64,000 bases of DNA, from assembly GCF_000384475.1 (NCBI RefSeq), contig NZ_ARWB01000001.1:4330123-4394122 (forward strand). Direction: 5' to 3'. The translations under genes were made by a program, and so were the position numbers. Below the pieces are notes generated by a model. That model did no database searches and was not told where the DNA came from. It saw only the letters and a list, made by a program, of their open reading frames with translations. Shown here in pieces: positions 1-64,000 of the stretch (positions within the stretch are counted from its first letter, which is position 1; every line of letters begins with the position of its first letter). Source of the stretch: Methylopila sp. M107 (lineage in GTDB: Bacteria > Pseudomonadota > Alphaproteobacteria > Rhizobiales > Methylopilaceae).

Positions 1-33
1 TTTCGAGACGTTTTCGACCGAGACGCTCGCCAT
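1..33 (-). CDS. ABC transporter ATP-binding protein, first 11 codons (partial)
   Basis: An ATG at 33 on the minus strand opens a frame reading MASVSVENVSK that runs off the left edge. Such a start is typical of ABC ATPases. It lies 9 bases after the end of the ferric-iron permease gene, so it is most likely the FbpC-type ATPase of the same transporter. Only the N-terminus is visible, so no Walker motif can be checked. Confidence 0.6.
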   Translation of the reverse strand, partial: MASVSVENVSK

Positions 34-42
34 AAAACTCTT

Positions 43-1593
43 CTAGAGGTCGTGAAGCTCGAGGCTTTTGCGGGTGAACAGGTAGACCGGCAGCGCGGAA
101 AGCGCCACGAGCAGCGCCGCGAACGGCGCCGCGGCGGCATATTGCCCGTCATTGGCGCGCGACCAGACCTCTGTGGCGAGGGTCGTCACGCCGATCGGCG
201 CGAGCAGCAGCGTGGCGGTGAGCTCGCGCACGAGCTCCAGCGTCATCAGCGCGAGCGAGGCGCCGACGCCCGGCAGGATGTTCGGCAGGGTGACGGTGGC
301 GAAGGCCGCGACCGGCCCGCGCCCGAGGCTGCGCGCGACCTCCTCCAGACCCGGCGGCGCGAGCTCGACCGAGGCGCGCAGCGCCGACTGCGCGAGAGGC
401 AGGAACAGCACCGCATAGGCCATGAACAGCAGCGCCGTCGTCTGGTAGAGGCCGGGCGCGAACCGGATCGCGAACCAGGTGAGCGCCAGCGCGACCACGA
501 GGCCGGGCAGGCCGTGCACCACGTAAGGCAGCCGGTCGGCGAAGCGCGCGGTCGCGCCGCCATGGCGGGCGGCGGCCAGCACCAGCGGCAGCGCGAGCGC
601 GGTGACCACGATCGCGCCGGGCAGCGCGAGGCTGAGCGATCCCTGGATGGCGTCGCCGAGATCGGCGAGCCCGCGGCTGGTCGAGCGCCCGACCGCGAGC
701 CAGTAAACCAGCATGCCGGCCGGCACGCCGACGCCCAGCGCCGAGAGCGCGGAAAAGCCTGCGAGCGCGAAGGGCTTTGCGCGGCCGAGAGAGGCGAGCC
801 GCTGCGTCCGCCGTCCGCCGCGCCCCGAACGCGAGAAGCGCATGTCTCGCCTGAGCCACATCTCGCCGAACGCGGCCGGCAGCGTCAGGGCCATCAGCAC
901 AGCGGATTGCAGCGCGGCCGAGGCGCTGTCGAACTGCAGCTCGTAGGACGAGAAGATCGCGGTGGTGAAGGTCTGGACCCGCAGCAGGGCGAGCGCGCCG
1001 AATTCGGCGAGCATGTGCGAGAGCACGAGCAACGCGCCGGCCCCGAGCGCGGGCCACGCCTGCGGCAGCACCACGCCGAGGAAGGTGGCGAAGGGAGAAC
1101 GACCAAGAGAGCGCGAGACATCCTCATAGGCCGGGTCCATGCTGCGGAGCGCCGCTGCGACCGGCAGGTAGACCAGTGGGTAATGCGACAGCGACAGGAT
1201 CAGGATCGCCCCGCCCATGCCCTGGAACGCGACGTCGAGCGAGGCCCAGGCGAAGCTCGCGACGAAAGCCGGCACCGCGAGCGGCAGCGCGAGCAGAATG
1301 CGCCAGACCTTTCGGCCCGGAAGGTCCGAGCGCTCGACGCACCACGCCGCTGCGACCCCGACGATCGCGGAGATCACCGTCACCGAGAGCCCGAGCGCCA
1401 GCGTGTTGATCAAGAGTTCGAGGGTTCTCGGTCGCAGCAGTTCCTGCGCGACGCCGCCCGCGCCCGCGCCCCAGGCGCGCAACGCCACATAGGCGATCGG
1501 CAGGACGATCAGCAGGCAGGGGATCGCGGCCGCGAGCGCGAGCCAGAGCGGAGGCGGAAGCGCGCGGCGAGGCGCGACAGCGTGAACGCTCAA
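43..1593 (-). CDS. fbpB: Ferric iron ABC transporter permease (FbpB type)
   Basis: This 516-residue inner-membrane protein is the translocation channel of a binding-protein-dependent Fe(III) uptake system. It consists of two fused permease modules with about 12 hydrophobic segments. Each module carries an EAA-type loop that docks on the ATPase: EDVSRSLGRSP near residue 158 and EEVARSLGRGP near residue 420. The fused two-module layout and length match FbpB/SfuB. The start appears to be TTG at 1593; the nearest upstream ATG is in another frame. It lies between the binding-protein gene (1730-2749) and the ATPase start, giving the order fbpA-fbpB-fbpC. A palindromic repeat sits between fbpA and fbpB. 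A thiamine or other cation permease of the same family is a less likely alternative. Confidence 0.85.
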   Translation of the reverse strand: MSVHAVAPRRALPPPLWLALAAAIPCLLIVLPIAYVALRAWGAGAGGVAQELLRPRTLELLINTLALGLSVTVISAIVGVAAAWCVERSDLPGRKVWRILLALPLAVPAFVASFAWASLDVAFQGMGGAILILSLSHYPLVYLPVAAALRSMDPAYEDVSRSLGRSPFATFLGVVLPQAWPALGAGALLVLSHMLAEFGALALLRVQTFTTAIFSSYELQFDSASAALQSAVLMALTLPAAFGEMWLRRDMRFSRSGRGGRRTQRLASLGRAKPFALAGFSALSALGVGVPAGMLVYWLAVGRSTSRGLADLGDAIQGSLSLALPGAIVVTALALPLVLAAARHGGATARFADRLPYVVHGLPGLVVALALTWFAIRFAPGLYQTTALLFMAYAVLFLPLAQSALRASVELAPPGLEEVARSLGRGPVAAFATVTLPNILPGVGASLALMTLELVRELTATLLLAPIGVTTLATEVWSRANDGQYAAAAPFAALLVALSALPVYLFTRKSLELHDL

Positions 1594-1606
1594 GATGAAA
1601 ACTCAC

Positions 1607-1700
1607 CGTCATGTCCGCGACTTCGCGGGTATCCACGACTTGAGCGTCGAGTTCTGCGATCCCAGAAATTCGTGGATACGCGGGTCCGCCGGGCATGACG
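1607..1700. repeat. Intergenic palindromic repeat, CGTCATG...GCATGACG type
   Basis: A roughly 94-bp imperfect inverted repeat whose arms read CGTCATGTCCGCG and CCGCCGGGCATGACG, with an inner pair around GTATCCACGACTT and its complement. It is the same family as the copies at 11265, 31287, 40222 and 51117. It separates two genes of the iron transporter operon. Confidence 0.75.
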
Positions 1701-1729
1701 TTGCGGAAGGAGCTGATCGCGCATCGACA

Positions 1730-2749
1730 TCAAGCGAGCCCGGCCTCGCGCTGCAGCGACAGCGCCTCGACGGCGTCGCTGACGTCGTCGGGCGTCAGGT
1801 CCGGCGGGTCGAGTTCGGCGAGGGGCTTTAGCGGATAGGGCGAGGCGACGCCGGGGCGCACCGGATATTCCGCGACCGCCTCGACGATCGCCTTCTGACC
1901 CTCGTCGCCCGTCATGAAGGCGAGGAATTGCTGGGCGAGTTCAGGCTTGCGGCTCGACGCCAGCGCGCCCGCGGCCGACAGCGTCACCAGCGCGCCGGGG
2001 TCCTTGGCGCCGAGATAATGCAGCTGGCAGCGCATGTTTTCCGCGCCGATCTCGTCCGCGACCGCATACCAGTAGTAGCTGTTGACCAGCGCCGTCGCGA
2101 TCTCGCCGCGCTGCACCGCCTGAACGGCGGCGACATTGCCGTTGTAGATCCGGCCGTTGTCCTTCAGCCCCTTCAGCCATTCGAGCGCCGCGTCGCGGCC
2201 TTTCAGCTTGAGGATGGCGAGGGACTGGCTCTGGAATTCGCCGCTCGTCGGAACGTAGGCGACGCGGTCCTTGAAGGCGGGCGCAGCGTAGTCGAGCACC
2301 GAGCGCGGAAGCTCTTCGGGCTTCACCGCCTTGGCGTCGTAGGCGACGACCCGGCAGCGCGCCGTGACGCCGATCCACGACCCGTCGCGCGCCGCATAGG
2401 CCGGGGGGATCGGCTTCAGGGTGTCGGGCAGGACCGGGGCGAGAAGCTTGCGCTTGGCGAGGGTAACCACCGGCGCGGTCTCCTCGGAGAAGAACACGTC
2501 GGCGGGCGAAGCCGAACCTTCCTCAATGATCTGGTTCGCAAGCTGGGCGCTGCCGCCTTTGCGGATCGCGACGCGCACCCCGGTCGCGTTCATGAAGGCC
2601 TGCACGACGGCTGTCGCGGGCTCGGCGTGCTGGCCGTTGTAGAGCGTCAGCGTCTCGGCCGCGCGGGCTCGCGACGACCAGATCGCCGGAGCCGCAAGGC
2701 AAAACGCGGCGCCGGCGCGCAGCACGGACCGCCTGTCGCTGGATCGCAT
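1730..2749 (-). CDS. fbpA: Periplasmic ferric iron-binding protein (FbpA type)
   Basis: This is the extracytoplasmic solute-binding protein that delivers Fe(III) to the permease encoded downstream. The N-terminus starts MRSSDRRSVLRAG, a twin-arginine-like signal with a hydrophobic stretch ending near ARA, so Tat export is plausible. The mature part begins ETLTLYNGQH, the usual opening of the FbpA/FutA family. The segment NSYYWYA carries the paired tyrosines that ligate iron in FbpA proteins. I chose the ATG at 2749, giving 339 residues. The frame also extends 6 codons to a TTG at 2767, but those codons coincide with a candidate iron-regulatory palindrome. Neither start has a clear ribosome-binding site. 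Confidence 0.85.
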   Translation of the reverse strand: MRSSDRRSVLRAGAAFCLAAPAIWSSRARAAETLTLYNGQHAEPATAVVQAFMNATGVRVAIRKGGSAQLANQIIEEGSASPADVFFSEETAPVVTLAKRKLLAPVLPDTLKPIPPAYAARDGSWIGVTARCRVVAYDAKAVKPEELPRSVLDYAAPAFKDRVAYVPTSGEFQSQSLAILKLKGRDAALEWLKGLKDNGRIYNGNVAAVQAVQRGEIATALVNSYYWYAVADEIGAENMRCQLHYLGAKDPGALVTLSAAGALASSRKPELAQQFLAFMTGDEGQKAIVEAVAEYPVRPGVASPYPLKPLAELDPPDLTPDDVSDAVEALSLQREAGLA

Positions 2750-2764
2750 TAGAACTACTCTAAA
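2748..2764 (-). promoter_or_regulatory. Candidate Irr iron-control element (ICE box)
   Basis: On the minus strand the 17 bases read TTTAGAGTAGTTCTAAT, an inverted repeat with arms TTAGA/TCTAA. This closely matches the TTTAGAA-N3-TTCTAAA form I recall for the Irr-binding ICE motif of Rhizobiales. It overlaps the ATG of the ferric-iron binding protein by two bases, so a bound regulator would sit on the promoter or leader. The match is by eye. Confidence 0.55.
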
Positions 2765-2812
2765 CAACTGCAGATGTTGGCGGATTCGAGAAAGGACCTC
2801 GGGGCCTGCATG

Positions 2813-2827
2813 TCAATCGCCGATTGA
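2813..2827. promoter_or_regulatory. Perfect 15-bp palindrome upstream of the iron-binding protein gene
   Basis: The bases TCAATCGCCGATTGA form 7-base arms around a single C. The site lies about 65 bp upstream of the fbpA start and has no following T-run, so an operator is more likely than a terminator. No family can be assigned. Confidence 0.35.
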
Positions 2828-2871
2828 CCTGACGGCAATGACGCGACGACCGAGCCTCTCCGGCCTCCCGC

Positions 2872-3690
2872 TCAAAGCACCTCGGCCAGAAACGCCTTGA
2901 GCCGGCCGCGTTTCATGAGCGCGCCCATGACGTTGTGGCTGCGCACGCCCTTGACCGGGCGCACCACCCCGCCCCAGGCGGAAGCCATCGCGACGGCGGC
3001 CTCCCGGTCGGGATCGTTGGCGCCGCCGTGAACGAAGCAGAGCCCGGTCTTGCGCCGCAGCAGCGCCGCCCGCCAGCCGGGCCGGACCGATGTGGCGAGA
3101 AGGCGCTCGCCGCTCGCGCCGCACATCGAGACGCCGCGGCGCGCGCCGAGCCGCTTCGCCGCCACCACGGCCGGACCCCCGCCGCTGCTCACTCCGAACA
3201 CGGCGACGGACCGGTAGGCCCAAAGTCCGGTCTCGCGCCGGACATAGGCCAGCAGACCGTCGAGATCGTCGGCGAGGCCCCTGGCGCCGTCGAGGAACGA
3301 GCCGGCGTGCCTGATCAGCACGACGTCCCAGCAGCGGGCGTCGAGCGCCTGCAGGAAGATGTGCGTCGGAACCATCAGCCGCCGCGCAACGCCCGTGAAA
3401 GCGATCAGCAGACGTTTGCGGGGGCGCGCCTTCGTCGAGCCGCGGTAGATCGCGACGTGCTTGTGCAGTTCCGTCCGGACGAAAGGCTCCGGGGCCTCGA
3501 AAAGGGTCGGCGAGAGCGCCGCGAGATTGTCGAGCCATAAGCGGCTCGCCGGCGGCAGGTCTTCGGTCTCGGCGGCCTTGCGGATCGCCGCGATCTCCAT
3601 CGGCGCGAGCGTCGAGTCGAGGTCGATGTGCAGGCGGTTGAACTGGTTTTCGGTGCGGCAGGCGCGCGCCCGCGCCGGATAGTCGGTCAT
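2872..3690 (-). CDS. Alpha/beta-hydrolase-like protein, coupled to an acyl carrier protein
   Basis: This 272-residue protein looks like an alpha/beta-hydrolase. The segment FGVSSGGGP near residue 167 resembles a nucleophile elbow G-x-S-x-G, preceded by a beta strand (YRSVAVFG) and followed by a helix. A late histidine in RSHNVMG could complete the triad. No signal peptide or membrane segment is seen. Its ATG overlaps the stop of the upstream acyl carrier protein gene as ATGA, so the two are probably translationally coupled. The pairing suggests a thioesterase or acyl transferase acting on the carrier-bound acyl group; that is an inference. The specific family is not recognised. Confidence 0.55.
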   Translation of the reverse strand: MTDYPARARACRTENQFNRLHIDLDSTLAPMEIAAIRKAAETEDLPPASRLWLDNLAALSPTLFEAPEPFVRTELHKHVAIYRGSTKARPRKRLLIAFTGVARRLMVPTHIFLQALDARCWDVVLIRHAGSFLDGARGLADDLDGLLAYVRRETGLWAYRSVAVFGVSSGGGPAVVAAKRLGARRGVSMCGASGERLLATSVRPGWRAALLRRKTGLCFVHGGANDPDREAAVAMASAWGGVVRPVKGVRSHNVMGALMKRGRLKAFLAEVL

Positions 3691-3956
3691 CGGTTAAGAC
3701 GCGCCGCGAGCCATGCCTCGACGTCGTGGAGCGACCGCATGCCGGAGACGAGCGTGGGCGTCAGTTCAAGCCCGCTTTCGAGCTCGACCGAGATGCAGAA
3801 CTCCATCCAGCCGAGACTGTCGAAATCGAGCTTTTCGAACGGCACATCGGCGCCGGACGCGATGGCGCGGTCCAGGGCCTCGTCGGCCGGCGCATCGAAC
3901 TGTCCGGCGCGGACCGCGGCGGCCACGATCTCGCGGGGGTTCCGTGTCGTGCTCAT
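3687..3956 (-). CDS. Acyl carrier protein-like protein
   Basis: This 89-residue acidic protein has the carrier-protein pattern: FEKLDFDSLGWMEF near residue 42 holds the Asp-Ser-Leu motif whose serine would receive 4'-phosphopantetheine. The following helix ends in SLHDVEAWL, as in ACPs. I chose the ATG at 3956, which follows a GGGGGAG run about 12 bases upstream; the frame is open to 4025 but that extension does not look like ACP. It overlaps the downstream hydrolase-like gene by 4 bp. It is not near fatty-acid synthesis genes, so it is an orphan carrier for an unknown acyl or aminoacyl group. Confidence 0.7.
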   Translation of the reverse strand: MSTTRNPREIVAAAVRAGQFDAPADEALDRAIASGADVPFEKLDFDSLGWMEFCISVELESGLELTPTLVSGMRSLHDVEAWLAARLNR

Positions 3957-4040
3957 ACGCTCAGGGACGCTCCCCCTGTCGCGTCGTTTCGGTGGAAACC
4001 TGTCACAGCCGGGAAGGCCCGACAAGCCGCGCGGACATCC

Positions 4041-4529
4041 TCAGGCGGCGGTCGCCGGCTTGAACGTCAGCGCCACGCCGTTCATGCAGTAGCGGAGGCC
4101 CGTGGGCTTCGGGCCGTCCTCGAACACATGGCCGAGATGTCCGCCGCAGCGGGCGCAGTGGGTCTCCTGCCGCTCCATCCCGAAGGACGAATCGCGGCCC
4201 TGGCCGACCGCGCCGTCGAGCGGCGCCCAGAAACTCGGCCAGCCGGTGCCGCTGTCGAATTTGGTCTCGGAGGCGAACAGGTCCCGGTCGCACCCGGCGC
4301 AGGCGAATTTACCCTTGCGATGCTCCTCGTTCAGCGGGCTGGTGAAGGGTCGCTCGGTCGAGGCCTGCCGCAGCACCGCATATTGGCTGGGCGTCAGCCG
4401 CCGCTTCCATTCGGCGTCGCTGAGCTGGATCTCGAAGTTCCTGGCGGGCGCGGCGGCTGCGCTCCGCCCCAACAGGCTCGCGCCGCCGATCGCGGAGATG
4501 GCGCACAACACCGCGCGTTTCGAAAGCAT
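4041..4529 (-). CDS. msrB: Exported peptide-methionine (R)-S-oxide reductase
   Basis: MsrB reduces the R epimer of methionine sulfoxide in proteins. This 162-residue copy starts with an N-terminal signal (MLSKRAVLCAISAIGG... to about residue 27, ending AAAAPA), so it should act outside the cytoplasm. The core shows the two zinc-binding pairs CAGC and CARC, the GTGWPSFW substrate pocket and the catalytic cysteine in RYCMNG near the C-terminus. It stands alone between the ACP pair and a palindromic repeat. No MsrA or electron-donor partner is nearby. Confidence 0.93.
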   Translation of the reverse strand: MLSKRAVLCAISAIGGASLLGRSAAAAPARNFEIQLSDAEWKRRLTPSQYAVLRQASTERPFTSPLNEEHRKGKFACAGCDRDLFASETKFDSGTGWPSFWAPLDGAVGQGRDSSFGMERQETHCARCGGHLGHVFEDGPKPTGLRYCMNGVALTFKPATAA

Positions 4530-4636
4530 GACAGGTCCTTTCCCGTTCGTTCTGACCAGCAGTACGAACGAGCCGGCCTGTCGGTTACGGCCTCGCCCAG
4601 AGATCGCGGAGTTTTGACGTCGAAACCGACGCCATC

Positions 4637-4735
4637 CGTCACCCCGACCGGAGGGCCGGGGTCCAGAAACGCGGAGCGTTCAGAATATCCTGACAAGGCA
4701 TTGGTTCTGGATCCCGGGACGAGCCCGGGATGACG
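4637..4735. repeat. Intergenic palindromic repeat (CGTCACCCCG...CCCGGGATGACG)
   Basis: Two adjacent hairpins, GACCGGAGGGCCGGGGTC and ATCCCGGGACGAGCCCGGGAT, lie inside outer ends CGTCA and TGACG. It belongs to the same broad family as the elements at 9986, 17711 and 31436 and lies between msrB and tdm. Confidence 0.7.
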
Positions 4736-4762
4736 GCGATGTTCCTCGGCTCGCCGGGGAAT

Positions 4763-7018
4763 TTATGCTCTGACGCGCGATTTTGTCGGGTCGTAATGCG
4801 GGAAGCCGACCACAGTGGCGGCGATCCGCTTCTGCTGGCCGTCGAGCTTGCCGATCTCGAGCTTCGTCCCGAGCTCGGCGTAGGTCACGTCGAGGCGGGC
4901 GAGCGCGATGGTCTTGCCGAGGATCGGCGAGCGGGTCGCGCTGGTGACGACGCCGATCTGGGCGCGGCCGACATGGACGCAGTCGCCATGGCCGATCGCC
5001 TCGTTGCTCAGCACCTCCAGCCCCACGAGCTTCTTTGACGGCGTCTCGCGGCGGCGCTTCAGGGCCTCCGACCCGACGTAAGGGTCGGTCTTGTCCTTGG
5101 GGACGGAGAAGCCGATGCCTGCCTCGAAAGGGTCGGTCTGATCGCAGAACTCGTAGCCCGAGAAGGCGAGCCCCGCCTCGATGCGCACCATGTCGAGCGC
5201 GAGCAGGCCGAGCGGCTTGATGCCGTGCGGCTCGCCCGCCTGCATGATCGCGTCCCACACTTCCGTAGCGCGGCTCGGATGGCAGAACACCTCGTAACCG
5301 AGCTCGCCCGTATAGCCCGTGCGCGAGACCACGACCGGGATGCCCGAGAGCCTGCCGACCGTGAAGCGGAACCACTTCAGCTCGGCGACCGTCGGCTCGG
5401 CCGGCGGCGTCGCCACGATCCCGTCGAGGATCTCGCGGGATTTCGGACCCTGCACGCCGACATTGTGAAGCTGGTCGGTCGCGGTCTTCACCCAGACCTT
5501 CAGGCCATGCCTGGCCGCAAGCTCCCGCAGGTGGACGCCGCAATAATCCTCGCCGCAGATCCAGCGGAAATTGTCCTGGCCGATGCGGAACACGGTTCCG
5601 TCGTCGATCATGCCGCCGTGCTCGTAGCACATGGCGGTGTAGACCACCTGGTTGACGGCGAGCTTCTTCATGTCGCGCGTGACGGCGAGCTGCATCAGCG
5701 CTTCGGCGTCCGGGCCGATGACCTCGAACTTGCGCAGAGGCGACAGGTCCATGATGGCGGCGCGCTCGCGGCAGGCCCAGTATTCGGCGATGGGCCCCTC
5801 GTCCGAATAGCAGTCGGCGAGCCAGAAGCCGCGATACTCGACGAACTTTCGGGTGAGCGCGGCGGTGCGCGGATGAAAGCCGCTCTCGCGGGTGAGGCGA
5901 GGCTCTGAGTCTGGCGTCATGCGATGCGCGATCCCACGCGAGAAGTTTTCGGACGCGTCATAGACGCGGACATGGATGTCGGTCGGCGACCAGCCATTGG
6001 CCGGGTCGATGTCGTCGGTGCAGGAGGACGAGGCGCAGACGAGGTCGGTCAGCGCCCGGAGCAGCACGTAGTCGCCCGGACGCGACCACGGCTCGTCCAT
6101 GGTGATCTTGTCGTCGGCGCCGACGGTGGTGTTGTAGAAGAAGTTGATCGCAGGCCAGCCGGCCTTCGGCTTGATACCGTAGGGCTGAAGCGCGCGGTTG
6201 AAGTTGTCCGTGCAGTTATCGTGGCCCGGATAGCCCATGTCCTCGTAATATTTCGAGTTGCAGGCGAGCAGGAAGGCGTCGTGCCGGCCGACAGTGTCGC
6301 GCACGATCTCGACCAGCGGCTTCAGCCGCGCGTCGAAATATTTGGAATGGAGGCCCGGGCCGGGATTTGCGGTCGCCATCAGCGTGCGGGTCACGGTGGG
6401 GTCGAGGCCGAACTCCTCGCCCTGCGAGAGCGCGGCGGCGTCGAAGGCCAGGAAGTCGGAGCACTGGCGGCCGTCGACGTCGATGATCTGGATGTAGTCT
6501 CCGGCCTTCACGAGGTACGCCGAGGCGGTGGCGGCGTCGATGCGCAGGTCGAGCTTCGGCGATGCGAGCGGCGCAGGCGCGACGCCCTTGGCGGGCGCCG
6601 AGGTCTCGATCTCGATCTTGAGGTCGGTCGGCGGCGTCTGCTCGTCCGGCGCCATGGCGCCGCCTTCCGGGATCAGGGCCAGCGTGACGGGCGCCTTCGC
6701 CTCGAAGTCGACCGCCGCGCCCGGCGCGCCGTCTTCCGAGGCAATACGAAACCCTTCGAACCGCGCGGGATCGGCGCCGCGCGCGGCGAGCGCCGCGACC
6801 GCCGCCGAATGGCCCTCGGCGCCTTCCGCAAGGGGGGGAAGTGCGGCGGCGCCGAAGGCTCCTTCGGCCGAGGCGAGCAACAGGCCCGCCTGCTGGCCTT
6901 CCGGATCGACGATGCGGCAGCGGTCGCCCGCGGAAAGCTCGAAGACCACGGGCTCGCCGCCGCGCGCGACGAGTTTTGTCACGCGGGTCGGTTCTGAGTT
7001 CGGGCTGCGAGCATCCAT
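4763..7018 (-). CDS. tdm: Trimethylamine N-oxide demethylase (aldolase), DUF1989-GcvT fusion
   Basis: Tdm cleaves TMAO to dimethylamine and formaldehyde, with transfer of the one-carbon unit to tetrahydrofolate. This 751-residue protein has the two-part layout known for Tdm. An N-terminal DUF1989 domain (about residues 15-370) carries cysteines consistent with a zinc site: QCSDF near 185, HDNCTDN near 265 and CASSSC near 325. A C-terminal GcvT-like folate domain runs from about 385 to 751. The ATG at 7018 is the only reasonable start. It is the last gene of the minus-strand methylamine cluster, separated from tmm by a 370-bp repeat-filled gap. A generic aminomethyltransferase is the alternative, but the neighbouring tmm and dmm genes support Tdm. 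Confidence 0.88.
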   Translation of the reverse strand: MDARSPNSEPTRVTKLVARGGEPVVFELSAGDRCRIVDPEGQQAGLLLASAEGAFGAAALPPLAEGAEGHSAAVAALAARGADPARFEGFRIASEDGAPGAAVDFEAKAPVTLALIPEGGAMAPDEQTPPTDLKIEIETSAPAKGVAPAPLASPKLDLRIDAATASAYLVKAGDYIQIIDVDGRQCSDFLAFDAAALSQGEEFGLDPTVTRTLMATANPGPGLHSKYFDARLKPLVEIVRDTVGRHDAFLLACNSKYYEDMGYPGHDNCTDNFNRALQPYGIKPKAGWPAINFFYNTTVGADDKITMDEPWSRPGDYVLLRALTDLVCASSSCTDDIDPANGWSPTDIHVRVYDASENFSRGIAHRMTPDSEPRLTRESGFHPRTAALTRKFVEYRGFWLADCYSDEGPIAEYWACRERAAIMDLSPLRKFEVIGPDAEALMQLAVTRDMKKLAVNQVVYTAMCYEHGGMIDDGTVFRIGQDNFRWICGEDYCGVHLRELAARHGLKVWVKTATDQLHNVGVQGPKSREILDGIVATPPAEPTVAELKWFRFTVGRLSGIPVVVSRTGYTGELGYEVFCHPSRATEVWDAIMQAGEPHGIKPLGLLALDMVRIEAGLAFSGYEFCDQTDPFEAGIGFSVPKDKTDPYVGSEALKRRRETPSKKLVGLEVLSNEAIGHGDCVHVGRAQIGVVTSATRSPILGKTIALARLDVTYAELGTKLEIGKLDGQQKRIAATVVGFPHYDPTKSRVRA

Positions 7019-7073
7019 CGGGGTCTCCCGTTGAGCTTGGCGCCGGCCTCGAAAATCCGGCGCTACGTCGACG

Positions 7074-7287
7074 TCCCCCTCTCCCCTTGTGGGAGAGGGT
7101 AAGGGTGAGGGGTCGCTTCAGGATGAAGCGCGCGCGTGAACGTCGAGCGCCATCCTGAACCGACCCCTCATCCGACCGGCGCGTTCCACGCCGGCCACCT
7201 TCTCCCGCGCTGAAGTCGGATGTTTCCGGCTTCAGCCACTTTAAGTGCCTAACTCGGCAACTGCCGAGTTGGGCGGGGAGAAGGGAA
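7074..7287. repeat. Composite repeat with CCCCTCTCCCC / GGGAGAGGG arms
   Basis: The tmm-tdm gap holds C-rich and G-rich blocks (CCCCCTCTCCCCTTGTGGG, GAGGGTAAGGGTGAGGGG, then CGACCCCTCATCC and GGCGGGGAGAAGG). They form nested imperfect inverted repeats. It is the same kind as the elements at 11386, 27044, 44641, 44810 and 52777. Confidence 0.65.
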
Positions 7288-7295
7288 GGCCTCTT

Positions 7296-7382
7296 CGTCA
7301 TGGTCCGGCTCGACCGGACCATCCACATCGCCGTCGGGTTTGACCTCCGAGATGGGTCCTCCGGTCAAGCCGGAGGACGACG
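7296..7382. repeat. Intergenic palindromic repeat (CGTCATGGTCCGG...CCGGAGGACGACG)
   Basis: Two hairpins, TGGTCCGGCTCGACCGGACCA and TCCTCCGGTCAAGCCGGAGGA-like, lie between outer CGTC and GACG ends just after tmm. It closely resembles the element at 53824. Confidence 0.65.
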
Positions 7383-7387
7383 GCGCG

Positions 7388-8752
7388 CTACTCCGCCGCC
7401 TGGCTCGCCGGCTGGTTGAGGAACGCCTCGAGGCTGTCGTCGAGCGCCTCCATCCATGGCGTGTGGTGGACCGGCGCCATGTTGCCCGTCAGCGTCGAGG
7501 GATAGGAGCGGTTGCGGTAGGTGAGGATGCCCTCGGCCTTGTGGTGCTCCCACTCCTTGAAGAGCTTCGCGCACATGTCGACGTCGAGACGCGGATAGTC
7601 GGTCGCCTCGATCAACTCCCGGACATAGTCAGTCTGAAAGTCGATCATCTGGTCGGCGTTTTCGAGCGCCTCCTCGCGCGACATCCAGCCCTGCCAGTCC
7701 GCCTTCATCGTTGCGGGATCGGGCAGCGCGATGCGGCCGAGGATGACGTCGCGGGCGTACCAGGCCTGCGCGTCGAACATGTTGAAGGTGTAGAACTGGT
7801 CCTGAGCGCCGATGTAGATCAGCTTCGGATTACCCTCGTAGAACACGCCCTTGTAGAGGTTCGGCGGGAACAGCCGGTTGCGGGTCTTCAGGCGCAGCTC
7901 GTCCGACAGAAACGGGTAGTGGTTGAGATAGCCGGTGCAGAAGATGATGGCGTCGACGCCGTCGACAGAGCTGCCGTCCTTGAACGTGCAGGTGTTGCCG
8001 ACGACCTTGGTCAGCAGCGGCTTCTCCTCGAAGCCTTCTGGCCAGTCGAAGCCCATCGGGCGGGTGCGGTAGCTGAAGGTGACGCGCTTCGCGCCGTATT
8101 TGTGGCACTGGGTGCCGATGTCTTCGGCCGAATAGCTCGAGCCGATCATCACCACGTGTTTGCCGGCGAACTCGTCCGCGACGCGGAAGTCATGGGCGTG
8201 CATGACGCGCCCGAGGAACCTGTCGACGCCCTCGAAATACGGGATGTTCGGCGTTGAGAAGTGGCCGTTCGCCACGATGACGTAGTCGAACTCCTCCGAA
8301 AACACCCGGTCGCCGACAAGATCCTTCACGGTGACGGTGAACGTCTCGGTCTCGGCGTCGAATGTGACGCCCTTCACCGCGTGGCTGAACTTGCAGTATT
8401 TGCGGACGCCCGACTTCTCGACGCGGCCGGCGATATAGTCGTGCAGCACCGCGCGCGGCGGGTAGGACGGGATCGGCCGGCCAAAGTGCTCCTCGAAGCC
8501 GTAATCAGCGAATTCGAGGCACTCCTTCGGGCCGTTCGACCAGAGATAGCGGTACATCGAGCCGTGGACGGGCTCGCCGTATTCGTCGAGGCCGGTGCGC
8601 CAAGTGTAGTTCCACAAACCGCCCCAGTTCGACTGCTTCTCGTAGCAGACGACCTCGGGAACCTGCGCGCCCTTCTGGCGGGCGCTCTCGAAGGCGCGGA
8701 GCGCGGCGAGGCCGCTGGGGCCTGCGCCGATGACTGCGATGCGTTGTGTCAC
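7388..8752 (-). CDS. tmm: Trimethylamine monooxygenase (flavin-containing)
   Basis: Tmm oxidises trimethylamine to TMAO with NADPH and O2. The 454-residue protein has an N-terminal FAD-binding [10 protein letters not shown] (residues 8-17), the FMO signature [11 protein letters not shown] (F-x-G-x3-H-x3-F) near residue 178, an NADPH-binding [10 protein letters not shown] near 202, and a CTGY motif near 270. Length and motif order match bacterial Tmm. The ATG at 8752 is unambiguous. It is flanked by dmmD upstream (39 bp) and tdm downstream, which makes TMA the likely substrate among FMO possibilities. Confidence 0.93.
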
Positions 8753-8791
8753 GAAACCCTCCTCGGGTGAGATGCGTCGGGCTGTTGAAGG

Positions 8792-9922
8792 TCAGGCGCG
8801 CTCTTCGAGCGGATGGGTGCGCAGGCGATGCGGATCGTAGAACGGCGTCCGCACGACATGGGCCGTGAACGTGCCGGCCGGCGAGACGACCTCGAAGGTC
8901 GTGCCGATCGCCTTCAGCTCTGGCGGCACGCTGCCGAGCGCGATCGACTTCATCAGGTGGCGGCTGTACGTGGTCGAGTTGACCGTGCCGACCTCCTTGC
9001 CGTCTTTGACGAGCTTGGCGCCCGGTTCGATCGCCTCATGGGCGTCGATCTCGATGCCCACGTTGGCGGAGCGGATCTCGCTCTTGCGCTTCTCGAGCGC
9101 GGCCTTGCCGTTGAAGTCGAGCTTCGTGAGGTCGACGGTCCAGTCGGCGCCGACCTCCCAAGGCGTCTCGTCGCCCTTCGGCATGTCGAACGGGAAGAAC
9201 AGCAGCGCGCCCTCGACGCGGACGATGTCGAGACAGTCCCAGGACGCCGCGCAGATCCCGAACGGCTTGCCTGCCTCCATGATCTTGTCCCACAGGAACG
9301 GGGCGTCGGCGGCGGACGAAAACACCTCGTAGCCGCGCTCCGCCGAATAGCCGCCGCGCGCGATCGAGACCGTCTTGCCGAACAGCACGTTGGGCGCATG
9401 CTCGAAGTACTTCAGCTTCGACAGGTCCTTTTCCGCGTGCGGCGCCAGGATGTCGAGCGCGAGCGGGCCCTGCAGCGACAGGATGTGGACGTCGTCGTCC
9501 TTGGCCCATGTGGACTGTGAGCCGGCGAAGAACCCGTCGATCACGTCTTCGAGGCTGCCGCCGCCATGGGAGAGGCGGAACTCGGTCGGGCCGTCCCGAT
9601 AGACCAGCACGTCGTCGATCAGCGAGCCGTTCTCGTCGACGATGTTGGAAATCGCCGACTGGCCCGCCTTCAGCCCGTCGACGTCGGTGGTCAGCATCTT
9701 GTTGAGGACGGCGACGACGTCGGCGCCGGAGACGTCGATGATCCGCAGACCCGAGACGTCGAACAGCCCCGCTTTCGAGCGGACGATTGCGACCTCGTCA
9801 TAGGCGTCGGTCGAATAATGCTGCGGGATCGGCATGCCGTTCCAGTCGCTGTCGAGCTTGGAGCCGAGCGCCTGATGGATGGCCTGGAGCGCGTTCTTGC
9901 GCGGAAAGTCTTCGGGTCCCAT
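8792..9922 (-). CDS. dmmD: GcvT-like folate protein of the dimethylamine monooxygenase system
   Basis: This 376-residue aminomethyltransferase-family protein (COG0404) lacks the other glycine-cleavage genes around it. The usual GcvT opening is present (YDEVAIVRSKAGLFDVSGL, about 42-60), as is a conserved RGGYSAERGYEVF block near 190. In dmmDABC/HODM systems the GcvT-like subunit binds tetrahydrofolate and is thought to capture formaldehyde released from dimethylamine as methylene-THF; that role is inferred here from family and position. A GGGAA run lies about 11 bases before the ATG at 9922. It sits between dmmC and tmm, with a palindromic repeat in the 185-bp gap to dmmC. Confidence 0.82.
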   Translation of the reverse strand: MGPEDFPRKNALQAIHQALGSKLDSDWNGMPIPQHYSTDAYDEVAIVRSKAGLFDVSGLRIIDVSGADVVAVLNKMLTTDVDGLKAGQSAISNIVDENGSLIDDVLVYRDGPTEFRLSHGGGSLEDVIDGFFAGSQSTWAKDDDVHILSLQGPLALDILAPHAEKDLSKLKYFEHAPNVLFGKTVSIARGGYSAERGYEVFSSAADAPFLWDKIMEAGKPFGICAASWDCLDIVRVEGALLFFPFDMPKGDETPWEVGADWTVDLTKLDFNGKAALEKRKSEIRSANVGIEIDAHEAIEPGAKLVKDGKEVGTVNSTTYSRHLMKSIALGSVPPELKAIGTTFEVVSPAGTFTAHVVRTPFYDPHRLRTHPLEERA

Positions 9923-9985
9923 GGGGCATTTTCCCTTTTTGAGTCCGGCCTTTGGAGACCGTTGAAGGATGTGAAACCAGTGAGG

Positions 9986-10078
9986 CGTCGTCCCCCGGCT
10001 CGTCCGGGGGATCCAGGGTCAAACGTCGAGCGCGGCGTGCCGGAGGTCTGGATGCCCCGGACAAGCCGGGGCATGACG
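9986..10078. repeat. Intergenic palindromic repeat (CGTCCCCCGG...GGGGCATGACG)
   Basis: Hairpins CCCCCGGCTCGTCCGGGGG and GCCCCGGACAAGCCGGGGC-like lie inside the element, between dmmD and dmmC. Confidence 0.7.
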
Positions 10079-10107
10079 TGGGCGCGCCGAAGCGCTCATC
10101 GGTCTCC

Positions 10108-11148
10108 TCAGTCCGGGAAGAACCCGGGGGAAGTCGGCGCGCCGTCGTCGTGCTTGGCCAGCCACGCCACGGTGTCGGCGCGATAGTTCGTGAGGCCCTT
10201 GTAGGTCGCGAGCTCTTCCGGCAGGTCGCGCAGCACGCGATGCAGCCGGCGCCCCCATTTCGGGATCGTCACGAGCTCTTCCATCTTGATGAGGTAGCAG
10301 CGGATCGAGAACACGATGGCGTTCGAGCGCGGCAGCCGCCACAGCGCCTGCAGCTCGACGCGCAGGTGCACCTTGTCGCCCACGTTTTCGGGCGTGACCG
10401 TCGTCCGGTCGATGCCCCACTGATGGTACTTCTCCGGCGACGTATCGAGCCGCGGATTGACCGTCATGGTCCAGTTCAACCGGCGCACGGGCCGTCCCTG
10501 CTGAAGGTTGAGCAGGAACTTCAGCGCCCGGTCGAACACTCCGATGTCATGGGCGAGCGGCACGGGCCCGTGCCACTCCATGAAGTTCATGCCCATGTCG
10601 AAATCGAGCGACCAGTCGGCCTGCGTCGTGACGATGCCGGCGTCCATCCAGAGATTTTCTTGGCGCTGGTCGAGCAGGCAGAAATCGCCCTGGCACTGCC
10701 GGGTGATGTACTCCATCGGCGGATGGGGCAGCGTCGCCGTATCGCCGAAGACGAAGCGCTGGTCGATGCCGAGCGGCCTGTTCACCCAATGCCAGCGATC
10801 GCCGTCGCGGGTGAGCGTGAAATGTTCCGGATAGTGCTTCGCCATCGACTCCATCAGGAGTTCGACGAGGTCCCATTCCGCCGTGATCATGTGCGGCATG
10901 GACTGGCAGCGCAGCGGGTCCTCCTTCAGCACCAGCGCCCGGTCGGCCATCTCGGCGACGTAGTGCTCGTCGATGTCGATCGGGAACTCGGTCGCGGACT
11001 TCACGGGTCCCGGCATGTGCTGCTCGATGTTGACCGCGTACATGTACGCGTCCTTGTCGAACGGGAACGGAAAGCGCTGGATGCCTTCCGGGCTGTTCGA
11101 GAAGGTGAAGTCGTCGCGGAAGGTTTCGGTCTTGAACTGGATGGTCAT
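10108..11148 (-). CDS. dmmC: Dimethylamine monooxygenase haem subunit (DUF3445)
   Basis: This 346-residue protein belongs to the DUF3445 haem-dependent oxidative N-demethylase family, whose PAS-fold domain binds haem and hydroxylates secondary amines. In this cluster the substrate should be dimethylamine, giving monomethylamine and formaldehyde. Recognisable blocks include FPFDKDAYMYAVNIE near the start and WVNRPLGIDQRFVFG mid-protein. I chose the ATG at 11148 (MTIQFKTETF) because GGAGG lies 8 bases upstream; the frame is open to 11355 but that stretch is repeat DNA. Naming follows the order dmmA-B-C-D seen here; some authors call this the alpha subunit. Confidence 0.87.
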   Translation of the reverse strand: MTIQFKTETFRDDFTFSNSPEGIQRFPFPFDKDAYMYAVNIEQHMPGPVKSATEFPIDIDEHYVAEMADRALVLKEDPLRCQSMPHMITAEWDLVELLMESMAKHYPEHFTLTRDGDRWHWVNRPLGIDQRFVFGDTATLPHPPMEYITRQCQGDFCLLDQRQENLWMDAGIVTTQADWSLDFDMGMNFMEWHGPVPLAHDIGVFDRALKFLLNLQQGRPVRRLNWTMTVNPRLDTSPEKYHQWGIDRTTVTPENVGDKVHLRVELQALWRLPRSNAIVFSIRCYLIKMEELVTIPKWGRRLHRVLRDLPEELATYKGLTNYRADTVAWLAKHDDGAPTSPGFFPD

Positions 11149-11264
11149 TTGAGGCCTCCGGCGTTCAGGTCTCGGGTTTTGCGAAAACGACGCAGCTCTC
11201 TTGTCCCGGCCTCGAGCCGGGATCCAGACGCGCCGAAATTTCCTGAAACGGCGCCGCCGCTTCC

Positions 11265-11359
11265 CGTCATGCCCGCGCCTTCGCGCGGGTATCCACGACT
11301 TGGCTGGCGGCGTGCTCGACGAAGGAAGTCGTGGATACCCGGCTGCGCCGGGCATGACG
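11265..11359. repeat. Intergenic palindromic repeat (CGTCATGCCCGCG...GGGCATGACG)
   Basis: The outer arms CGTCATGCCCG and CGGGCATGACG frame an inner inverted pair GTATCCACGACTT / AAGTCGTGGATAC. It lies in the dmmB-dmmC gap. Confidence 0.8.
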
Positions 11360-11385
11360 GCTGGGTGAGCGGCTCGACGCTTCCG

Positions 11386-11523
11386 CCCCCTCCCCCTTGC
11401 GGGGAGGGTAAGGGTGGGGGTGGCGCCGAATTGAGCGCTGCGGCCGCGCGTAGAGCGGCTTTTGCCGAAGCGTCATCTCCTGAACGACCCCCACCCCTTA
11501 CCCCTCCCCACAAGGGGGAGGGG
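11386..11523. repeat. Composite repeat with CCCCCTCCCCC / GGGGGAGGGGG arms
   Basis: The block CCCCCTCCCCCTTGCGGGG followed by GGTAAGGGTGGGGGT is mirrored by ACCCCCACCCCTTACCCCTC and ACAAGGGGGAGGGGG about 60 bases later, giving a long imperfect hairpin in the dmmB-dmmC gap. Confidence 0.75.
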
Positions 11524-11551
11524 GACAAGCGCGAGGTCTCGTAGCGCGCGC

Positions 11552-12514
11552 TCACAGGTCCAGCACCAGTTCGCGGCCCTTCAGCCGCGAGACGCAGATC
11601 ATGATCTTCTTGCCGGATGCGTGCTCGTCCTCGGACAGATAATGGTCCTTGTGGTCGAGCTCGCCGTCGCAGGAGACGACCGCCGTCTCGCACTGCCCGC
11701 AGGCGCCGCCGCGGCACAGGAACGGCGCGTCGACGCCCGCCTCCTCGATCGCCTCAAGCAAGGTCTGGTCGGAGCGGACGTCGGCCGTGATCCCGGCTCG
11801 GCTCAGCACGACCGAGAACGGCTCGCCGCCGCCTCCGCTAAGGAAGCGCTCGGCGTGGAGGTTTTCCTCCGGCCAGCCCGCCTCGGCTCCGCCGTTGAGG
11901 ACCGCGTCGATCATCCCTTCCGGGCCGCAGACGTAAAGATGCGTGCCAAGCGGCTGGTGCTTCAGGATGTCGACCATCACGACGACCTCCTGCGCGTCGT
12001 CGCGATAGAGCTTCAGCCTGTCGCCGTGCAGCGCCTTCAGTTCCTCGACGAAGGCGCCATGGGCGGCCGAGCGCATGGCGTAATGCAGCTCGTACGGCTT
12101 GGCCTGGCGCTTGAGGTCCTCGGCCATGGCGAAGATCGGCGTGATGCCGATGCCGCCCGCGACCAGGATGTGCTTGCGCCCCGTCCGCACGATCGGGAAC
12201 AGGTTGACCGGCATGGCGATCGTGAGCTCCGAGCCGACCGCAACGCGCTCATGCATGAACTTCGAGCCGCCGCGTGAGTTCGCCGTCCTCAGGACGCCGA
12301 TCCGGTAGCTCGAGCCGTCGAGCGCGCGATCGATCAGCGAGTAGGGGTTTTTGATGTGGCGGCCGTCGTCGTTCATTGTGACGATGACGTGGGAGCCCGC
12401 CGAGAAGGCCGGCAGCGGCTCGCCGGAAACGGCCGCGAGCCGGAACCGCTTCACCGTGTCGGTCGCCTGCTCGATCTCGACGACGCGAACCTTCAGCTGG
12501 ACGCCGCCGCTCAT
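11552..12514 (-). CDS. dmmB: Dimethylamine monooxygenase reductase subunit (FMN/NAD(P)/2Fe-2S)
   Basis: This 320-residue phthalate-dioxygenase-reductase-type protein passes electrons from NAD(P)H to the DmmC haem. An N-terminal flavin domain contains NPYSLIDR near residue 76. A nucleotide-binding domain has AGGIGITP near 120 and CGPEGM near 195. The C-terminal plant-type ferredoxin domain has CRGGACGQC plus a later Cys, the C-x4-C-x2-C...C cluster ligands. The ATG at 12514 overlaps the dmmA stop by 4 bp, indicating translational coupling; the longer open frame to 12640 lies wholly in dmmA. Confidence 0.92.
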   Translation of the reverse strand: MSGGVQLKVRVVEIEQATDTVKRFRLAAVSGEPLPAFSAGSHVIVTMNDDGRHIKNPYSLIDRALDGSSYRIGVLRTANSRGGSKFMHERVAVGSELTIAMPVNLFPIVRTGRKHILVAGGIGITPIFAMAEDLKRQAKPYELHYAMRSAAHGAFVEELKALHGDRLKLYRDDAQEVVVMVDILKHQPLGTHLYVCGPEGMIDAVLNGGAEAGWPEENLHAERFLSGGGGEPFSVVLSRAGITADVRSDQTLLEAIEEAGVDAPFLCRGGACGQCETAVVSCDGELDHKDHYLSEDEHASGKKIMICVSRLKGRELVLDL

Positions 12515-13113
12515 GCGTAGAGCTCCTCGGCTGGCGGGACGTCGCCCGGCGCTTCGGCGTCGATCGACACGCCCTGGAAGGCGCCGAGCCGGCGCGAATA
12601 GTGGTCGCGAACCAGAAGCGGCACGCCGCAATGGGCGCAATCAATTGGCGAGACGGTCACGTTCTCCATAAATCCCTTGCAGTGAACGCACTGGACGCGG
12701 CGCGCGAGCGAACCGCGATGCTCGGTGCGGATGGAATAGGGTTCGACGCCGTGCTCGATCCCGGCGGCCACCACCTGCCCGACGAAGCCCTCGACTCCGG
12801 CGGCGTAGAGTCGCGTGCCCATCTGGGCGGTCGCGAGCAGGCCGTTCAGGCGGATGAGCGCGGTCTCGACGGTCGGCATCACATGCAGCGCGTCGGGCTT
12901 CAGGGCCGCGAGCTTGGCGGCGTGGTCCTCGCCGGCGGAGCCGCCGGGCGTGTAGACGACCGTCGTGGCCGCCATCGCGTCGCCGGCCTCGACGAAGGCG
13001 TCGAGCGCGGCCAGCGCGCCTTCGCCTTCGGCGGCCACCAGATGGCGGCGCGCCTTTTCGTCGAAGACGAGGCCTTTGTAGACCGGGCGGCTTTTGATCG
13101 GCGACTCGAGCAT
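12511..13113 (-). CDS. dmmA: Dimethylamine monooxygenase small subunit with zinc ribbon
   Basis: This 200-residue protein matches the DmmA-like family: a ferredoxin-reductase-like N-terminal half (a GTRLYAAGVEGF block near 98) and a C-terminal ribbon with CVHC and CAHC pairs spaced 15 residues apart, likely binding zinc. In DmmABC it is a subunit with an assembly or electron-transfer role that is not fully settled. It is the first dmm gene after the permease (71-bp gap) and overlaps dmmB by 4 bp. The ATG at 13113 gives the full family length. Confidence 0.82.
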   Translation of the reverse strand: MLESPIKSRPVYKGLVFDEKARRHLVAAEGEGALAALDAFVEAGDAMAATTVVYTPGGSAGEDHAAKLAALKPDALHVMPTVETALIRLNGLLATAQMGTRLYAAGVEGFVGQVVAAGIEHGVEPYSIRTEHRGSLARRVQCVHCKGFMENVTVSPIDCAHCGVPLLVRDHYSRRLGAFQGVSIDAEAPGDVPPAEELYA

Positions 13114-13184
13114 TTCTCAACTCATGCTTGGGCGTCGGAAGGGGCCTCGGCGCGGAGCAAATTCCGCGCCGAGGCTGAGGGTCG

Positions 13185-14906
13185 TCAGAGCTTGAAGACC
13201 CAGTTGGCGATCAGCACGGTGGCGACGCCTGCGGCCAGCGTGACGTAGGGCAGAACGCCCGCCTTCCGGGGCATCACGGCGGCGTCGCCGACCTGAAGGT
13301 CTTCCAGCATCTTGGCCGGGAACTTGCCCTTGTCCTGGACGTAGTGCCGGAAGAAGAACACCGGGATGATCAGGGCAGCGGTGATCAGGCCCGCCCACAG
13401 CGCCATCGGGTTCCAGACCTTCGCGCCGGCGCCCATGAAGACGGCGTTCACGAAGGCGAAGAAGACGCCGATCACGATGATGAAGGTCGGGGCCTTGAAC
13501 GGCCGGTCGATATGGCCGCTGTCGATCCGGTGGATCCAGCCGGAGTTGAGGTTCAGGAAGTTGAAGATGATGTAGCCGCAGTTCGACACCGCCAGGATGA
13601 AGAAGAACGAGGTGGCGTCGGCGCAGGCGATGGCGAGCAGCACGAGGTTGACGCAAAGGTCCGTCCACATCGCGTTGGTCGGCGCGCCGTTGTGGTTGAC
13701 GTGGCTGAGATATTTGGGGAGCCAGCCGTCGACCGAGCCCTGGTAGAGCGTGCGCGAAGAACCGGCCATCGCGGTCATCAGGCAGAGCATGAGCGCGAGG
13801 ATCATCAGCATGACCAGCGCGTTCTCGATGATCGGACCGCCGCCGACCATATGGGCGAGCGCCGCCGCGACGCCGGAGCCGTCGACGATCGGCGTCGCCA
13901 GCATGCCGGTGAGGCCGAGCTCGCTCTGGAACGTGAAGGGCACGATCACGAAGATCGCGATGCAGAGCAGGCCCGAATAGAAGATCGCCTTGAACGTGTC
14001 GGTCTTCGGGTCCTTGAACTCGCTCGTGTAGCAGATCGAGGTCTCGAAACCGTAGGTCGACCAGGCGGCGATGAACATGCCGCCCAGCACCAGCGTCCAG
14101 CCCGAGATGTTCCATGCGCCCGGCTCCGGCGCGTAAGCGGCCGCGAGCGGCACGAACGGGGAAAAATTCGACCAGTTGACGCCGTGCTGCAGGAGTGGCG
14201 CGACGCCGACGATCAGCAGCGGGATGATGACGAGCAGGCCGACGAACTTCTGCACCCGCGCTGTCGACAGGATGCCGCGATGCTGGACCGCGAAGGTGCC
14301 GAGCATCAGGAGCGCGCCGACGAAGAAGGCCGAGTTCAGCGAGAACGACACCGGGCCGAGCGAGCCCGAGAACAGCGTCCAGGTGCGGATCGTCGGCGTC
14401 AGCGCCGTGACGGCGGCCGCCGTCTTCTCCGCGTCCGGAATGTTGCCAAGGCCGGCGCCATTGGCGGTGAGCCAGCTCGCGACGGAAGCGGCGTCGGCGC
14501 CGGGGATCGGCGCGATCGCGTTCAGGATGTAAGCGGCGGCGATCGAGCAGCCGAGCGAGAGGACCGGCGTCCAGGCGAACCAGTTGCACCACACCGAGAG
14601 CGGCGCGACGGGTTTTGCGTAGCGCACCCAGGCGGCCGCGCCGTAGATCGACGCGCCGCCGGACTTGTTGGGGAAGAGGCCCGCGATCTCGGCGTAGACG
14701 AAGGACTGCAGGAAGCCCATCAGCATCGAGGCCGCCCAGATCGCGAAGGCGGGCGTTCCGGTCGTGCCGGCGATGCCGCCGATCGAGAACAGCACCAGCG
14801 GCGGCACGCCGCTCGCGACCCAGAAGGCGCCAGTCCACGAAATGCTTCTTCGAAGCTGCGCGGGTTCGCCCCCCGCCACGCTGATGTCCGTCGCCGCGAT
14901 AGTCAT
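13185..14906 (-). CDS. APC-superfamily permease, candidate methylated-amine importer
   Basis: This 573-residue inner-membrane protein has about 12 hydrophobic segments and amino acid/polyamine/organocation features (SWTGAFWVASGVPPLVLFSIGGIAGTTG-like first helix region; FPNKSGGASIYG in the loop after helix 2). Its position as first gene before dmmABCD-tmm-tdm suggests import of trimethylamine or a related amine, where other bacteria use a BCCT-type transporter; the substrate is inferred. Two in-frame ATGs are close together (14912 and 14906). I chose 14906 because GGGGA sits about 6 bases upstream. Upstream lies the long gap shared with the LuxR regulators. Confidence 0.8.
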   Translation of the reverse strand: MTIAATDISVAGGEPAQLRRSISWTGAFWVASGVPPLVLFSIGGIAGTTGTPAFAIWAASMLMGFLQSFVYAEIAGLFPNKSGGASIYGAAAWVRYAKPVAPLSVWCNWFAWTPVLSLGCSIAAAYILNAIAPIPGADAASVASWLTANGAGLGNIPDAEKTAAAVTALTPTIRTWTLFSGSLGPVSFSLNSAFFVGALLMLGTFAVQHRGILSTARVQKFVGLLVIIPLLIVGVAPLLQHGVNWSNFSPFVPLAAAYAPEPGAWNISGWTLVLGGMFIAAWSTYGFETSICYTSEFKDPKTDTFKAIFYSGLLCIAIFVIVPFTFQSELGLTGMLATPIVDGSGVAAALAHMVGGGPIIENALVMLMILALMLCLMTAMAGSSRTLYQGSVDGWLPKYLSHVNHNGAPTNAMWTDLCVNLVLLAIACADATSFFFILAVSNCGYIIFNFLNLNSGWIHRIDSGHIDRPFKAPTFIIVIGVFFAFVNAVFMGAGAKVWNPMALWAGLITAALIIPVFFFRHYVQDKGKFPAKMLEDLQVGDAAVMPRKAGVLPYVTLAAGVATVLIANWVFKL

Positions 14907-15057
14907 TGCCATTCCCCGCTGAAGTATTGACGCGCGAAGCGCCCGAACGCCTGAGCCTGACCCGGATTGCCGTACGACGTTTTCCCCTGACCTCGCCGCG
15001 CCCTGCATTTCAGGGCGACGACGGCGTCAAAGGATGCGCGAATGCTCTCCGGAGCAG

Positions 15058-15069
15058 GATCATATGATC
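15058..15069. promoter_or_regulatory. Perfect 12-bp palindrome, candidate LuxR operator
   Basis: The bases GATCATATGATC are fully self-complementary. They lie about 150 bp upstream of the permease start and 480 bp upstream of the first LuxR-type gene. Assignment as the operator is by position only. Confidence 0.4.
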
Positions 15070-15104
15070 TTGCTATCAAAGCGAAATCTTCGATCTGCAG
15101 AGAT

Positions 15105-15117
15105 ATGCCCATGGCAT
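15105..15117. promoter_or_regulatory. Inverted repeat ATGCC-CAT-GGCAT
   Basis: Five-base arms around a three-base centre lie 36 bp beyond the 15058 palindrome in the same divergent gap. It may be a second regulator site, but this is weak. Confidence 0.25.
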
Positions 15118-15547
15118 GGCCCGGATCGTCTGTGTCGTTTCAACCTGACGGGAATGATGCAGAGATTTTCTTCTATGTCAAAAGTTTTTCTTTTGAATAA
15201 AAAATAGGCGTCATCGCCGAATATTGCGGCGCCCAATGCGCGGAAGTCGAACGGCCACAGACCTCAAGCGTATGCGAGCGCCAATGCTCGCCGCGAGGCG
15301 GCTTTCTTCTAAAACGATGAGTCGGAGGATTGCGCCGCACTGCAGCTCAGCTCCGACCGTCCAGCATCCCTGTCGCGACGTCTTCGCCCGAGCGGCGCGC
15401 GTCTCGATGTTATTATTTGCAACGATGATTGGCCGATCGGCTCTTGCGCGCAATGGTGACGATTGGCGCCACAGTCGTGTCCCGCGCGGCCGATCTGCGG
15501 CCTCGGACGCGCTTTGTGCGTTCCGCGAAAGCACCTAGGCTTCTGGC

Positions 15548-16603
15548 ATGACCCCGACGATCCAGCGGCAAGGCCTGCCCCGCATCGACGCGCCCGACTG
15601 GTACGCGCATGCGGGCGCGGTCGTAACGTCGATCGGCACGCCGTTCTTCCATCGCGAGCTGATCAAACTGCTGGAGGCGAGCATCCGCAGCGACGCGGTC
15701 TGGATCATCCGCTATTCGGGCGAGGCGCCGCCCGACGTCGTCTACACGCACAATGTGTCGGACGCCGCGGAGCGGGTTTATTCCGACCAGTGCGCGGGCG
15801 TCGACCCGTTCTCGATGCGCTGGAAACGCGAGCGCCGGGCCGGCGTGTCGACGCTGGCACGGCTGCGCGACGACAGCGTCGAGTACCTGCTCTACACCAA
15901 GCTTTTCCTGCCGGCAGCCGGCGTCGAGGACGAGCTCGGCGTCTTCTTCCCGGTCACGGCGCACAATTGTTATGCATTCTTCCTCGAGCGCGAGCGCGGG
16001 CTGTTCACGCAAGGCGACGTCGAGCGCGCGGAGCTGATGTATCCGGCGCTCGCCGGCTTTTATCGGGCCCATCTCGGCTGGCTGTTCAACGAGCTGCGCT
16101 ATTCCAACACGCCCGAGACGACCGGCCTGATCAACCGCCCGACGCTGATCCAGGACCGCGCCGGCCAGCAGGTCTACGCCAACGAGACCTGGGGCGCGGC
16201 GGTTCGGGAGACGCCGTCGATCCTGCCCGTGATCGAGGCGCTGACAGGGCGGGGCGCAAGCTCCGTCTCGTTCGACGCGTTCGTGCTGAAATCCGAACTG
16301 CTCGGCGCCGATTTTCCGCTCGCCCCGGGCGGGCGCATGTTCGTCGTCGAACGGCCGGAGTCGTCCTATGCGCGGACAAACGACCACGTCGCCAACATCT
16401 TCCAGATCTTCAGCCCGCGCGAGCGCGACATCCTTGACATGGTCATGCGCGGCAAGACCAACGCCCAGATATCCGGCGAGCTCGACATCAGCGTGGGCGC
16501 CGTGAAGAACTGCAAGATGCGCCTCTACCGCAAGGCGGAGGTGACGAGCGAGCGGGCGCTGGTCGCCAAGTTCACGCCGCTCTACAGGCCGCAGCCGGGA
16601 TGA
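15548..16603 (+). CDS. LuxR-type transcriptional regulator, first of a tandem pair
   Basis: This 351-residue protein ends in a LuxR/FixJ helix-turn-helix (FSPRERDILDMVMRGKTNAQ, about residues 288-307, followed by the recognition helix ISVGAVKNCKMRLYRK). The N-terminal 270 residues show no response-regulator receiver domain; they may be a small-molecule sensor. The ATG at 15548 starts MTPTIQRQG. It is the first gene upstream of the methylamine cluster, divergent to it, and overlaps the next regulator gene by 4 bp. Control of the amine genes is inferred from position. No autoinducer synthase is nearby. Confidence 0.8.
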   Translation: MTPTIQRQGLPRIDAPDWYAHAGAVVTSIGTPFFHRELIKLLEASIRSDAVWIIRYSGEAPPDVVYTHNVSDAAERVYSDQCAGVDPFSMRWKRERRAGVSTLARLRDDSVEYLLYTKLFLPAAGVEDELGVFFPVTAHNCYAFFLERERGLFTQGDVERAELMYPALAGFYRAHLGWLFNELRYSNTPETTGLINRPTLIQDRAGQQVYANETWGAAVRETPSILPVIEALTGRGASSVSFDAFVLKSELLGADFPLAPGGRMFVVERPESSYARTNDHVANIFQIFSPRERDILDMVMRGKTNAQISGELDISVGAVKNCKMRLYRKAEVTSERALVAKFTPLYRPQPG

Positions 16604-17640
16604 GCGCGCCGTCCGACACAGGCCCGATCGGGCTCGCGCAGGAGGCGTGGTTCCGTCTGGTCGGCGAGGTCGCCTCGTCGATCGGGACAGACGGGTTCCA
16701 TCAAAAGCTGGTCGAGCTGTTCGGGGCCACGATCCCGCACAGCGCGAGCTGGATCATCCGCTATTCGCGGGTCGCGCCGCCGGACGTGATCTACACGGCG
16801 AACGTGCCGAGAGACGTCGTCGACTTCTATGTCGCCGAATGCGCGCCGCTCGATCCGTTCTCGGCGCATTGGCGGCTCAACGAGGAGCCGGGCGTCAGGA
16901 CGCTCGCAAGCTTCGCGCCGAAAGCCGGCGCCGCGATCGACCCGAGGCCCTACAGCCGGCTGTTCAAGCCCGCGGCCGAGATCGAGGACGAACTCGGCAT
17001 GTTCTTCTCGACCGTCGGCCACTCCTCGCTCGGCCTGTTTCTGGAGCGCGTCGAGGGGCGCTTCACCGCGGCGGAGGTCCGCCAGGCGAAGCTCGTCTTC
17101 CCGGTGCTCGACGGTTTCCACAAGACGCATATCGGGCGGATCTTTGACCGGCTCCGCTTCGCCGGCGACGCCAATGAGAGCGAGCTGGTGAGCCGCCCGA
17201 CCTTGGTGCGCGACCGGACCGGCCTCGAAATCTTCGCCAACGCCTCCTGGCGCGATGCCGTCGCCGCCGATCCGTCGATCGGGGAGGCCGTCGCCTCAGT
17301 CGTCGACGAGCGCGCCGTCCAGCTCGCCGACCACACGCTCAAGGTCGAGCGCTTCGACCAGTATTTCCCGCTGGCGCCGTCCGGCACGATGTTCGTGCTG
17401 ACGGAGCGAGCCGACGCGCCGGTGTCCGCCGCGCTCGGGCCGGAACTGCTCACGCGCAAGGAGCGCGAGATCTTCGATCTCGTGATGGCCGGCAGCACCA
17501 CCGGTTCGATCGCCCAGGCGCTTAGCATCAGCAAGGGGATGGTGAAGAAGTACCGGCTGCAGATCTACCGCAAGACTGGCGTGGCGTCGGAACGCGCGCT
17601 GGTCCAGAAGTTCAGCGGGCTGTCGCCCGGTGTCGCTTAA
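16600..17640 (+). CDS. LuxR-type transcriptional regulator, second of a tandem pair
   Basis: This 346-residue paralogue of the preceding gene shares long blocks with it (WIIRYS...APPDV, EDELG, SERALV-KF). It ends in a LuxR-type helix-turn-helix starting LTRKEREIFDLVMAGSTTGS near residue 288. Its ATG overlaps the previous stop as ATGA, so the two are co-translated and may act as a heterodimer. The tandem arrangement looks like a gene duplication. The region downstream is a palindromic repeat. Confidence 0.8.
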   Translation: MSAPSDTGPIGLAQEAWFRLVGEVASSIGTDGFHQKLVELFGATIPHSASWIIRYSRVAPPDVIYTANVPRDVVDFYVAECAPLDPFSAHWRLNEEPGVRTLASFAPKAGAAIDPRPYSRLFKPAAEIEDELGMFFSTVGHSSLGLFLERVEGRFTAAEVRQAKLVFPVLDGFHKTHIGRIFDRLRFAGDANESELVSRPTLVRDRTGLEIFANASWRDAVAADPSIGEAVASVVDERAVQLADHTLKVERFDQYFPLAPSGTMFVLTERADAPVSAALGPELLTRKEREIFDLVMAGSTTGSIAQALSISKGMVKKYRLQIYRKTGVASERALVQKFSGLSPGVA

Positions 17641-17710
17641 TGCGCGCTCCGTCATCTCGGCCGAAGCGCTTGAGTCCAGCAACGCATAATCGGGCCAGAC
17701 AGAATCAGCG

Positions 17711-17821
17711 CGTCATTCCGGCTGAAGCGAAGCGGAAGGCCGGAATCCAGACACACAAGCGTTCCTGGATGCAGCGGAGAGCGTGGTGTTTCCGGATCCC
17801 GGCACTTCGGCCGGGATGACG
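17711..17821. repeat. Intergenic palindromic repeat (CGTCATTCCGG...CCGGGATGACG)
   Basis: Two hairpins (ATTCCGGCTGAAGCG...GGCCGGAAT and ATCCCGGCACTTCGGCCGGGAT) lie between the convergent ends of the LuxR pair and the DszC-like gene. It is an about 111-bp member of the same family. Confidence 0.7.
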
Positions 17822-17871
17822 GTCGTGGCTCAGGCGCTAAACGGAGAACCGTCCTGTTCCGGGGCGCGCGA

Positions 17872-19104
17872 TCAAAAGAATCCGGTGAGCGGCAGCCTCT
17901 CTCCAGTGATCAGGTGCTGGCCGACGCTGCGCGCCTTGTAGGCGGCGGGGTTGTGCGAGGCGAGGGTGCGGGCGTTCCGCCAATGCCGGTCGAGATTGGC
18001 GCTCTTCTTGGTCGCGGAGGCGCCGCCTGCGTCGAACACCGCGGCGCCCGAGCGGATCGCGAGTTCGTCGACGACCACCTTCGCCTTGGCGGCCGCGAGC
18101 GCGCCCTCATGGGCGACGTCGATGTCCGGTCGCCCATTGACCCGCGAGGCGACCGTGCGGTCGAGCGCGTCCGCCGCCGCAAGCACCGCGGCCTCGGCCG
18201 CAAAGGCCGCCGCCGCAATCTCCCCGACGGCGTGTTGCAGGATCGGGTCGTCGACCGGCGCTTCCGTCGGGGCGAACGAGAAGGTGCGCGCACGCTTGCG
18301 GACGAGCGCCGCCGCGTCCGCCGCCGCGGCGCGGATGATTCCGGCCACGATCGCGGTCAGGAACAGCTGCGAATGGGAGCCGTGATAGGGCCGGCCGAAG
18401 CCGACGCCGTCGCTCTCGTCGTCATAGATCAGCTCTTCCGGCGCCACGCGCACATTGGTCAGCCGCGTGGTTCCGGTGCCCGTGAGGCGCTGGCCGAGGC
18501 CGTCCCAGTCGTCCTCCAGGATCAGACCCTCGCGCACCGAAGGGACGATCGCGCTGACATAGCGCCCGTCCTCGTCCTGCGCGCGGACCAGCACATAGTC
18601 GGAAAAGATGCTGCCGGTGCTGAAATACTTGGTCCCGTTGAGGAAAAAGCCGTCGCCGTCCGGCGTCAGGCGGGTGTCGAACTCGACCCCGCCGACATTC
18701 TTGGCGTTGATCTCCGTCATGGCGAGCCCGACGATCTCGCCGCCGGCGATCAGCCGCGCCCAGCGCAGATGCGCCTCGCCCCTGGAGGGCTGCGTGTAGC
18801 GCTCCACGAAGCCGAAATGGTTGCGCAGGATGTGCGCGACGTTGGGGTCCGCCTCGCCGAGCAGGATGACGGCCGACAGATGTTCGCGCAGGGTGAGGCC
18901 CGCGCCGCCCTCTTCCTTGCGCAGCCGCAGCGCCCCGAAGCGCGCTTTCCGGATCAGCGCAATCTGCTCGAAGGGGAGGATGCGCTTGGCGTCGCGCTCG
19001 GAGGCGCCCTCCGCGATCGCGGCGAGAAGCTCGCCGAGTTCGGGCGAGCCCGGCACGGGCAGGCGCGGCGTCGCGGCGCGCAGGCTCTGGGTCACGGCGT
19101 TCAT
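17872..19104 (-). CDS. Flavin-dependent monooxygenase of the acyl-CoA dehydrogenase fold (SfnC/DszC-like)
   Basis: This 410-residue protein has the acyl-CoA dehydrogenase fold, but its neighbours and motifs fit the FMNH2-dependent DszC/SfnC group, which oxidises organosulfur compounds. Visible blocks are GLAMTEINAKNVGGVEF, FLNGTKYFSTGS, GTGTTRLTNVRV and the C-terminal NARTLASHNPAAYK. I chose the ATG at 19104 with GAGGAG 6 bases upstream; a 7-codon longer form is possible. It is the last gene of the minus-strand sulfur operon that begins with metQ at 23122. The substrate is unknown. Confidence 0.78.
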   Translation of the reverse strand: MNAVTQSLRAATPRLPVPGSPELGELLAAIAEGASERDAKRILPFEQIALIRKARFGALRLRKEEGGAGLTLREHLSAVILLGEADPNVAHILRNHFGFVERYTQPSRGEAHLRWARLIAGGEIVGLAMTEINAKNVGGVEFDTRLTPDGDGFFLNGTKYFSTGSIFSDYVLVRAQDEDGRYVSAIVPSVREGLILEDDWDGLGQRLTGTGTTRLTNVRVAPEELIYDDESDGVGFGRPYHGSHSQLFLTAIVAGIIRAAAADAAALVRKRARTFSFAPTEAPVDDPILQHAVGEIAAAAFAAEAAVLAAADALDRTVASRVNGRPDIDVAHEGALAAAKAKVVVDELAIRSGAAVFDAGGASATKKSANLDRHWRNARTLASHNPAAYKARSVGQHLITGERLPLTGFF

Positions 19105-19136
19105 GGGCGGCTCCTCGACAACCACATGGGTTCAGT

Positions 19137-20525
19137 TCATTCGGCGGCTTGGGCTGCGGCGCGGCCGACACGAAACGCCGCCGCTGGATGCGTGCCGGCG
19201 ACCCTCGGTCCCGCGCCGCCGAGCTTTTCGCGCAGGCTTCCGGGCGCGTAGGCGCGCTTGTAGCGGCCGCGGCGCTGCAGCTCGGGAACGAGGAAGTCGG
19301 CGATGTCCTCGAAGCTTTCGGGCGCGACCGCATAAGCGAGGTTGAAGCCGTCGACGTCGGTCGCGGCGATCCAGGCGTCGAGCTGGTCCGCGACCGTCGC
19401 GGGCGATCCGACGAAGATCGGCCCGATGCCGCCGACGCCGACATGTTCTGCGACCTCGCGCACCGTCCAGACCCGGTCCGGATCGGCGCGCGTGATGTTC
19501 TCCATCGCCGAACGACCGGCTTCGGTCTCGACATGGGCGACCTGTTGGTCGAGCCCGTATGTCGAGAAGTCGACGCCCGTCCAGCCGGACATCAGCGTCA
19601 GCGCGCCTTCGGGGCTGACATAGCGCCGGTAGTCCGCGAGCTTGGCTTCCGCCGCGGCGTCGGTCGGGCCCGTCACTACGGTCGCGAGCGAAAAAATCGT
19701 GATATCGCCGGGGTTTCGGCCAAACGCCTTGGCGCGGGCGCGGATGTCGGAGACCCGCGGCGCGATCGCCTTGACGCTCGGACCCGACATGAACACGCAT
19801 TCGGCGTGGCGCGCCGCGAAACCCCGGCCGGCGGGCGATGTCCCCGCCTGGTAGATCACGGGCGTCCGCTGCGGCGACGGCGCGGAGAGGTGCACCGCGT
19901 CGACGGAAAAATGCTCGCCGCGATAGCGCGCGGGCCGCACTCGCGCCGGATCCGTGAACACGCCCCGCGCCACGTCGCGCACCACGGCGTCGTCGTCCCA
20001 GCTGCCTTCCCAGAGGCTGTAGACGACGTCCATGTACTCTTCCGCCACCGCATAGCGGTCGTCGTGGGCGCGCTGCTTCGCCTGGCCGGCGGCCCGTGCT
20101 GCGCTGTCGAGATAGCCGGTCACGACATTCCAGCCGACGCGGCCTTCCGTCAGATGGTCGAGCGTCGACATGCGGCGGGCGAACGGGAAGGCCGGCTCAT
20201 AGGTGAGGTTGGAGGTGACGCCGAAGCCGAGGTTTTTCGTCACTGCCGCCATCGCCGAGACCAGCACGGACGGGTCGTTCGAGGGGATTTGCGTGCCGTG
20301 CCGGAGCGCGGCGTCCGGCGAGCCGCCATAGACGTCGTAGACGCCGAGCACGTCGGCCAGAAACAGGCCGTCGAACAGCCCGGCCTCGAGGGTCTTGGCG
20401 AGCTCCGTCCAGAAGGGGAGGCGGTTGAACTCCGCCGAGCGGTCGCGCGGATGGCGCCAGAGACCCGGCGACTGGTGCCCGACCGCGTTCATCGAAAAGG
20501 CGTTGAGGCGGATTTCCTTCGGCAT
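19137..20525 (-). CDS. LLM-class flavin-dependent monooxygenase (NtaA/SnaA/DszA family)
   Basis: This 462-residue TIM-barrel enzyme of the bacterial luciferase-like superfamily uses reduced FMN supplied by a separate reductase. It opens with MPKEIRLNAFSMNA and contains GRVGWNVVTGYLDSAARAAG near residue 123 and PARYRGEHFSVDA near 195, typical of the NtaA/SnaA/DszA subgroup that cleaves C-S or C-N bonds. The ATG at 20525 has GGGGAG upstream; a much longer open frame to 21164 overlaps metI and was discarded. It sits between metI and the DszC-like gene in an apparent five-gene sulfur operon. Confidence 0.85.
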   Translation of the reverse strand: MPKEIRLNAFSMNAVGHQSPGLWRHPRDRSAEFNRLPFWTELAKTLEAGLFDGLFLADVLGVYDVYGGSPDAALRHGTQIPSNDPSVLVSAMAAVTKNLGFGVTSNLTYEPAFPFARRMSTLDHLTEGRVGWNVVTGYLDSAARAAGQAKQRAHDDRYAVAEEYMDVVYSLWEGSWDDDAVVRDVARGVFTDPARVRPARYRGEHFSVDAVHLSAPSPQRTPVIYQAGTSPAGRGFAARHAECVFMSGPSVKAIAPRVSDIRARAKAFGRNPGDITIFSLATVVTGPTDAAAEAKLADYRRYVSPEGALTLMSGWTGVDFSTYGLDQQVAHVETEAGRSAMENITRADPDRVWTVREVAEHVGVGGIGPIFVGSPATVADQLDAWIAATDVDGFNLAYAVAPESFEDIADFLVPELQRRGRYKRAYAPGSLREKLGGAGPRVAGTHPAAAFRVGRAAAQAAE

Positions 20526-20536
20526 CGTCGCTCCCC

Positions 20537-21190
20537 TCAGCGCGCCGCGAGGCGCCGGACGGCGAAGTCGCCGGCGAACTGGACGAGACAGACGAGCGCG
20601 ACCAGCACCACGATGACGGCGGCCATCACGGTGGTGTCGAAGCGCTGGTAGCCGTAGCGGATCGCCATGTCGCCGAGACCCCCGGCGCCCACCGCGCCGG
20701 CCATGGCGGAGGCGCCGATCATGGTCACGACCGTGATGGTGAAGCCGCCGACGAGGCCGGGCAGCGCCTCCGGCAGCAGCACGTGGCGGACGATCTCCCA
20801 ACGCCCGCAGCCCATCGCCTGCGCGGCCTCGATCAGCCCCTTGTCGACTTCGCGTAAAGAGACCTCCGCGATGCGCGCGAAGAACGGCGTGGCCGAGATC
20901 GACAGCGGCACGATCGCGGCCCAGACCCCGATGGTGGTGCCGGTGATCGCCCTCGTCAGCGGGATAAGCGCGACGAGCAGCACGATGAAGGGCGTCGCCC
21001 GGAACCCGTTGATCAGCGCCGCCAGCACGCGGTTGAGGCGCGGCGCGGGCGTCAGTCCGCCGGGCGCCGACATCACGAGCAGCACCGCGAGGGGAATCCC
21101 TGCGAGCAGCGCGATCGCGGCCGAAAACCCGACCATCTGGACCGTGTCGAGAAAGGACCGCCAAAGGCGTTCAATCATCTGCGGCGACAT
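20537..21190 (-). CDS. metI: MetI-type ABC transporter permease
   Basis: This roughly 217-residue inner-membrane permease has five hydrophobic segments and the EAA-loop block LIEAAQAMGCGRWEIVRHVLLP near residue 130. Start choice: MSPQMIERLW at 21190 resembles known MetI openings; MIERLW at 21178 is possible, and both overlap the metN stop. MetI normally forms D-methionine/methionine uptake channels with MetN and MetQ. The adjacent sulfur monooxygenases suggest that here it may import another sulfur compound. Confidence 0.85.
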   Translation of the reverse strand: MSPQMIERLWRSFLDTVQMVGFSAAIALLAGIPLAVLLVMSAPGGLTPAPRLNRVLAALINGFRATPFIVLLVALIPLTRAITGTTIGVWAAIVPLSISATPFFARIAEVSLREVDKGLIEAAQAMGCGRWEIVRHVLLPEALPGLVGGFTITVVTMIGASAMAGAVGAGGLGDMAIRYGYQRFDTTVMAAVIVVLVALVCLVQFAGDFAVRRLAAR

Positions 21191-22322
21191 AGCCCAGCAC
21201 CTTCGCGTCGTCGGAAAGCTTCGAGAGGTCAGGGACCGACCCGGCATGGCCGCCGATTGCGACCAGCAGCCGCCCTTGCGTGTGACCGCCGATGCGGTCG
21301 AGCGCGGCCGACAGGATCTTCACCCGCCCGCCGAGCCCTTCCGCGATCCTGGCGAGGTCGGGCTCGCGGCCGCCCCTATGGGTGAGCTCGACGATCGCCT
21401 CACTCGCGCGGCCGGAAGCGGGCTCCGGCCGAAGCCGCGCCGCGATGTCATCGGGAAGTCCGTGCGACAGCGGGCGCAGCAGGGATTTGGTCGCCGGATG
21501 CTGCGGATCGCCGAAGACGCGCCAGACCGGGCCCACCTCGGCCACCTCGCCGTTCTCGAGCACCAGCACCTCGTCGCAGATCTCGCGGATCACGCTCATC
21601 TCGTGGGTGATCAGCACGATGGTGATGCCGAGCCGGCGGTTGATGTCCTTGAGCAGGTGCAGGATCGACTGCGTGGTCTCGGGGTCGAGCGCCGAGGTCG
21701 CCTCGTCGCAGAGCAGGATCTTGGGCCGCGGCGCGAGCGCGCGGGCGATGCCGACGCGCTGCTTCTGGCCGCCGGAGAGCCGGCGCGGATAGACGTCGCG
21801 CTTGTCCTCGAGCCCGACCAGCGCAAGGACCTCTTGAACGCGCGCCTCGATCTCGGCGCGGGGCCATTTCGCGACGACGAGCGGCAAAGCGACGTTTTCG
21901 GCGACGGTCTTGGCCGACAGCAGATTAAAATGCTGGAAGATCATGCCGATCCGTCGCCTGAGCTTGACCAGCTCTGCGGCGCCGAGCCGGTCGACGTCGA
22001 CGCCGTCGACCAGAACTTCGCCGGTCGTCGGCGTTTCGAGCCGGTTGACGAGCCGCAGCAGGCTCGACTTGCCGGCCCCGGACCGTCCGATGACGCCGAA
22101 CACGACGCCGGGCGAAACCTCGAGGTCGACGCCCTTCAGCGCGCCGACCTCTCCCTTCGGCGAGCGGTAGACTTTCGCGATGTTCCTGAACGAGATCGAG
22201 CCTTCGCGGGCGCGGTCCAAGTCGCGAACCGGTCCGGAGCGGAGTTCGACCAGTTCCGCTCCGGCGAGCGGCAGGTCTTTCGGGTCCTCGGACCAGTTCA
22301 GGGGCGCCAGCGCCGGCATCAT
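21171..22322 (-). CDS. metN: MetN-type ABC transporter ATP-binding protein
   Basis: This 383-residue ATPase powers the MetNIQ-like importer. It has Walker A GRSGAGKSS near residue 79, signature LSGGQKQR near 179, and Walker B ILLCDEATSALDP near 199. The C-terminal 90 residues fit the NIL regulatory domain that senses methionine in MetN proteins. Compared with typical MetN there is about 40 residues of N-terminal extension before the ATPase core (SISFRNIAKVY). Its ATG overlaps metQ by 4 bp. Confidence 0.9.
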   Translation of the reverse strand: MMPALAPLNWSEDPKDLPLAGAELVELRSGPVRDLDRAREGSISFRNIAKVYRSPKGEVGALKGVDLEVSPGVVFGVIGRSGAGKSSLLRLVNRLETPTTGEVLVDGVDVDRLGAAELVKLRRRIGMIFQHFNLLSAKTVAENVALPLVVAKWPRAEIEARVQEVLALVGLEDKRDVYPRRLSGGQKQRVGIARALAPRPKILLCDEATSALDPETTQSILHLLKDINRRLGITIVLITHEMSVIREICDEVLVLENGEVAEVGPVWRVFGDPQHPATKSLLRPLSHGLPDDIAARLRPEPASGRASEAIVELTHRGGREPDLARIAEGLGGRVKILSAALDRIGGHTQGRLLVAIGGHAGSVPDLSKLSDDAKVLGYVAADD

Positions 22323-23122
22323 TTTTCCCAGGCGAGGGTGTAGAGCGTCGGATTGTTTGCGAACGCCTTTCCGATCGCGGCCTTCACTTTCGGAGAGGTC
22401 TGGTAGATCTTGACGAGGGCGGCGATGTCGGAATCCTGCGCGCGGTCCTTCTTGACCACGAAGCGGATCGCGAACTGCTTGTCGTCGATGCCCGAATAGA
22501 TCAGGCCCGAGCCCGGGTCGAAGGTCTTTGCCGCCACGATGAAGTGCGGATAGCCGAGCGCCAAGTCGACGTCGCCGGTGATGCGCACCAGTTGCGGGCC
22601 TTCGACTTCGGTGAAGCTCAGATTCTTCGGGTTCTCTATAATGTCGTCCAGCGTTCCCTTGAAGCCGACGTCGCTCTTGAGCTTGACCAGCCCGGCTTTC
22701 TGAAGCAGCAGCAGGCCTCGACCCTGGTTCACCGGATCGTTCGCGATCGCGACCTTTCCGTTCTGCGGAATATCCGCGAAGCTCTTATGCTTCAGCGAAT
22801 AGAGTCCGATGTTGGCGAGAGCCCCGACGCCGACGTCGGTGAAGTCGTAGCCGCGGTCCTTGATGGCGTTGTCAAGAAACGGGCGGTGCTGGAAGTAGTT
22901 GACGTCGATGTCGCCCGACTGCAGCGCGACGTTCGGGGTGGTCCAGTCGCTGAACTCGATGACCTCGACGTCGAGCCCTTCCGCCTTGGCCTCGTCGGCG
23001 GCGGCGTGGATCGAGTCGGCATAGGCGCCGGGGGTCACGCCGACCTTGATGCTCTTGGCCGCGGCGGGTCCCGCGAGCAGCGCCGCGAGGGCCGCGGCCA
23101 GTGCGATGCGCATGGTTTTCAT
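22319..23122 (-). CDS. metQ: MetQ-type periplasmic binding protein
   Basis: This 267-residue NlpA/MetQ-family binding protein has a cleavable signal ending around LLAGPAAAKS and no lipobox cysteine, so it should be soluble in the periplasm instead of being a lipoprotein. The mature part has the family blocks VGVTPGAYADS, DVNYFQHRPFLD and NDPVNQGRGLLLLQ. It is the first gene of the operon metQ-metN-metI-LLM-DszC-like. The ligand is a methionine-like or other organosulfur compound; which one cannot be read from sequence. Confidence 0.9.
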   Translation of the reverse strand: MKTMRIALAAALAALLAGPAAAKSIKVGVTPGAYADSIHAAADEAKAEGLDVEVIEFSDWTTPNVALQSGDIDVNYFQHRPFLDNAIKDRGYDFTDVGVGALANIGLYSLKHKSFADIPQNGKVAIANDPVNQGRGLLLLQKAGLVKLKSDVGFKGTLDDIIENPKNLSFTEVEGPQLVRITGDVDLALGYPHFIVAAKTFDPGSGLIYSGIDDKQFAIRFVVKKDRAQDSDIAALVKIYQTSPKVKAAIGKAFANNPTLYTLAWEK

Positions 23123-23194
23123 GTGTCGTCCGTCAGTTGGAGAAGGGTCCGGCCAGCTGGCCGCATCGGCTGGCCGCGCTGGCCATGTCGGGCC

Positions 23195-24046
23195 TCATCG
23201 CTGCGTGCCCCAGCGCCGGACCGTCGCGGCCTCGATCGCGCGGAACACCACCGCGTCGACCAGCAGGCCGATCAGGATGACGGCGGCGAGCCCTGCGAAG
23301 ACCTTGTCGGTGTAGAGCTCGTTGCGGTTCTGGAAGATGAACCAGCCGAGCCCGCCCTGGCGGGCCGTGACTCCGAACACGAGCTCGGCCGCGATCAGCG
23401 TGCGCCAGGCGAAGGCCCAGCCGATCCGGAGGCCGGACAGTATGGCCGGAAGCGCGGCCGGGATCAGGATTCTGGCCACGTAGGCCGGGCCACGCAGGCC
23501 ATAGTTCCTGCCGACCAGCCGGAGCGTCTCCGGAACCGTCTCGAAACCGGACAGCGCGGCGAGCGCGAACGGCCAGACGACCGAATGCACCAGCACGAAG
23601 ATCAGGCTCTTCTCGCCGAGCCCGAACCAGAGCATGGCGATCGGCAGCAGCGCGATCGCGGGCAGCGGGTTGAACATCGCGGTCAGCGTCGTCAGCACGT
23701 CGCGCGCGAAGGAGTTCGCGACCGCGATCGAGACCAGCGTGATCGCGATCGCTATCGCGAGCACATAGCCTTTCAGCAGCACCGTGAGGGACGCGACGGT
23801 CGAGCCGAGCAGGTTGTCGACCGTGACGCCCTCGACGAAGGCGCGCGCCGTCGCGAGGAAGCCCGGCAGCATGATCGGGTTGTTCTGGTGCCGCGCCGCG
23901 AGCTCCCAGATCAGCGCCAGCAGCGCCAGGATGAACAGGCGGCGCGCGAAGGGCGACTGCGTGATCGAGACGAGCCGCGACCGGAAAGTCGGGCGTTCGG
24001 CGACGGGCGCGGCGTCGGCGGCCCAGCTTTCCGCGAGATCAGACAT
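23195..24046 (-). CDS. SsuC/TauC-type ABC transporter permease
   Basis: This 283-residue permease has about six hydrophobic segments and the EAA-type block LVGRNYGLRGPAYVARILIPAALP near residue 175. It belongs to the nitrate/sulfonate/taurine permease family. Its ATG overlaps the end of the ATPase gene by 8 bp. The position in the sulfur island argues for a sulfonate or sulfate ester substrate, but the exact one is unknown. Confidence 0.88.
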   Translation of the reverse strand: MSDLAESWAADAAPVAERPTFRSRLVSITQSPFARRLFILALLALIWELAARHQNNPIMLPGFLATARAFVEGVTVDNLLGSTVASLTVLLKGYVLAIAIAITLVSIAVANSFARDVLTTLTAMFNPLPAIALLPIAMLWFGLGEKSLIFVLVHSVVWPFALAALSGFETVPETLRLVGRNYGLRGPAYVARILIPAALPAILSGLRIGWAFAWRTLIAAELVFGVTARQGGLGWFIFQNRNELYTDKVFAGLAAVILIGLLVDAVVFRAIEAATVRRWGTQR

Positions 24047-24875
24047 GCGCGGCCTCCCTCGGCGCCTCGACGGGACCGCGCGCGCGGCGGCGTTCGTCGC
24101 CGAACAGCAGCCGGTGGACCTCTTCGCTGATGCGCTCGAACTCCGGCGAGCCCCACGTCTCCGCCCCGAGATCGGAGACGTCGAAGGACGCGATGGTCCG
24201 GCCGGGATGCGCGCTGAGGAGATGAAGCTTGGTGCCGACGAGGATCGCCTCGTCGATCGAATGGGTGACGAACAGCAGCGTGAAGCCGAGGCTTTCCGCG
24301 AGCCCGATCAGCTCGCCCTGCAGCCGCTCGCGCGTCAGCGCGTCGAGCGCCGCGAAGGGCTCGTCCATCAGCAGGATCTCGGGCTCCGCCGCGAGCGCGC
24401 GGGCGATCGCGACGCGCTGCTTCATGCCGCCCGACAGCGTGTTCGGATAGGCGTCCGCGGCGCGCGCCAGCCCGACCCGTTCGATCGCGATCTCGGTCTT
24501 CTCGAAGATGTCGACGGCGCTGAGGCCGCCCTTGCGCTTCAGCCCGAAGGCGACGTTGGCGCGCACCGTCTTCCACGGCAGCAGCTGGTCGAACTCCTGG
24601 AACACGACGAGCCGGTCGGGGCCCGGCCCCGTGACCGGCCGGCCGCGCAGCGAGACGCTCCCCGCGCTCGGCGCGATGAAGCCCGCGACCGTCTTCAGGA
24701 TCGTCGACTTGCCGCAACCCGAGGGGCCGAGCAGCACCAGCCGCTCGCCCTCGCGGATGGTGAAGCTGACGTCGTCGACCGCGCGCAGGAGCCTTCCTCC
24801 GCGCGCAGTCGGGAAATCGAGGCTCAGCCCGCGCGCTTCCAGGACTGCGGGCGCCGCCGCGTCGCGGGCCGACAT
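24039..24875 (-). CDS. SsuB/TauB-type ABC transporter ATP-binding protein
   Basis: This 278-residue ATPase has Walker A GPSGCGKST near residue 49, signature LSGGMKQR near 147 and Walker B ILLMDEPFAALD near 167. I chose the ATG at 24875, two bases after the binding-protein gene ends (24878); the same frame remains open far upstream only as a shadow of that gene. It forms a transporter with the flanking permease and binding protein. Confidence 0.9.
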   Translation of the reverse strand: MSARDAAAPAVLEARGLSLDFPTARGGRLLRAVDDVSFTIREGERLVLLGPSGCGKSTILKTVAGFIAPSAGSVSLRGRPVTGPGPDRLVVFQEFDQLLPWKTVRANVAFGLKRKGGLSAVDIFEKTEIAIERVGLARAADAYPNTLSGGMKQRVAIARALAAEPEILLMDEPFAALDALTRERLQGELIGLAESLGFTLLFVTHSIDEAILVGTKLHLLSAHPGRTIASFDVSDLGAETWGSPEFERISEEVHRLLFGDERRRARGPVEAPREAAHV

Positions 24876-24877
24876 CG

Positions 24878-25882
24878 TCAGCTGCCCTCGACCGACTGGA
24901 TGTCCTCGAAGAAATAGTCCTTCCAGCTCGACGGCTTGTTCTTGAGCGCGCCGGTGCGGGCGAGGAAGTCGGCGTAGACCCCGGTGCGCTCGGGCGTCAG
25001 CTTGTACTGGAAATCCTGGTCCTCGAGGATCGAGAGCAGGAAGGCGCGATCGATCTTGGACTTCTCGACCCGGATATAGGCGTCGGCCGCGCCCGCCTTG
25101 TCGGCGTTGATGAAGTCGATCGCCTCTCGCAGAGCGAGGAAGAAGGCGTTGTAGGTCTTGGGGTTTTCCTCGCGGAACTTCGCGGTCGTGTAGGCGATGT
25201 TGACGGTCGCGGGGCCGCCGAGCACGTCGTAGGAGCTGAGGACCTTGTGGACCTTCGGGTTCTGCAGCTCCTGATACTGGAACGGCGGCGTCGCGAAATG
25301 GCCGGTGATCTCGGTCGAGCCCGAGGTCAGCGCCGCGACAGCGTCGGGATGGGGCAGCGAGACGGTGATGTCGTCGAGCTGCTTGTGATTGCCGACGCCG
25401 AACTCCTTCTCGGCCGCGATCTGCAGCGTGCGCGACTGGATCGACACGCCGACCGAGGGCACCGCGATCTTGTCGGCCTTGGTGAAGTCCTTGATGGTCT
25501 TCACGTTCGGATTGTTGGTGACGAGGAAGAAGGGCAGGGAGCCGAGCGAGGCGATGCCCTTGACGTCCTGCGAGCCCTTGGTCCGGTCCCAGATCGTGAG
25601 CGTCGGCCCCACGCCCGCCGTCGCGATGTCGACCGAACCCGACAGCAGCGCGTCGTTGACGGCCGCGCCGCCGCCGAACTTCGCCCATTCGACCTCGATG
25701 TCGACGCCCACTTCCTTGCCGTACTTCTCGATCAGCTGCCGGTCGCGGATCACATGCAGCGGCAGGTAGGCGATGCCGAACTGGTCGGCGATGCGGATCT
25801 TGCCCTCCGCCGCCGCAGGGGCGGGCAGGGTCGCCGCGATGGTCGCGACGGCGGCCGCGGCCGCTAGCAGAAATCGTTTCAT
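24878..25882 (-). CDS. SsuA/TauA-type periplasmic binding protein
   Basis: This 334-residue binding protein has a Sec signal (MKRFLLAAAAAVATIAAT to about AAAEG) and the family opening IRIADQFGIAYLPLHVIRD. It contains GSVDIATAGVGPTL and a PHPDAVAALTSG block. I chose the ATG at 25882 with GAGGAC upstream instead of the longer frame to 25978. It is the first gene of a binding protein-ATPase-permease operon, transcribed divergently from the TauD-like dioxygenase. Confidence 0.88.
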   Translation of the reverse strand: MKRFLLAAAAAVATIAATLPAPAAAEGKIRIADQFGIAYLPLHVIRDRQLIEKYGKEVGVDIEVEWAKFGGGAAVNDALLSGSVDIATAGVGPTLTIWDRTKGSQDVKGIASLGSLPFFLVTNNPNVKTIKDFTKADKIAVPSVGVSIQSRTLQIAAEKEFGVGNHKQLDDITVSLPHPDAVAALTSGSTEITGHFATPPFQYQELQNPKVHKVLSSYDVLGGPATVNIAYTTAKFREENPKTYNAFFLALREAIDFINADKAGAADAYIRVEKSKIDRAFLLSILEDQDFQYKLTPERTGVYADFLARTGALKNKPSSWKDYFFEDIQSVEGS

Positions 25883-25969
25883 GTCGTCCTCGGCTTCGGT
25901 GCTGGCTCGCGCGTCGGGGCGCGGCGCGGTCTGGCGCGCCAGCCGCCTCGACCGCCTTTGTCGAACGGG

Positions 25970-25986
25970 TTGACGCACAAAGTCAA
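25970..25986. promoter_or_regulatory. Inverted repeat TTGAC-N7-GTCAA in a divergent promoter gap
   Basis: Five-base arms spaced by 7 bases lie at the edge of an AT-rich stretch (25970-26015) in an otherwise GC-rich gap between the divergent sulfonate transporter and dioxygenase genes. The left arm can also serve as a TTGACG -35 box with TATCAA 18 bases downstream for the plus-strand gene. It is a candidate sulfur-responsive operator, by position only. Confidence 0.4.
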
Positions 25987-26086
25987 CTCAATCTATCAAT
26001 TCAATATACAAAACGATCGCGAGGGCGCGCCGAAGCGCGCGGCCTTTTCGCGGTCGGCGTCGATCTCGAACGGAAAGGCAGGACTG

Positions 26087-26998
26087 ATGAGCGTCGCAAC
26101 GGAGCTCTTCGACATCCGCCCGGTGGCGGGCCGCATCGGCGCGGAGATCGCGGGCGTTAAGCTCTCGGGCGACCTGCCGGCCGAGACTGTCGCCGCGATC
26201 CGCGCCGCGATCGTGGCCCACAAGGTGGTGTTCTTCCGCGACCAGACCGATCTGGACGACGCAAGGCAGGAAGCCTTCGGCAAGCGGCTCGGCTCGCTCG
26301 TGCCGCACCCGACCGTGCCGTCCGCGGCCGGCACCGAGGGGGTGCTCGACATCGACGGCGCACGCGGCGAGCGGGCGAGCTCCTGGCACACCGACGTCAC
26401 CTTCACGCCCGCCTATCCGGCCTTCTCGGTCCTGCGCTCAGCTGTCGCGGCAGAGACCGGCGGCGACACGCTCTGGGCCAACACGGCCGCCGCCTATGCG
26501 GACCTGCCCGAGCCGCTGCAGGAATTCGCCGACCGGCTCTGGGCGCTGCACTCCAACGTCTACGACTATGTCGGCGACCGGCAGCCGCAGCACCGCGCCA
26601 AGGAAGGCCTCAACCGCTACCAGACCGTCTTCACTTCGACGGTCTACGAGACCGAACACCCGGTGGTGCATGTGCATCCCGAAAGCGGCGAGCGCTCGCT
26701 GATCCTCGGCCATTTCGTGCAGCGGCTGATCGGCTTCGGCACCTCCGACAGCCGCCGCCTGCTCGCGATCCTGCAGGACCACGTGGTGCGCCCCGAGAAC
26801 ACGGTCCGCTGGCGCTGGAAGACCGGCGACGTCGCGATCTGGGACAACCGCGCCACCCAGCACCGCGCGATCGACGACTATGGCGACCAGCCGCGCGTCG
26901 TGCGCCGGGTGACCATCCAGGGCGTTGAGCCGGTCTCGGTGGACGGGCGCCGCAGCGTCGCGCGCTCGGGCCCGACGAAGCTCGAAACGGCGGCGTGA
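26087..26998 (+). CDS. TauD/AtsK-family Fe(II)/2-oxoglutarate dioxygenase
   Basis: This 303-residue dioxygenase releases sulfite or sulfate from organosulfonates or sulfate esters while decarboxylating 2-oxoglutarate. It shows the iron-binding H-x-D in SWHTDVTF near residue 102, the distal His in WDNRATQHRAID near 264 and the 2-oxoglutarate-binding Arg shortly after (RVVRRVTI). The family opening FDIRPVAGRIGAEI is present. I chose the ATG at 26087, with AAGG/AGGA upstream; the frame to 25958 extends through the promoter region. It is divergent from the SsuABC-like operon, with which it probably shares control. Confidence 0.9.
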   Translation: MSVATELFDIRPVAGRIGAEIAGVKLSGDLPAETVAAIRAAIVAHKVVFFRDQTDLDDARQEAFGKRLGSLVPHPTVPSAAGTEGVLDIDGARGERASSWHTDVTFTPAYPAFSVLRSAVAAETGGDTLWANTAAAYADLPEPLQEFADRLWALHSNVYDYVGDRQPQHRAKEGLNRYQTVFTSTVYETEHPVVHVHPESGERSLILGHFVQRLIGFGTSDSRRLLAILQDHVVRPENTVRWRWKTGDVAIWDNRATQHRAIDDYGDQPRVVRRVTIQGVEPVSVDGRRSVARSGPTKLETAA

Positions 26999-27043
26999 GG
27001 TGACGGTGAAAACGCGACAGGCAAGAGCCGGGACGCCACTCTT

Positions 27044-27171
27044 CACCTCTCCCCGGTGGGGAGAGGTCGGCGCGCAGCGCCGGGTGAGGGGGGCTCGCCC
27101 TTTCCGGAAAGCCCTGCTCCCCCTCACCCGCTCGGCTTCGCCTCACGACCTCTCCCCACCGGGGAGAGGTG
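27044..27171. repeat. Composite repeat with CACCTCTCCCC / GGGGAGAGGTG arms
   Basis: The ends CACCTCTCCCCGGTGGGGAG and CTCTCCCCACCGGGGAGAGG flank an inner pair GGGTGAGGGGG / CCCCCTCACCCG, forming a long hairpin-prone element between the dioxygenase and the LLM monooxygenase gene. Confidence 0.75.
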
Positions 27172-27238
27172 AAGGCCAGCGTTCTTCCTTCAGGCGATCG
27201 ACCTGTCGGTTCGAAGCGGTCGGTTGAGAGGAACCGAA

Positions 27239-28588
27239 ATGTCGTCAACACGCGAGATGAAGCTCAACGCGTTCATCCACCCGAGCGGGCATCACATCGC
27301 CTCGTGGCGGCATCCGGACGCGCAGGCCGACGCGGGCGTCAACTTCCGCCATTACGTCGAGCTCGCGCAGACCGCCGAGCGCGCGAAGTTCGATGCGATC
27401 TTCCTCGCCGACACGGTCGCGATGCATGAGGGAACGCCGGAAAGCCAGAGCCGCTCGGCGCGCTACGTCGCCCAGTTCGAGCCGCTGACGCTGCTGGCCG
27501 GGATCGCGGCCGTGACGTCGCGCATCGGCCTGATCGCCACCGCCTCCAGCACCTATAACGAGCCCTATCACGTCGCCCGCAAATTCGCCTCGCTCGACCA
27601 CATTTCGGGCGGCCGGGCGGGCTGGAACCTCGTGACCTCGGCGACCGAGGCCGAGGCGCTCAACTTCAGCCGCGACAGGCATCTCGAGCACGGCCTGCGC
27701 TACGAGCGCGCCCGCGAATTCGCCGAAGTGGTGACGGGGCTCTGGGACAGTTTCGAGGACGACGCCTTCTTGCGCGACAAGGCCTCCGGCCGCTTCTTTG
27801 ATCCCGAAAAACTGCACGTCCTCAACCACAAGGGCGCGCATTTCCAGGTGCAGGGCCCGCTGAATGTCGCCCGCGCGCCGCAGGGCCGGCCGGTGATCGT
27901 GCAGGCCGGCTCGTCCGGACCGGGTAAGAAACTCGCGGCCGAGACCGCGGACGTCGTCTTCACCGCGCAGCAGACGACCGAGGAGGCGACGACATTCTAC
28001 GCCGAGGTGAGGGCGCTGGCGGCCGCCGCCGGGCGCTCGCCCGACGACGTCAAGATCCTGCCGGGCGTCTCCGTGTTCGTCGGGCGCACCCTCGCCGAGG
28101 CGCGCGAAAAATATGACGAGCTGCAACGGCTGATCCATCCGAGCATCGGCGTCGCGCTGCTCTCCGGCATGCTCGGCCACGACCTGTCCGCTTACGACGT
28201 CGACGGGCCGGTCCCCAATCTGCCCGAGACCAACGACCACAAGAGCCGGCAGGCGCTGACGCTCGCGATCGCCAGGCGGGAGAACCTCACCATTCGCGGG
28301 CTCTACGAGTGGATCGCTGGCGCGCGGGGGCACTGGACGATCTTCGGCTCGCCGAAAGAGATCGCCGACCAGCTGCAGGAGCGCTTCGAGGCGCGCGGCG
28401 CCGACGGCTACAACATCATGCCGCCGCACCTGCCCGGCGGGCTCGACGACTTCGTCGAGCTTGTGGTTCCGGAGCTTCGCCGGCGCGGCCTGTTCCGCAC
28501 CGAATATGAAGGCGCGACGCTGCGCGAGAATCTCGGCCTGCCTTTCCCACGCCATCCGGCGTCGCGGCTCTCGTTGGCGGCCGAGTAG
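27239..28588 (+). CDS. LLM-class flavin-dependent monooxygenase (NtaA/SnaA/DszA/DmoA family)
   Basis: This 449-residue luciferase-like FMNH2-dependent enzyme opens MSSTREMKLNAFIH. It carries GGRAGWNLVTSATEAEALNF near residue 124, VQGPLNVARAPQGRPVIVQAG near 205 and a conserved HPSIGVALLSGMLG block. The ATG at 27239 has GAGAGG 7 bases upstream. The subgroup includes nitrilotriacetate, dibenzothiophene sulfone and dimethyl sulfide monooxygenases, so the substrate remains open. It leads a plus-strand run with the desaturase and two binding proteins. A partner FMN reductase is not in the window. Confidence 0.87.
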   Translation: MSSTREMKLNAFIHPSGHHIASWRHPDAQADAGVNFRHYVELAQTAERAKFDAIFLADTVAMHEGTPESQSRSARYVAQFEPLTLLAGIAAVTSRIGLIATASSTYNEPYHVARKFASLDHISGGRAGWNLVTSATEAEALNFSRDRHLEHGLRYERAREFAEVVTGLWDSFEDDAFLRDKASGRFFDPEKLHVLNHKGAHFQVQGPLNVARAPQGRPVIVQAGSSGPGKKLAAETADVVFTAQQTTEEATTFYAEVRALAAAAGRSPDDVKILPGVSVFVGRTLAEAREKYDELQRLIHPSIGVALLSGMLGHDLSAYDVDGPVPNLPETNDHKSRQALTLAIARRENLTIRGLYEWIAGARGHWTIFGSPKEIADQLQERFEARGADGYNIMPPHLPGGLDDFVELVVPELRRRGLFRTEYEGATLRENLGLPFPRHPASRLSLAAE

Positions 28589-28592
28589 CGCC

Positions 28593-29498
28593 ATGACGCG
28601 CGAGCCCCGCCCCGTCGTCGAATGGCCGACCGCAGCGCTCAGCCTCGTCATCTATGGCGGGTGGCTCGCGCTGACCTTCTGGCATGAGCGCATCCCGCTT
28701 CCTGTGCTCTGCGCGGCCGGCGCGTGGCTGGTGGCGTGGCAGGCCTCGCTGCAGCACGAGACGATGCACGGCCATCCGACCCGCAGCCGCCGGATCAACG
28801 ACGCGATCGGCTGGCCGCCGCTGTCGTTGTGGTTGCCCTATCCGATCTACCGCCTCACCCATCTCAGGCACCACCGCGACGAGCACCTGACGGATCCGCT
28901 GGAGGATCCGGAGTCGGTCTATTTCGCCTCGCCCGCCTGGGGCCGGCTCGGGCGGGTCGGACGCGCGCTCGCGACGTTCAACATGACGCTGGTCGGCCGC
29001 CTGACGCTCGGGCCGGTGCTGATGATCGGCGGCTTCCTACTGTCGGAAGCGCGGCTCTGCCTTGGCGGCGACCGGCGGCGCATAGCGATCTGGCTGCGTC
29101 ACGCGGTCGGCGTCGCGCTGGTGCTCGGCTGGACTTACGGCGTCTGCGGCATGGCCGTGGAGGTCTACCTGTTCGGCTTCGTGTTTCTGGGCGCCGCGCT
29201 GACGAGGCTGCGCTCGTTCGCGGAGCATCGCTGGGCCGAGGCGCCGGAGGAGCGCACCGCGATCGTCGAGCGCGGCGGCCTGCTCGGCCTGCTCTACCTC
29301 AACAACAACCTCCATGTGCTGCACCACCTCGCGCCGACCGTCCCCTGGTATCGGCTGCCGGCGCTTTACCGGGCGGAGCGCGCCGCGCTGGTCGCGCGCA
29401 ATGGCGGGCTCGTCTATCGCGGCTACGCCGACGTCGCGCGCCGCTTCCTGTTCCGGCCGCACGACGCGGCGCTGCACCCGGCGGAGACCGATCGATGA
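28593..29498 (+). CDS. Fatty acid desaturase-family membrane diiron enzyme
   Basis: This 301-residue membrane protein has the histidine boxes of the desaturase/hydroxylase superfamily: QHETMHGH near residue 53, HLRHHRDEH near 88 and NNLHVLHHLAP near 239. Several hydrophobic segments surround them. The diiron centre would oxidise a lipid or other hydrophobic substrate. The ATG at 28593 lies 4 bases after the LLM monooxygenase stop, and the gene overlaps the next one by 4 bp, so it belongs to the sulfur-linked operon. That context is unusual for a lipid desaturase and suggests oxidation of an organosulfur substrate or of a sulfur-starvation lipid; both are inference. Confidence 0.85.
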   Translation: MTREPRPVVEWPTAALSLVIYGGWLALTFWHERIPLPVLCAAGAWLVAWQASLQHETMHGHPTRSRRINDAIGWPPLSLWLPYPIYRLTHLRHHRDEHLTDPLEDPESVYFASPAWGRLGRVGRALATFNMTLVGRLTLGPVLMIGGFLLSEARLCLGGDRRRIAIWLRHAVGVALVLGWTYGVCGMAVEVYLFGFVFLGAALTRLRSFAEHRWAEAPEERTAIVERGGLLGLLYLNNNLHVLHHLAPTVPWYRLPALYRAERAALVARNGGLVYRGYADVARRFLFRPHDAALHPAETDR

Positions 29499-30322
29499 GC
29501 GGCCTCGCCTCCCTGCCGATGTACGACGCGCCCAAGGAGGCGCTGGCGGATTTCTGGGCCGCGATAAGCGAGCGACTCGCCCGCGCCGGCTTCGAGGCCC
29601 CTGACCGTCTCTCCGAGCCGTCCGATCTCGACGCCCATTGGCGCGACCCGGACCTGCTGCTCAGCCAGACCTGCGGCCTGCCGCTGTCGACGGAGCTTCT
29701 GGACAAGGTCGACGTCGTCGGAACCCCGCATTACGCAGCCCTCGGCTGTGCGGGTCCCGACTATCGCAGCCTGATCCTCGTCCGGACCGAGGACGAGGCG
29801 CGCCGGCCGGCCGATCTTCGGGGCCGGCGGGCGGCGATCAACGATTTCGGCTCGCATTCAGGCTCGAGCCAGCTGTTCTCCGTCGTCGCGCCGTTCGCGC
29901 ATCCGTCCGGCTTCTTCGACGGTTTTGTCATTTCGGGCTCGCACGCAGGGTCGATCGAGCTTGTGCGGGCGGGCGTCGCCGATGTCGCCTCGGTCGACTG
30001 CGTGACCTTCGCGCTCGCCGCCCGCGACCGGCCGTTCTCGGTCCGGGGGCTTCGGGTCATCGGCCGCTCGCCGCCGTCGCCCGGACTGCCCTTCATCACC
30101 GCCAAGGGCGGGCCGCCCGAACGTCTCGCGGCCCTGCGCGCCGCAATTCTGGCCGCCCTTCGCGATCCGGAACTCGCCGCCGCGAGGGCCGAGCTGCTGA
30201 TCCATGGATTTTCGCCGCTGTCGGCCGAGGCCTATGCGGAGTTCCCGAAAGCCGCTTTCGCGGGCGTCTCGACGCCCGCCGCCGTCCAGCCGATCGAGAT
30301 GGAGCGCCTCCTGCCATGCTGA
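29495..30322 (+). CDS. Leaderless PhnD/SsuA-like substrate-binding protein
   Basis: This 275-residue protein has the two-lobed binding-protein pattern (GTPHYAALGCAGPDYRSLI near 77, DLRGRRAAINDFGSHSG near 107, ASVDCVTFALA near 165) but begins MSGLASLPMYDAPK with no signal peptide or membrane segment. It therefore should stay in the cytoplasm, perhaps as a ligand sensor or carrier for the co-encoded enzymes. The ATG overlaps the desaturase stop (ATGA), and its own end overlaps the next binding-protein gene by 7 bp. The ligand is unknown. Confidence 0.72.
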   Translation: MSGLASLPMYDAPKEALADFWAAISERLARAGFEAPDRLSEPSDLDAHWRDPDLLLSQTCGLPLSTELLDKVDVVGTPHYAALGCAGPDYRSLILVRTEDEARRPADLRGRRAAINDFGSHSGSSQLFSVVAPFAHPSGFFDGFVISGSHAGSIELVRAGVADVASVDCVTFALAARDRPFSVRGLRVIGRSPPSPGLPFITAKGGPPERLAALRAAILAALRDPELAAARAELLIHGFSPLSAEAYAEFPKAAFAGVSTPAAVQPIEMERLLPC

Positions 30323-31251
30323 CACGCCGCGCCACGATTGCGGCCCTCGCCGCCGCGCCCTTCGTCATGACCTCCGGACGTTCGCTCGCGGAAACGCCGA
30401 AAGCGGTCCGCATCGGCTTCCAGAAGAACGGCTCGTTCCTCGTCGCGAAACTCCGCGGCGAGATCGACCGGCACTTCGCCGAGAAGGGCGTCGAGGTCGA
30501 ATGGCGCGAGTTCACCTTCGGCCCGCCGCTGGTCGAGGCGCTCAATGTCGGCGCGATCGACCTCGGCAGCGTCGGCGACACGCCGCCGATCTTCGCGCAG
30601 GCCGCGAAGTCCAAGTTCGTCTACGCCGCCGCCCAGAACGGCACCGGGGCCGGGATCATCGTCCCCAAGGACTCCTCGATCCGCGCCGTGCCGGACCTCG
30701 TCGGCAAGCGGGTCGCGATTCCGAAGGGCTCGGTCGCGCACAACATCACGGCGGCGGCGCTCGAAAAGGCGGGCTTCTCCTTCAAGGACATCACGCCGGT
30801 CTATCTCGCGCCCGCCGACGCGCAAGGCGCGTTCCGGCAGGGCGCGGTCGACGCCTGGACCATCTGGGACCCGTTCTTCGCGGTGGCGGAGGAGACCGTC
30901 GGGGCGAAGCTCATCGCGCTCGCGACCGACATCGCGCCGCAATACGGCTTCGCGCTCGCAAGCCGGGATTTCGCGGAACGGCACGGCGACACGCTGGCCG
31001 AAGTGATTGACCAGATCAGCCGCGCCGGGGCCTGGGCGGACCAGAACCGCGACAAGACCGCGGAGCTGTTCGCCGAAGCGACCGGCACGCCGCTCGCCGC
31101 CCAGCGCCGCGCCGTCGCCCGCGCCGGCTACAAGCTGCGGCCGCTTGACGAGACGATCGTCGAGAACCAGCAGAAGTCCGCCGACCGGTTTTACGCGCTC
31201 GGCCTGATCCCCGCGAAGATCGAGGTCGCGGAGGCGGTCTGGCGGCGGTGA
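30316..31251 (+). CDS. ssuA: SsuA-type aliphatic sulfonate-binding protein
   Basis: This 311-residue protein has an N-terminal export signal (MLTRRATIAALAAAPF..., cleavage near SLAETPK). It also has SsuA family blocks: IGFQKNGSFLVAK, VGAIDLGSVGDTPPIFAQAA, GKRVAIPKGSVAHN and DAWTIWDPFFA. It probably delivers sulfonates to an SsuBC permease. No ATPase or permease follows it, so it would have to use the transporter at 23.2-24.9 kb or one elsewhere. It is the last gene of the plus-strand run and is followed by palindromic repeats, facing ssuD. Confidence 0.85.
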   Translation: MLTRRATIAALAAAPFVMTSGRSLAETPKAVRIGFQKNGSFLVAKLRGEIDRHFAEKGVEVEWREFTFGPPLVEALNVGAIDLGSVGDTPPIFAQAAKSKFVYAAAQNGTGAGIIVPKDSSIRAVPDLVGKRVAIPKGSVAHNITAAALEKAGFSFKDITPVYLAPADAQGAFRQGAVDAWTIWDPFFAVAEETVGAKLIALATDIAPQYGFALASRDFAERHGDTLAEVIDQISRAGAWADQNRDKTAELFAEATGTPLAAQRRAVARAGYKLRPLDETIVENQQKSADRFYALGLIPAKIEVAEAVWRR

Positions 31252-31286
31252 GGCTTGGGGTATAAGGGCATCATGCGGGCCAGCGC

Positions 31287-31380
31287 CGTCATGCCCGCGT
31301 CTTCGCGGGTATCCACGACTTCGGCGTAGCGCTCAACGATCTCAGGAAGTCGTGGATACCCGGCTCCGCCGGGCATGACG
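31287..31380. repeat. Intergenic palindromic repeat (CGTCATGCCCGCG...GGGCATGACG)
   Basis: Outer arms CGTCATGCCCG / CGGGCATGACG frame the inner pair GTATCCACGACTT / AAGTCGTGGATAC. The element is very close to the copies at 11265 and 40222 and lies between convergent ssuA and ssuD. Confidence 0.82.
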
Positions 31381-31435
31381 GCTGAAGCGTCACAGCTGAA
31401 CTTCCAGGGTCTCACCGTTTAGTCGACACCCTTGC

Positions 31436-31534
31436 CGTCATCCCGGGCCTGTCCCGGGATCCATTGCCGCAACCGGATCATGATCGTTCGACGCGTCGGC
31501 GTTAATGGGCCCCGGCACTTCGGCCGGGGTGACG
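31436..31534. repeat. Intergenic palindromic repeat (CGTCATCCCGGG...CCGGGGTGACG)
   Basis: Hairpins ATCCCGGGCCTGTCCCGGGAT and GGCCCCGGCACTTCGGCCGGGG-like lie within CGTCA/TGACG ends. It is the second element in the ssuA-ssuD gap. Confidence 0.72.
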
Positions 31535-31559
31535 GCGGCGCGCTGCGAAATCTGGTCGT

Positions 31560-32690
31560 CTACGACACCGCCGCCGCCCGCACGCCGAACTCGCCCGCGA
31601 TGGTGCCGTGCGCGCCATGCGCGGCTTTCCCGAGGCCGAGATGCGGGAACAGCAGCTCCGCGACCTTGTGGGCCTCTTCGAGATGCGGGTAGCCGGAGGC
31701 GATGATCGTGTCGACGCCGATCGCCTGATACTCCCGAAGACGCTCCGCGACGGTCGCGGGGTCGCCGACCAGCGCTGTTCCCGCGCCCTTGCGCACGAGG
31801 CCGAGCCCGGCCCACAGGTTCGGCGCGATCTCCAGCCTGTCGCGCCGGCCGCCATGCAGCGCCGTCATCCGCTTTTGGCCGACGGAGTCGGATTCCGCCG
31901 CCTTCGCCTGCGTCGCCGCGATCGCCTCGTCGGTCACCTTGCTGATCAGCCGGTTGGCCGCGCCCCAGGCCTCCTCCGCGGTCTCGCGCACGATGAGGTG
32001 GATGCGCATGCCGAAGCGAAGCGTCCGCCCGCGCTTCGCAGCCGCCGCCCGCACGCGTTCGATCTTCTCCGCGACCTGATCGACCGGCTCGCCCCAGGAG
32101 AGGTAGACCTCGGTCTGGTCCGCCGCGAGCTCGATCGCGGCGTCCGACGAGCCGCCGAACCAGAGCGGCGGATGCGGCGCTTGCACCGGCGGAAAGGCGA
32201 GTTCGGCGCCTTTCGCCTTCAGATGCGCGCCCTCGAAATCGACCCGCTCGCCCGACAGCAGGCGCCGCCAGACGGTGAGGAACTCGGCCGCCTGATCGTA
32301 CCTTGCGTCATGCTCGAGGAACACGCCGTCGCCGGCGAGCTCCGCCGGGTCGCCGCCCACCACCACATTGAGCAGCAGCCGTCCGCCGCTGATCCGGTCG
32401 AGCGCCGCCGCCTGCCGCGCCGCGAAGGCGGGGCTCGTCACGCCGGGCCTGAGCGCCACGAGGAACTTGAGTTTTTCGGTCGCGGTGGCGAGCGCGGTCG
32501 CGACGATCCAGCTCTCCTCGCAGCCCTTGCCGGTCGGCAGCAGCACGCCCTCGAAGCCGAGCCGGTCCACCGCCATCGCGACCTCGCGCAGATAGCCGTA
32601 TTCGGCGGGGCGATGGCCGATGTCGGTCCCGACATAGCTGCCGTCGCCCTGTGTCGGGATGAACCAGAACATCGAAAGGGGGTTTGTCAT
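31560..32690 (-). CDS. ssuD: FMNH2-dependent alkanesulfonate monooxygenase
   Basis: SsuD desulfonates alkanesulfonates to aldehyde and sulfite using O2 and FMNH2 from a separate reductase. This 376-residue LLM-class protein has the SsuD blocks [13 protein letters not shown] at the start, [20 protein letters not shown] near 105, [12 protein letters not shown] near 182, and [15 protein letters not shown] near 285. The ATG at 32690 gives the usual family length; the longer frame to 32798 runs into a repeat. It is convergent with ssuA and transcribed alone from an AT-rich upstream gap. Confidence 0.92.
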
Positions 32691-33150
32691 GATGATCAAC
32701 GCCGGCTGGAGGGATGAGCCTGGGCGGCTGGGCGCGGCCGGGTTCGCCCGCTTTCTGCGTGCTTCGGAGAGACCGGTCAGGCTGAACGCCGCCGTCATGC
32801 CCGCGTCTTCCCGGGCATGACGATGCCCGGCGTGCGCGCCAAAATCCTACATAATTTATCCAGTTATGCGAACGGGAATTTGCCGCGGCTTCTCCGGCGC
32901 GGCGCGGTTGTCGGCGGAATTGAGAAGCGAAATTCATTCGATTTTTGAACAGTTTATGACGGCCTGAAGTCGACGGCGAGACGCCTCGAACCGCTTCAAA
33001 ATTGAACGCGGCGCGCTCCATCAGCGCAAATCAGCCATGCAAAACCCTACTACTTCTATAGAATTATCTTGACCGTATTCGATCTCTCGGCGCAATTTCG
33101 CCCGAAGCGGCGCGATCGCGCTTCACGCACTTCTCATCGGGGCGGGCGGC
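32691..33150. other. AT-rich divergent promoter gap upstream of ssuD
   Basis: This 460-bp gap has a half-copy of the palindromic repeat at about 32793-32821 and two AT-rich patches (32845-32880 and 33040-33075) that could hold the ssuD promoter and the promoter of the plus-strand genes. A perfect 10-bp palindrome TTCTATAGAA lies at 33054-33063. No gene is seen. Confidence 0.45.
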
Positions 33151-33339
33151 ATGGCCAACGCGAGATTGATCAGGGCCGGAGGCCGGACCGTCGGCCTTCT
33201 GGTGCGGGTCTCGAGCGGGCGGTTCCGCTTCTTCTCGTCCACGCCGGCGGTCGACGCGCTCGACAACCGCGTCTTCCGCAGCCTCGCCGCGACGGTTCGC
33301 GCCGTCCGGGACTTGTCGCCAACCGCGCTCCGGTCGTGA
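33151..33339 (+). CDS. Small hypothetical protein, 62 residues
   Basis: A short open frame starts MANARLIRAGGRTVG and ends RDLSPTALRS. It is arginine-rich (about 19%) and has no signal or membrane segment. The ribosome-binding site is weak (GGGGCGGGCGGC). It lies 29 bp upstream of the TauE/SafE gene on the same strand, which favours a real leader gene. No family is recognised. Confidence 0.4.
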   Translation: MANARLIRAGGRTVGLLVRVSSGRFRFFSSTPAVDALDNRVFRSLAATVRAVRDLSPTALRS

Positions 33340-33368
33340 CCCGAGCCTAAACTCAAGAGACCGTCGCG

Positions 33369-34277
33369 ATGAGCGTACAGGACATCACAACCCCACAATC
33401 CGAACAGAACGCGCGGCTGATACGGCTCGCCATTATCACCGGCGCTTTTCTCGTCGTCGCGGCCATCGCGGTCGGGCTCTGGCTCGCGCCGATCGACTGG
33501 GAGGCCGCGCCCGGCGAGATCGCCACGGGCCTCACCTCGCGCGGCTTCTGGACGGCGGCCGCGGTCGGCCTGTTCGCCCAGATGGTCGACGGCGCGCTCG
33601 GCATGGCCTACGGCGTGACCTCGACGACCTTCCTGCTGTCGACCGGCGTGCCGCCGGCGGCCGCCACCGCCTCGGTGCACATCGCGGAGATCTTCACGAC
33701 CGGTTTTTCGGGCCTCTCCCACTGGAAGCTCGGCAACGTCAATCCGAAGCTGTTCAAGCGCCTCGTGATCCCCGGCATCATCGGCGGCGTGACGGGCGCC
33801 TACATCGTCACCAACATCGACGCCAAGGTGTTGAAGCCCTACATCGCCGGCTACCTGCTGCTGATCGGCCTCTACATCATCGTAAAGGTGTTCCGCACGA
33901 TCCGCGTCCGCACCGAACCGCCGACCTATGTCGCGCCGCTCGGCCTCGTGGGCGGCTTCGTCGACGCCGTCGGCGGCGGCGGCTGGGGCCCGGTGGTCAC
34001 CACGTCGCTGGTCGGCAGCGGGCAGGACCCGCGCACCACGATCGGCTCGGTCAACGCGGCGGAGTTCTTCCTCGCGATCGCGACCGGCTTCTCCTTCGCG
34101 CTGCTCGGCGGCTTCACCCACTGGACCACGATCGCGGGCCTCGTCTTCGGCGGCCTGTTCGCGGCTCCGTTCGCGGCTTACGTCGTGAAGATCCTGCCGA
34201 CCCGCGTGCTGATGATCATCGTCGGTCTGCTGATTTCGGGGCTGAGCATCTACAACCTCTACAAGTCGTTCGCTTGA
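33369..34277 (+). CDS. TauE/SafE-family sulfite/organosulfur exporter
   Basis: This 302-residue inner-membrane protein has about eight hydrophobic segments and the twin TauE/SafE signatures: QMVDGALGMAYGVTSTTFLL near residue 73 and GGFVDAVGGGGWGPVVTTSL near 195. Members move sulfite, sulfoacetate or related anions out of the cell. With upstream SsuD and TauD-like enzymes producing sulfite, export or balance of sulfite is a reasonable role. It is followed 61 bp later by a P-type ATPase-like gene on the same strand. Confidence 0.88.
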   Translation: MSVQDITTPQSEQNARLIRLAIITGAFLVVAAIAVGLWLAPIDWEAAPGEIATGLTSRGFWTAAAVGLFAQMVDGALGMAYGVTSTTFLLSTGVPPAAATASVHIAEIFTTGFSGLSHWKLGNVNPKLFKRLVIPGIIGGVTGAYIVTNIDAKVLKPYIAGYLLLIGLYIIVKVFRTIRVRTEPPTYVAPLGLVGGFVDAVGGGGWGPVVTTSLVGSGQDPRTTIGSVNAAEFFLAIATGFSFALLGGFTHWTTIAGLVFGGLFAAPFAAYVVKILPTRVLMIIVGLLISGLSIYNLYKSFA

Positions 34278-34293
34278 ACGACTTCGCATCGCC

Positions 34294-34307
34294 GCCTTAT
34301 AAGGCGT
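34294..34307. promoter_or_regulatory. Perfect 14-bp palindrome plus half-site before the P-type ATPase-like gene
   Basis: CGCCTTATAAGGCG is fully self-complementary, and its half TAAGGCG recurs at about 34318-34324. The site lies 31 bp upstream of the ATG at 34339 and just after the TauE/SafE stop. It could be a terminator stem or a metal-responsive operator; the direct half-site repeat favours an operator. Confidence 0.4.
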
Positions 34308-34338
34308 CACTGTTTTGTAAGGCGGCGAACTGGTTTCA

Positions 34339-36816
34339 ATGAGCAAATCATCGAAGTTGCGTATCGCGCCGGGCGCTGACGGCGTCTCGATCTGGAGCGC
34401 GGACCTGTTCGCGGAGCCCGGCGCGGCGCGGCTGCGCGAGTTCCTGGCCCGCGCCTTCGCGGTCGACGAGGTCCAGTCGGTCGAGGTGCGCCGCGCCGCC
34501 GCCTTCGGCCGGGTGCGCTACGGCGCGGCGGCGAACCCGGCGGGCGTGTGGCGCAAGCTCGGCGCGGCGCTCCGCGGCGACGACGCGGCGGCCGAAGAGA
34601 AGGTCGCGGCGGCCTTAGGCGACGGCCGCGACCCGCTCGCGGTCGACGGCCTCTATCTCGACCACCCGACCCGCTGGCCGATCCGCGTCGGCCGCGTCGG
34701 CCAGACGCTCTCCACCTGGCGCATTCGTCCGGACGGCGAGAACCAGCTGCGGCTGACCCATCCCGTGCTCCGCCACCGGCGGTCGTTCCTGTTCCGGCTC
34801 GAGGAGCAGCTCGCCAGCATCTTCGGCGTGGAGGATTTCCGCGCCCGGTCTTTCTCGTCCGACGTGCTGGTGAAGTTCTCGCCCGACGCGCTCTCGCCGG
34901 AGCGCCTCGTCCGCGAGCTCGAAAAGGCCTGGCCGGCGCTGATCGACGGCGCGGACGAGCCGCCGTCGCACAAGCGGCTCGTGACGACGGGCTCGCTGCT
35001 GACGCTCGCGGCCGTCAGCCAGTTCGCGGTCCCGGCGCTGCGGCCCGTCGCGGTCGGCGCCGTCGTGGTCTACAGCGCCCCGAACGTCGCCGCGGCGATC
35101 CGCCAGCTGAAGCACGGCGAGGTCGGCCTGCCGGCGATGTATTCGCTCGGTCTCGGCCTGATGCTGCTGAGCGGGCTTCCGCTCACCGGCACCATCATGG
35201 CCTCGCTGATGCAGCTCTGGCCATATCTGACCCACCGCACCATCGTGAACCGGCAGCGCCGGCTGTTCTCGGCGCACCGCAAGCGCCCGGTCTGGGCGCG
35301 CGTGCCCGGCGCCAGGGGCGCCGAGGTCGAGGTCCATGTCGACGACCTGAAACCCGGCGACGAGGTCGTGGTGCGCCGGGGCGAGATCGTGCCGGTCGAC
35401 GGCGTGGCGAGCGAGGGCGTCGCGATCCTCTCCGACAATGCGGCGCTGGCTCCCGGCGAGCTGAAGGACGTCGGCCCGGGCGACGCCGTCTTCGCGGGCG
35501 CGATCCTGCGCGACGGCGAACTGACGATCCGGGTCGAGCGCGCCGGCGACGAGACGGCCGCCGCCGCGATCGGGGCCATGCTGCCGCATTCGGTGTTCCG
35601 CGACCTGCCGTCGCTGCACGAGGCCGAGCGGGTCGCGAACCGCAACGCGCGGCCGGCGCTCGCCATCGCGACGCTGAACCTGCTGACGACGCGCGTGCCG
35701 CGCTTCTCGCAGGCCGTCATCCGGCCGGACTATGTGACGGCGCCGCGCCTCAGCGCGCAGCTCACGGCGCTGCATGATCTCGCGGAGGGACTGCGCCGCG
35801 GCCTGCTGCTGCGCCGGCCAGGAGCGCTCGACGTCCTGTCCGAGATCGACGTGTTCGTGCTCGACGACACTGCGGGCCTCGAACGGCGCAGCCTCGAAGT
35901 GGCCAAGATCGCCGCGAGCGAAACCTCGACCGACGAGGCGCTGGCCTATGCGGCGGCGGCGATCGCGGGCGAGGCGTCGGAGCGGGGAGGGGCGCTCGCG
36001 CGCTTCCATGCGAAGCGGACCACCGCGCGCACGATCGAGGCGCACGATCTCAGGCGCCGCGCCGGCGCGATCCTGTTCCGCGACCACGAGGACCGGCAGA
36101 TCGCGATCGCCACGCAGGCGCTGCTCGAGAAATCCGGCCTGACGATCCCGGAGAAGCTGCGGAATCCCGACGGCGCCTCCGATACGCCGAAACCCCTCTT
36201 CGTCGTGCGCGACGGGCGGCCGATCGGCGTCCTGACGTTCCGCCGGCAGGGCGAGCCTCAGTCGCGCGCGGTCCTGGCCGGGCTCAGGGCCGACCTGCCG
36301 CGCGCGCGCTTCGTGCTGACCTCGAGCCGCTCGAAGGCCGCGACCCGCACGGCCGCGGCTGCGGCCGGCGTCGACTTCGCCTTCGGGGACCTCGACGCCG
36401 GCGAGAAGGCCTCTCTCATCCGCGGCCTCGGCCGCCGGGCGCTGTGGGTCGGCGACGGCTCGGCCTCCGCCTCCGCCGCGGCGATCGCGGCGAGCGACGT
36501 CAGCGTGTCGGTCGCGGGGCTGCCGAGCGCCCGCGACGACACTGCGGACATCCTGCTGCTGCGCGGCGGACTGGCGGGCCTGACGGAACTGAGGTCCCTG
36601 GCGCTGGCGCATCGCGCGCGGCTCGCGGGCGACTATCGCGCGGTCTACGCCGCGAACCTCGTCGGCGTCGCGGGCGCGTTCCTGGCGAACTTCGGCAGCC
36701 TGCAGGCGGGCCTGCTGTCGAACCTCGGCTCGGGCGTCGTCTATGCGAACCATGTGCGCAGGCTGAACGGCCTGATCGCCCGGATCGAGGCCGACAGGAC
36801 GCGGCTCGACCGCTGA
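34339..36816 (+). CDS. Degenerate P-type (P1B-like) ATPase, probably not a classical pump
   Basis: The 825-residue protein follows the P1B heavy-metal ATPase plan. Two divergent HMA-like segments (about 8-60 and 150-200) lack CxxC. They are followed by membrane segments (about 215-250 and 265-300) and an actuator domain (DLKPGDEVVVRRGEIVPVDG near 336). A further short hydrophobic region precedes the P-domain, and the C-terminal membrane pair runs from about 770 to 800. Key residues are altered: the phosphorylation motif DKTGT reads DDTAG (near 509), TGES reads APGEL (371), the membrane CPC/CPx motif is absent and GDGxND reads GDGSAS (near 704). It probably cannot complete a normal pumping cycle. 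The next gene (29 bp on) starts a copper operon, so a role in copper handling is inferred. Confidence 0.72.
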   Translation: MSKSSKLRIAPGADGVSIWSADLFAEPGAARLREFLARAFAVDEVQSVEVRRAAAFGRVRYGAAANPAGVWRKLGAALRGDDAAAEEKVAAALGDGRDPLAVDGLYLDHPTRWPIRVGRVGQTLSTWRIRPDGENQLRLTHPVLRHRRSFLFRLEEQLASIFGVEDFRARSFSSDVLVKFSPDALSPERLVRELEKAWPALIDGADEPPSHKRLVTTGSLLTLAAVSQFAVPALRPVAVGAVVVYSAPNVAAAIRQLKHGEVGLPAMYSLGLGLMLLSGLPLTGTIMASLMQLWPYLTHRTIVNRQRRLFSAHRKRPVWARVPGARGAEVEVHVDDLKPGDEVVVRRGEIVPVDGVASEGVAILSDNAALAPGELKDVGPGDAVFAGAILRDGELTIRVERAGDETAAAAIGAMLPHSVFRDLPSLHEAERVANRNARPALAIATLNLLTTRVPRFSQAVIRPDYVTAPRLSAQLTALHDLAEGLRRGLLLRRPGALDVLSEIDVFVLDDTAGLERRSLEVAKIAASETSTDEALAYAAAAIAGEASERGGALARFHAKRTTARTIEAHDLRRRAGAILFRDHEDRQIAIATQALLEKSGLTIPEKLRNPDGASDTPKPLFVVRDGRPIGVLTFRRQGEPQSRAVLAGLRADLPRARFVLTSSRSKAATRTAAAAAGVDFAFGDLDAGEKASLIRGLGRRALWVGDGSASASAAAIAASDVSVSVAGLPSARDDTADILLLRGGLAGLTELRSLALAHRARLAGDYRAVYAANLVGVAGAFLANFGSLQAGLLSNLGSGVVYANHVRRLNGLIARIEADRTRLDR

Positions 36817-36845
36817 GGGCGGCCGGGCGCCTCTGGATCGGCGCA

Positions 36846-37259
36846 ATGTCGCCATGCTATGCGGGACGCGTGAAGATCGGGCGGACGTCTCTCAAGAGAT
36901 CGATCACGCGGAACGTCCTTTCGGTCGTGGCGGCCTATCTGCTCGTCCTGCAGGCCGCCGTCGCGGGCGTCGCCGGCGGGAACATGCCGGTCCGTCCGGA
37001 TCTCGCGACCCAGGTCATGTGCCTGAACGTCGACGCCGGATCGACGGCGCCCGACGATCGCGAGCCGGCGCCCTTCGCGTGCTGCGGCCTCGCATGTCTC
37101 GTCGGCGCCCAGGCGCTGGAAGGCCCGGCCGACCCGGAGCTGAGCCTCGTCCATCCGCTTCCGCGCGCCTTCGGGTCCGAGGCAGCGGCGTCGGACGTGG
37201 AGACGCGCCCAAGCCCGACCGAGGGCTCAGGGCCCAGAGCGCCGCCGGCGGCGGGCTGA
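36846..37259 (+). CDS. Small exported cysteine-rich protein (DUF2946-like)
   Basis: This 137-residue protein has a likely signal or anchor (SVVAAYLLVLQAAVAGVAGG, about residues 24-43) followed by a CCGLAC cluster near 79. A GTG at 36870 is an alternative start. The cysteine pattern and the position between a P-type ATPase-like gene and the PCu(A)C chaperone gene resemble DUF2946-type proteins found in copper loci. The family match is from memory and modest. Confidence 0.5.
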   Translation: MSPCYAGRVKIGRTSLKRSITRNVLSVVAAYLLVLQAAVAGVAGGNMPVRPDLATQVMCLNVDAGSTAPDDREPAPFACCGLACLVGAQALEGPADPELSLVHPLPRAFGSEAAASDVETRPSPTEGSGPRAPPAAG

Positions 37260-37489
37260 CGCGCCGGGATTTTCCGGCGCATGCGCGCCTCGCCGCCCGA
37301 AGTCGGGGGGCATGCGCTCACGTCCTCAGATGTTCCGTATAGGCCCGCAGCGCGCTCTCGCGGCTCCAGCCGGCCGGACGCTTCAGACCTTCACCACGCC
37401 CCAGCGCGCCCGCTCAGAAGGCGTCGCGCCGGCCTGCGCCGCGGAATGCGGACGCGGGGCCGTCGCCAGCGGGCGGACAGGAGACGACC

Positions 37490-38008
37490 ATGACGACACG
37501 CAACCGCGTCCGCGCCGCAGCGCTCGGCGCGCTGCTCGCGGCGCTTCCCGCAGCCGCGCACGAATTCAAGGCGGGGTCGATCGAACTGGACCATCCCTGG
37601 TCCCGCGCCACGCCAGCCGGCGCAAAGGTCGCGGCCGGCTATGTGACAATCGAGAACGGCGGCGACGCCTCCGACACGCTGGTCTCCGCGACCGCCGAGA
37701 TCGCCGGCCGTACGGAAATCCACGAAATGGCCGTCAAGGACGGCGTGATGACGATGCGGCCGCTCGGCCAGGGCGTCGTCGTGCCGGCGCGCGGCGAAGC
37801 ACGGCTCGCGCCCGGCGGCCTGCACCTGATGTTCATGGACCTCAAGCGGCAGCTCAAGCAGGGCGAGAGCTTCTCCGGCGCGCTGACCTTCGAGAAGGCC
37901 GGCGACGTGAAGGTCACGTTCGCCGTGCAGTCGATCGGCGCGACCGGCGCCGATCATGGCGCGTCCCCCGGCGGCCACCCAGACCACGCAACGGAGAAAG
38001 CCAAATGA
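37490..38008 (+). CDS. Periplasmic copper chaperone PCu(A)C
   Basis: This 172-residue protein binds Cu(I) in the periplasm and helps deliver copper to cytochrome oxidase. A signal peptide (to about PAAAHEF, residue 24) precedes the PCu(A)C domain. The ligand pattern is visible as EIHEMAVKDGVM and GGLHLMFMD, the H-M-x10-M-x21-H-x-M arrangement. A His-containing tail (DHGASPGGHPDHA) may add metal sites. GGAG lies 8 bases before the ATG at 37490, and the stop overlaps the next ATG by 4 bp. Confidence 0.92.
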   Translation: MTTRNRVRAAALGALLAALPAAAHEFKAGSIELDHPWSRATPAGAKVAAGYVTIENGGDASDTLVSATAEIAGRTEIHEMAVKDGVMTMRPLGQGVVVPARGEARLAPGGLHLMFMDLKRQLKQGESFSGALTFEKAGDVKVTFAVQSIGATGADHGASPGGHPDHATEKAK

Positions 38009-38526
38009 TGAAGGCCATCGGACTGGGCGTCGCGCTCGCCTGCCTCGCCGGCGCGGCGTCCGCGCATGTCACGCTCGAGCAGAAGGAGGCCGCCGTCGGC
38101 GGCGGCTACAAGGCGGTCTTCAAGACGCCGCACGGCTGCAAGGGCGCGCCGACCACCACGGTGCGCGTGCGCATCCCGGAAGGCGTTATCTCCGTGAAGC
38201 CGATGCCGAAGCCGGGCTGGAAGCTCGAGACGGTCAAGGGTCCCTACGCCAAGACCTACGATTTCTACCACAACTCGAAGCTGAGCGAGGGCGTCCGCGA
38301 GGTCGTCTGGAGCGGCGGCGAGCTGCCGGACGAGTTTTACGACGAGTTCGTGCTGTCCGGCTTCCTGGCCGCGGACCTTCCCGCAGGCTCGACGCTGTAT
38401 TTCCCCGTCGTGCAGGAGTGCCCCGGCGGCGCGGCCGAGCGCTGGATCGAGATCCCGGCCGAGGGCGCCCCGGCCCAGAAGCTCGATCGGCCGGCGCCGG
38501 GCCTGAAACTGCTGCCGAAGCCGTGA
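38005..38526 (+). CDS. YcnI/DUF1775-family periplasmic copper protein
   Basis: This 173-residue protein has a signal peptide ending ASAHVTLE, so the mature protein begins with a histidine, the copper-binding feature of the YcnI (DUF1775) family. Conserved blocks include ATPHGC-type KTPHGCKGAPTTTVRVRIP near 45 and FPVVQECPGG near 133. It is coupled on both sides: ATGA with the PCu(A)C gene and GTGA with the CopCD gene. The order PCu(A)C-YcnI-CopCD is a recognised copper acquisition set. Confidence 0.9.
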   Translation: MMKAIGLGVALACLAGAASAHVTLEQKEAAVGGGYKAVFKTPHGCKGAPTTTVRVRIPEGVISVKPMPKPGWKLETVKGPYAKTYDFYHNSKLSEGVREVVWSGGELPDEFYDEFVLSGFLAADLPAGSTLYFPVVQECPGGAAERWIEIPAEGAPAQKLDRPAPGLKLLPKP

Positions 38527-40124
38527 CGGCGAGGGCGGGCGCCGGCGCGTCGTTCCGCAGCCTCTCCGGGCTGCTGCTCATGCTCGCCGCGCTGCTCGCC
38601 CCGGCCGCGGCCCGGGCGCACGCGACCCTGACCGGGTCGGTCCCCGCCGACGGCGCCGTGGTCGAGACGGCGCCGAAAAGCTTTCGCCTCGGCTTCAACG
38701 AACCCGTCGCCGTCACGGGCGTGCGCCTGTCCGGCGGCGGGCGGACCCTGACGCTCGACCGCGTCTCGGCCGACGGGGCCGCTGTCGTGATCGAGGCGCC
38801 ACCGGACCTCGCGGCCGGCTCCTACGCGCTGAGCTACAGGGTCGTGTCGGAGGACGGCCACCCGATCGCCGGCGCGCTGTCCTTCGCGATCGGCGCGCCG
38901 GGCGGCGGTCCGGCGCCCGAGCTCGACCCGCTCGACGCGGCGCTCGACGCGGCGATCTGGCTCGTGCGGGCGGCGCTTTATCTCGGCCTCGTCTTCGGGG
39001 CCGGCGGGGCGTTCGCGCTCGCCTGGCTCGCCGGGGGGGCCTCGCACGGCCGCAGGACCGTCGCGGGCTTCGCGGCGCTCGGGCTCGTCGCGGCCCCGGC
39101 CGCGCTCGCGCTGCAGGGCGCGGACCTCGTCGGCGCGCCGCTCGCGCAGGCGTTCCAGACCCTCGCCTGGCGGCAGGCGCTCGCCACCAGCTACGCCGCG
39201 ACGGTCGCGATCGCGGCCGCGACGCTCGTCCTCGCTCTGCTGTCGCTCGCGCTGAAGCGGGGCGCCGCCCAGGCGGCGTCGGCGCTTGCGCTCGGCGGGA
39301 TCGGCGCGGCGCTCGCCGCGAGCGGCCACGCCAGCGCCGCCGCGCCCCAATGGCTGATGCGCGGCGCCGTCTTCCTGCATGCGACGGCGGCGGCGTTCTG
39401 GATCGGGGCGCTGGCGCCGCTGCTCGCCGCCATGCGGGACGGCGCGTCCGACCGGGCCCTGCGCAGCTTCTCCGCCGCCGCGCCCTATGCGCTCGCGATC
39501 CTGTTCGTCGCCGGAACGACGCTCGCGGTCCGGCAGGTCGAATCCGTCGGCGCGCTGCTGACGACCAGCTACGGGCTCGTGCTGTCCGCCAAGCTCGGCC
39601 TCGTCGCCCTGCTGCTGGCGCTGGCGGCCGCGAACCGCTGGCGGTTCGCCCGGCCGGCGCTCGCAGGCGATCGCGTCGCTGCGCGGACCCTCCGCCGATC
39701 GATCGCGTTCGAACTCGTGGTCGGCGCCGTCATACTGGGCGTCGTCGCGCTGTGGCGCTTCACGCCGCCGCCGCGCTCGCTCGCGCTGGTCTCCGCCGAG
39801 CCCGCGCTCGCCCATCTCCAGACCCGCGCCGCGCAGGCGGACGTCACGGTGCAGCCGGGCCGCGTCGGCGCGGCCGACGTCTCCATCATGGTCATGACGG
39901 GAGACTACGGCCCACTCGACGCGAAGCAGATCACCGTGGTGCTGTCGAACCCGGCCGCGGGCGTCGAGGGCATCCGCCGGGAGGCTAGAAAGCCCGGCGA
40001 CGGCACATGGCGGGTCGACGGCGTCCAGCTTCCGGCGCCCGGCGCCTGGACGGTCCGCCTCGAAGTTCTCGTGACCGACTACGACATCGAGCGGCTGGAG
40101 GGCCGCATCGACATCAGGCCATGA
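38523..40124 (+). CDS. copCD: CopC-CopD fusion protein, copper import
   Basis: This 533-residue protein combines a periplasmic CopC domain with a CopD membrane domain. The signal ends around ARAHATLTGS, giving a mature N-terminal histidine; SEDGHPIAGALSF near 115 carries the other CopC His. From about residue 135 there are eight hydrophobic segments (CopD), then a C-terminal periplasmic tail of about 110 residues (TVQPGRVG..., a YtkA-like beta domain). The GTG at 38523 overlaps the YcnI stop, which fixes the start. It likely brings copper into the cytoplasm or to oxidase assembly. Confidence 0.9.
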   Translation: MTARAGAGASFRSLSGLLLMLAALLAPAAARAHATLTGSVPADGAVVETAPKSFRLGFNEPVAVTGVRLSGGGRTLTLDRVSADGAAVVIEAPPDLAAGSYALSYRVVSEDGHPIAGALSFAIGAPGGGPAPELDPLDAALDAAIWLVRAALYLGLVFGAGGAFALAWLAGGASHGRRTVAGFAALGLVAAPAALALQGADLVGAPLAQAFQTLAWRQALATSYAATVAIAAATLVLALLSLALKRGAAQAASALALGGIGAALAASGHASAAAPQWLMRGAVFLHATAAAFWIGALAPLLAAMRDGASDRALRSFSAAAPYALAILFVAGTTLAVRQVESVGALLTTSYGLVLSAKLGLVALLLALAAANRWRFARPALAGDRVAARTLRRSIAFELVVGAVILGVVALWRFTPPPRSLALVSAEPALAHLQTRAAQADVTVQPGRVGAADVSIMVMTGDYGPLDAKQITVVLSNPAAGVEGIRREARKPGDGTWRVDGVQLPAPGAWTVRLEVLVTDYDIERLEGRIDIRP

Positions 40125-40221
40125 CGAACGGGGCCGCCCGACGAATGCGCCGGGCGGCCCCGCAAACTGGCCGATGTTCGAAAACTCTTGGGCATTTTCG
40201 GTTTGGGCGGATCGCCTCGGC

Positions 40222-40316
40222 CGTCATGCCCGAGCTCGTCTCGGGCATCCACGACTTGATCGCGGAACTCTGCGATCCCAGTCAGTCGTGGATACCCGGC
40301 TCCGCCGGGCATGACG
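40222..40316. repeat. Intergenic palindromic repeat (CGTCATGCCCGAG...GGGCATGACG)
   Basis: The outer arms and the inner ATCCACGACTTGA / CAGTCGTGGATA pair match the 31287 and 1607 copies. It lies between the convergent CopCD gene and a small secreted protein gene. Confidence 0.82.
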
Positions 40317-40357
40317 GCTTCGCTTCAGTCCATCTCAAGCGAACTTGCTGTGACGCG

Positions 40358-40738
40358 TCAGGCGCGCTTCTTGGTCACCAGCGTGAGCTGGCCCTGCTGG
40401 TCCAGATTGGCCACGATCACGTCCGAGGACTTCGCGCCCTTGGCGGCGAGCGCCTTGGTGATCTCCGGCGACTTGTCGATCGAGGACCGCAGGCCCTTCA
40501 GGTTTTCGGGCGTCGCCTTCGCGGCGGCGGCGTCGACCTGGGGCCGCGTCTCGGCGGGCAGCTCGGAAATGTCGACGACGCTGACGGTGCGCACGGTCGG
40601 CGCGCCCGGCTGGCCCTTGGGCTGCTCGCCCTGCGACTGTCCGCGCGGCGCCGGCTGGGGGCCGCTCTGGGCCTGGGCGGAAATGGCGGCGGAGGAAACG
40701 AGGGCGACGGCGGCGGCCGCGATAATCATTGAGCGCAT
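40358..40738 (-). CDS. Small secreted hypothetical protein
   Basis: This 126-residue protein has a clear Sec signal (MRSMIIAAAAVALVSSAAISAQAQ) followed by a Gln/Pro/Gly-rich linker (about 25-50) and a helical C-terminal part (TPENLKGLRSSIDKSPEITK, then VIVANLDQQGQLTLVTKKR). I chose the ATG at 40738 because AAGGA precedes it at the right spacing. No family is recognised. It is monocistronic. Confidence 0.72.
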   Translation of the reverse strand: MRSMIIAAAAVALVSSAAISAQAQSGPQPAPRGQSQGEQPKGQPGAPTVRTVSVVDISELPAETRPQVDAAAAKATPENLKGLRSSIDKSPEITKALAAKGAKSSDVIVANLDQQGQLTLVTKKRA

Positions 40739-41217
40739 GATGCAAATCCTTATCGGTTTTGAACAGCGCGGACCGGACACGTCCAATGCGGATCAGAATG
40801 TGCTGCGGGCTTGATCATTTGGCGCCGATTGTGTGCGGGCAATGTGGGGCGGTTGATCGCCGCGCGGGGATCAACCGCCGCCCGGAGGGCGGGCGCCGAC
40901 GGGTTCCGTAGGACACGCTCGAGCGGCGACGACCGTCCAGCGAGGCGATCGAGCGAATCGCCCCGCCGCCGCCGCTCGCGGCGTCGTTTCGGGTGAAGGT
41001 TCGGAATGCAGAATGCAACCGCTGCGCAGCGACCCATGCGACGTTGGCGCATCTGGATCCCGGCCCTGACGGCCGGGATGACGGACCGCCTATGCGTCGG
41101 CCAAAGTGAATGCGGTGCAGTCAGGCTGAGGGTTTCGGGCGCGCTGGCGCCGATCGCTCAAGCTGCGCGGCTGTCGCGCCAGCAGGCGAAAAGAGCGCTT
41201 AAATCAGAAGTTTAATT
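40739..41217. other. Gene-free gap between a secreted protein gene and tRNA-Ala
   Basis: About 480 bp with a half-copy of a palindromic repeat near 41050-41085 (GGATCCCGGCCCTGACGGCCGGGATGACGG-like) and an AT-rich promoter-like patch near 40740-40760. I see no gene. Confidence 0.5.
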
Positions 41218-41293
<76 letters not shown>

Positions 41294-41457
41294 ACCGGGG
41301 GTGCGGTCCCTTCGATCACGGCCGTTGGGGGCCGTGGGGACCGGACTTCGTTCGCCCGGGGTATCCCCCCGAGCGGGCCGGCTGATCCGCCGGCTTCAGT
41401 CCGCGGCGCCGAAGGTCAGCGACGCGGCGCATCCTGAACCACAGTTCGGATGCGCGT

Positions 41458-41916
41458 TCAAGTCTCGTCGTTCTTTTCCCGGTCGCCGATGATGTCCGTC
41501 ACGTCCTCGCCGTCCTCGTCGTCGGGCTCGAGGAAGGTCTCGTCGTCCTCGTCGTCGTCGTCGGTCTCGACGTCGACGTCCTCCTCGTCCACGTCCGGGC
41601 TCGCGGCCTTCTTGGGCTTGGCGGTCGTCTCCTCGTCGGCGTCCTCAAGCGAGATCGCCTCGACGTCCTCCTCGTCCTCCTCGGTCTCGGCCTCGACGTT
41701 CTCCTCGTCCTCTTCGGCCGCAGCCTTCTTGCGGGCGAGGTCGGCGCGGGCCGCGCGGGCGGCCGTGGCGCTCGAGACGATCGCGACCGCGACGAAGGTC
41801 GCGCCGCACTTCGGGCACACCGGCGGATCGCGCAGCAGGTCGTAATATTTCGCGCCGCAGGACTGGCAGGTCCGCTTGGCGCCGAGATCGGGCTTGGCCA
41901 ACTCAGAAAAATCCAT
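41458..41916 (-). CDS. TIGR02300-family zinc-ribbon protein with acidic tail
   Basis: This 152-residue protein starts [21 protein letters not shown] short zinc-ribbon with two C-x2-C pairs (CQSC, CPKC, about residues 17-39) is followed by a long low-complexity tail of Asp/Glu with some Lys. The family is found next to aroA and tRNA-Ala in alphaproteobacteria, and its function is not known. The ATG at 41916 is divergent from aroA, 124 bp away. The longer open frame to 42543 is a shadow of aroA. Confidence 0.88.
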
Positions 41917-41959
41917 CGTTCGAGGCGAGGCGGCGGTGGATTGACGTGGGCGGACCTGA

Positions 41960-44043
<2,084 letters not shown>

Positions 44044-44640
44044 GGCGCGAGGCGTCCTGATCCTCCCACGCCTTGGCGGGGAAGGGGGCCGGGCGTGGAG
44101 TTCAGTCACCCGGACAGCCTGCATCGTCCTCGCCGCATCTCTGCGCGAGGGTTCAAAACTCAGGGAGGCGGGGACGCCAGGCGGCCGCATCTTAAAACTT
44201 AGAGAACCGGTCGCCCGGCGCCCCACGCACGGCGATTTTTCATCGCTCGAAGGAACCGCGCTCCGACGGCGGGCGACCCGTTGGCCCTTCGGTTTCCCAA
44301 AGGGGTCCGGACCAGTCCCGCCGCGTTACGGCCCACTGAAGGGCGGCCCCGTCATAGTGCAGGGCGGGCGGCCGTCGTTCCTTGGCGTTGTCCGGGCGCC
44401 CTTGACCTCATCGGCCAAAAGCTTCCGGCTTCCGCCGCGAAAAGCCTTCGATCGACGTCCCGGGAGGCTTCAGACCGGTGCTGAAGCCGCGCAGGCGCCG
44501 CCCTCACATCCCGCGCGAACGGCCGGTCCGGACGCGCCTCCCGGCGGGAGGAGGTGAAGGGAGCGTGCGGGAGAGAAGGAATAATGTCAAGGACAAAATA
44601 CCTAGTGCTGCTATTTCCACACCCGCCGCGACGCTGCTGT

Positions 44641-44780
44641 CCCCCTCCCCCTTGCGGGGAGGGGTTAGGGGTGGGGGTCCCTCCGGATAAAGCGCCCCGC
44701 GTCGGCGTAGAGCAGCTTCGCCCAGGAGCTCCGTTCTGAACCACCCCCACCCCTAGCCCCTCCCCGCAAGGGGGAGGGGA
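44641..44780. repeat. Composite repeat with CCCCCTCCCCC / GGGGGAGGGGA arms
   Basis: CCCCCTCCCCCTTGCGGGGA, then GGGGTTAGGGGTGGGGGT, are mirrored by ACCCCCACCCCTAGCCCCTC and CCGCAAGGGGGAGGGG. The copy resembles the 11386 element arm for arm. Confidence 0.8.
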
Positions 44781-44809
44781 ACGAGACAGTGCGGAGAACG
44801 TAGCGCGAG

Positions 44810-44969
44810 CCCGCCCCCTCCACCATGGCTCGCGCCATGGTCCCCCTCCCCCGCGCCGAAGGGCGCAGGGGAGGATCCAGGAGGCGTCGCGGGTCGTGCC
44901 CGGATCCTCCTCCATGCCAAAGGCATGGGGGAGGGGGACCATGCGAAGCATGGTGGAGGGGGCGGGCGC
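44810..44969. repeat. Long inverted repeat with GCCCGCCCCCTCCACCATG arms
   Basis: The left end GCCCGCCCCCTCCACCATGG and the right end CATGGTGGAGGGGGCGGGC are near-perfect complements about 110 bp apart, with an inner pair GGTCCCCCTCCCCC / GGGGGAGGGGGACC. It lies 30 bp from the previous repeat. Confidence 0.8.
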
Positions 44970-45065
44970 AGAGCTCAGCGTCGCCGTGTCGGCCGGCATC
45001 GAGCCCGTTGCCGGATCGGCTCCGCGCGCCAAACCAGTCGCGGTCCGCAACCGGAGCGCCGCGTC

Positions 45066-45743
45066 ATGGGCCCTAAAGCCGCCCCGAACCTCTATGGCCA
45101 CCTGTTCTCCTCCTATACCCAGAAGGCGCTGATCGCCTTCTACGAGAAGGGAGCGGCTTTCGAGTTCCGCGACCTCTCCGAGCGCAGCCCCGACAACGTC
45201 GCGCGCTGGAAGGCGCTGTGGCCGATCGGGCGTTTCCCGGTGCTGGAGGCGGACGGCGAGGTCGTGGTCGAGGCGACATGCGTCATCGAATGGCTCGACG
45301 CACGCGAGCCGACCAGAGCCCCGCTCATCCCCACCGACGCAAGAGCGGCGCGGGAGGCGCGCATGCGCGACCGGATCTTCGACAACTACGTCATGGCGAA
45401 CATGCAGAAACTGGTGTTCGACCGCATCCGCCCCGACGACGCGAAGGACCCGAATGGCGTGGCCGAGGCGCGCGACGCGCTTGATCGGACTTATGACTGG
45501 CTCGACGGCGAGATGGCGTCGCGCGAATGGGCGGCCGGCGAGGCGTTCTCGGTGGCCGACTGCGCCGCCGCGCCGGCGCTGTTCTACGCCGACTGGGTGC
45601 GCCCCTTCGACGGGCGCGAGAACCTCATCGCCTATTTCAGGCGCCTGCGCGACCGGCCGAGCTTCGCGCGCTGCGTCGACGACGCGCGGCCGGCGCGGGC
45701 GCTGTTTCCGGGCGCCGCGCCGAAGGTTCGGTTCGAGGGGTGA
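45066..45743 (+). CDS. Glutathione S-transferase family protein
   Basis: This 225-residue cytosolic protein has a thioredoxin-like N-terminal domain (NLYGHLFSSYTQKALIAFYEKG near residue 8, then GRFPVLEADGEVVVEATCVIEWL near 55, where the P-V-L and E-A/S turn bind glutathione). A helical C-terminal domain includes the FSVADCAAAPALFY motif near 160. The ATG at 45066 starts MGPKAAPN; the longer frame lies in repeat DNA. The substrate is unknown. It is isolated by repeats upstream and a low-GC gene downstream. Confidence 0.82.
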   Translation: MGPKAAPNLYGHLFSSYTQKALIAFYEKGAAFEFRDLSERSPDNVARWKALWPIGRFPVLEADGEVVVEATCVIEWLDAREPTRAPLIPTDARAAREARMRDRIFDNYVMANMQKLVFDRIRPDDAKDPNGVAEARDALDRTYDWLDGEMASREWAAGEAFSVADCAAAPALFYADWVRPFDGRENLIAYFRRLRDRPSFARCVDDARPARALFPGAAPKVRFEG

Positions 45744-45936
45744 ATTAACAGCCAAGCTGGCTTTGAGGTGACGAGGTCACGGCCGCCACGTGGTGTCGAT
45801 CGCCCAGAATTACTCGACGTTCGAAGTTACACTTGAGTCGGATGCTTAATAGATTAGACTTTAAACTTCCATTCAATCGCGTATCTTCTTGCGCTTCAGA
45901 TTTTGCGCGAATGCATTCCAACTTATGGAGGCTGCG

Positions 45937-46209
45937 GTGAAGGAAGTTCTTGAGGTGTTGGTGCCTGGCGCGGTCGCGGCGATGATTGCTTTCTTCGGCC
46001 TGCGTATCGTCGCCAAGCAGATCGACGAAAAGGGATTAAGTGATCAAACTTTGCAAGCCCTTGGGCTTGTTCTATTTCTTCCGTCTCTTGTAGTCATAAG
46101 TGGACTCGGAATGTTTGAGTCGGAGGGACTCGCTGCGTTGCTTGGTGCAGTTGCTGGATATTTGTTCGGAAAGACTTCTAAGGAAGCTTCTACACCGCCA
46201 ACCAGCTGA
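45937..46209 (+). CDS. Small low-GC membrane protein
   Basis: This protein of about 90 residues has hydrophobic segments near 6-27 (VLVPGAVAAMIAFFGLRIVA), 40-57 and 62-80. Base use is markedly poorer in G+C than its neighbours, and the low-GC stretch runs from about 45760 to 46280. I chose the GTG at 45937 because GGAGG lies 5 bases upstream; ATGs at 45925 and 45889 are alternatives. No family is recognised. It looks like a one-gene acquisition between the GST gene and rpsA. Confidence 0.5.
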   Translation: MKEVLEVLVPGAVAAMIAFFGLRIVAKQIDEKGLSDQTLQALGLVLFLPSLVVISGLGMFESEGLAALLGAVAGYLFGKTSKEASTPPTS

Positions 46210-46562
46210 CATTAATTAGAAATATCCCAGTGGCATCACAGTGATAAGTTGATAGCCTAATTGCGCGCCGCTCTTCACACATGGCATCCGAGCAGCGAGC
46301 GCCAGCAACGCGTTGCGCCGGACCGCCTCGTCTGCTAACGACCCGCGTCCGGAAAAGCGGTTCGCTGGTTCGGCCGGAATCGGTTTCCGCTCCGGCCCTC
46401 CCGCCTCGCATGTTTCGGACAAGGCCCATGGTCGCTTGCGCGTCCCGGCGCCGGCCCGTCTCTCGTCAGCGAGGCGGCCACCGGACGGCGGCTTCCATGG
46501 GGTCTTTTCGTCAACCCGAACGCCGGCGCCATGGGCCCCAACAAGACGGGCCAGGAGATCCA
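46210..46562. other. Leader region of rpsA
   Basis: This 353-bp gap starts in low-GC DNA and turns GC-rich towards rpsA. It should hold the rpsA promoter and the leader used for S1 autoregulation; I cannot identify either precisely. A good ribosome-binding site (AGGAG) lies 7 bases before the rpsA ATG. Confidence 0.4.
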
Positions 46563-48281
46563 ATGTCACCAACTGCAGCCGCCGCCGCCAATCCCTCGCG
46601 CGATGATTTCGCCGCGATGCTGGAAGAGTCCTTCGAGAACCACGATGTGGCCGAAGGCTCGGTCGTCCAGGGGACGATCACGGCGATCGAAAAGGACATG
46701 GCCGTCATCGACGTCGGCCTGAAGACGGAGGGCCGAGTCGCTCTCAAGGAATTCGGCGCCGGCGGCCGCGACGTCGCGCTCAAGGTCGGCGACACCGTCG
46801 AGGTGTATCTGGAGCGCGTCGAGAACGCGCTCGGCGAGGCCGTGCTGTCGCGCGACAAGGCGCGCCGCGAGGAGAGCTGGGTCAAGCTCGAGGTCGCCTT
46901 CAACGACAACCAGAAGGTCGAAGGCGTCATCTTCAACCAGGTCAAGGGCGGCTTCACCGTCGACCTGCAGGGCGCGACCGCCTTCCTGCCGCGCAGCCAG
47001 GTCGACATCCGCCCGGTGCGTGACGTCGGCCCGCTGATGGGCACCCCGCAGCCGTTCCAGATCCTGAAGATGGATCGCCGCCGCGGCAACATCGTGGTCT
47101 CGCGCCGCACCGTGCTCGAAGAGTCCCGCGCCGAAATGCGCCAGGAGCTCGTCCAGAACCTCGAAGAGGGTCAGGTCATCGAGGGCGTCGTCAAGAACAT
47201 CACCGACTACGGCGCGTTCGTGGACCTCGGCGGCATCGACGGCCTGCTGCATGTCACCGACATCGCGTGGCGCCGCGTCAATCACCCGACCGAGCTGCTC
47301 CAGATCGGGCAGCAGGTGAAGGTGAAGATCATCAAGATCAACCACGAGACGCACCGCATCTCGCTCGGCATGAAGCAGCTGCTCGACGATCCGTGGCAGG
47401 GCATCGAGGCCAAGTACCCGGCCGGCGCCAAGTTCACCGGACGCGTCACCAACATCACCGACTACGGCGCGTTCGTGGAGCTGGAGCCGGGCATCGAGGG
47501 CCTGATCCACGTCTCCGAGATGTCGTGGACCAAGAAGAACGTCCACCCGGGCAAGATCGTCGCGACGTCCCAGGAAGTGGACGTGATGGTGCTCGAGGTC
47601 GACCCGGTGAAGCGCCGCATCTCGCTTGGCCTCAAGCAGGTCATGCAGAACCCCTGGGAGGCGTTCATCGAACAGCACCCGGTCGGTTCCGAGGTCGAGG
47701 GCGAGGTCAAGAACAAGACCGAGTTCGGTCTGTTCCTGGGCCTCGACGGCGACGTCGACGGCATGGTGCATCTCTCCGATCTCGACTGGAACCGTCCGGG
47801 CGAAGTCGTCATCGAGGAGTTCAAGAAGGGCGACATCGTCCGCGCCCAGGTTCTCGACGTCGACGTCGAGAAGGAGCGGATCTCGCTCGGCGTGAAGCAG
47901 CTCGGCGGCGACCCGTTCGTCGACACCACGGGCGAAATGCGCAAGGGCTCGGTCGTGACGGCCGAAGTCCTCGAGGTGAAGGACGGCGGTCTCGAAGTGA
48001 AGATCGTCGACACTGAACTCACCGCCTTCATCCGTCGCGCCGATCTCGCCCGCGAGCGCGGCGATCAGCGTCCGGAGCGGTTCTCGGTCGGCCAGAAGCT
48101 CGACGCGCGCATCACCCAGTTCGACAAGAAGGCCCACAAGGTCGCCCTGTCGATCAAGGCGCTCGAGATCGCCGAAGAGAAGGAGGCCGTCGCGCAGTAC
48201 GGCTCGTCCGACTCTGGCGCGTCGCTCGGCGACATCCTGGGCGCGGCGCTCAAGAAGCGCGAAGGCGGCGCCGAGGACTGA
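46563..48281 (+). CDS. rpsA: 30S ribosomal protein S1
   Basis: S1 helps the 30S subunit unfold and bind mRNA leaders. The 572-residue protein has six tandem S1 (OB-fold) domains; domains 3 and 4 repeat the block NITDYGAFVDLGGIDGLLHV (near residue 215) and NITDYGAFVELEPGIEGLIHV (near 302). The last domain is shorter and followed by an acidic tail. The ATG at 46563 is preceded by AGGAG. Length and the cmk-rpsA-sppA-ihfB neighbourhood are typical of alphaproteobacteria. Confidence 0.97.
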   Translation: MSPTAAAAANPSRDDFAAMLEESFENHDVAEGSVVQGTITAIEKDMAVIDVGLKTEGRVALKEFGAGGRDVALKVGDTVEVYLERVENALGEAVLSRDKARREESWVKLEVAFNDNQKVEGVIFNQVKGGFTVDLQGATAFLPRSQVDIRPVRDVGPLMGTPQPFQILKMDRRRGNIVVSRRTVLEESRAEMRQELVQNLEEGQVIEGVVKNITDYGAFVDLGGIDGLLHVTDIAWRRVNHPTELLQIGQQVKVKIIKINHETHRISLGMKQLLDDPWQGIEAKYPAGAKFTGRVTNITDYGAFVELEPGIEGLIHVSEMSWTKKNVHPGKIVATSQEVDVMVLEVDPVKRRISLGLKQVMQNPWEAFIEQHPVGSEVEGEVKNKTEFGLFLGLDGDVDGMVHLSDLDWNRPGEVVIEEFKKGDIVRAQVLDVDVEKERISLGVKQLGGDPFVDTTGEMRKGSVVTAEVLEVKDGGLEVKIVDTELTAFIRRADLARERGDQRPERFSVGQKLDARITQFDKKAHKVALSIKALEIAEEKEAVAQYGSSDSGASLGDILGAALKKREGGAED

Positions 48282-48290
48282 GGATCGGCC

Positions 48291-48317
48291 GGGCGCCCGC
48301 ACCGTTCGCGGGCGCTC
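48291..48317 (+). terminator. Stem-loop after rpsA
   Basis: GGGCGCCCGC and GCGGGCGCTC pair with one G-T position around a 7-base loop, 10 bases past the rpsA stop. There is no T-run, so it may be a processing stem and not a full terminator. Confidence 0.4.
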
Positions 48318-48357
48318 CCTATCCTCCAAAATCGATCGCGTTCGTCGCATGCTAAAG

Positions 48358-48388
48358 AAGGCCCGCGCGGGAGTTCCGCGCGGGCCTT
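48358..48388 (+). terminator. Intrinsic terminator-like hairpin between rpsA and sppA
   Basis: AAGGCCCGCGCGG and CCGCGCGGGCCTT form a perfect 13-bp stem with a GAGTT loop, followed by TTCGTCG. It lies 76 bases after the rpsA stop and 65 bases before sppA, so it should end rpsA transcription. Confidence 0.7.
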
Positions 48389-48453
48389 CGTCGTGTTACG
48401 CCCATGCTTCGGCTATCGTTTTCGGCACTTTTCCGAACCATCGGAGATCGAAC

Positions 48454-49413
48454 ATGGCGCTGGACGCAGACGCGATCCTCGATCGGCGATCGCTTCGCCG
48501 CCGCCTCGCAATCTGGCGGATCGGCGCGCTCGGTCTGGTCGCGCTTCTGGTCGTGGTCGCGGCGCTCGGCGTGTTCGGGCGCGGGGGCGGCGGGCCGGGC
48601 CCGCGCGGTCCCCACATCGCCAAGGTCGAGGTGTCGGGCGTCATCTTCGACGACGAGAAGCGCCAGAAGCTGCTCGCGGACCTCGCCAAGAGCAACGCCA
48701 AGGGCGTGCTGCTCATGGTCGACAGCCCCGGCGGCGGCGTGACGGCGTCCGAAGACCTCTACGAAGCGATCCGCCTCATCGCGAAGGACCGTCCGGTCGC
48801 GGCCGTGGTCGGCACGGTGGCGGCGTCGGGCGGCTATATCGCGGCCATCGCCTCCGACCACATCGTCGCCCGCAAGACCTCCATCACCGGCTCGATCGGC
48901 GTGCTGGCCCAGTTCCCCAACTTCACGGGCCTCTTGAAGACCGTCGGGGTCCAGGTCGAGAGCATCAAGTCTTCGCCGCTGAAGGCCGCGCCGAACGGCG
49001 TCGAGCCGACCAGCCCGGAGGCCCGCAAGGCGCTCGAATCGCTGATCCTCGACAGCTATGACTGGTTCAAGGGCGTGGTCGAGGAGCGGCGCGGCCTCAA
49101 GGGCGCGGACCTCGCCAACGTCTCGGACGGGCGCATCTTCACCGGCCGGCAGGCGATCGAGCTGAAGCTCGTCGACGAGATCGGCGGCGAGCAGGAGGCG
49201 ATCGCCTGGCTCGAGACCAAGGGCGTCGACACCAAGCTGCCGGTGAAGACGTGGAAGCCGCGGCAGGGGCCGTTCTCGGGCTTCGGCGCGGCCTCGCTCG
49301 CGGCCGGCGCCGCGGATGCGGCCGGCATGCACGCGCTGGCCGACGGTCTCCGCCGAACGGGTAATGCCCTCGTCCTTGACGGTGTTTTGGCGATCTGGCA
49401 CCCTTCTTTGTGA
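48454..49413 (+). CDS. sppA: Signal peptide peptidase SppA (short form)
   Basis: SppA degrades leftover signal peptides at the inner membrane. This 319-residue short form has one N-terminal membrane anchor (about 22-43) and the protease core. Catalytic serine lies in TVAASGGYIAA near 124, and the lysine in SSPLKAAPN near 176, forming the Ser-Lys dyad. VDSPGGGVTASE near 93 is the conserved strand. Length is typical of the single-domain form that assembles as an octamer. Upstream is the rpsA terminator and downstream is ihfB. Confidence 0.93.
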   Translation: MALDADAILDRRSLRRRLAIWRIGALGLVALLVVVAALGVFGRGGGGPGPRGPHIAKVEVSGVIFDDEKRQKLLADLAKSNAKGVLLMVDSPGGGVTASEDLYEAIRLIAKDRPVAAVVGTVAASGGYIAAIASDHIVARKTSITGSIGVLAQFPNFTGLLKTVGVQVESIKSSPLKAAPNGVEPTSPEARKALESLILDSYDWFKGVVEERRGLKGADLANVSDGRIFTGRQAIELKLVDEIGGEQEAIAWLETKGVDTKLPVKTWKPRQGPFSGFGAASLAAGAADAAGMHALADGLRRTGNALVLDGVLAIWHPSL

Positions 49414-49473
49414 GTAATATAAGTTGAATACTTCGCGCCTTGGGGCGAGTTCTTCGGCCAATCGGAGCGTCGG

Positions 49474-49773
49474 ATGATCAAATCGGAACTCGTCGGTAAA
49501 ATCGCCGCGTTGAACCCGCATCTTTACCAGCGGGACGTGGAAAACATCGTCAACGCCATTCTGGATGAGATCATCGACGCGATGGCGCGCGGCGACCGGG
49601 TCGAGCTGCGCGGCTTCGGCGCGTTCTCGGTCAAGGCGCGGCCCGCGCGCGTCGGACGGAACCCGCGCACGGGCGAGCACGTTCCGGTGGACGGCAAGGT
49701 GGTTCCGTTCTTCAAGACCGGCAAGGAGATGAGGGTGCGTCTCAACAAGGACGAAGCGGGCGCCTCGGCATGA
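49474..49773 (+). CDS. ihfB: Integration host factor beta subunit
   Basis: IHF-beta pairs with IHF-alpha to bend DNA in recombination and transcription. The 99-residue protein has the HU/IHF signature [25 protein letters not shown] near residue 60 and the proline-tipped arm (RNPRTG) that intercalates DNA. It starts [11 protein letters not shown] with ATG at 49474. The stop overlaps the next ATG by 4 bp. Confidence 0.96.
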
Positions 49774-50132
49774 GGTTTCGCCGTTTCCTGTCGGCCGTGA
49801 TCGGCATCCCGCTCGCGCTCGCTTTCGTGCTGTTCGCGGTCGCGAACCGGCAGCCCGTCACGCTCGGCTTCGATCCGTTCTCGCCGGAGGCGCCTGCGCT
49901 GTCGCTGTCGCTGCCGCTGTTCGCCGTCATCCTGCTCTCGCTGATGATCGGCGTGGTGGTCGGCGGCGCCGCGTCCTGGGCGCGTCAGGGCAAGTGGCGC
50001 AAGGAGGCGAAGCGTCGCCGGCAGGAGGTCGACCGGCTCGAGGCGGAGACCGAAGCCGCGCGTCGCGAAGCCGCCGCCGCACGGCGCAGCGTCGCCGCGC
50101 TGCCGGCGCCGTCGTCGCAGCGGGCGGCGTAG
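49770..50132 (+). CDS. LapA-domain (DUF1049) membrane protein
   Basis: This 120-residue protein has two hydrophobic segments ([20 protein letters not shown] about 5-24; [20 protein letters not shown] about 48-68) and a charged, coiled-coil-like C-terminus ([20 protein letters not shown]). This is the LapA (YciS) layout, linked in other bacteria to lipopolysaccharide control. It overlaps ihfB by 4 bp. A shifted copy of its last 56 bases recurs at 51001-51052. Confidence 0.85.
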
Positions 50133-50169
50133 AAGGTCCGCTGGATTTGTGAGCTAAGCTCGCTGACGC

Positions 50170-50706
50170 CTAGGCGTGCGAATGGAATCGCCAAGATTGA
50201 ATTGTGCCATCTGAGAAATAGCACTTGGCGACGCCCCAATAATCCGGGTCGTGCCCGGATTTCTGACCGCAGCCGATGTAGAAATCTGTTACGTTGCTCT
50301 CGTGCCTGTAGAAAATATTCTCTGTGGGTTCGTAGCTGATTGGCGTATTTTCGTCCTGTATAGCTATCGCGGTCTCGACGGCATTTAAGCGAACTTTGTT
50401 CCCAGATTTTATATCAATAATGAACGCGTTTACGTTGAACCACGATTTGCAATCCTTAAAAACGTTACAATACCATCTGTGTTCGAACGAGGTATATCTC
50501 AGTTCGTATCGGTCGGCGTTCAATAGCTCTGCGATTTGATCATCCAGTGCGTCTATGGGCTGGAGAAGGCTCACAGTCGCTGGTTTGATGGATATTCCGC
50601 TCGAAGTGACATGATCTTGAATAAAGGAGTGGGGATTCGAAGCCTCGACGCTCATGACGACCCCGTCCGGATGAATTTGAACATTGGCAGCGTACGTGGT
50701 TCGCAA
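50170..50706 (-). CDS. Hypothetical low-GC protein, possibly 5'-truncated
   Basis: This frame of up to 178 residues has base and codon use unlike the surrounding GC-rich genes. It starts at TTG 50706; a later ATG at 50655 is possible. Immediately upstream, before an in-frame stop, the codons read LSGLLLTL, which resembles the core of a lost signal peptide, so the gene may have lost its true start. The visible protein has a WYCNVFKDCKSWF pair of cysteines and IGCGQKSGHDPDYWGV near the end. No family is recognised. It lies between lapA-like and a patchwork of duplicated fragments, so transfer or rearrangement is likely. Confidence 0.5.
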   Translation of the reverse strand: MRTTYAANVQIHPDGVVMSVEASNPHSFIQDHVTSSGISIKPATVSLLQPIDALDDQIAELLNADRYELRYTSFEHRWYCNVFKDCKSWFNVNAFIIDIKSGNKVRLNAVETAIAIQDENTPISYEPTENIFYRHESNVTDFYIGCGQKSGHDPDYWGVAKCYFSDGTIQSWRFHSHA

Positions 50707-50894
50707 TGTCAGTAGGAGTCCGGAGAGTTACTTATACCGGCGGCCTGAGGTCGTGACTTTCGCCGGGGTTTCTGGATGAGTCTCGTCGTCCTCCGGTCAA
50801 GCTGGACCATGACGAACGGTCAGCAGTAAAGGCCGCCGGTATTAGACTGCCGGGTCTTCTGCACCTGACTTGGCGAACCCTGAGCGTTATTCAC

Positions 50895-51004
50895 GAACCG
50901 CGTCAGCCGGCCTGATCGCGCGCGCAGCCCGGCTCGCCCCATTCCACGATCAGTTTTGCGAGGATCGTCAGCAGTGCGATGCTCGCGAGCACGGCCGTGG
51001 CCGC
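50895..51004 (+). repeat. Partial copy of the cysW 3' end region
   Basis: This stretch lines up with 51910-52019 (cysW C-terminal codons and the junction with the 189-residue gene) with about a dozen mismatches in 110 positions, counted by eye. It is the same orientation. No open frame is preserved. Confidence 0.75.
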
Positions 51005-51052
51005 ACGGCGCAGCGTCGCGCTACCGGCGCCCTCATCCCAGCGGGCCGCGTA
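51001..51052 (+). repeat. Partial copy of the lapA-like gene 3' end
   Basis: The bases CCGCACGGCGCAGCGTCG and the following 34 positions match 50077-50132 apart from a 3-base gap and about five mismatches. It directly abuts the cysW fragment, giving a chimeric scar. Confidence 0.7.
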
Positions 51053-51116
51053 ACCAACGCCGCCGCCTTGAGCCCCTACGCGCTCGCTTCACAAGTTCGG
51101 ACGAAGACATTTCGGC

Positions 51117-51209
51117 CGTCATGCCCGGCGGCAGCCGGGTATCCACGACTTCCTGAGATCGTGGAGCGCTACGTCCAAGTCGTGGATGCCCGCGAAGGCG
51201 GGCATGACG
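51117..51209. repeat. Intergenic palindromic repeat (CGTCATGCCCGGC...GGGCATGACG)
   Basis: Outer arms CGTCATGCCCG / CGGGCATGACG enclose TATCCACGACTT and AAGTCGTGGATGC. It is one of the best-preserved copies. Confidence 0.82.
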
Positions 51210-51336
51210 GTTTGCGGGCGACGCTCCCGGCGGCGCTGAAAAGATCAGAGTCGGCGCGCAAGGGCCTTGAGCGTGCTCCATGCCGATCAAGCTCGAACCC
51301 AGGCCCGGCGGCAAGGCGAACGCGCCTGGCCTCGCG

Positions 51337-51906
51337 CTACTGGACCCGAGCGGCGCTGCGGAATTCTGCGGCGCGCTCCCACAGCTCCTCGCGAAGCTCC
51401 GGCGCCAGGTAGTCGAGCCCGCCTTCCATGTAGTTCAGGTCGTCGTCGAACAGCACGAGCGCGTGGCCGTCGAGCCGCGGGTGGAGCAGGACGAGGTAGC
51501 GCCTGCCGACCATCGCCTCGACGTCGGGCGCGTAACGCAGCCTGTAGCGCTGCTCGCGGCCAAGTTCCGGCAGATAAAGCGACGCGAACTGGGACCAGGC
51601 CGAGCCGGTGAATTCGCGCTGGATCGACCTCAGCTCGCCGACGACGGCGCGGCCGAAACGGGCCGGCATCAGGAAGTCGAGCAATGCGACGCCGACCGTG
51701 ACGGACGGCAGGATCAGCGCGAACGCGGCCGCGACTGCGTAGTAGCGCGGGTCGCCGCCATAAAAGATATAGAACGCGACCGAGAACAGCGCGGTGAGCA
51801 TCGCGGCGTAGAGCCAGGTCGACCGCAGCAGTTCGGCGAGCACGTCGCGCCGGCCGTTGCGGACCAGATAGAGGAGGTCGCGAAAAGTCTCGACGACGTA
51901 ATCCAT
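51337..51906 (-). CDS. Hypothetical membrane protein at the end of the sulfate transport operon
   Basis: This 189-residue protein starts MDYVVETFRDLLYLVRNG and has two adjacent hydrophobic segments (LYAAMLTALFSVAFYIF about 32-48; YYAVAAAFALILPSVTVGVALL about 54-75). A soluble C-terminal domain of about 110 residues follows. It lies 11 bases after cysW on the same strand, so it is co-transcribed with the sulfate transporter. The position is one where cysA is usually found. No family is recognised. Confidence 0.65.
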   Translation of the reverse strand: MDYVVETFRDLLYLVRNGRRDVLAELLRSTWLYAAMLTALFSVAFYIFYGGDPRYYAVAAAFALILPSVTVGVALLDFLMPARFGRAVVGELRSIQREFTGSAWSQFASLYLPELGREQRYRLRYAPDVEAMVGRRYLVLLHPRLDGHALVLFDDDLNYMEGGLDYLAPELREELWERAAEFRSAARVQ

Positions 51907-51917
51907 CGCGAGCCGCG

Positions 51918-52760
51918 TCAGCCCGCCTGGCCGCGCGCGCAGCCCGGCTCGACCCATTCCACGATCAGCTTTGCGAGGATCGTCAGCAGCGCGATGCCGG
52001 CCAGCACGGTCGCGGCCGCGAAGGCGCCGGCGGCGTTGTAGTCCTGGTAGAGCAGCTCGATCTGCAGCGGCAGCGTGTTGGTGACGCCGCGGATCGAGCC
52101 GGAGACGACCGACACCGCGCCGAACTCGCCCATGACGCGGGCGTTGGTCAGCACGACGCCGTAGAGCAGCGCCCAGCGGATGTTCGGCAGCGTCACGCTC
52201 CAGAGCGTGCGCCAGCCGCTGGCGCCGAGCGAGAGCGCAGCCTCCTCCTCGCTCGTCCCCTGCGCCTGCATCAGCGGCAGGATCTCGCGGGCCACGAAGG
52301 GCGCGGTGACGAATAGGCTCGCCAGCACGATCGCCGGATAGGCGAACATGACCTTGATCCCGTAGTCCTGCAGGACCGGCCCGAACCAGCCTTGCGCGCC
52401 ATAGACGAAGAGGTAGGCGACGCCCGCCACGATCGGCGAGATCGAGAACGGCAGCTCGACCAGCGCGGTCAGCAGGCCCTTGCCGCGGAACTCGAACTTG
52501 GCGATGGCGTAGGCCGCCGAGATCCCGAAGGCGGTGTTGATCGGGACCGCGAGCAGGGCGGTCGCGACGGTGAGCCAGATCGCATGGCGCGTGTCGGGCG
52601 TCGCGAGGTTGGCCGCGTAGGCGGACAGGCCCACCTTCAGCGCCTCATAGAATATGATAGCGAGCGGCCCAACGATGACGAGCAGCGTCGTCAGGCAGAC
52701 GAGGCCGAGGATCAGGGGCTTTGCGACGGGGCCGTCGCCGATGCGGGCGCGACGGCTCAT
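51918..52760 (-). CDS. cysW: Sulfate/thiosulfate ABC transporter permease CysW
   Basis: This 280-residue inner-membrane permease pairs with CysT to import sulfate or thiosulfate. It has about six hydrophobic segments, the ELPFSISPIVAGV block near 100 and the EAA-type loop EEEAALSLGASGWRTLWSVTLPNI near 170. AFGISAAYAIAKFEFRGKG near 77 is the usual CysW signature. I chose the ATG at 52760 with AAGGA upstream; a longer frame runs into a repeat. A repeat element of 139 bp separates it from cysT. No cysA is present downstream. Confidence 0.93.
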   Translation of the reverse strand: MSRRARIGDGPVAKPLILGLVCLTTLLVIVGPLAIIFYEALKVGLSAYAANLATPDTRHAIWLTVATALLAVPINTAFGISAAYAIAKFEFRGKGLLTALVELPFSISPIVAGVAYLFVYGAQGWFGPVLQDYGIKVMFAYPAIVLASLFVTAPFVAREILPLMQAQGTSEEEAALSLGASGWRTLWSVTLPNIRWALLYGVVLTNARVMGEFGAVSVVSGSIRGVTNTLPLQIELLYQDYNAAGAFAAATVLAGIALLTILAKLIVEWVEPGCARGQAG

Positions 52761-52776
52761 GGCGCGTTCCTTCTTC

Positions 52777-52915
52777 CCTTCTCCCCTTGCGGGAGAAGGT
52801 GGCCGGCGGCGCAGCCGGCGGTCGGATGAGGGGTGCGGGCGGCGCGACATCCTGAAAAGACGCCGCCGTCACCCCTCACCCCGACCCTCTCCCTCAAGGG
52901 GAGAGGGGGAAGGGG
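52777..52915. repeat. Composite repeat with CCCTTCTCCCC / GGGGAGAGGG arms
   Basis: CCCTTCTCCCCTTGCGGGAG, GGTCGGATGAGGGGTG and later CACCCCTCACCCCGACC, CCTCAAGGGGAGAGGG form nested inverted repeats within the cysT-cysW gap. Confidence 0.75.
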
Positions 52916-52947
52916 GGCGTCGTCGTTTCGCATGGAGACGTTCTCCA

Positions 52948-53772
52948 TCACTGGCCTTCCCGCGCGTAGCGCAGATGCCAGAGCTGGATGGCGTTGACGA
53001 CGAGCAGCATGACGAAGGCGGCGGCGAGCATCACGACCGCGATCGCGGCCGCGCCCTGATAGTCGTATTCCTCGAGCCGGATGAAGGCGAGCAGGGCCGC
53101 GATCTCGGTGCGGAACGGCTGGTTGCCGGCGATGAAGATCACCGCGCCGAACTCGCCGAGCGAGCGCGCGAAAGCGAGGCTGCAGCCCGCGAGATAGGCC
53201 GGGAAGATCGCCGGGAACACCACGCTGAGAAAGATCCGCAACGGTCCCGCGCCGAGCGTCTCGGCGGCCTCCTCGGTCTCGTCGGACAGGTCTTCCAGCA
53301 CGGGCTGGACCGAGCGCACCACGAAGGGGATCGAGGTGAACGCCATCGCGGCCATGATGCCGAGCGGCGCGTAGGCGACCTTGATCCCGAGCGGTTCGAG
53401 GAACCGCCCGTACCAGCCATTGCCCGCGAACAAGGCCGTGAGCGCGACGCCTGCGACCGCGGTCGGCAGCGCGAAGGGCACGTCGATCAGCGCGTCCAGC
53501 ACGCGCTTGCCCGGAAACGAATAGCGCGCGAGGACCCAGGCGAGCCCGAGCCCGAACACGGCGTTGAACGCGGTCGCGCCCAGCGCGGCCAGCGCCGTGA
53601 CCTGAAAGGCCGCGAGCGCCCGGGGGCTCGTGACGACGGACGCGAAGCGCTCCCAGCCGAGCCCTGCGGACTGAAAGACGAGGGCGCTCAGCGGCAGCAG
53701 CACGATCACGCCGAGATAAGCGAGCGTGCAGCCGAGCGCGAGGCGGAAGCCGGGTAGGGCGGTGCGGGACAT
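52948..53772 (-). CDS. cysT: Sulfate/thiosulfate ABC transporter permease CysT
   Basis: This 274-residue permease is the CysW partner. It has about six hydrophobic segments, FALPTAVAGVALTALFA near 100 and an EAA-type loop EEAAETLGAGPLRIFLSVVFPAIFP near 168. GSLGEFGAVIFIAGNQP-like SLGEFGAVIFIAG near 206 is typical of CysT. The ATG at 53772 is preferred; the frame is also open to an ATG at 53814, adding 14 residues. The gap to the binding-protein gene holds a palindromic repeat. Confidence 0.92.
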   Translation of the reverse strand: MSRTALPGFRLALGCTLAYLGVIVLLPLSALVFQSAGLGWERFASVVTSPRALAAFQVTALAALGATAFNAVFGLGLAWVLARYSFPGKRVLDALIDVPFALPTAVAGVALTALFAGNGWYGRFLEPLGIKVAYAPLGIMAAMAFTSIPFVVRSVQPVLEDLSDETEEAAETLGAGPLRIFLSVVFPAIFPAYLAGCSLAFARSLGEFGAVIFIAGNQPFRTEIAALLAFIRLEEYDYQGAAAIAVVMLAAAFVMLLVVNAIQLWHLRYAREGQ

Positions 53773-53823
53773 GCGGCCGGGGCGTTGGCGCGAAGACAAA
53801 TTGCGCGGCTTCATATTGAAGCT

Positions 53824-53911
53824 CGTCGTCCTCCGGCTCGACCGGAGGACCCACGCGCGGCGTAGCGCTCGATGCCCGAGATGGGCCCTCCGATCAAGTC
53901 GGAGGGTGACG
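53824..53911. repeat. Intergenic palindromic repeat (CGTCGTCCTCCGG...CGGAGGGTGACG)
   Basis: Hairpins TCCTCCGGCTCGACCGGAGGA and GCCCTCCGATCAAGTCGGAGGG lie between the sulfate-binding protein gene and cysT. It resembles the element at 7296. Confidence 0.72.
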
Positions 53912-53943
53912 GCGGCGCTTTTAATCGCCGCCGTCGAGCGGGT

Positions 53944-54960
53944 TCACCGTCCCGCGAACACCTGGTCGAGCTTGCCGCCGGGGGCGAAGTGGGTCTCGTT
54001 CGCCTTCTTCCAGCCGCCGAACACCTTGTCGACCGTGAGCAGCTCGACCTGCGGGAAGCGGTCCTTGTTGGCCTCGACGATCTTCTCGTCCTGCACGCGG
54101 TTGTTGAAGGAGGCGATGATCTCCTGGCCCTTCGACGAGTAGAGGTAGTTCAGATAGTCGGTCGCGAGCGCGGTCGTGCCGCGGCGCTCGGCGACCTTCT
54201 GGACGACCGCGACGGGGAACTCCGCGAGCAGGCTCACCGGCGGCACCACCACGCCGACCTTGTCGGCGCCGTATTCCTTCTTCACCGCGGCGGTCTCGGC
54301 CTCGAACGTCACCAGCACGTCGCCGATCTGGCGCTCCACGAAGGTCGTGGTCGAGCCGCGGCCGCCGGTGTCGAACACCGGCACGTTGGCGAGCAGCTTC
54401 TTCACGAACTCGTCCGCCTTGGCCTCGTCGCCATTGCTGACTTTCAGCGCGTAGGCGTAGGCCGCAAGATAGGTGTAGCGGGCGTTGCCGGAGGTCTTCG
54501 GGTTCGGGAACACCACCTTGACGTCCTCGCGGATCAGGTCGTCCCAGTTCTTGATGGCCTTCGGGTTGCCGGCGCGCACCACGAAGGCGGGCAGCGAGTA
54601 GAACGGCGAGGCGTTGTTCGGGAATTTCGACTTCCAGTCGCTCGCGACATAGCCGCCCTTGTCGACCAGGACCTGGACGTCGAGCTCCTGGTTGAACGTC
54701 ACCACGTCGGCCTCGAGGCCCTCCAGGATCGCGCGGGCCTGCTTGGAGGTGCCGGCGTGGCTCTGGTTGACGGTGATCTCCTTGCCGGACTTGGCCTTCA
54801 CGTCCTCCGAAAACGCCTTGTTCACGGCGGCGAACAGCTCCCGGCCGACGTCGTAGGAGACGTTGAGGATCGTGGTCGGCTCTTCCGCTGCGGCGGGGGC
54901 GGAGATCAGCGTGGCGAGGCCGATCGCGAGGGCTGCGCGGCGCAGGGCGTGGACGGACAT
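53944..54960 (-). CDS. Periplasmic sulfate-binding protein
   Basis: This 338-residue protein starts MSVHALRRAALAIGLATL and has a Sec signal ending near PAAAEEPT. It shows the family blocks LNVSYDVGRELF near 34, NQSHAGTSKQARAILEGLEADVVTFNQE near 64 and NPKTSGNARYTYLAAYAYAL near 150, which match Sbp/CysP sulfate-binding proteins. I chose the ATG at 54960; the frame is open to 55074 but that reads as upstream DNA. It is the first gene of the sulfate operon. It cannot be told from sequence alone whether sulfate or thiosulfate is preferred. Confidence 0.92.
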   Translation of the reverse strand: MSVHALRRAALAIGLATLISAPAAAEEPTTILNVSYDVGRELFAAVNKAFSEDVKAKSGKEITVNQSHAGTSKQARAILEGLEADVVTFNQELDVQVLVDKGGYVASDWKSKFPNNASPFYSLPAFVVRAGNPKAIKNWDDLIREDVKVVFPNPKTSGNARYTYLAAYAYALKVSNGDEAKADEFVKKLLANVPVFDTGGRGSTTTFVERQIGDVLVTFEAETAAVKKEYGADKVGVVVPPVSLLAEFPVAVVQKVAERRGTTALATDYLNYLYSSKGQEIIASFNNRVQDEKIVEANKDRFPQVELLTVDKVFGGWKKANETHFAPGGKLDQVFAGR

Positions 54961-55108
54961 TTCTAAGCGCTCCGGAAGGCCGGGACGACAAGGCCCGGAT
55001 CGGCGACGATCTAACCGCAACGGCCGCAAAACGCAACTAAGTACACAAAATCTATCGGGTTTAAAACGCAACATGTTCGAGATGTGATCGGCCGGGTCCG
55101 CGCTTCAA

Positions 55109-55186
55109 CGTCATTGCCAGGCTTGACCCGGCAATCCATCTCCTGAGCAAGAGTGATGGATGCCCGGATCAAGTCCGGGCATGACG
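55109..55186. repeat. Intergenic palindromic repeat (CGTCATTGCC...GGGCATGACG)
   Basis: Hairpins ATTGCCAGGCTTGACCCGGCAAT and ATGCCCGGATCAAGTCCGGGCAT lie in the gap before trpF. It is about 78 bp, a shorter family member. Confidence 0.72.
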
Positions 55187-55220
55187 GCAGTCGTCAGTCC
55201 GGACGTCGAAACGGAAAGCC

Positions 55221-55868
55221 ATGGCGATCGAGATCAAGATCTGCGGCCTGTCGACCGAAGAGACGCTGGACGCCGCGCTCGACGCCGGCGTGGACGTCGT
55301 CGGGCTCGTGTCGTTTCCGAAGAGCCCGCGCCATGTCGCGCCCGAGCGCGCCGCGGCGTTGGCCGAGCGTGCGCGCGGCCGGGGGCGCATCGCGCTGCTC
55401 ACCGTCGACGCCGACGACGCGCTGCTCGCCGAACTGGTCGCGGCCGTTTCGCCCGACATTCTTCAGCTCCACGGCGACGAAAGCCCGGAGCGGATCAAGA
55501 CGCTCAAGCGCCGCTACGGCAGCGAGATCTGGAAGGCGGTCCCGCTCTCGACGCGCGAGGATCTCGCCGGCGCCGAACCGTTCTGGGAGACCGCCGACCG
55601 GGTCCTGTTCGACGCGAAGCCGCCCAAGGGCTCCGAGCTTCCCGGCGGCAACGGCGTCGCCTTCGACTGGGGGCTGATCGTCGACCTTGACCCCAAGCGG
55701 CGCTTCGTGCTTTCCGGGGGCCTCACGCCGGAAACCGTCACAGAGGCGGTGACGGCGACGCGCGCGCCGGCCGTCGACGTCTCGTCGGGGGTCGAGAGCG
55801 CGCCGGGCGTCAAGGATCCGGAGCTGATCGCGGCTTTCGTCCGCGCCGCCCGGTCCGCCGCATCCTGA
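55221..55868 (+). CDS. trpF: Phosphoribosylanthranilate isomerase
   Basis: TrpF rearranges phosphoribosylanthranilate in tryptophan synthesis. The 215-residue TIM-barrel protein has [10 protein letters not shown] near residue 5 with the catalytic Cys, [12 protein letters not shown] near 78 and the late phosphate-binding [15 protein letters not shown] near 185, which also carries the catalytic Asp region. It leads the plus-strand run trpF-trpB-(toxin-antitoxin)-trpA-accD-folC. The ATG at 55221 starts MAIEIKICG. Confidence 0.95.
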
Positions 55869-55888
55869 TTTCGACGGAAGGTCAGCCC

Positions 55889-57106
55889 GTGACGGCCCAG
55901 CCGCAGCCCAACTCGTTCCGCAACGGCCCCGACGAGCGCGGCCGTTTCGGCATCTTCGGCGGCCGCTTCGTCGCCGAGACGCTGATGCCGCTGATCCTCG
56001 ACCTTGAGGCCGCCTATGACGAGGCCCGCAAGGACCCGGCCTTCAAGACCGAGATGGACAGCTACCGCACCCATTACATCGGTCGGCCGAGCCCGCTCTA
56101 TTTTGCCGAGCGGCTGACCGAGAAGCTCGGCGGCGCCAAGGTCTACCTGAAGCGCGAGGAGCTGAACCACACCGGCTCCCACAAGGTGAACAATGTGCTC
56201 GGCCAGATCCTGCTGGCCAAGCGCATGGGCAAGAAGCGCATCATCGCCGAGACCGGCGCCGGGCAGCACGGCGTCGCGACCGCGACGCTCTGCGCGCGCT
56301 TCGGGCTCGAATGCATCGTCTTCATGGGCGCGGTCGACGTCGCTCGCCAGGCCCCCAACGTGTTCCGCATGAAGATGCTGGGCGCGACGGTGGTGCCGGT
56401 CCAGTCCGGCGCGAAGACGCTGAAGGACGCCATGAACGAGGCGCTGCGCGACTGGGTGACCAATGTCGCGGACACGTTCTACTGCATCGGCACGGTGGCG
56501 GGCCCGCACCCGTACCCGGCGATGGTGCGCGACTTCCAGTCGGTGATCGGCGACGAGACCAAGGCGCAGATGCAGGAGCTGGAGGGCCGGCTCCCCGACA
56601 GCCTGTTCGCCTGCGTCGGCGGCGGATCGAACGCCATGGGCCTGTTCCACCCGTTTCTCGACGACGCGAGCGTCGAGATCTACGGCGTCGAGGCGGCGGG
56701 CTTTGGGCTTTCGGGCCTCAACGCCGCCTCGATCGCGGGCGGGCGCCCCGGCGTGCTGCACGGCAACCGCACCTACCTGCTGATGGACAGGGACGGGCAG
56801 ATCGAGGAGGGCCACTCGATCTCGGCCGGGCTCGATTATCCGGGCATCGGGCCGGAGCACTCCTGGCTGAACGACATCGGCCGCGTGACCTATCTCTCAG
56901 CGACCGACGACGAGGCCGTCGAGGCTTTTCAGGTGTTGTCAAAACTCGAGGGCATCATCCCCGCGCTCGAAAGCGCCCACGCCATCGCCAAGGTGCTGGA
57001 GCTCGCGCCGCGAAAGCCGAAGGATCACCTGATGGTCGTCAACCTGTCGGGGCGAGGCGACAAGGACGTGCCGCAGATGGCCGAACGGCTGGGCACGAGC
57101 CTGTGA
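55889..57106 (+). CDS. trpB: Tryptophan synthase beta subunit
   Basis: TrpB condenses indole and serine to tryptophan with pyridoxal phosphate. The 405-residue protein has the PLP lysine in [10 protein letters not shown] near 93, the [11 protein letters not shown] block near 118 and the phosphate-binding GGGSNAMG near 242. The start is GTG at 55889 with GGAAGG upstream. It is 20 bp after trpF. A small toxin-antitoxin pair follows, where trpA is usually adjacent. Confidence 0.96.
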
Positions 57107-57155
57107 CAGCGGCGCCGCCGGTGCGATTTCGGCGTTTGTCGTGCATAGTGACGCT

Positions 57156-57383
57156 ATGACCGACTTGCTGGAACAGGCCGTTCTGACTGCCCGCAACTTG
57201 CCCGCCGAGAGGCAGGACGATCTGGCGCGCATGATGCTGAGCTATGCCGGTTACGACGAGCCGGTGATCGACCTGACGCCGGAAGAGGAAGCCGACTTGA
57301 TCGAGGCGCAGGCCGAGATGGAGCGCGGCGAGTTCGCGACCGACGCCGAGGTGGAAGCGGTCCTTTCCAAGTTTCGGCCTTGA
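57156..57383 (+). CDS. ParD-like antitoxin
   Basis: This 75-residue acidic protein starts MTDLLEQAVLTARNLPAERQD and contains DLTPEEEADLIEAQAEMERGEF near 38. Such small helical acidic proteins with a conserved EEE...E...R..GEF stretch are the antitoxins of ParD/ParE- or RelB/RelE-type pairs. The ATG at 57156 is 49 bp after trpB. The next gene overlaps its stop by a TTGA, as expected for a toxin partner. Confidence 0.75.
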   Translation: MTDLLEQAVLTARNLPAERQDDLARMMLSYAGYDEPVIDLTPEEEADLIEAQAEMERGEFATDAEVEAVLSKFRP

Positions 57384-57663
57384 GGCTGCGCTTCCAGAAG
57401 CGAGCCCTGCGACAGATCGAAGAGGCGCTGACTTACATTGCGGCGGAGTCGCCGCAGGGCGCGGCCAAAGTGGAGGCGCGCATTGCGGCTGCGTTGCAGC
57501 AGCTGCGGCTCTATCCCTTTTCGGGCCGGAAGACGCCAGTCCCAGCGTTCGACGGGCATACCTCACGCCCTTCCCCTATCACATCGACTATTTTGTGGGA
57601 CCTGACGAGATCGTGGTGCAGCGCTTCCGGCATTCGGCCCAAAGACCGCTGGCCACCGACTGA
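57380..57663 (+). pseudogene. ParE/RelE-like toxin gene with a one-base deletion
   Basis: The TTG at 57380 opens MRLRFQKRALRQIEEALTYI, a ParE-like start, and continues in frame to FSGRKTPVP near residue 55. From 57547 the family-like C-terminus (VRRAYLTPFPYHIDYFVGP...IVVQRFRHSAQRP) continues in the -1 frame to a TGA at 57661. Restoring one G at about 57545 (PGV instead of PA) would give an intact roughly 95-residue toxin. As sequenced, the frame instead runs to 57742 with unrelated residues. The toxin is therefore probably inactive, unless this is a sequencing error. Confidence 0.8.
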
Positions 57664-57770
57664 CCGCCGCAACGGCGTCCGGCGCTGTGTGGGTCCGATA
57701 GATGGACTTGCGCGTCACAGCCTGTTTTCCGTAGGACGATGAAAGTCTTCGCAATGGAACTCCGCCCCTC

Positions 57771-58604
57771 ATGACCGCCCGCATCGACGCCCGTTTCGCG
57801 CTCGCCGCTTCGGAAAACCGCGCCGCGCTGGTGACCTTCGTCACGGCCGGCGATCCGGACCACGCGACGTCGCTGAAGATCCTCGAGGCGCTGCCGGCCG
57901 CGGGCGCCGACGTCATCGAGCTCGGCATGCCGTTCACCGATCCGATGGCCGACGGCCCGGCCATTCAAGCGGCGGGTCTGCGCGCGCTGAAGGGCGGCGA
58001 GACGCTGAACAAGACGCTCGACCTCGTGCGCGCCTTCCGCGAGAGCGACGACGCCACGCCGATCATCCTGATGGGCTACTACAACCCGATCTACGTTCAC
58101 GGCGTCGAGGCGTTCCTGGCCGACGCCAAGGCCGCCGGCGTCGACGGGCTGATCGTGGTCGACCTGCCTCCGGAAGAGGACGAAGAACTCTGCCTGCCGG
58201 CGCTCGCCGCGGACATCGCCTTCATCCGGCTGGCGACGCCGACCACCAACGACGCGCGGCTGCCGGCCGTGCTGAAGAACACCGCGGGCTTCGTCTATTA
58301 CGTCTCGATCGCGGGCGTCACAGGCGCCGCGACGCCGGACTTCAACGTCGTGTCGGGCGCGGTCGCGCGGCTGAAGCGGCACACGAAGCTTCCCGTCGCG
58401 GTCGGCTTCGGCGTCAAGACGCCCGAGCATGCGGCCGCGATCGCGGCCGGCGCCGACGGCGTCGTGGTCGGCTCCGCGCTGGTCGAGGCGGTGCGCGGGT
58501 CGCTCGACGCCGAGGGCCGTGCCACCGACCGCACCGTCGCCGCCGTCGCCGATCTCGTCTCCGCGCTCGCGGCGGGCGTCCGCCGCGGCCGCGTGGCGGC
58601 TTGA
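57771..58604 (+). CDS. trpA: Tryptophan synthase alpha subunit
   Basis: TrpA cleaves indole-3-glycerol phosphate to indole for TrpB. The 277-residue TIM-barrel protein has [16 protein letters not shown] near 48, with the catalytic Glu and Asp, [11 protein letters not shown] near 104 and a phosphate-binding [10 protein letters not shown] near 213. The ATG at 57771 starts [10 protein letters not shown]. It is separated from trpB by the toxin-antitoxin remnant, so it may still be read from the trp promoter. Confidence 0.95.
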
Positions 58605-58638
58605 CGGCCGGGCTCTCGAGAGCGAAGGCTCACTTCCC

Positions 58639-59559
58639 ATGAATTGGCTCGTCAACGTCGTCCGCCCGAAGATCAACAGCCTGTGGCAGCGCCGGGAGGC
58701 GCCCGCGGCCGAAAACCTCTGGATCAAGTGTCCGGAGACAGGCCAGCTCGTGTTCCACAAGGACGTGGAAGCGAATGACTGGGTGATTCCCGGCTCCGGC
58801 TATCACCTGCGGATGGGCGCGAACCAGCGGCTCGCGGCGACGCTCGACCCCGGCTATGCGGAAGTCGCGCTCCCCGAGGTCGCGACCGACCCGTTGAAGT
58901 TTCGCGACGAAAAAAAATATGTCGACCGCCTGAAGGACGCCCGGACCAAGACCTCCATGGCGGACGCCGTGAAGGTCGCGACCGGCGCGATCGGCGGAAC
59001 GCCAGTCACGGTCGTGGTCCAGGACTTCGATTTCATGGGCGGCTCGCTCGGCATGGCGGCGGGCGAGGCGATCGTGCGGGGTCTCGAGACGGCGGTCGAG
59101 CGCGACACGCCGCTGATCCTGTTCGCGGCCTCTGGCGGCGCCCGCATGCAGGAGGGCATCCTGTCGCTGATGCAGATGCCGCGCACCACGGTCGCGGTGC
59201 AGATGCTGCGCGAGGCGAAGCGGCCCTACATCGTCGTGCTGACCAACCCGACGACCGGCGGCGTCACGGCGTCCTACGCCATGCTGGGCGACATCCAGAT
59301 CGCCGAGCCCGGAGCGCTGATCGGCTTCGCGGGTCCCCGCGTCATCGAGCAGACGATCCGCGAGAAGCTGCCGGCAGGCTTCCAGCGGTCCGAATATCTG
59401 AAGGACCACGGCATGGTCGACATGGTCGTGCACCGCAAGGATCTGCGCGAGACGCTCGGCCGGATCTGCCGCCTCCTCGCGGCCGGTCCGCGCGCCGCAA
59501 ACCTCCTCCCGACCGACCCCGCCTCGAACGAGGCGGAGGCCGCGCTCGCCCACGCGTGA
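58639..59559 (+). CDS. accD: Acetyl-CoA carboxylase carboxyltransferase beta subunit
   Basis: AccD transfers carboxyl groups to acetyl-CoA in the first step of fatty acid synthesis. The 306-residue protein has the carboxyltransferase blocks [17 protein letters not shown] near 132, [19 protein letters not shown] near 165 and [14 protein letters not shown] near 208. The N-terminal region that holds four zinc-binding cysteines in E. coli has only one here (WIKCPETGQ near 29), as I recall for many Rhizobiales. The ATG at 58639 is 34 bp after trpA. The stop overlaps the folC GTG. Confidence 0.95.
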
Positions 59560-60893
59560 GCGCGCTACCCGACCGACCGCACGACATGCGCCAGAGCGAC
59601 GCCTATCTGGAGCGCTTCCTCGCGCTCCATCCGAAAGAGATCGACCTGTCGCTCGGCCGCATCGAGCAGTTGCTCGCCGAGCTCGGCGATCCGCAGCTGG
59701 CCATGCCGCCTTGCGTGCAGATCGCCGGCACCAACGGCAAGGGCTCCACCACAGCGTTCCTGCGCGCGATGCTGGAGGCCGCGGGCAAGCGGGTGCATGT
59801 CTACACCTCGCCGCATCTGGTGCGCTTCCACGAGCGCATCCGCCTCGCCGGGACCTTCGTGGACGAGGACAGGCTGGCCGCGACCTTCGAGGAGGTCGAG
59901 CGCGTCAACGCCGGCCGCGCCATCACGTTGTTCGAGATCACCACCGCGGCCGCAATGCTGCTGTTCGCGCGCGAACCCGCCGACCTGCTGCTGCTCGAGG
60001 TCGGCCTCGGCGGCCGGTTCGACGCGACCAACGTCGTCCAGAAGCCGCTCGCGAGCGTCATCACCCCGGTCAGCCTCGACCACCAGAAGTTCCTCGGCGA
60101 GAACCTCGCCGCCATCGCGCATGAGAAGGCCGGCATCCTGAAGAGCCTGACGCCGGCCGTGATCGCCCGGCAGGACCCGGAGGCGCTGGCTGCGATCGAG
60201 CGCGAGGCCGCCAAGGTCGGCGCTCCGCTGAGCGTCTCGGGACAGGACTGGCAGGCCCGCGAGGAGCGCGGTCGCCTGGTGTTCGAAGACGGCGACGGCC
60301 TGCTCGACCTGCCGCTGCCGCGGCTCGTCGGCCGCCACCAGATCGAGAACGCCGGCGCCGCGATCGCGACGCTCAGGGCGTCCCGCCAGCTCTCCGCGCC
60401 GGCCTCGGCGATCGAGAAGGGTCTCGGCGCGGTCGACTGGCCCGCCCGCATGCAGCGCATCGCCCATGGGCGGCTTCTCGGCCTGCTGCCGGCGGGTTCC
60501 GAACTCTGGCTCGACGGCGGTCACAATCCGGACGGCGGCCGCGCCATCGCCTCCACGCTCGCCGAACTCGACGAGCGCTCGCCGAAGCCGATCGTGCTGG
60601 TGGTCGGCATGCTGAACACCAAGGATTCCGACGGTTTCCTCGAAGCCTTCGCGGGGCTCGCGGGCCGGGTCTATGGCGCGCCGATCACCTCGTCGGCCGC
60701 CGCCCGCTCGCCCGAAGAGGTGGTTTCGGCGGCGGAGCGGGCGGGACTCGCGGCCGAGCCCTGCGCCTCGGTCGAGGACGGGCTCGCGAAGATCGCCCGC
60801 GCCGCCGGCCCGGTCCCGCCGCGCGTGCTGATCACCGGCTCGCTCTACCTCGCAGGCGAAACGCTCGCGGCGAACGGAACGGCGCCGGGCTGA
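59556..60893 (+). CDS. folC: Folylpolyglutamate synthase / dihydrofolate synthase
   Basis: FolC adds glutamate to folates and makes dihydrofolate from dihydropteroate. The 445-residue Mur-ligase-family protein has the P-loop [12 protein letters not shown] near 58, [16 protein letters not shown] near 82 and a [10 protein letters not shown] block near 149. The GTG start at 59556 overlaps the accD stop; an ATG at 59586 is possible. Folate polyglutamates would matter to the folate-linked Tdm and DmmD in this organism. The gene ends 22 bp before a convergent sulfotransferase-like gene. Confidence 0.95.
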
Positions 60894-60915
60894 GGGTTTT
60901 GCGTCGCGACGGGTT

Positions 60916-62013
60916 TCAGCTCGACCGCGTCGCGACGATGTTCCTGAGCTTGCGGCCCGCCATCACGGCTCTCAGGCTCGCATTCACCAGCCCGACGCGC
61001 AGGCCCCCCGGCTTCAGCCGCGCGGCCGCGCGCGTGACGAGCGCGGCGATCTCGGGGATCCGCATCAGCTCCGCGGCGTCGTAATGGCTCCAGGTCTCCG
61101 GCGCCGAGCCGAACAGCCGGCCGCCCGCAGGCCGGGGCCGGAAATGCGGTTCCGCGGCCTCCCGAAGGCGCGTCTCCAGCTCCTCGTAAAAGGCCGTGTC
61201 GCGCGCGATCCCGATCGTCCGCAGCGCCGGCGCGCCATGCTCTCGGATGGTGCGCTCGATCTCGGCGCGCTCCTCGGGCGAAAACAGCAGCCGCACGATG
61301 TCGCCGACGTCGGCCGGCCGGTCGACGCCCGAATAGGCGCCCGTGGTCGTCAGCAGCCGCAGGAACTCGGTCATCTCCAGCGAATGACGGGGATTGGCGA
61401 CGCCGCCGATCGGCCGCGCGTCGGGCAGGCCCAGCGCCTCGGCCGCGAAGGTCGCGTAGATGTCGAGCTTGCGCCTCTCGATCTCGTCATAGAGCAGGAT
61501 CGTGAACTCGGCCCGGTCGCGCCGCAGATGGGGCGCGAGATCGCGCAGCGGGTTGAGCAGCCGCGAGCGCTCGCCCCGCCGGAGATGGAGCGCGAGGTAG
61601 TCCGGCAGCGCGTCGGCGCCGCCGAGCTTGATCGACTGCGCCCACATCGAGCGGATGACCGTCATCGGGTCGCGCAGCACATAGACGATGCGCAGCGGTC
61701 CCGACCCGAAGATGTCGTTCAGCGCCCGGACCTGCTTCGGCTTCCACGTGCGGAAGCCTTCGGCGGAGAGCAGCACGTCCAGACCGTCGCGCTGCGCCCG
61801 CCGCGCCGCCGCCGTCAGGCTCGCGAACACCGGGCCGTCGCGCGCCGCGACCTCTTCGGCGTGTTCGACGACCTCGTGATGGGCGAGGGCGGTCCGGACC
61901 CCGATCACCGGATAGAGCCAGCCCTTGCGCCGCAACTCCGCGCGCTGCTGCTTGAAGTTCGACTGGAGATAGGTCGTCGCCGTCTTGTGCGGCCCGACAT
62001 GGAGGACAAGCAT
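60916..62013 (-). CDS. Sulfotransferase-family protein
   Basis: This 365-residue soluble protein begins MLVLHVGPHKTATTYLQSNF. The G-x-H-K-T-A-T-T motif matches the 5'-phosphosulfate loop of PAPS-dependent sulfotransferases, and VLRDPMTVIRSMW near 110 is the 3'-phosphate-binding strand and helix. The acceptor is unknown; a carbohydrate or small molecule is plausible. I chose the ATG at 62013 because the protein then starts at the sulfate loop; the frame extends to 62145 through the trxA terminator. It is convergent with folC. Confidence 0.75.
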   Translation of the reverse strand: MLVLHVGPHKTATTYLQSNFKQQRAELRRKGWLYPVIGVRTALAHHEVVEHAEEVAARDGPVFASLTAAARRAQRDGLDVLLSAEGFRTWKPKQVRALNDIFGSGPLRIVYVLRDPMTVIRSMWAQSIKLGGADALPDYLALHLRRGERSRLLNPLRDLAPHLRRDRAEFTILLYDEIERRKLDIYATFAAEALGLPDARPIGGVANPRHSLEMTEFLRLLTTTGAYSGVDRPADVGDIVRLLFSPEERAEIERTIREHGAPALRTIGIARDTAFYEELETRLREAAEPHFRPRPAGGRLFGSAPETWSHYDAAELMRIPEIAALVTRAAARLKPGGLRVGLVNASLRAVMAGRKLRNIVATRSS

Positions 62014-62110
62014 CCGAGGTTCCGGCCGCGATCCGTCGCGCCGTGGTTGATTACCTCGATTCCCCACGCGGCTCCATTTTGGGTCCGCGAGGCCGTCGCC
62101 GTCTAAAGAA

Positions 62111-62141
62111 AAGGGCCCTCCGACGTCGCCGGAGGGCCCTT
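62111..62141 (-). terminator. Intrinsic terminator after trxA
   Basis: AAGGGCCCTCCG and CGGAGGGCCCTT pair in 12 bp around a 7-base loop. On the minus strand the stem is followed by TTTTCTTT, the expected T-run, 50 bases past the trxA stop. Confidence 0.85.
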
Positions 62142-62190
62142 GCATTCACGCGCCGCCGACGAGCGGCGGGCCTTAAGCGAAGCGATCGCG

Positions 62191-62511
62191 TCAGACGGAC
62201 GTCTCGATCCAGCTCACGAGCTTGGACTTCGGGGCCGCGCCGCGCTGGGTCGCGACGTGCTCGCCGCCCTTGAACATCATCAGCATCGGGATCGCCGAGA
62301 TGCCGAACTTGGTGGCGGTCTCGGGGTTCTCGTCGACGTTGAGCTTCACGATCTTGACCTTGCCGGCGAGCTCTTCGGAAATCTCTTCGAGGGCCGGGCC
62401 GATCGCGCGGCAGGGGCCGCACCATTCGGCCCAGAAGTCGACGACGACGGGCTCGGCGGAGTTCAACACTTCGGACTGGAAGGTGGAGTCCGAGACCTTG
62501 GCGGTGGCCAT
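62191..62511 (-). CDS. trxA: Thioredoxin 1
   Basis: This 106-residue cytosolic protein has the active site WCGPCR near 31 and the cis-proline in AIPMLMMF near 75. It reduces protein disulfides and is itself reduced by thioredoxin reductase, not seen here. The ATG at 62511 starts [11 protein letters not shown]. It is followed by a strong terminator and preceded by addA, so it has its own promoter in the 93-bp gap. Confidence 0.97.
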
Positions 62512-62604
62512 GGCGAAAACCTTTCTGAAGGCGCGCGGCGGGCTGGGGGATGGCGAAGGCCGCGCGATGTGTTGGCCGAAAAGTATGGACGCCCCGGCGG
62601 AGCG

Positions 62605-64000
62605 TCAAGCAAGCGCGGCCTCGGGAAGCGCGACCGCGTCGAGCCGCGGGGCCGCGGTCCACAGGATCGCGGCGCGGACGGGACGATCGGGCCAGATGTC
62701 GCCGAGCAGCTCCGCATAGGCCGCAAGCTGCGCGCGATAGGCCGGCGGGACCGGCGCGCCGGGCGCTGGCGGAAACCGGTCGGTCTTGTAGTCGACGAGC
62801 AGCACGGCCTCGGGCGTCACCGCGAGCCGGTCGATTCGGCCCGAGACGGGTCGCCCGTCGCGCAGCCGGCCAACGATCGGGACCTCGCCGCGGCCCTCCG
62901 GCCGGAACACCTCGGCGAACGCCGGATCGTCCACGATCGCAAGCGCCGACTTCGCGAGCATCAGGCAGGCGCCGGTCCCGAACGCCTCCGCGCCGCTCGC
63001 CGCGATGTGCGCCGCGGCCTCGCCCCGGCGCTCCGGCGCGACGTCCGGCAGCGCCTTCAGGAGGCGATGCAGCAGCGTGCCGCGCAGCCGCGCCATGTCG
63101 GCGCCGGGGCCTTGGGCGAAGACGGACGGCTCGCCGTCCTCGGCCACGAGCGCTGAGGGCGACAGCGGCTTTCCGGGGGCCGCCTCGTGCGGCGCCGTCT
63201 CGAACAGCCATGGCGGGGCGAGCGGCAGGGCGGTCTGGATCGTGGACGGCGCGGCTTCGGACGGAGCGGGCGTCCCCGAACTCAGCCGCAGGATCGGGTC
63301 GGCGCCTTCCCGTTCGACCGTCTCGACGTCGACGCTCTCGCGCATGGCGTCTGCGACGAGGTCGTACCAGGCGCCTTCGGGGCGCGCGCGTCCGCCGTCA
63401 TGGCCGGCCACGATCAGCCGGTCCTTGGCGCGCGTCATCGCGACGTAGAGCAGGCGCCTGTGCTCGCCATGCGCTTGTCCCAGCACCTCCGCCCGCGCCG
63501 AGGCGAGGGCCGGCGGATCGTCGTCCTTGCGGCCCGCCCAGACCGGGATCGGCGCCGCGTCGTGGCCGGCATGCGGGCGCGGCAGCATGATCAGCGTCGG
63601 GCCGCGCGGCGAGGTCGCGGGGCCGCAGGTGTCCGCGAGCACGACCATGCCGGCCTCGAGCCCCTTCGCGCCGTGCACCGTCATGACGCGCACCTCGCCG
63701 GAGGCGACGTCGAGGTCGCGCTTGATCTCGGAGGGCGCCGCCCGCATCCAGTGCAGGAATCCCGCGAGGCTCGGCGGATGGGTCCGCGAAAAGCCTTCCG
63801 CGAGGTCGAGGAAGGCGTCGAGCGGGTCGTCGACCTCATGGCCGAGCCGCGCCCGGAACGCGCGCCGCCCGCCGACGCCGAGCGTGTGGGCGTAGAAGTC
63901 GAAGGGCGAGCGCCGCGCGGCCTCGGCGACGAAACCCGCGAACCTGTCCGCCGCCGCGATCGTGCGCCCGGGTCCGTCTCGAAGCGCGTCGGCCAGCCGG
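62605..64000 (-). CDS. addA: Double-strand break repair helicase AddA (C-terminal part)
   Basis: The frame runs off the right edge, so only about 465 C-terminal residues are present. It shows helicase motif V (RVMTVHGAKGLEAGMV) and motif VI (LLYVAMTRAKDRLIVAGH), and the C-terminal RecB-type nuclease with LLVDYKTDRFPP. AddA forms the AddAB helicase-nuclease that resects breaks, the RecBCD substitute in alphaproteobacteria. addA next to trxA is a common arrangement in this order. Confidence 0.92.
   Translation of the reverse strand, partial: RLADALRDGPGRTIAAADRFAGFVAEAARRSPFDFYAHTLGVGGRRAFRARLGHEVDDPLDAFLDLAEGFSRTHPPSLAGFLHWMRAAPSEIKRDLDVASGEVRVMTVHGAKGLEAGMVVLADTCGPATSPRGPTLIMLPRPHAGHDAAPIPVWAGRKDDDPPALASARAEVLGQAHGEHRRLLYVAMTRAKDRLIVAGHDGGRARPEGAWYDLVADAMRESVDVETVEREGADPILRLSSGTPAPSEAAPSTIQTALPLAPPWLFETAPHEAAPGKPLSPSALVAEDGEPSVFAQGPGADMARLRGTLLHRLLKALPDVAPERRGEAAAHIAASGAEAFGTGACLMLAKSALAIVDDPAFAEVFRPEGRGEVPIVGRLRDGRPVSGRIDRLAVTPEAVLLVDYKTDRFPPAPGAPVPPAYRAQLAAYAELLGDIWPDRPVRAAILWTAAPRLDAVALPEAALA

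Follow-up and report, generated by a model that had tools for sequence, protein, structure and literature searches.

A LuxR-type gene pair and a conserved candidate operator site beside a methylamine operon in Methylopila sp. M107

Regulators of the methylamine pathway have been described in the marine Ruegeria pomeroyi, where, according to the part of the account available (PMC13390433), they are TmoR, of the GntR type, and TmaR, of the AraC type, which responds to a breakdown product of MMA (monomethylamine) and frequently adjoins mgd. Regarding the enzymes, tmm/tdm/dmm/tmoP of Methylocella silvestris BL2 and dmmDABC of Paracoccus aminophilus and R. pomeroyi, as far as the accessible portions of PMC5520151 and PMC4543880 go, are the same as in the locus treated here, including the GcvT-type dmmD and TmoP. 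P. aminophilus also has DmfR, the LuxR-type activator of the dimethylformamidase genes on pAMI2, which resembles the present case as a LuxR-type activator serving a compound that yields dimethylamine (DMA) (PMC4543880, in the part available). BLASTP of our two LuxR proteins against the dimethylformamidase-adjoining LuxR of Methylobacterium DM1 pLVM1, a stand-in for DmfR itself, found no similarity, so kinship with DmfR gains no support from this stand-in. The enzymes of the present locus are already known and its regulatory part is what is new; searches of open-access literature turned up no methylamine system with such a LuxR pair and site.

The window analysed is a stretch of 64,000 nucleotides from Methylopila sp. 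M107 (contig positions 4,330,123-4,394,122). A minus-strand run in the order tmoP-dmmA-dmmB-dmmC-dmmD-tmm-tdm extends from 14906 to 4763, and two LuxR-type genes divergent to it occupy 15548-17640; every gene named in the original prediction was found at its predicted place. The program-made open reading frames were too long at the 5' end for tmoP, dmmB and dmmC, and the starts used for these three are ATG codons picked to fit relatives. The features are as follows.

4763..7018, minus strand: tdm, trimethylamine N-oxide demethylase (DUF1989 + GCV_T + GCV_T_C); NF053776 and match to 9q59.
7388..8752, minus strand: tmm, trimethylamine monooxygenase (FMO-like), GTG start; NF058570 and bacterial FMO/Tmm structures.
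8792..9922, minus strand: dmmD, GcvT-type tetrahydrofolate-binding protein; PF01571 + PF08669.
10108..11148, minus strand: dmmC, haem-type N-demethylase subunit (HODM_asu-like); PF11927 and 5lte.
11552..12514, minus strand: dmmB, FNR-type reductase with C-terminal 2Fe-2S domain (Fer2); PF00175, PF00111, PF22290.
12511..13113, minus strand: dmmA; PF22290, PF22289, and NF041259 above its cut-off.
13185..14906 (ATG at 14906 or 14912), minus strand: tmoP, permease of the APC-type TMAO permease family; NF053774 and alignment with relatives.
15153..15181, minus strand: promoter-like element TTGACA-N17-ATCATT toward tmoP; from alignment, with a putative function.
15449..15475, minus strand: candidate operator ACTGTGGCGCCAATCGTCACCATTGCG; block common to 8/8 complete pair loci.
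15548..16603, plus strand: luxR1 (proximal), VqsR-like sensor domain and GerE HTH; profile match, tree and predicted structure.
16600..17640, plus strand: luxR2 (distal), ATGA overlap with luxR1; profile match and tree.

The predicted gene content for conversion of trimethylamine (TMA) to MMA was borne out, with Tmm (NF058570, 818.3 bits, cut-off 675), Tdm (NF053776, 1280.9 bits, cut-off 1100) and DmmA (NF041259, 111.7 bits, cut-off 60) above curated cut-offs, the models for Tmm and Tdm being curated equivalogs, and with dmmB, dmmC and dmmD assigned by domains or structure. All three domains of Tdm are present, and its residues 13-750 match the solved TMAO demethylase 9q59 with 892 bits; Tmm matches solved bacterial FMO/Tmm structures. 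DmmC matches PF11927 with 239.9 bits, and its residues 1-335 of 346 match the solved haem-dependent oxidative N-demethylase 5lte with 492.5 bits. These profile and solved-structure matches also answer the check proposed earlier, namely whether the Tdm-like and DmmC-like proteins fall in families with other substrates, and gave no refutation. NCBIfam models named DmmB, DmmC or DmmD matched none of the cluster proteins; the set is complete in that DmmA, an FNR/2Fe-2S reductase, a haem subunit and a GcvT protein stand together, and DmmABC with DmmD are predicted to oxidize dimethylamine to methylamine. The permease that had been noticed is TMAO-type (NF053774, a curated equivalog, 878 bits against a cut-off of 690). 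Judged by sequence, this is an aerobic methylamine operon of the standard kind, with ordinary enzymes.

The original prediction further regarded the locus as a self-contained methylamine island with its MMA oxidation genes outside the window. The latter is right: gmaS lies at contig position 1,890,960 together with mgs-like genes, about 2 Mb from the window, and therefore the cluster is not self-contained. Moreover, TmoP and Tmm are above cut-offs in 13/13 genomes of the GTDB genus (one TmoP match has a stop codon), so that the enzymes look like a genus trait, and the island was rejected. A search for mauA gave no match in the genome itself, nor in any control genome, the controls being silent. 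Only one soxB/soxA-type gene set above cut-offs was found (locus L015), which may be an N-methylglutamate dehydrogenase or a sarcosine oxidase.

The two regulators have GerE helix-turn-helix domains (LuxR1 47.1 bits, LuxR2 42.9 bits, cut-off 23.5) and no GntR or AraC DNA-binding domain of the TmoR and TmaR classes. The regulator class is therefore unlike the marine one, as had been proposed; within the available part of PMC13390433, the likeness to TmoR and TmaR is dedicated control of the same pathway, and the difference is that other protein families are used and that here the LuxR pair adjoins tmoP-dmm. LuxR1 also matches Sigma70_r4_2 under the cut-off. The two proteins are 41% identical, and the tree separates proximal and distal clades with support of 100/99 and 99/100 and 9/9 rows each, the tree program having flagged long branches for four outgroup or single rows and for L044_luxR2; by this tree LuxR1 and LuxR2 are old paralogues. 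Because the genes overlap, they are probably co-translated.

In each LuxR protein the sensor domain covers about residues 15-180; between its end (taken as about 185) and the start of the HTH at about 287 there are some 100 residues, a difference from VqsR. Among the best structure matches to the predicted LuxR model are VqsR, RhlR, CepR2, SdiA and LasR, which points to a LuxR-class ligand-domain fold; the likeness to VqsR of Pseudomonas aeruginosa (5xhx) is one of fold, in a comparison covering the sensor domain only (Z 18.5 over 163 residues, rmsd 2.6, 20% identity). Such a fold in the predicted model might suggest that the pair is a quorum-sensing circuit coupling methylamine use to cell density, and the genome does hold one Autoind_synth-type gene. 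That single match lies at C1:1251-1622, outside the window, so the pair has no luxI nearby. No Pfam autoinducer-binding domain was matched in LuxR1 or LuxR2 (with E limited to 0.001, GerE was the sole domain above cut-off), VqsR is not known to respond to acyl-homoserine lactones, and the close LuxR family tracks methylamine genes. We consider a quorum circuit very improbable.

The comparison of loci used the best 80 of at least 547 TmoP matches from a TmoP alignment search of GTDB contigs; TmoP is present in all 80 by construction, since it was the query. Searching GTDB contigs with LuxR1 by itself gave no match. Among these best 80 of at least 547, all seven genes occur in 19 loci, 12 of them without LuxR, and a LuxR gene adjoins the methylamine genes in 15 (6 pairs and 9 single). 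The seven-gene locus of M. silvestris TVC has dmmABC opposite to tmoP-dmmD-tmm-tdm, unlike the single direction in the window, and its 21.7 kb showed no relative of LuxR. Within the GTDB genus, tmoP-dmm occurs without the pair in 8/13 genomes, so the pair is dispensable; no regulator was identified in these LuxR-less congeners among 20 scanned ORFs, many of which are probably shadow ORFs. The 12 seven-gene loci without LuxR and the 8 genomes without the pair favour the view that the LuxR genes are chance neighbours and that general nitrogen or C1 control runs the operon, as it must in the LuxR-less congeners. Against it, the pair is divergent to tmoP in all eight complete pair loci, from Methylopilaceae and Methylobacteriaceae (seven being the window or retrieved through TmoP, one through LuxR), and an identical site type is found at single-LuxR loci with different gene orders. 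Chance neighbourhood is in our opinion unlikely.

Nor does the pair go with the complete pathway, as first supposed: besides those congeners, 4/8 complete pair loci have the permease and dmm genes but, within the DNA covered, no tmm/tdm; in two of these four genomes (G193 and G301) tmm is elsewhere. The TmoP relatives of L047 and L055 are 77-78% identical over the alignment, and since tmm/tdm are missing from their loci, the substrate there may be DMA. Searches starting from LuxR found that LuxR proteins of at least 43% identity are always in a dmm-containing cluster (own genome, G215, G193 C5, G117 and the plasmids of Methylobacterium bullatum and Methylobacterium DM1), save for one further pair, on G193 C7, which is cut by a contig end; for plasmids, 9 of 72 records with a LuxR1 match were inspected. 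Xanthobacter loci keep permease, dmmD, LuxR and dyad with an enzyme of the trimethylamine-dehydrogenase type. Distant LuxR relatives adjoin amidases and ureohydrolases, a poorer fit to methylamines.

In all eight complete pair loci the stretch between luxR1 and tmoP contains the dyad CAATGGTG-N8-CACCATTG, in full or in part. With a matrix built from nine sites, the site is the top-scoring place in 21/21 LuxR loci: the nine training loci, left out one at a time, score 18.0-37.4 bits, seven held-out single-LuxR loci (three different site sequences, Xanthobacter included) score 20.2-30.2 bits, and the other five repeat training sites exactly or nearly so. The window site has 24.6 bits when left out, with 6.0 for the runner-up in the window, and GYGCCANNNNNCACCATTGC has its single exact match in the genome there. 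The median best score in 75 LuxR-less loci is 8.7; two LuxR-less loci reach 18.7 and 18.0, no lower than the 18.0 of L126 when left out, and a score of 29.2 comes from L119, where the contig breaks off upstream of tmoP. The arms covary in three held-out sites (AGTG/CACT and GATG/CATC in place of GGTG/CACC), and they match at only 5/8 positions in 6/14 sites compared, the window's included; in L072, L080, L101 and L050 one arm has changed without the other. An AT-rich box lies on the catabolic side of the site (0/5000 rotations as high), whereas the opposite side lacks a comparable peak (882/5000). Exact pattern matches in the order number 21, of which 7 are beside LuxR and methylamine genes, 1 is beside a distant LuxR and 13 are beside neither, lacking any gene of the window's kinds within 1.5 kb. 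A genome-wide search with a 3-mismatch pattern, meant to delimit a regulon, told little: it hit 123 and 137 places, where the reversed control hit 78 and 106.

The window site is 72 bp from the luxR1 start and 542 bp from the tmoP start, and the TTGACA-type element, in a block conserved across the 4 loci that share the window's type and were aligned, is about 270 bp nearer tmoP; the site might therefore mainly govern the luxR genes. Carried further, it would serve luxR1-luxR2 autoregulation only, with the catabolic operon controlled otherwise. Other loci speak against this: in Methylorubrum aminovorans (L135) the site lies not beside luxR but between tmm and tmoP; in L078 it is followed after about 120 bp by the start of tmoP, and luxR is 3 kb off; L084 and L100 have it ahead of the dehydrogenase gene; and its right arm is toward the catabolic gene in 18/18 loci listed, near-copies included. 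Pure autoregulation is accordingly improbable, roughly one chance in six by our estimate.

We favour, at a probability of about 0.68, local control of the operon by LuxR1 and LuxR2 through the site with DMA or TMA as effector; the gene families and their synteny, the paralogy of the regulators and the conservation and placement of the site are direct observations, and binding, dimer type, sign, effector and transport substrate are what we infer. TmoP would import TMAO or a related methylamine, Tmm would yield TMAO, Tdm DMA and DmmABC MMA, with DmmD putting formaldehyde onto tetrahydrofolate, and MMA would pass to GmaS and MgsABC, encoded elsewhere. LuxR1 and LuxR2, as homo- or heterodimers, would bind the dyad, whose right arm points at the catabolic genes, and so control transcription in the direction of tmoP, most likely by activation, and perhaps that of their own genes. 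DMA or TMA is the most economical effector because it is common to the close-family loci, whatever enzymes they use.

A wider reading, to which we give slightly less than even odds, is that LuxR proteins with a VqsR-like sensor are sensors for methylated or quaternary amines in Alphaproteobacteria, whose code at the dyad is kept as the enzymes change (Tmm/Tdm/Dmm oxygenases, Dmm alone, trimethylamine dehydrogenase, or a carnitine-monooxygenase-like Rieske enzyme), and that in Methylopilaceae and some Methylobacteriaceae they have been an obligate heteromeric pair since an old duplication. The GntR and AraC regulators described for the pathway are those of marine Ruegeria, and the LuxR pair is a third candidate, for methylotrophs of other groups, in which the site and both regulator genes are named and the effector can be tested. 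Since regulator and site appear kept while enzymes are swapped, the site could help to locate amine-degrading genes not yet known, and the LuxR/site system could serve in a DMA/TMA biosensor.

The source genome is a single contig of 4.45 Mb, of which the window covers 4,330,123-4,394,122, and the features considered here lie in the window as follows.

14906-4763, minus strand: seven catabolic genes, tmoP-dmmA-dmmB-dmmC-dmmD-tmm-tdm
7019-7387, 9923-10107 and 11149-11551: long gaps within the operon, shorter in the relative L061; the first and third contain inverted repeats as well as stretches recurring elsewhere in the window
31286-31384, 44638-44779 and 52789-52910: examples of places with stretches in common with these gaps
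15153-15181: TTGACA-N17-ATCATT, a second promoter-like element, in a block kept across four loci of the window's type
15449-15475: dyad, candidate operator between luxR1 and tmoP
15548-16603, plus strand: luxR1, proximal LuxR-type regulator gene
16600-17640, plus strand: luxR2, distal paralogue, starting within the luxR1 stop codon (ATGA)

The gene content described in the original prediction is right, and the enzymes belong to known families: Tmm, Tdm and TmoP score above the NCBIfam equivalog cut-offs and DmmA above a domain cut-off, residues 1-335 of the 346 in DmmC match the solved haem-dependent N-demethylase 5lte, and residues 13-750 of Tdm match a solved TMAO demethylase. The enzyme functions used here are putative ones assigned from these families. 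The finding is the LuxR pair and the conserved site that accompanies it, the enzymes being already known; a search of the open-access literature by title and abstract opening, with subscription journals mostly outside it, found no LuxR-type regulator of methylamine genes or of tmm. The description of the locus as a self-contained island was overstated, as gmaS (647.6 bits against a cut-off of 469.6) and mgs-like ORFs lie outside the window at contig position 1,890,960. Three ORFs ahead of gmaS resemble mgsA, mgsB and mgsC; the mgsA- and mgsB-like ORFs were called by eye, and the mgsC-like ORF has a glutamate-synthase domain match. One soxB and one soxA-type gene, both above cut-offs, are found at about 3.51 Mb, and mauA had no match in the genome in a search that was silent in its control genomes too.

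An alignment of the luxR1-tmoP intergenic region of eight loci has one block in common, [GA][CT]GCCA-N5-CACCATTGC, which when extended forms a dyad with arms of 8 bp and a spacing of 8 bp. Among 14 sites compared, two have arms that agree at 8/8 positions, five at 7, one at 6 and six at 5, the window's site being in the last group. A matrix was built from nine training sites, the training loci being scored leave-one-out, and it gives the site the top rank in each of the 21 LuxR loci scanned, seven of which are hold-outs, while L055, L068 and L181-L183 duplicate training DNA or are near-copies. Training loci score 18.0-37.4, with the window's site at 24.6 and the next best place in the window at 6.0; among the hold-outs, the identical site of L054, L071, L073 and L075 scores 30.2, the site common to L084 and L100 25.4, and that of L078 20.2. 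The median best score of 75 LuxR-less loci is 8.7, the highest being 29.2 (L119), 18.7 and 18.0; in L119 a LuxR may be cut off, since the contig stops about 450 bp ahead of tmoP. Both arms change jointly in L071, L084 and L078 (AGTG/CACT, GATG/CATC), which fits the expectation for a symmetric dimer, whereas the changes confined to one arm in L072, L080, L101 and L050 do not.

The right arm points toward a catabolic gene (tmoP, tmm, dmmD or the dehydrogenase) in 18/18 loci compared, and beyond it on that side AT-rich positions lie at about 20-28 and 34-41 bp. In a rotation test on 13 loci, with five near-copies left out, the AT peak at 34 was equalled in 0 of 5000 rotations; the opposite side has no such peak, its top value being equalled in 882 of 5000. 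Taking the first AT block as the -10 element would place the dyad centre near -45, and taking the second, near -60.

In a tree of 31 proteins, the nine proximal copies form one clade (support 100/99) and the nine distal copies another (99/100), and the grouping into proximal, distal and single copies requires 2 changes, the minimum possible, matched by 0 of 200 shuffles. The two copies were therefore either retained together since before the Methylopilaceae and Methylobacteriaceae copies split, or transferred together. The 4-base overlap of luxR1 and luxR2 is present by coordinates in seven of the eight complete pair loci, with a gap instead in L058 (Chenggangzhangella methanolivorans). In the predicted LuxR structure (mean pLDDT 82.1, pTM 0.61), the modelled fold of the N-terminal domain resembles the ligand domain of VqsR, its best match (Foldseek E 7.4e-9; Z 18.5 over 163 residues, rmsd 2.6), followed by RhlR and other LuxR receptors and by phytochrome GAF domains.

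A search of GTDB contigs with the TmoP alignment A1 gave at least 547 relatives, of which the best 80 were kept as loci and their gene content determined by tblastn with the window's proteins. Among these best 80, all seven genes occur in 19 loci, 12 of which show no LuxR; 11 loci share the window's gene order (nine without LuxR, Neorhizobium, Aureimonas and Hyphomicrobium loci among them), and 42, the great majority Mesorhizobium, contain tdm and tmoP alone. A LuxR relative is found in 15 of the 80, as six pairs (L058, L061, L068, L072, L080, L126) and nine single copies (L071, L073, L075, L077, L078, L084, L100, L101, L135). With the window and L055, on plasmid pLVM1 of Methylobacterium sp. 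DM1, the complete pair loci number eight: tmm and tdm are present in the window, L058 and L061, were not found in the stretches examined of L072, L080, L126 and L055, and L068 breaks off within dmmC. The dmmB of L058 (12203-13257) is a two-piece match, as if frameshifted or misassembled. The substrate on pLVM1 is expected to be DMA, not TMA, because mau genes come next after the LuxR-linked set and the plasmid also bears a dimethylformamidase locus. Apart from that set, pLVM1 carries a second dmm-type set (L056:44034-46625), adjoining gmaS/mgs-type genes with an XRE regulator (L056:39426-46625). In alignment A1, a stretch of about 35 residues of the window's TmoP is missing from relatives in dmm-only loci (L047:1137-2753; L055:12823-14448), possibly the mark of a different substrate. 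Within the window's GTDB genus, TmoP and Tmm are over cut-off in 13/13 genomes, one TmoP match (G076) having a stop codon; the pair stands beside tmoP in five, and none was found upstream of tmoP in the other eight (at least 8.8 kb checked). A second LuxR pair lies at the end of contig C7 in G193 (L044:388-2489), its divergent genes beyond the contig, and the dyad upstream of this pair scores 22.4 bits in L040.

The strongest argument that the regulator tracks the substrate, not the enzyme, is that Xanthobacter keeps LuxR and dyad with a trimethylamine-dehydrogenase-type enzyme. Its loci L084 and L100, close kin counted as one case, retain tmoP, dmmD and one LuxR, and tblastn found no dmmABC, tmm or tdm in the stretches examined. 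In L084, a gene 190 bp behind the dyad encodes a 735-residue protein, residues 10-734 of which match trimethylamine dehydrogenase 1djn at 1269.9 bits, and an ETF gene is close by; the L100 protein is 99% identical.

Genome-wide, the candidate operator is the only exact match to GYGCCANNNNNCACCATTGC that the window's genome contains. In a scan of 397 genomes of the order, the pattern RTGCCANNNNNCACYATTGC, designed so as not to match the window's site, occurs exactly at 21 places, spread over 20 genomes, and its reversed control at 2 places. Seven of the 21 (6 genomes) adjoin LuxR and methylamine genes, 13 adjoin none of the window's genes, and one, in G252, comes directly after a distant LuxR gene (~30% identity) and falls within the opening residues of the longest ORF for a Rieske oxygenase, ahead of the matched part (from residue 62); the best solved relative of this oxygenase is carnitine monooxygenase (279.7 bits).

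Distant LuxR relatives (about 22-33% identity) were surveyed for neighbours in an inspected subset.

Neighbours of distant LuxR genes
L053: choline-sulfatase
L050, L052, L217: choline/betaine-type ABC transporter genes
L217, L225: FMO-SDR set
L218, L219, L223: agmatinase-type ureohydrolases with urea- or branched-chain-type ABC transporters
L222, L224, L226, L227: amidases

In L217 and L225, from two genomes, several dyads flank the distant LuxR, and SDR, FMO-like and choline-type ABC genes lie close by; these genes might encode an uncharacterised amine pathway. Dyads also occur at L218, L219 and L223 with the distant LuxR and ureohydrolase genes, and one may speculate that dimethylguanidine-like substrates of these enzymes would release DMA. 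Of the 16 dyad arm positions, distant-LuxR loci meet 16 (L039), 15 (L024, L037), 14 (L025, and L225 three times), 13 (L020, L222, L223, L224) or 10-12 (the other 15 loci), against at most 13 in 35 LuxR-less loci; therefore, as a lead, the DNA code may be older than its role in methylamine use.
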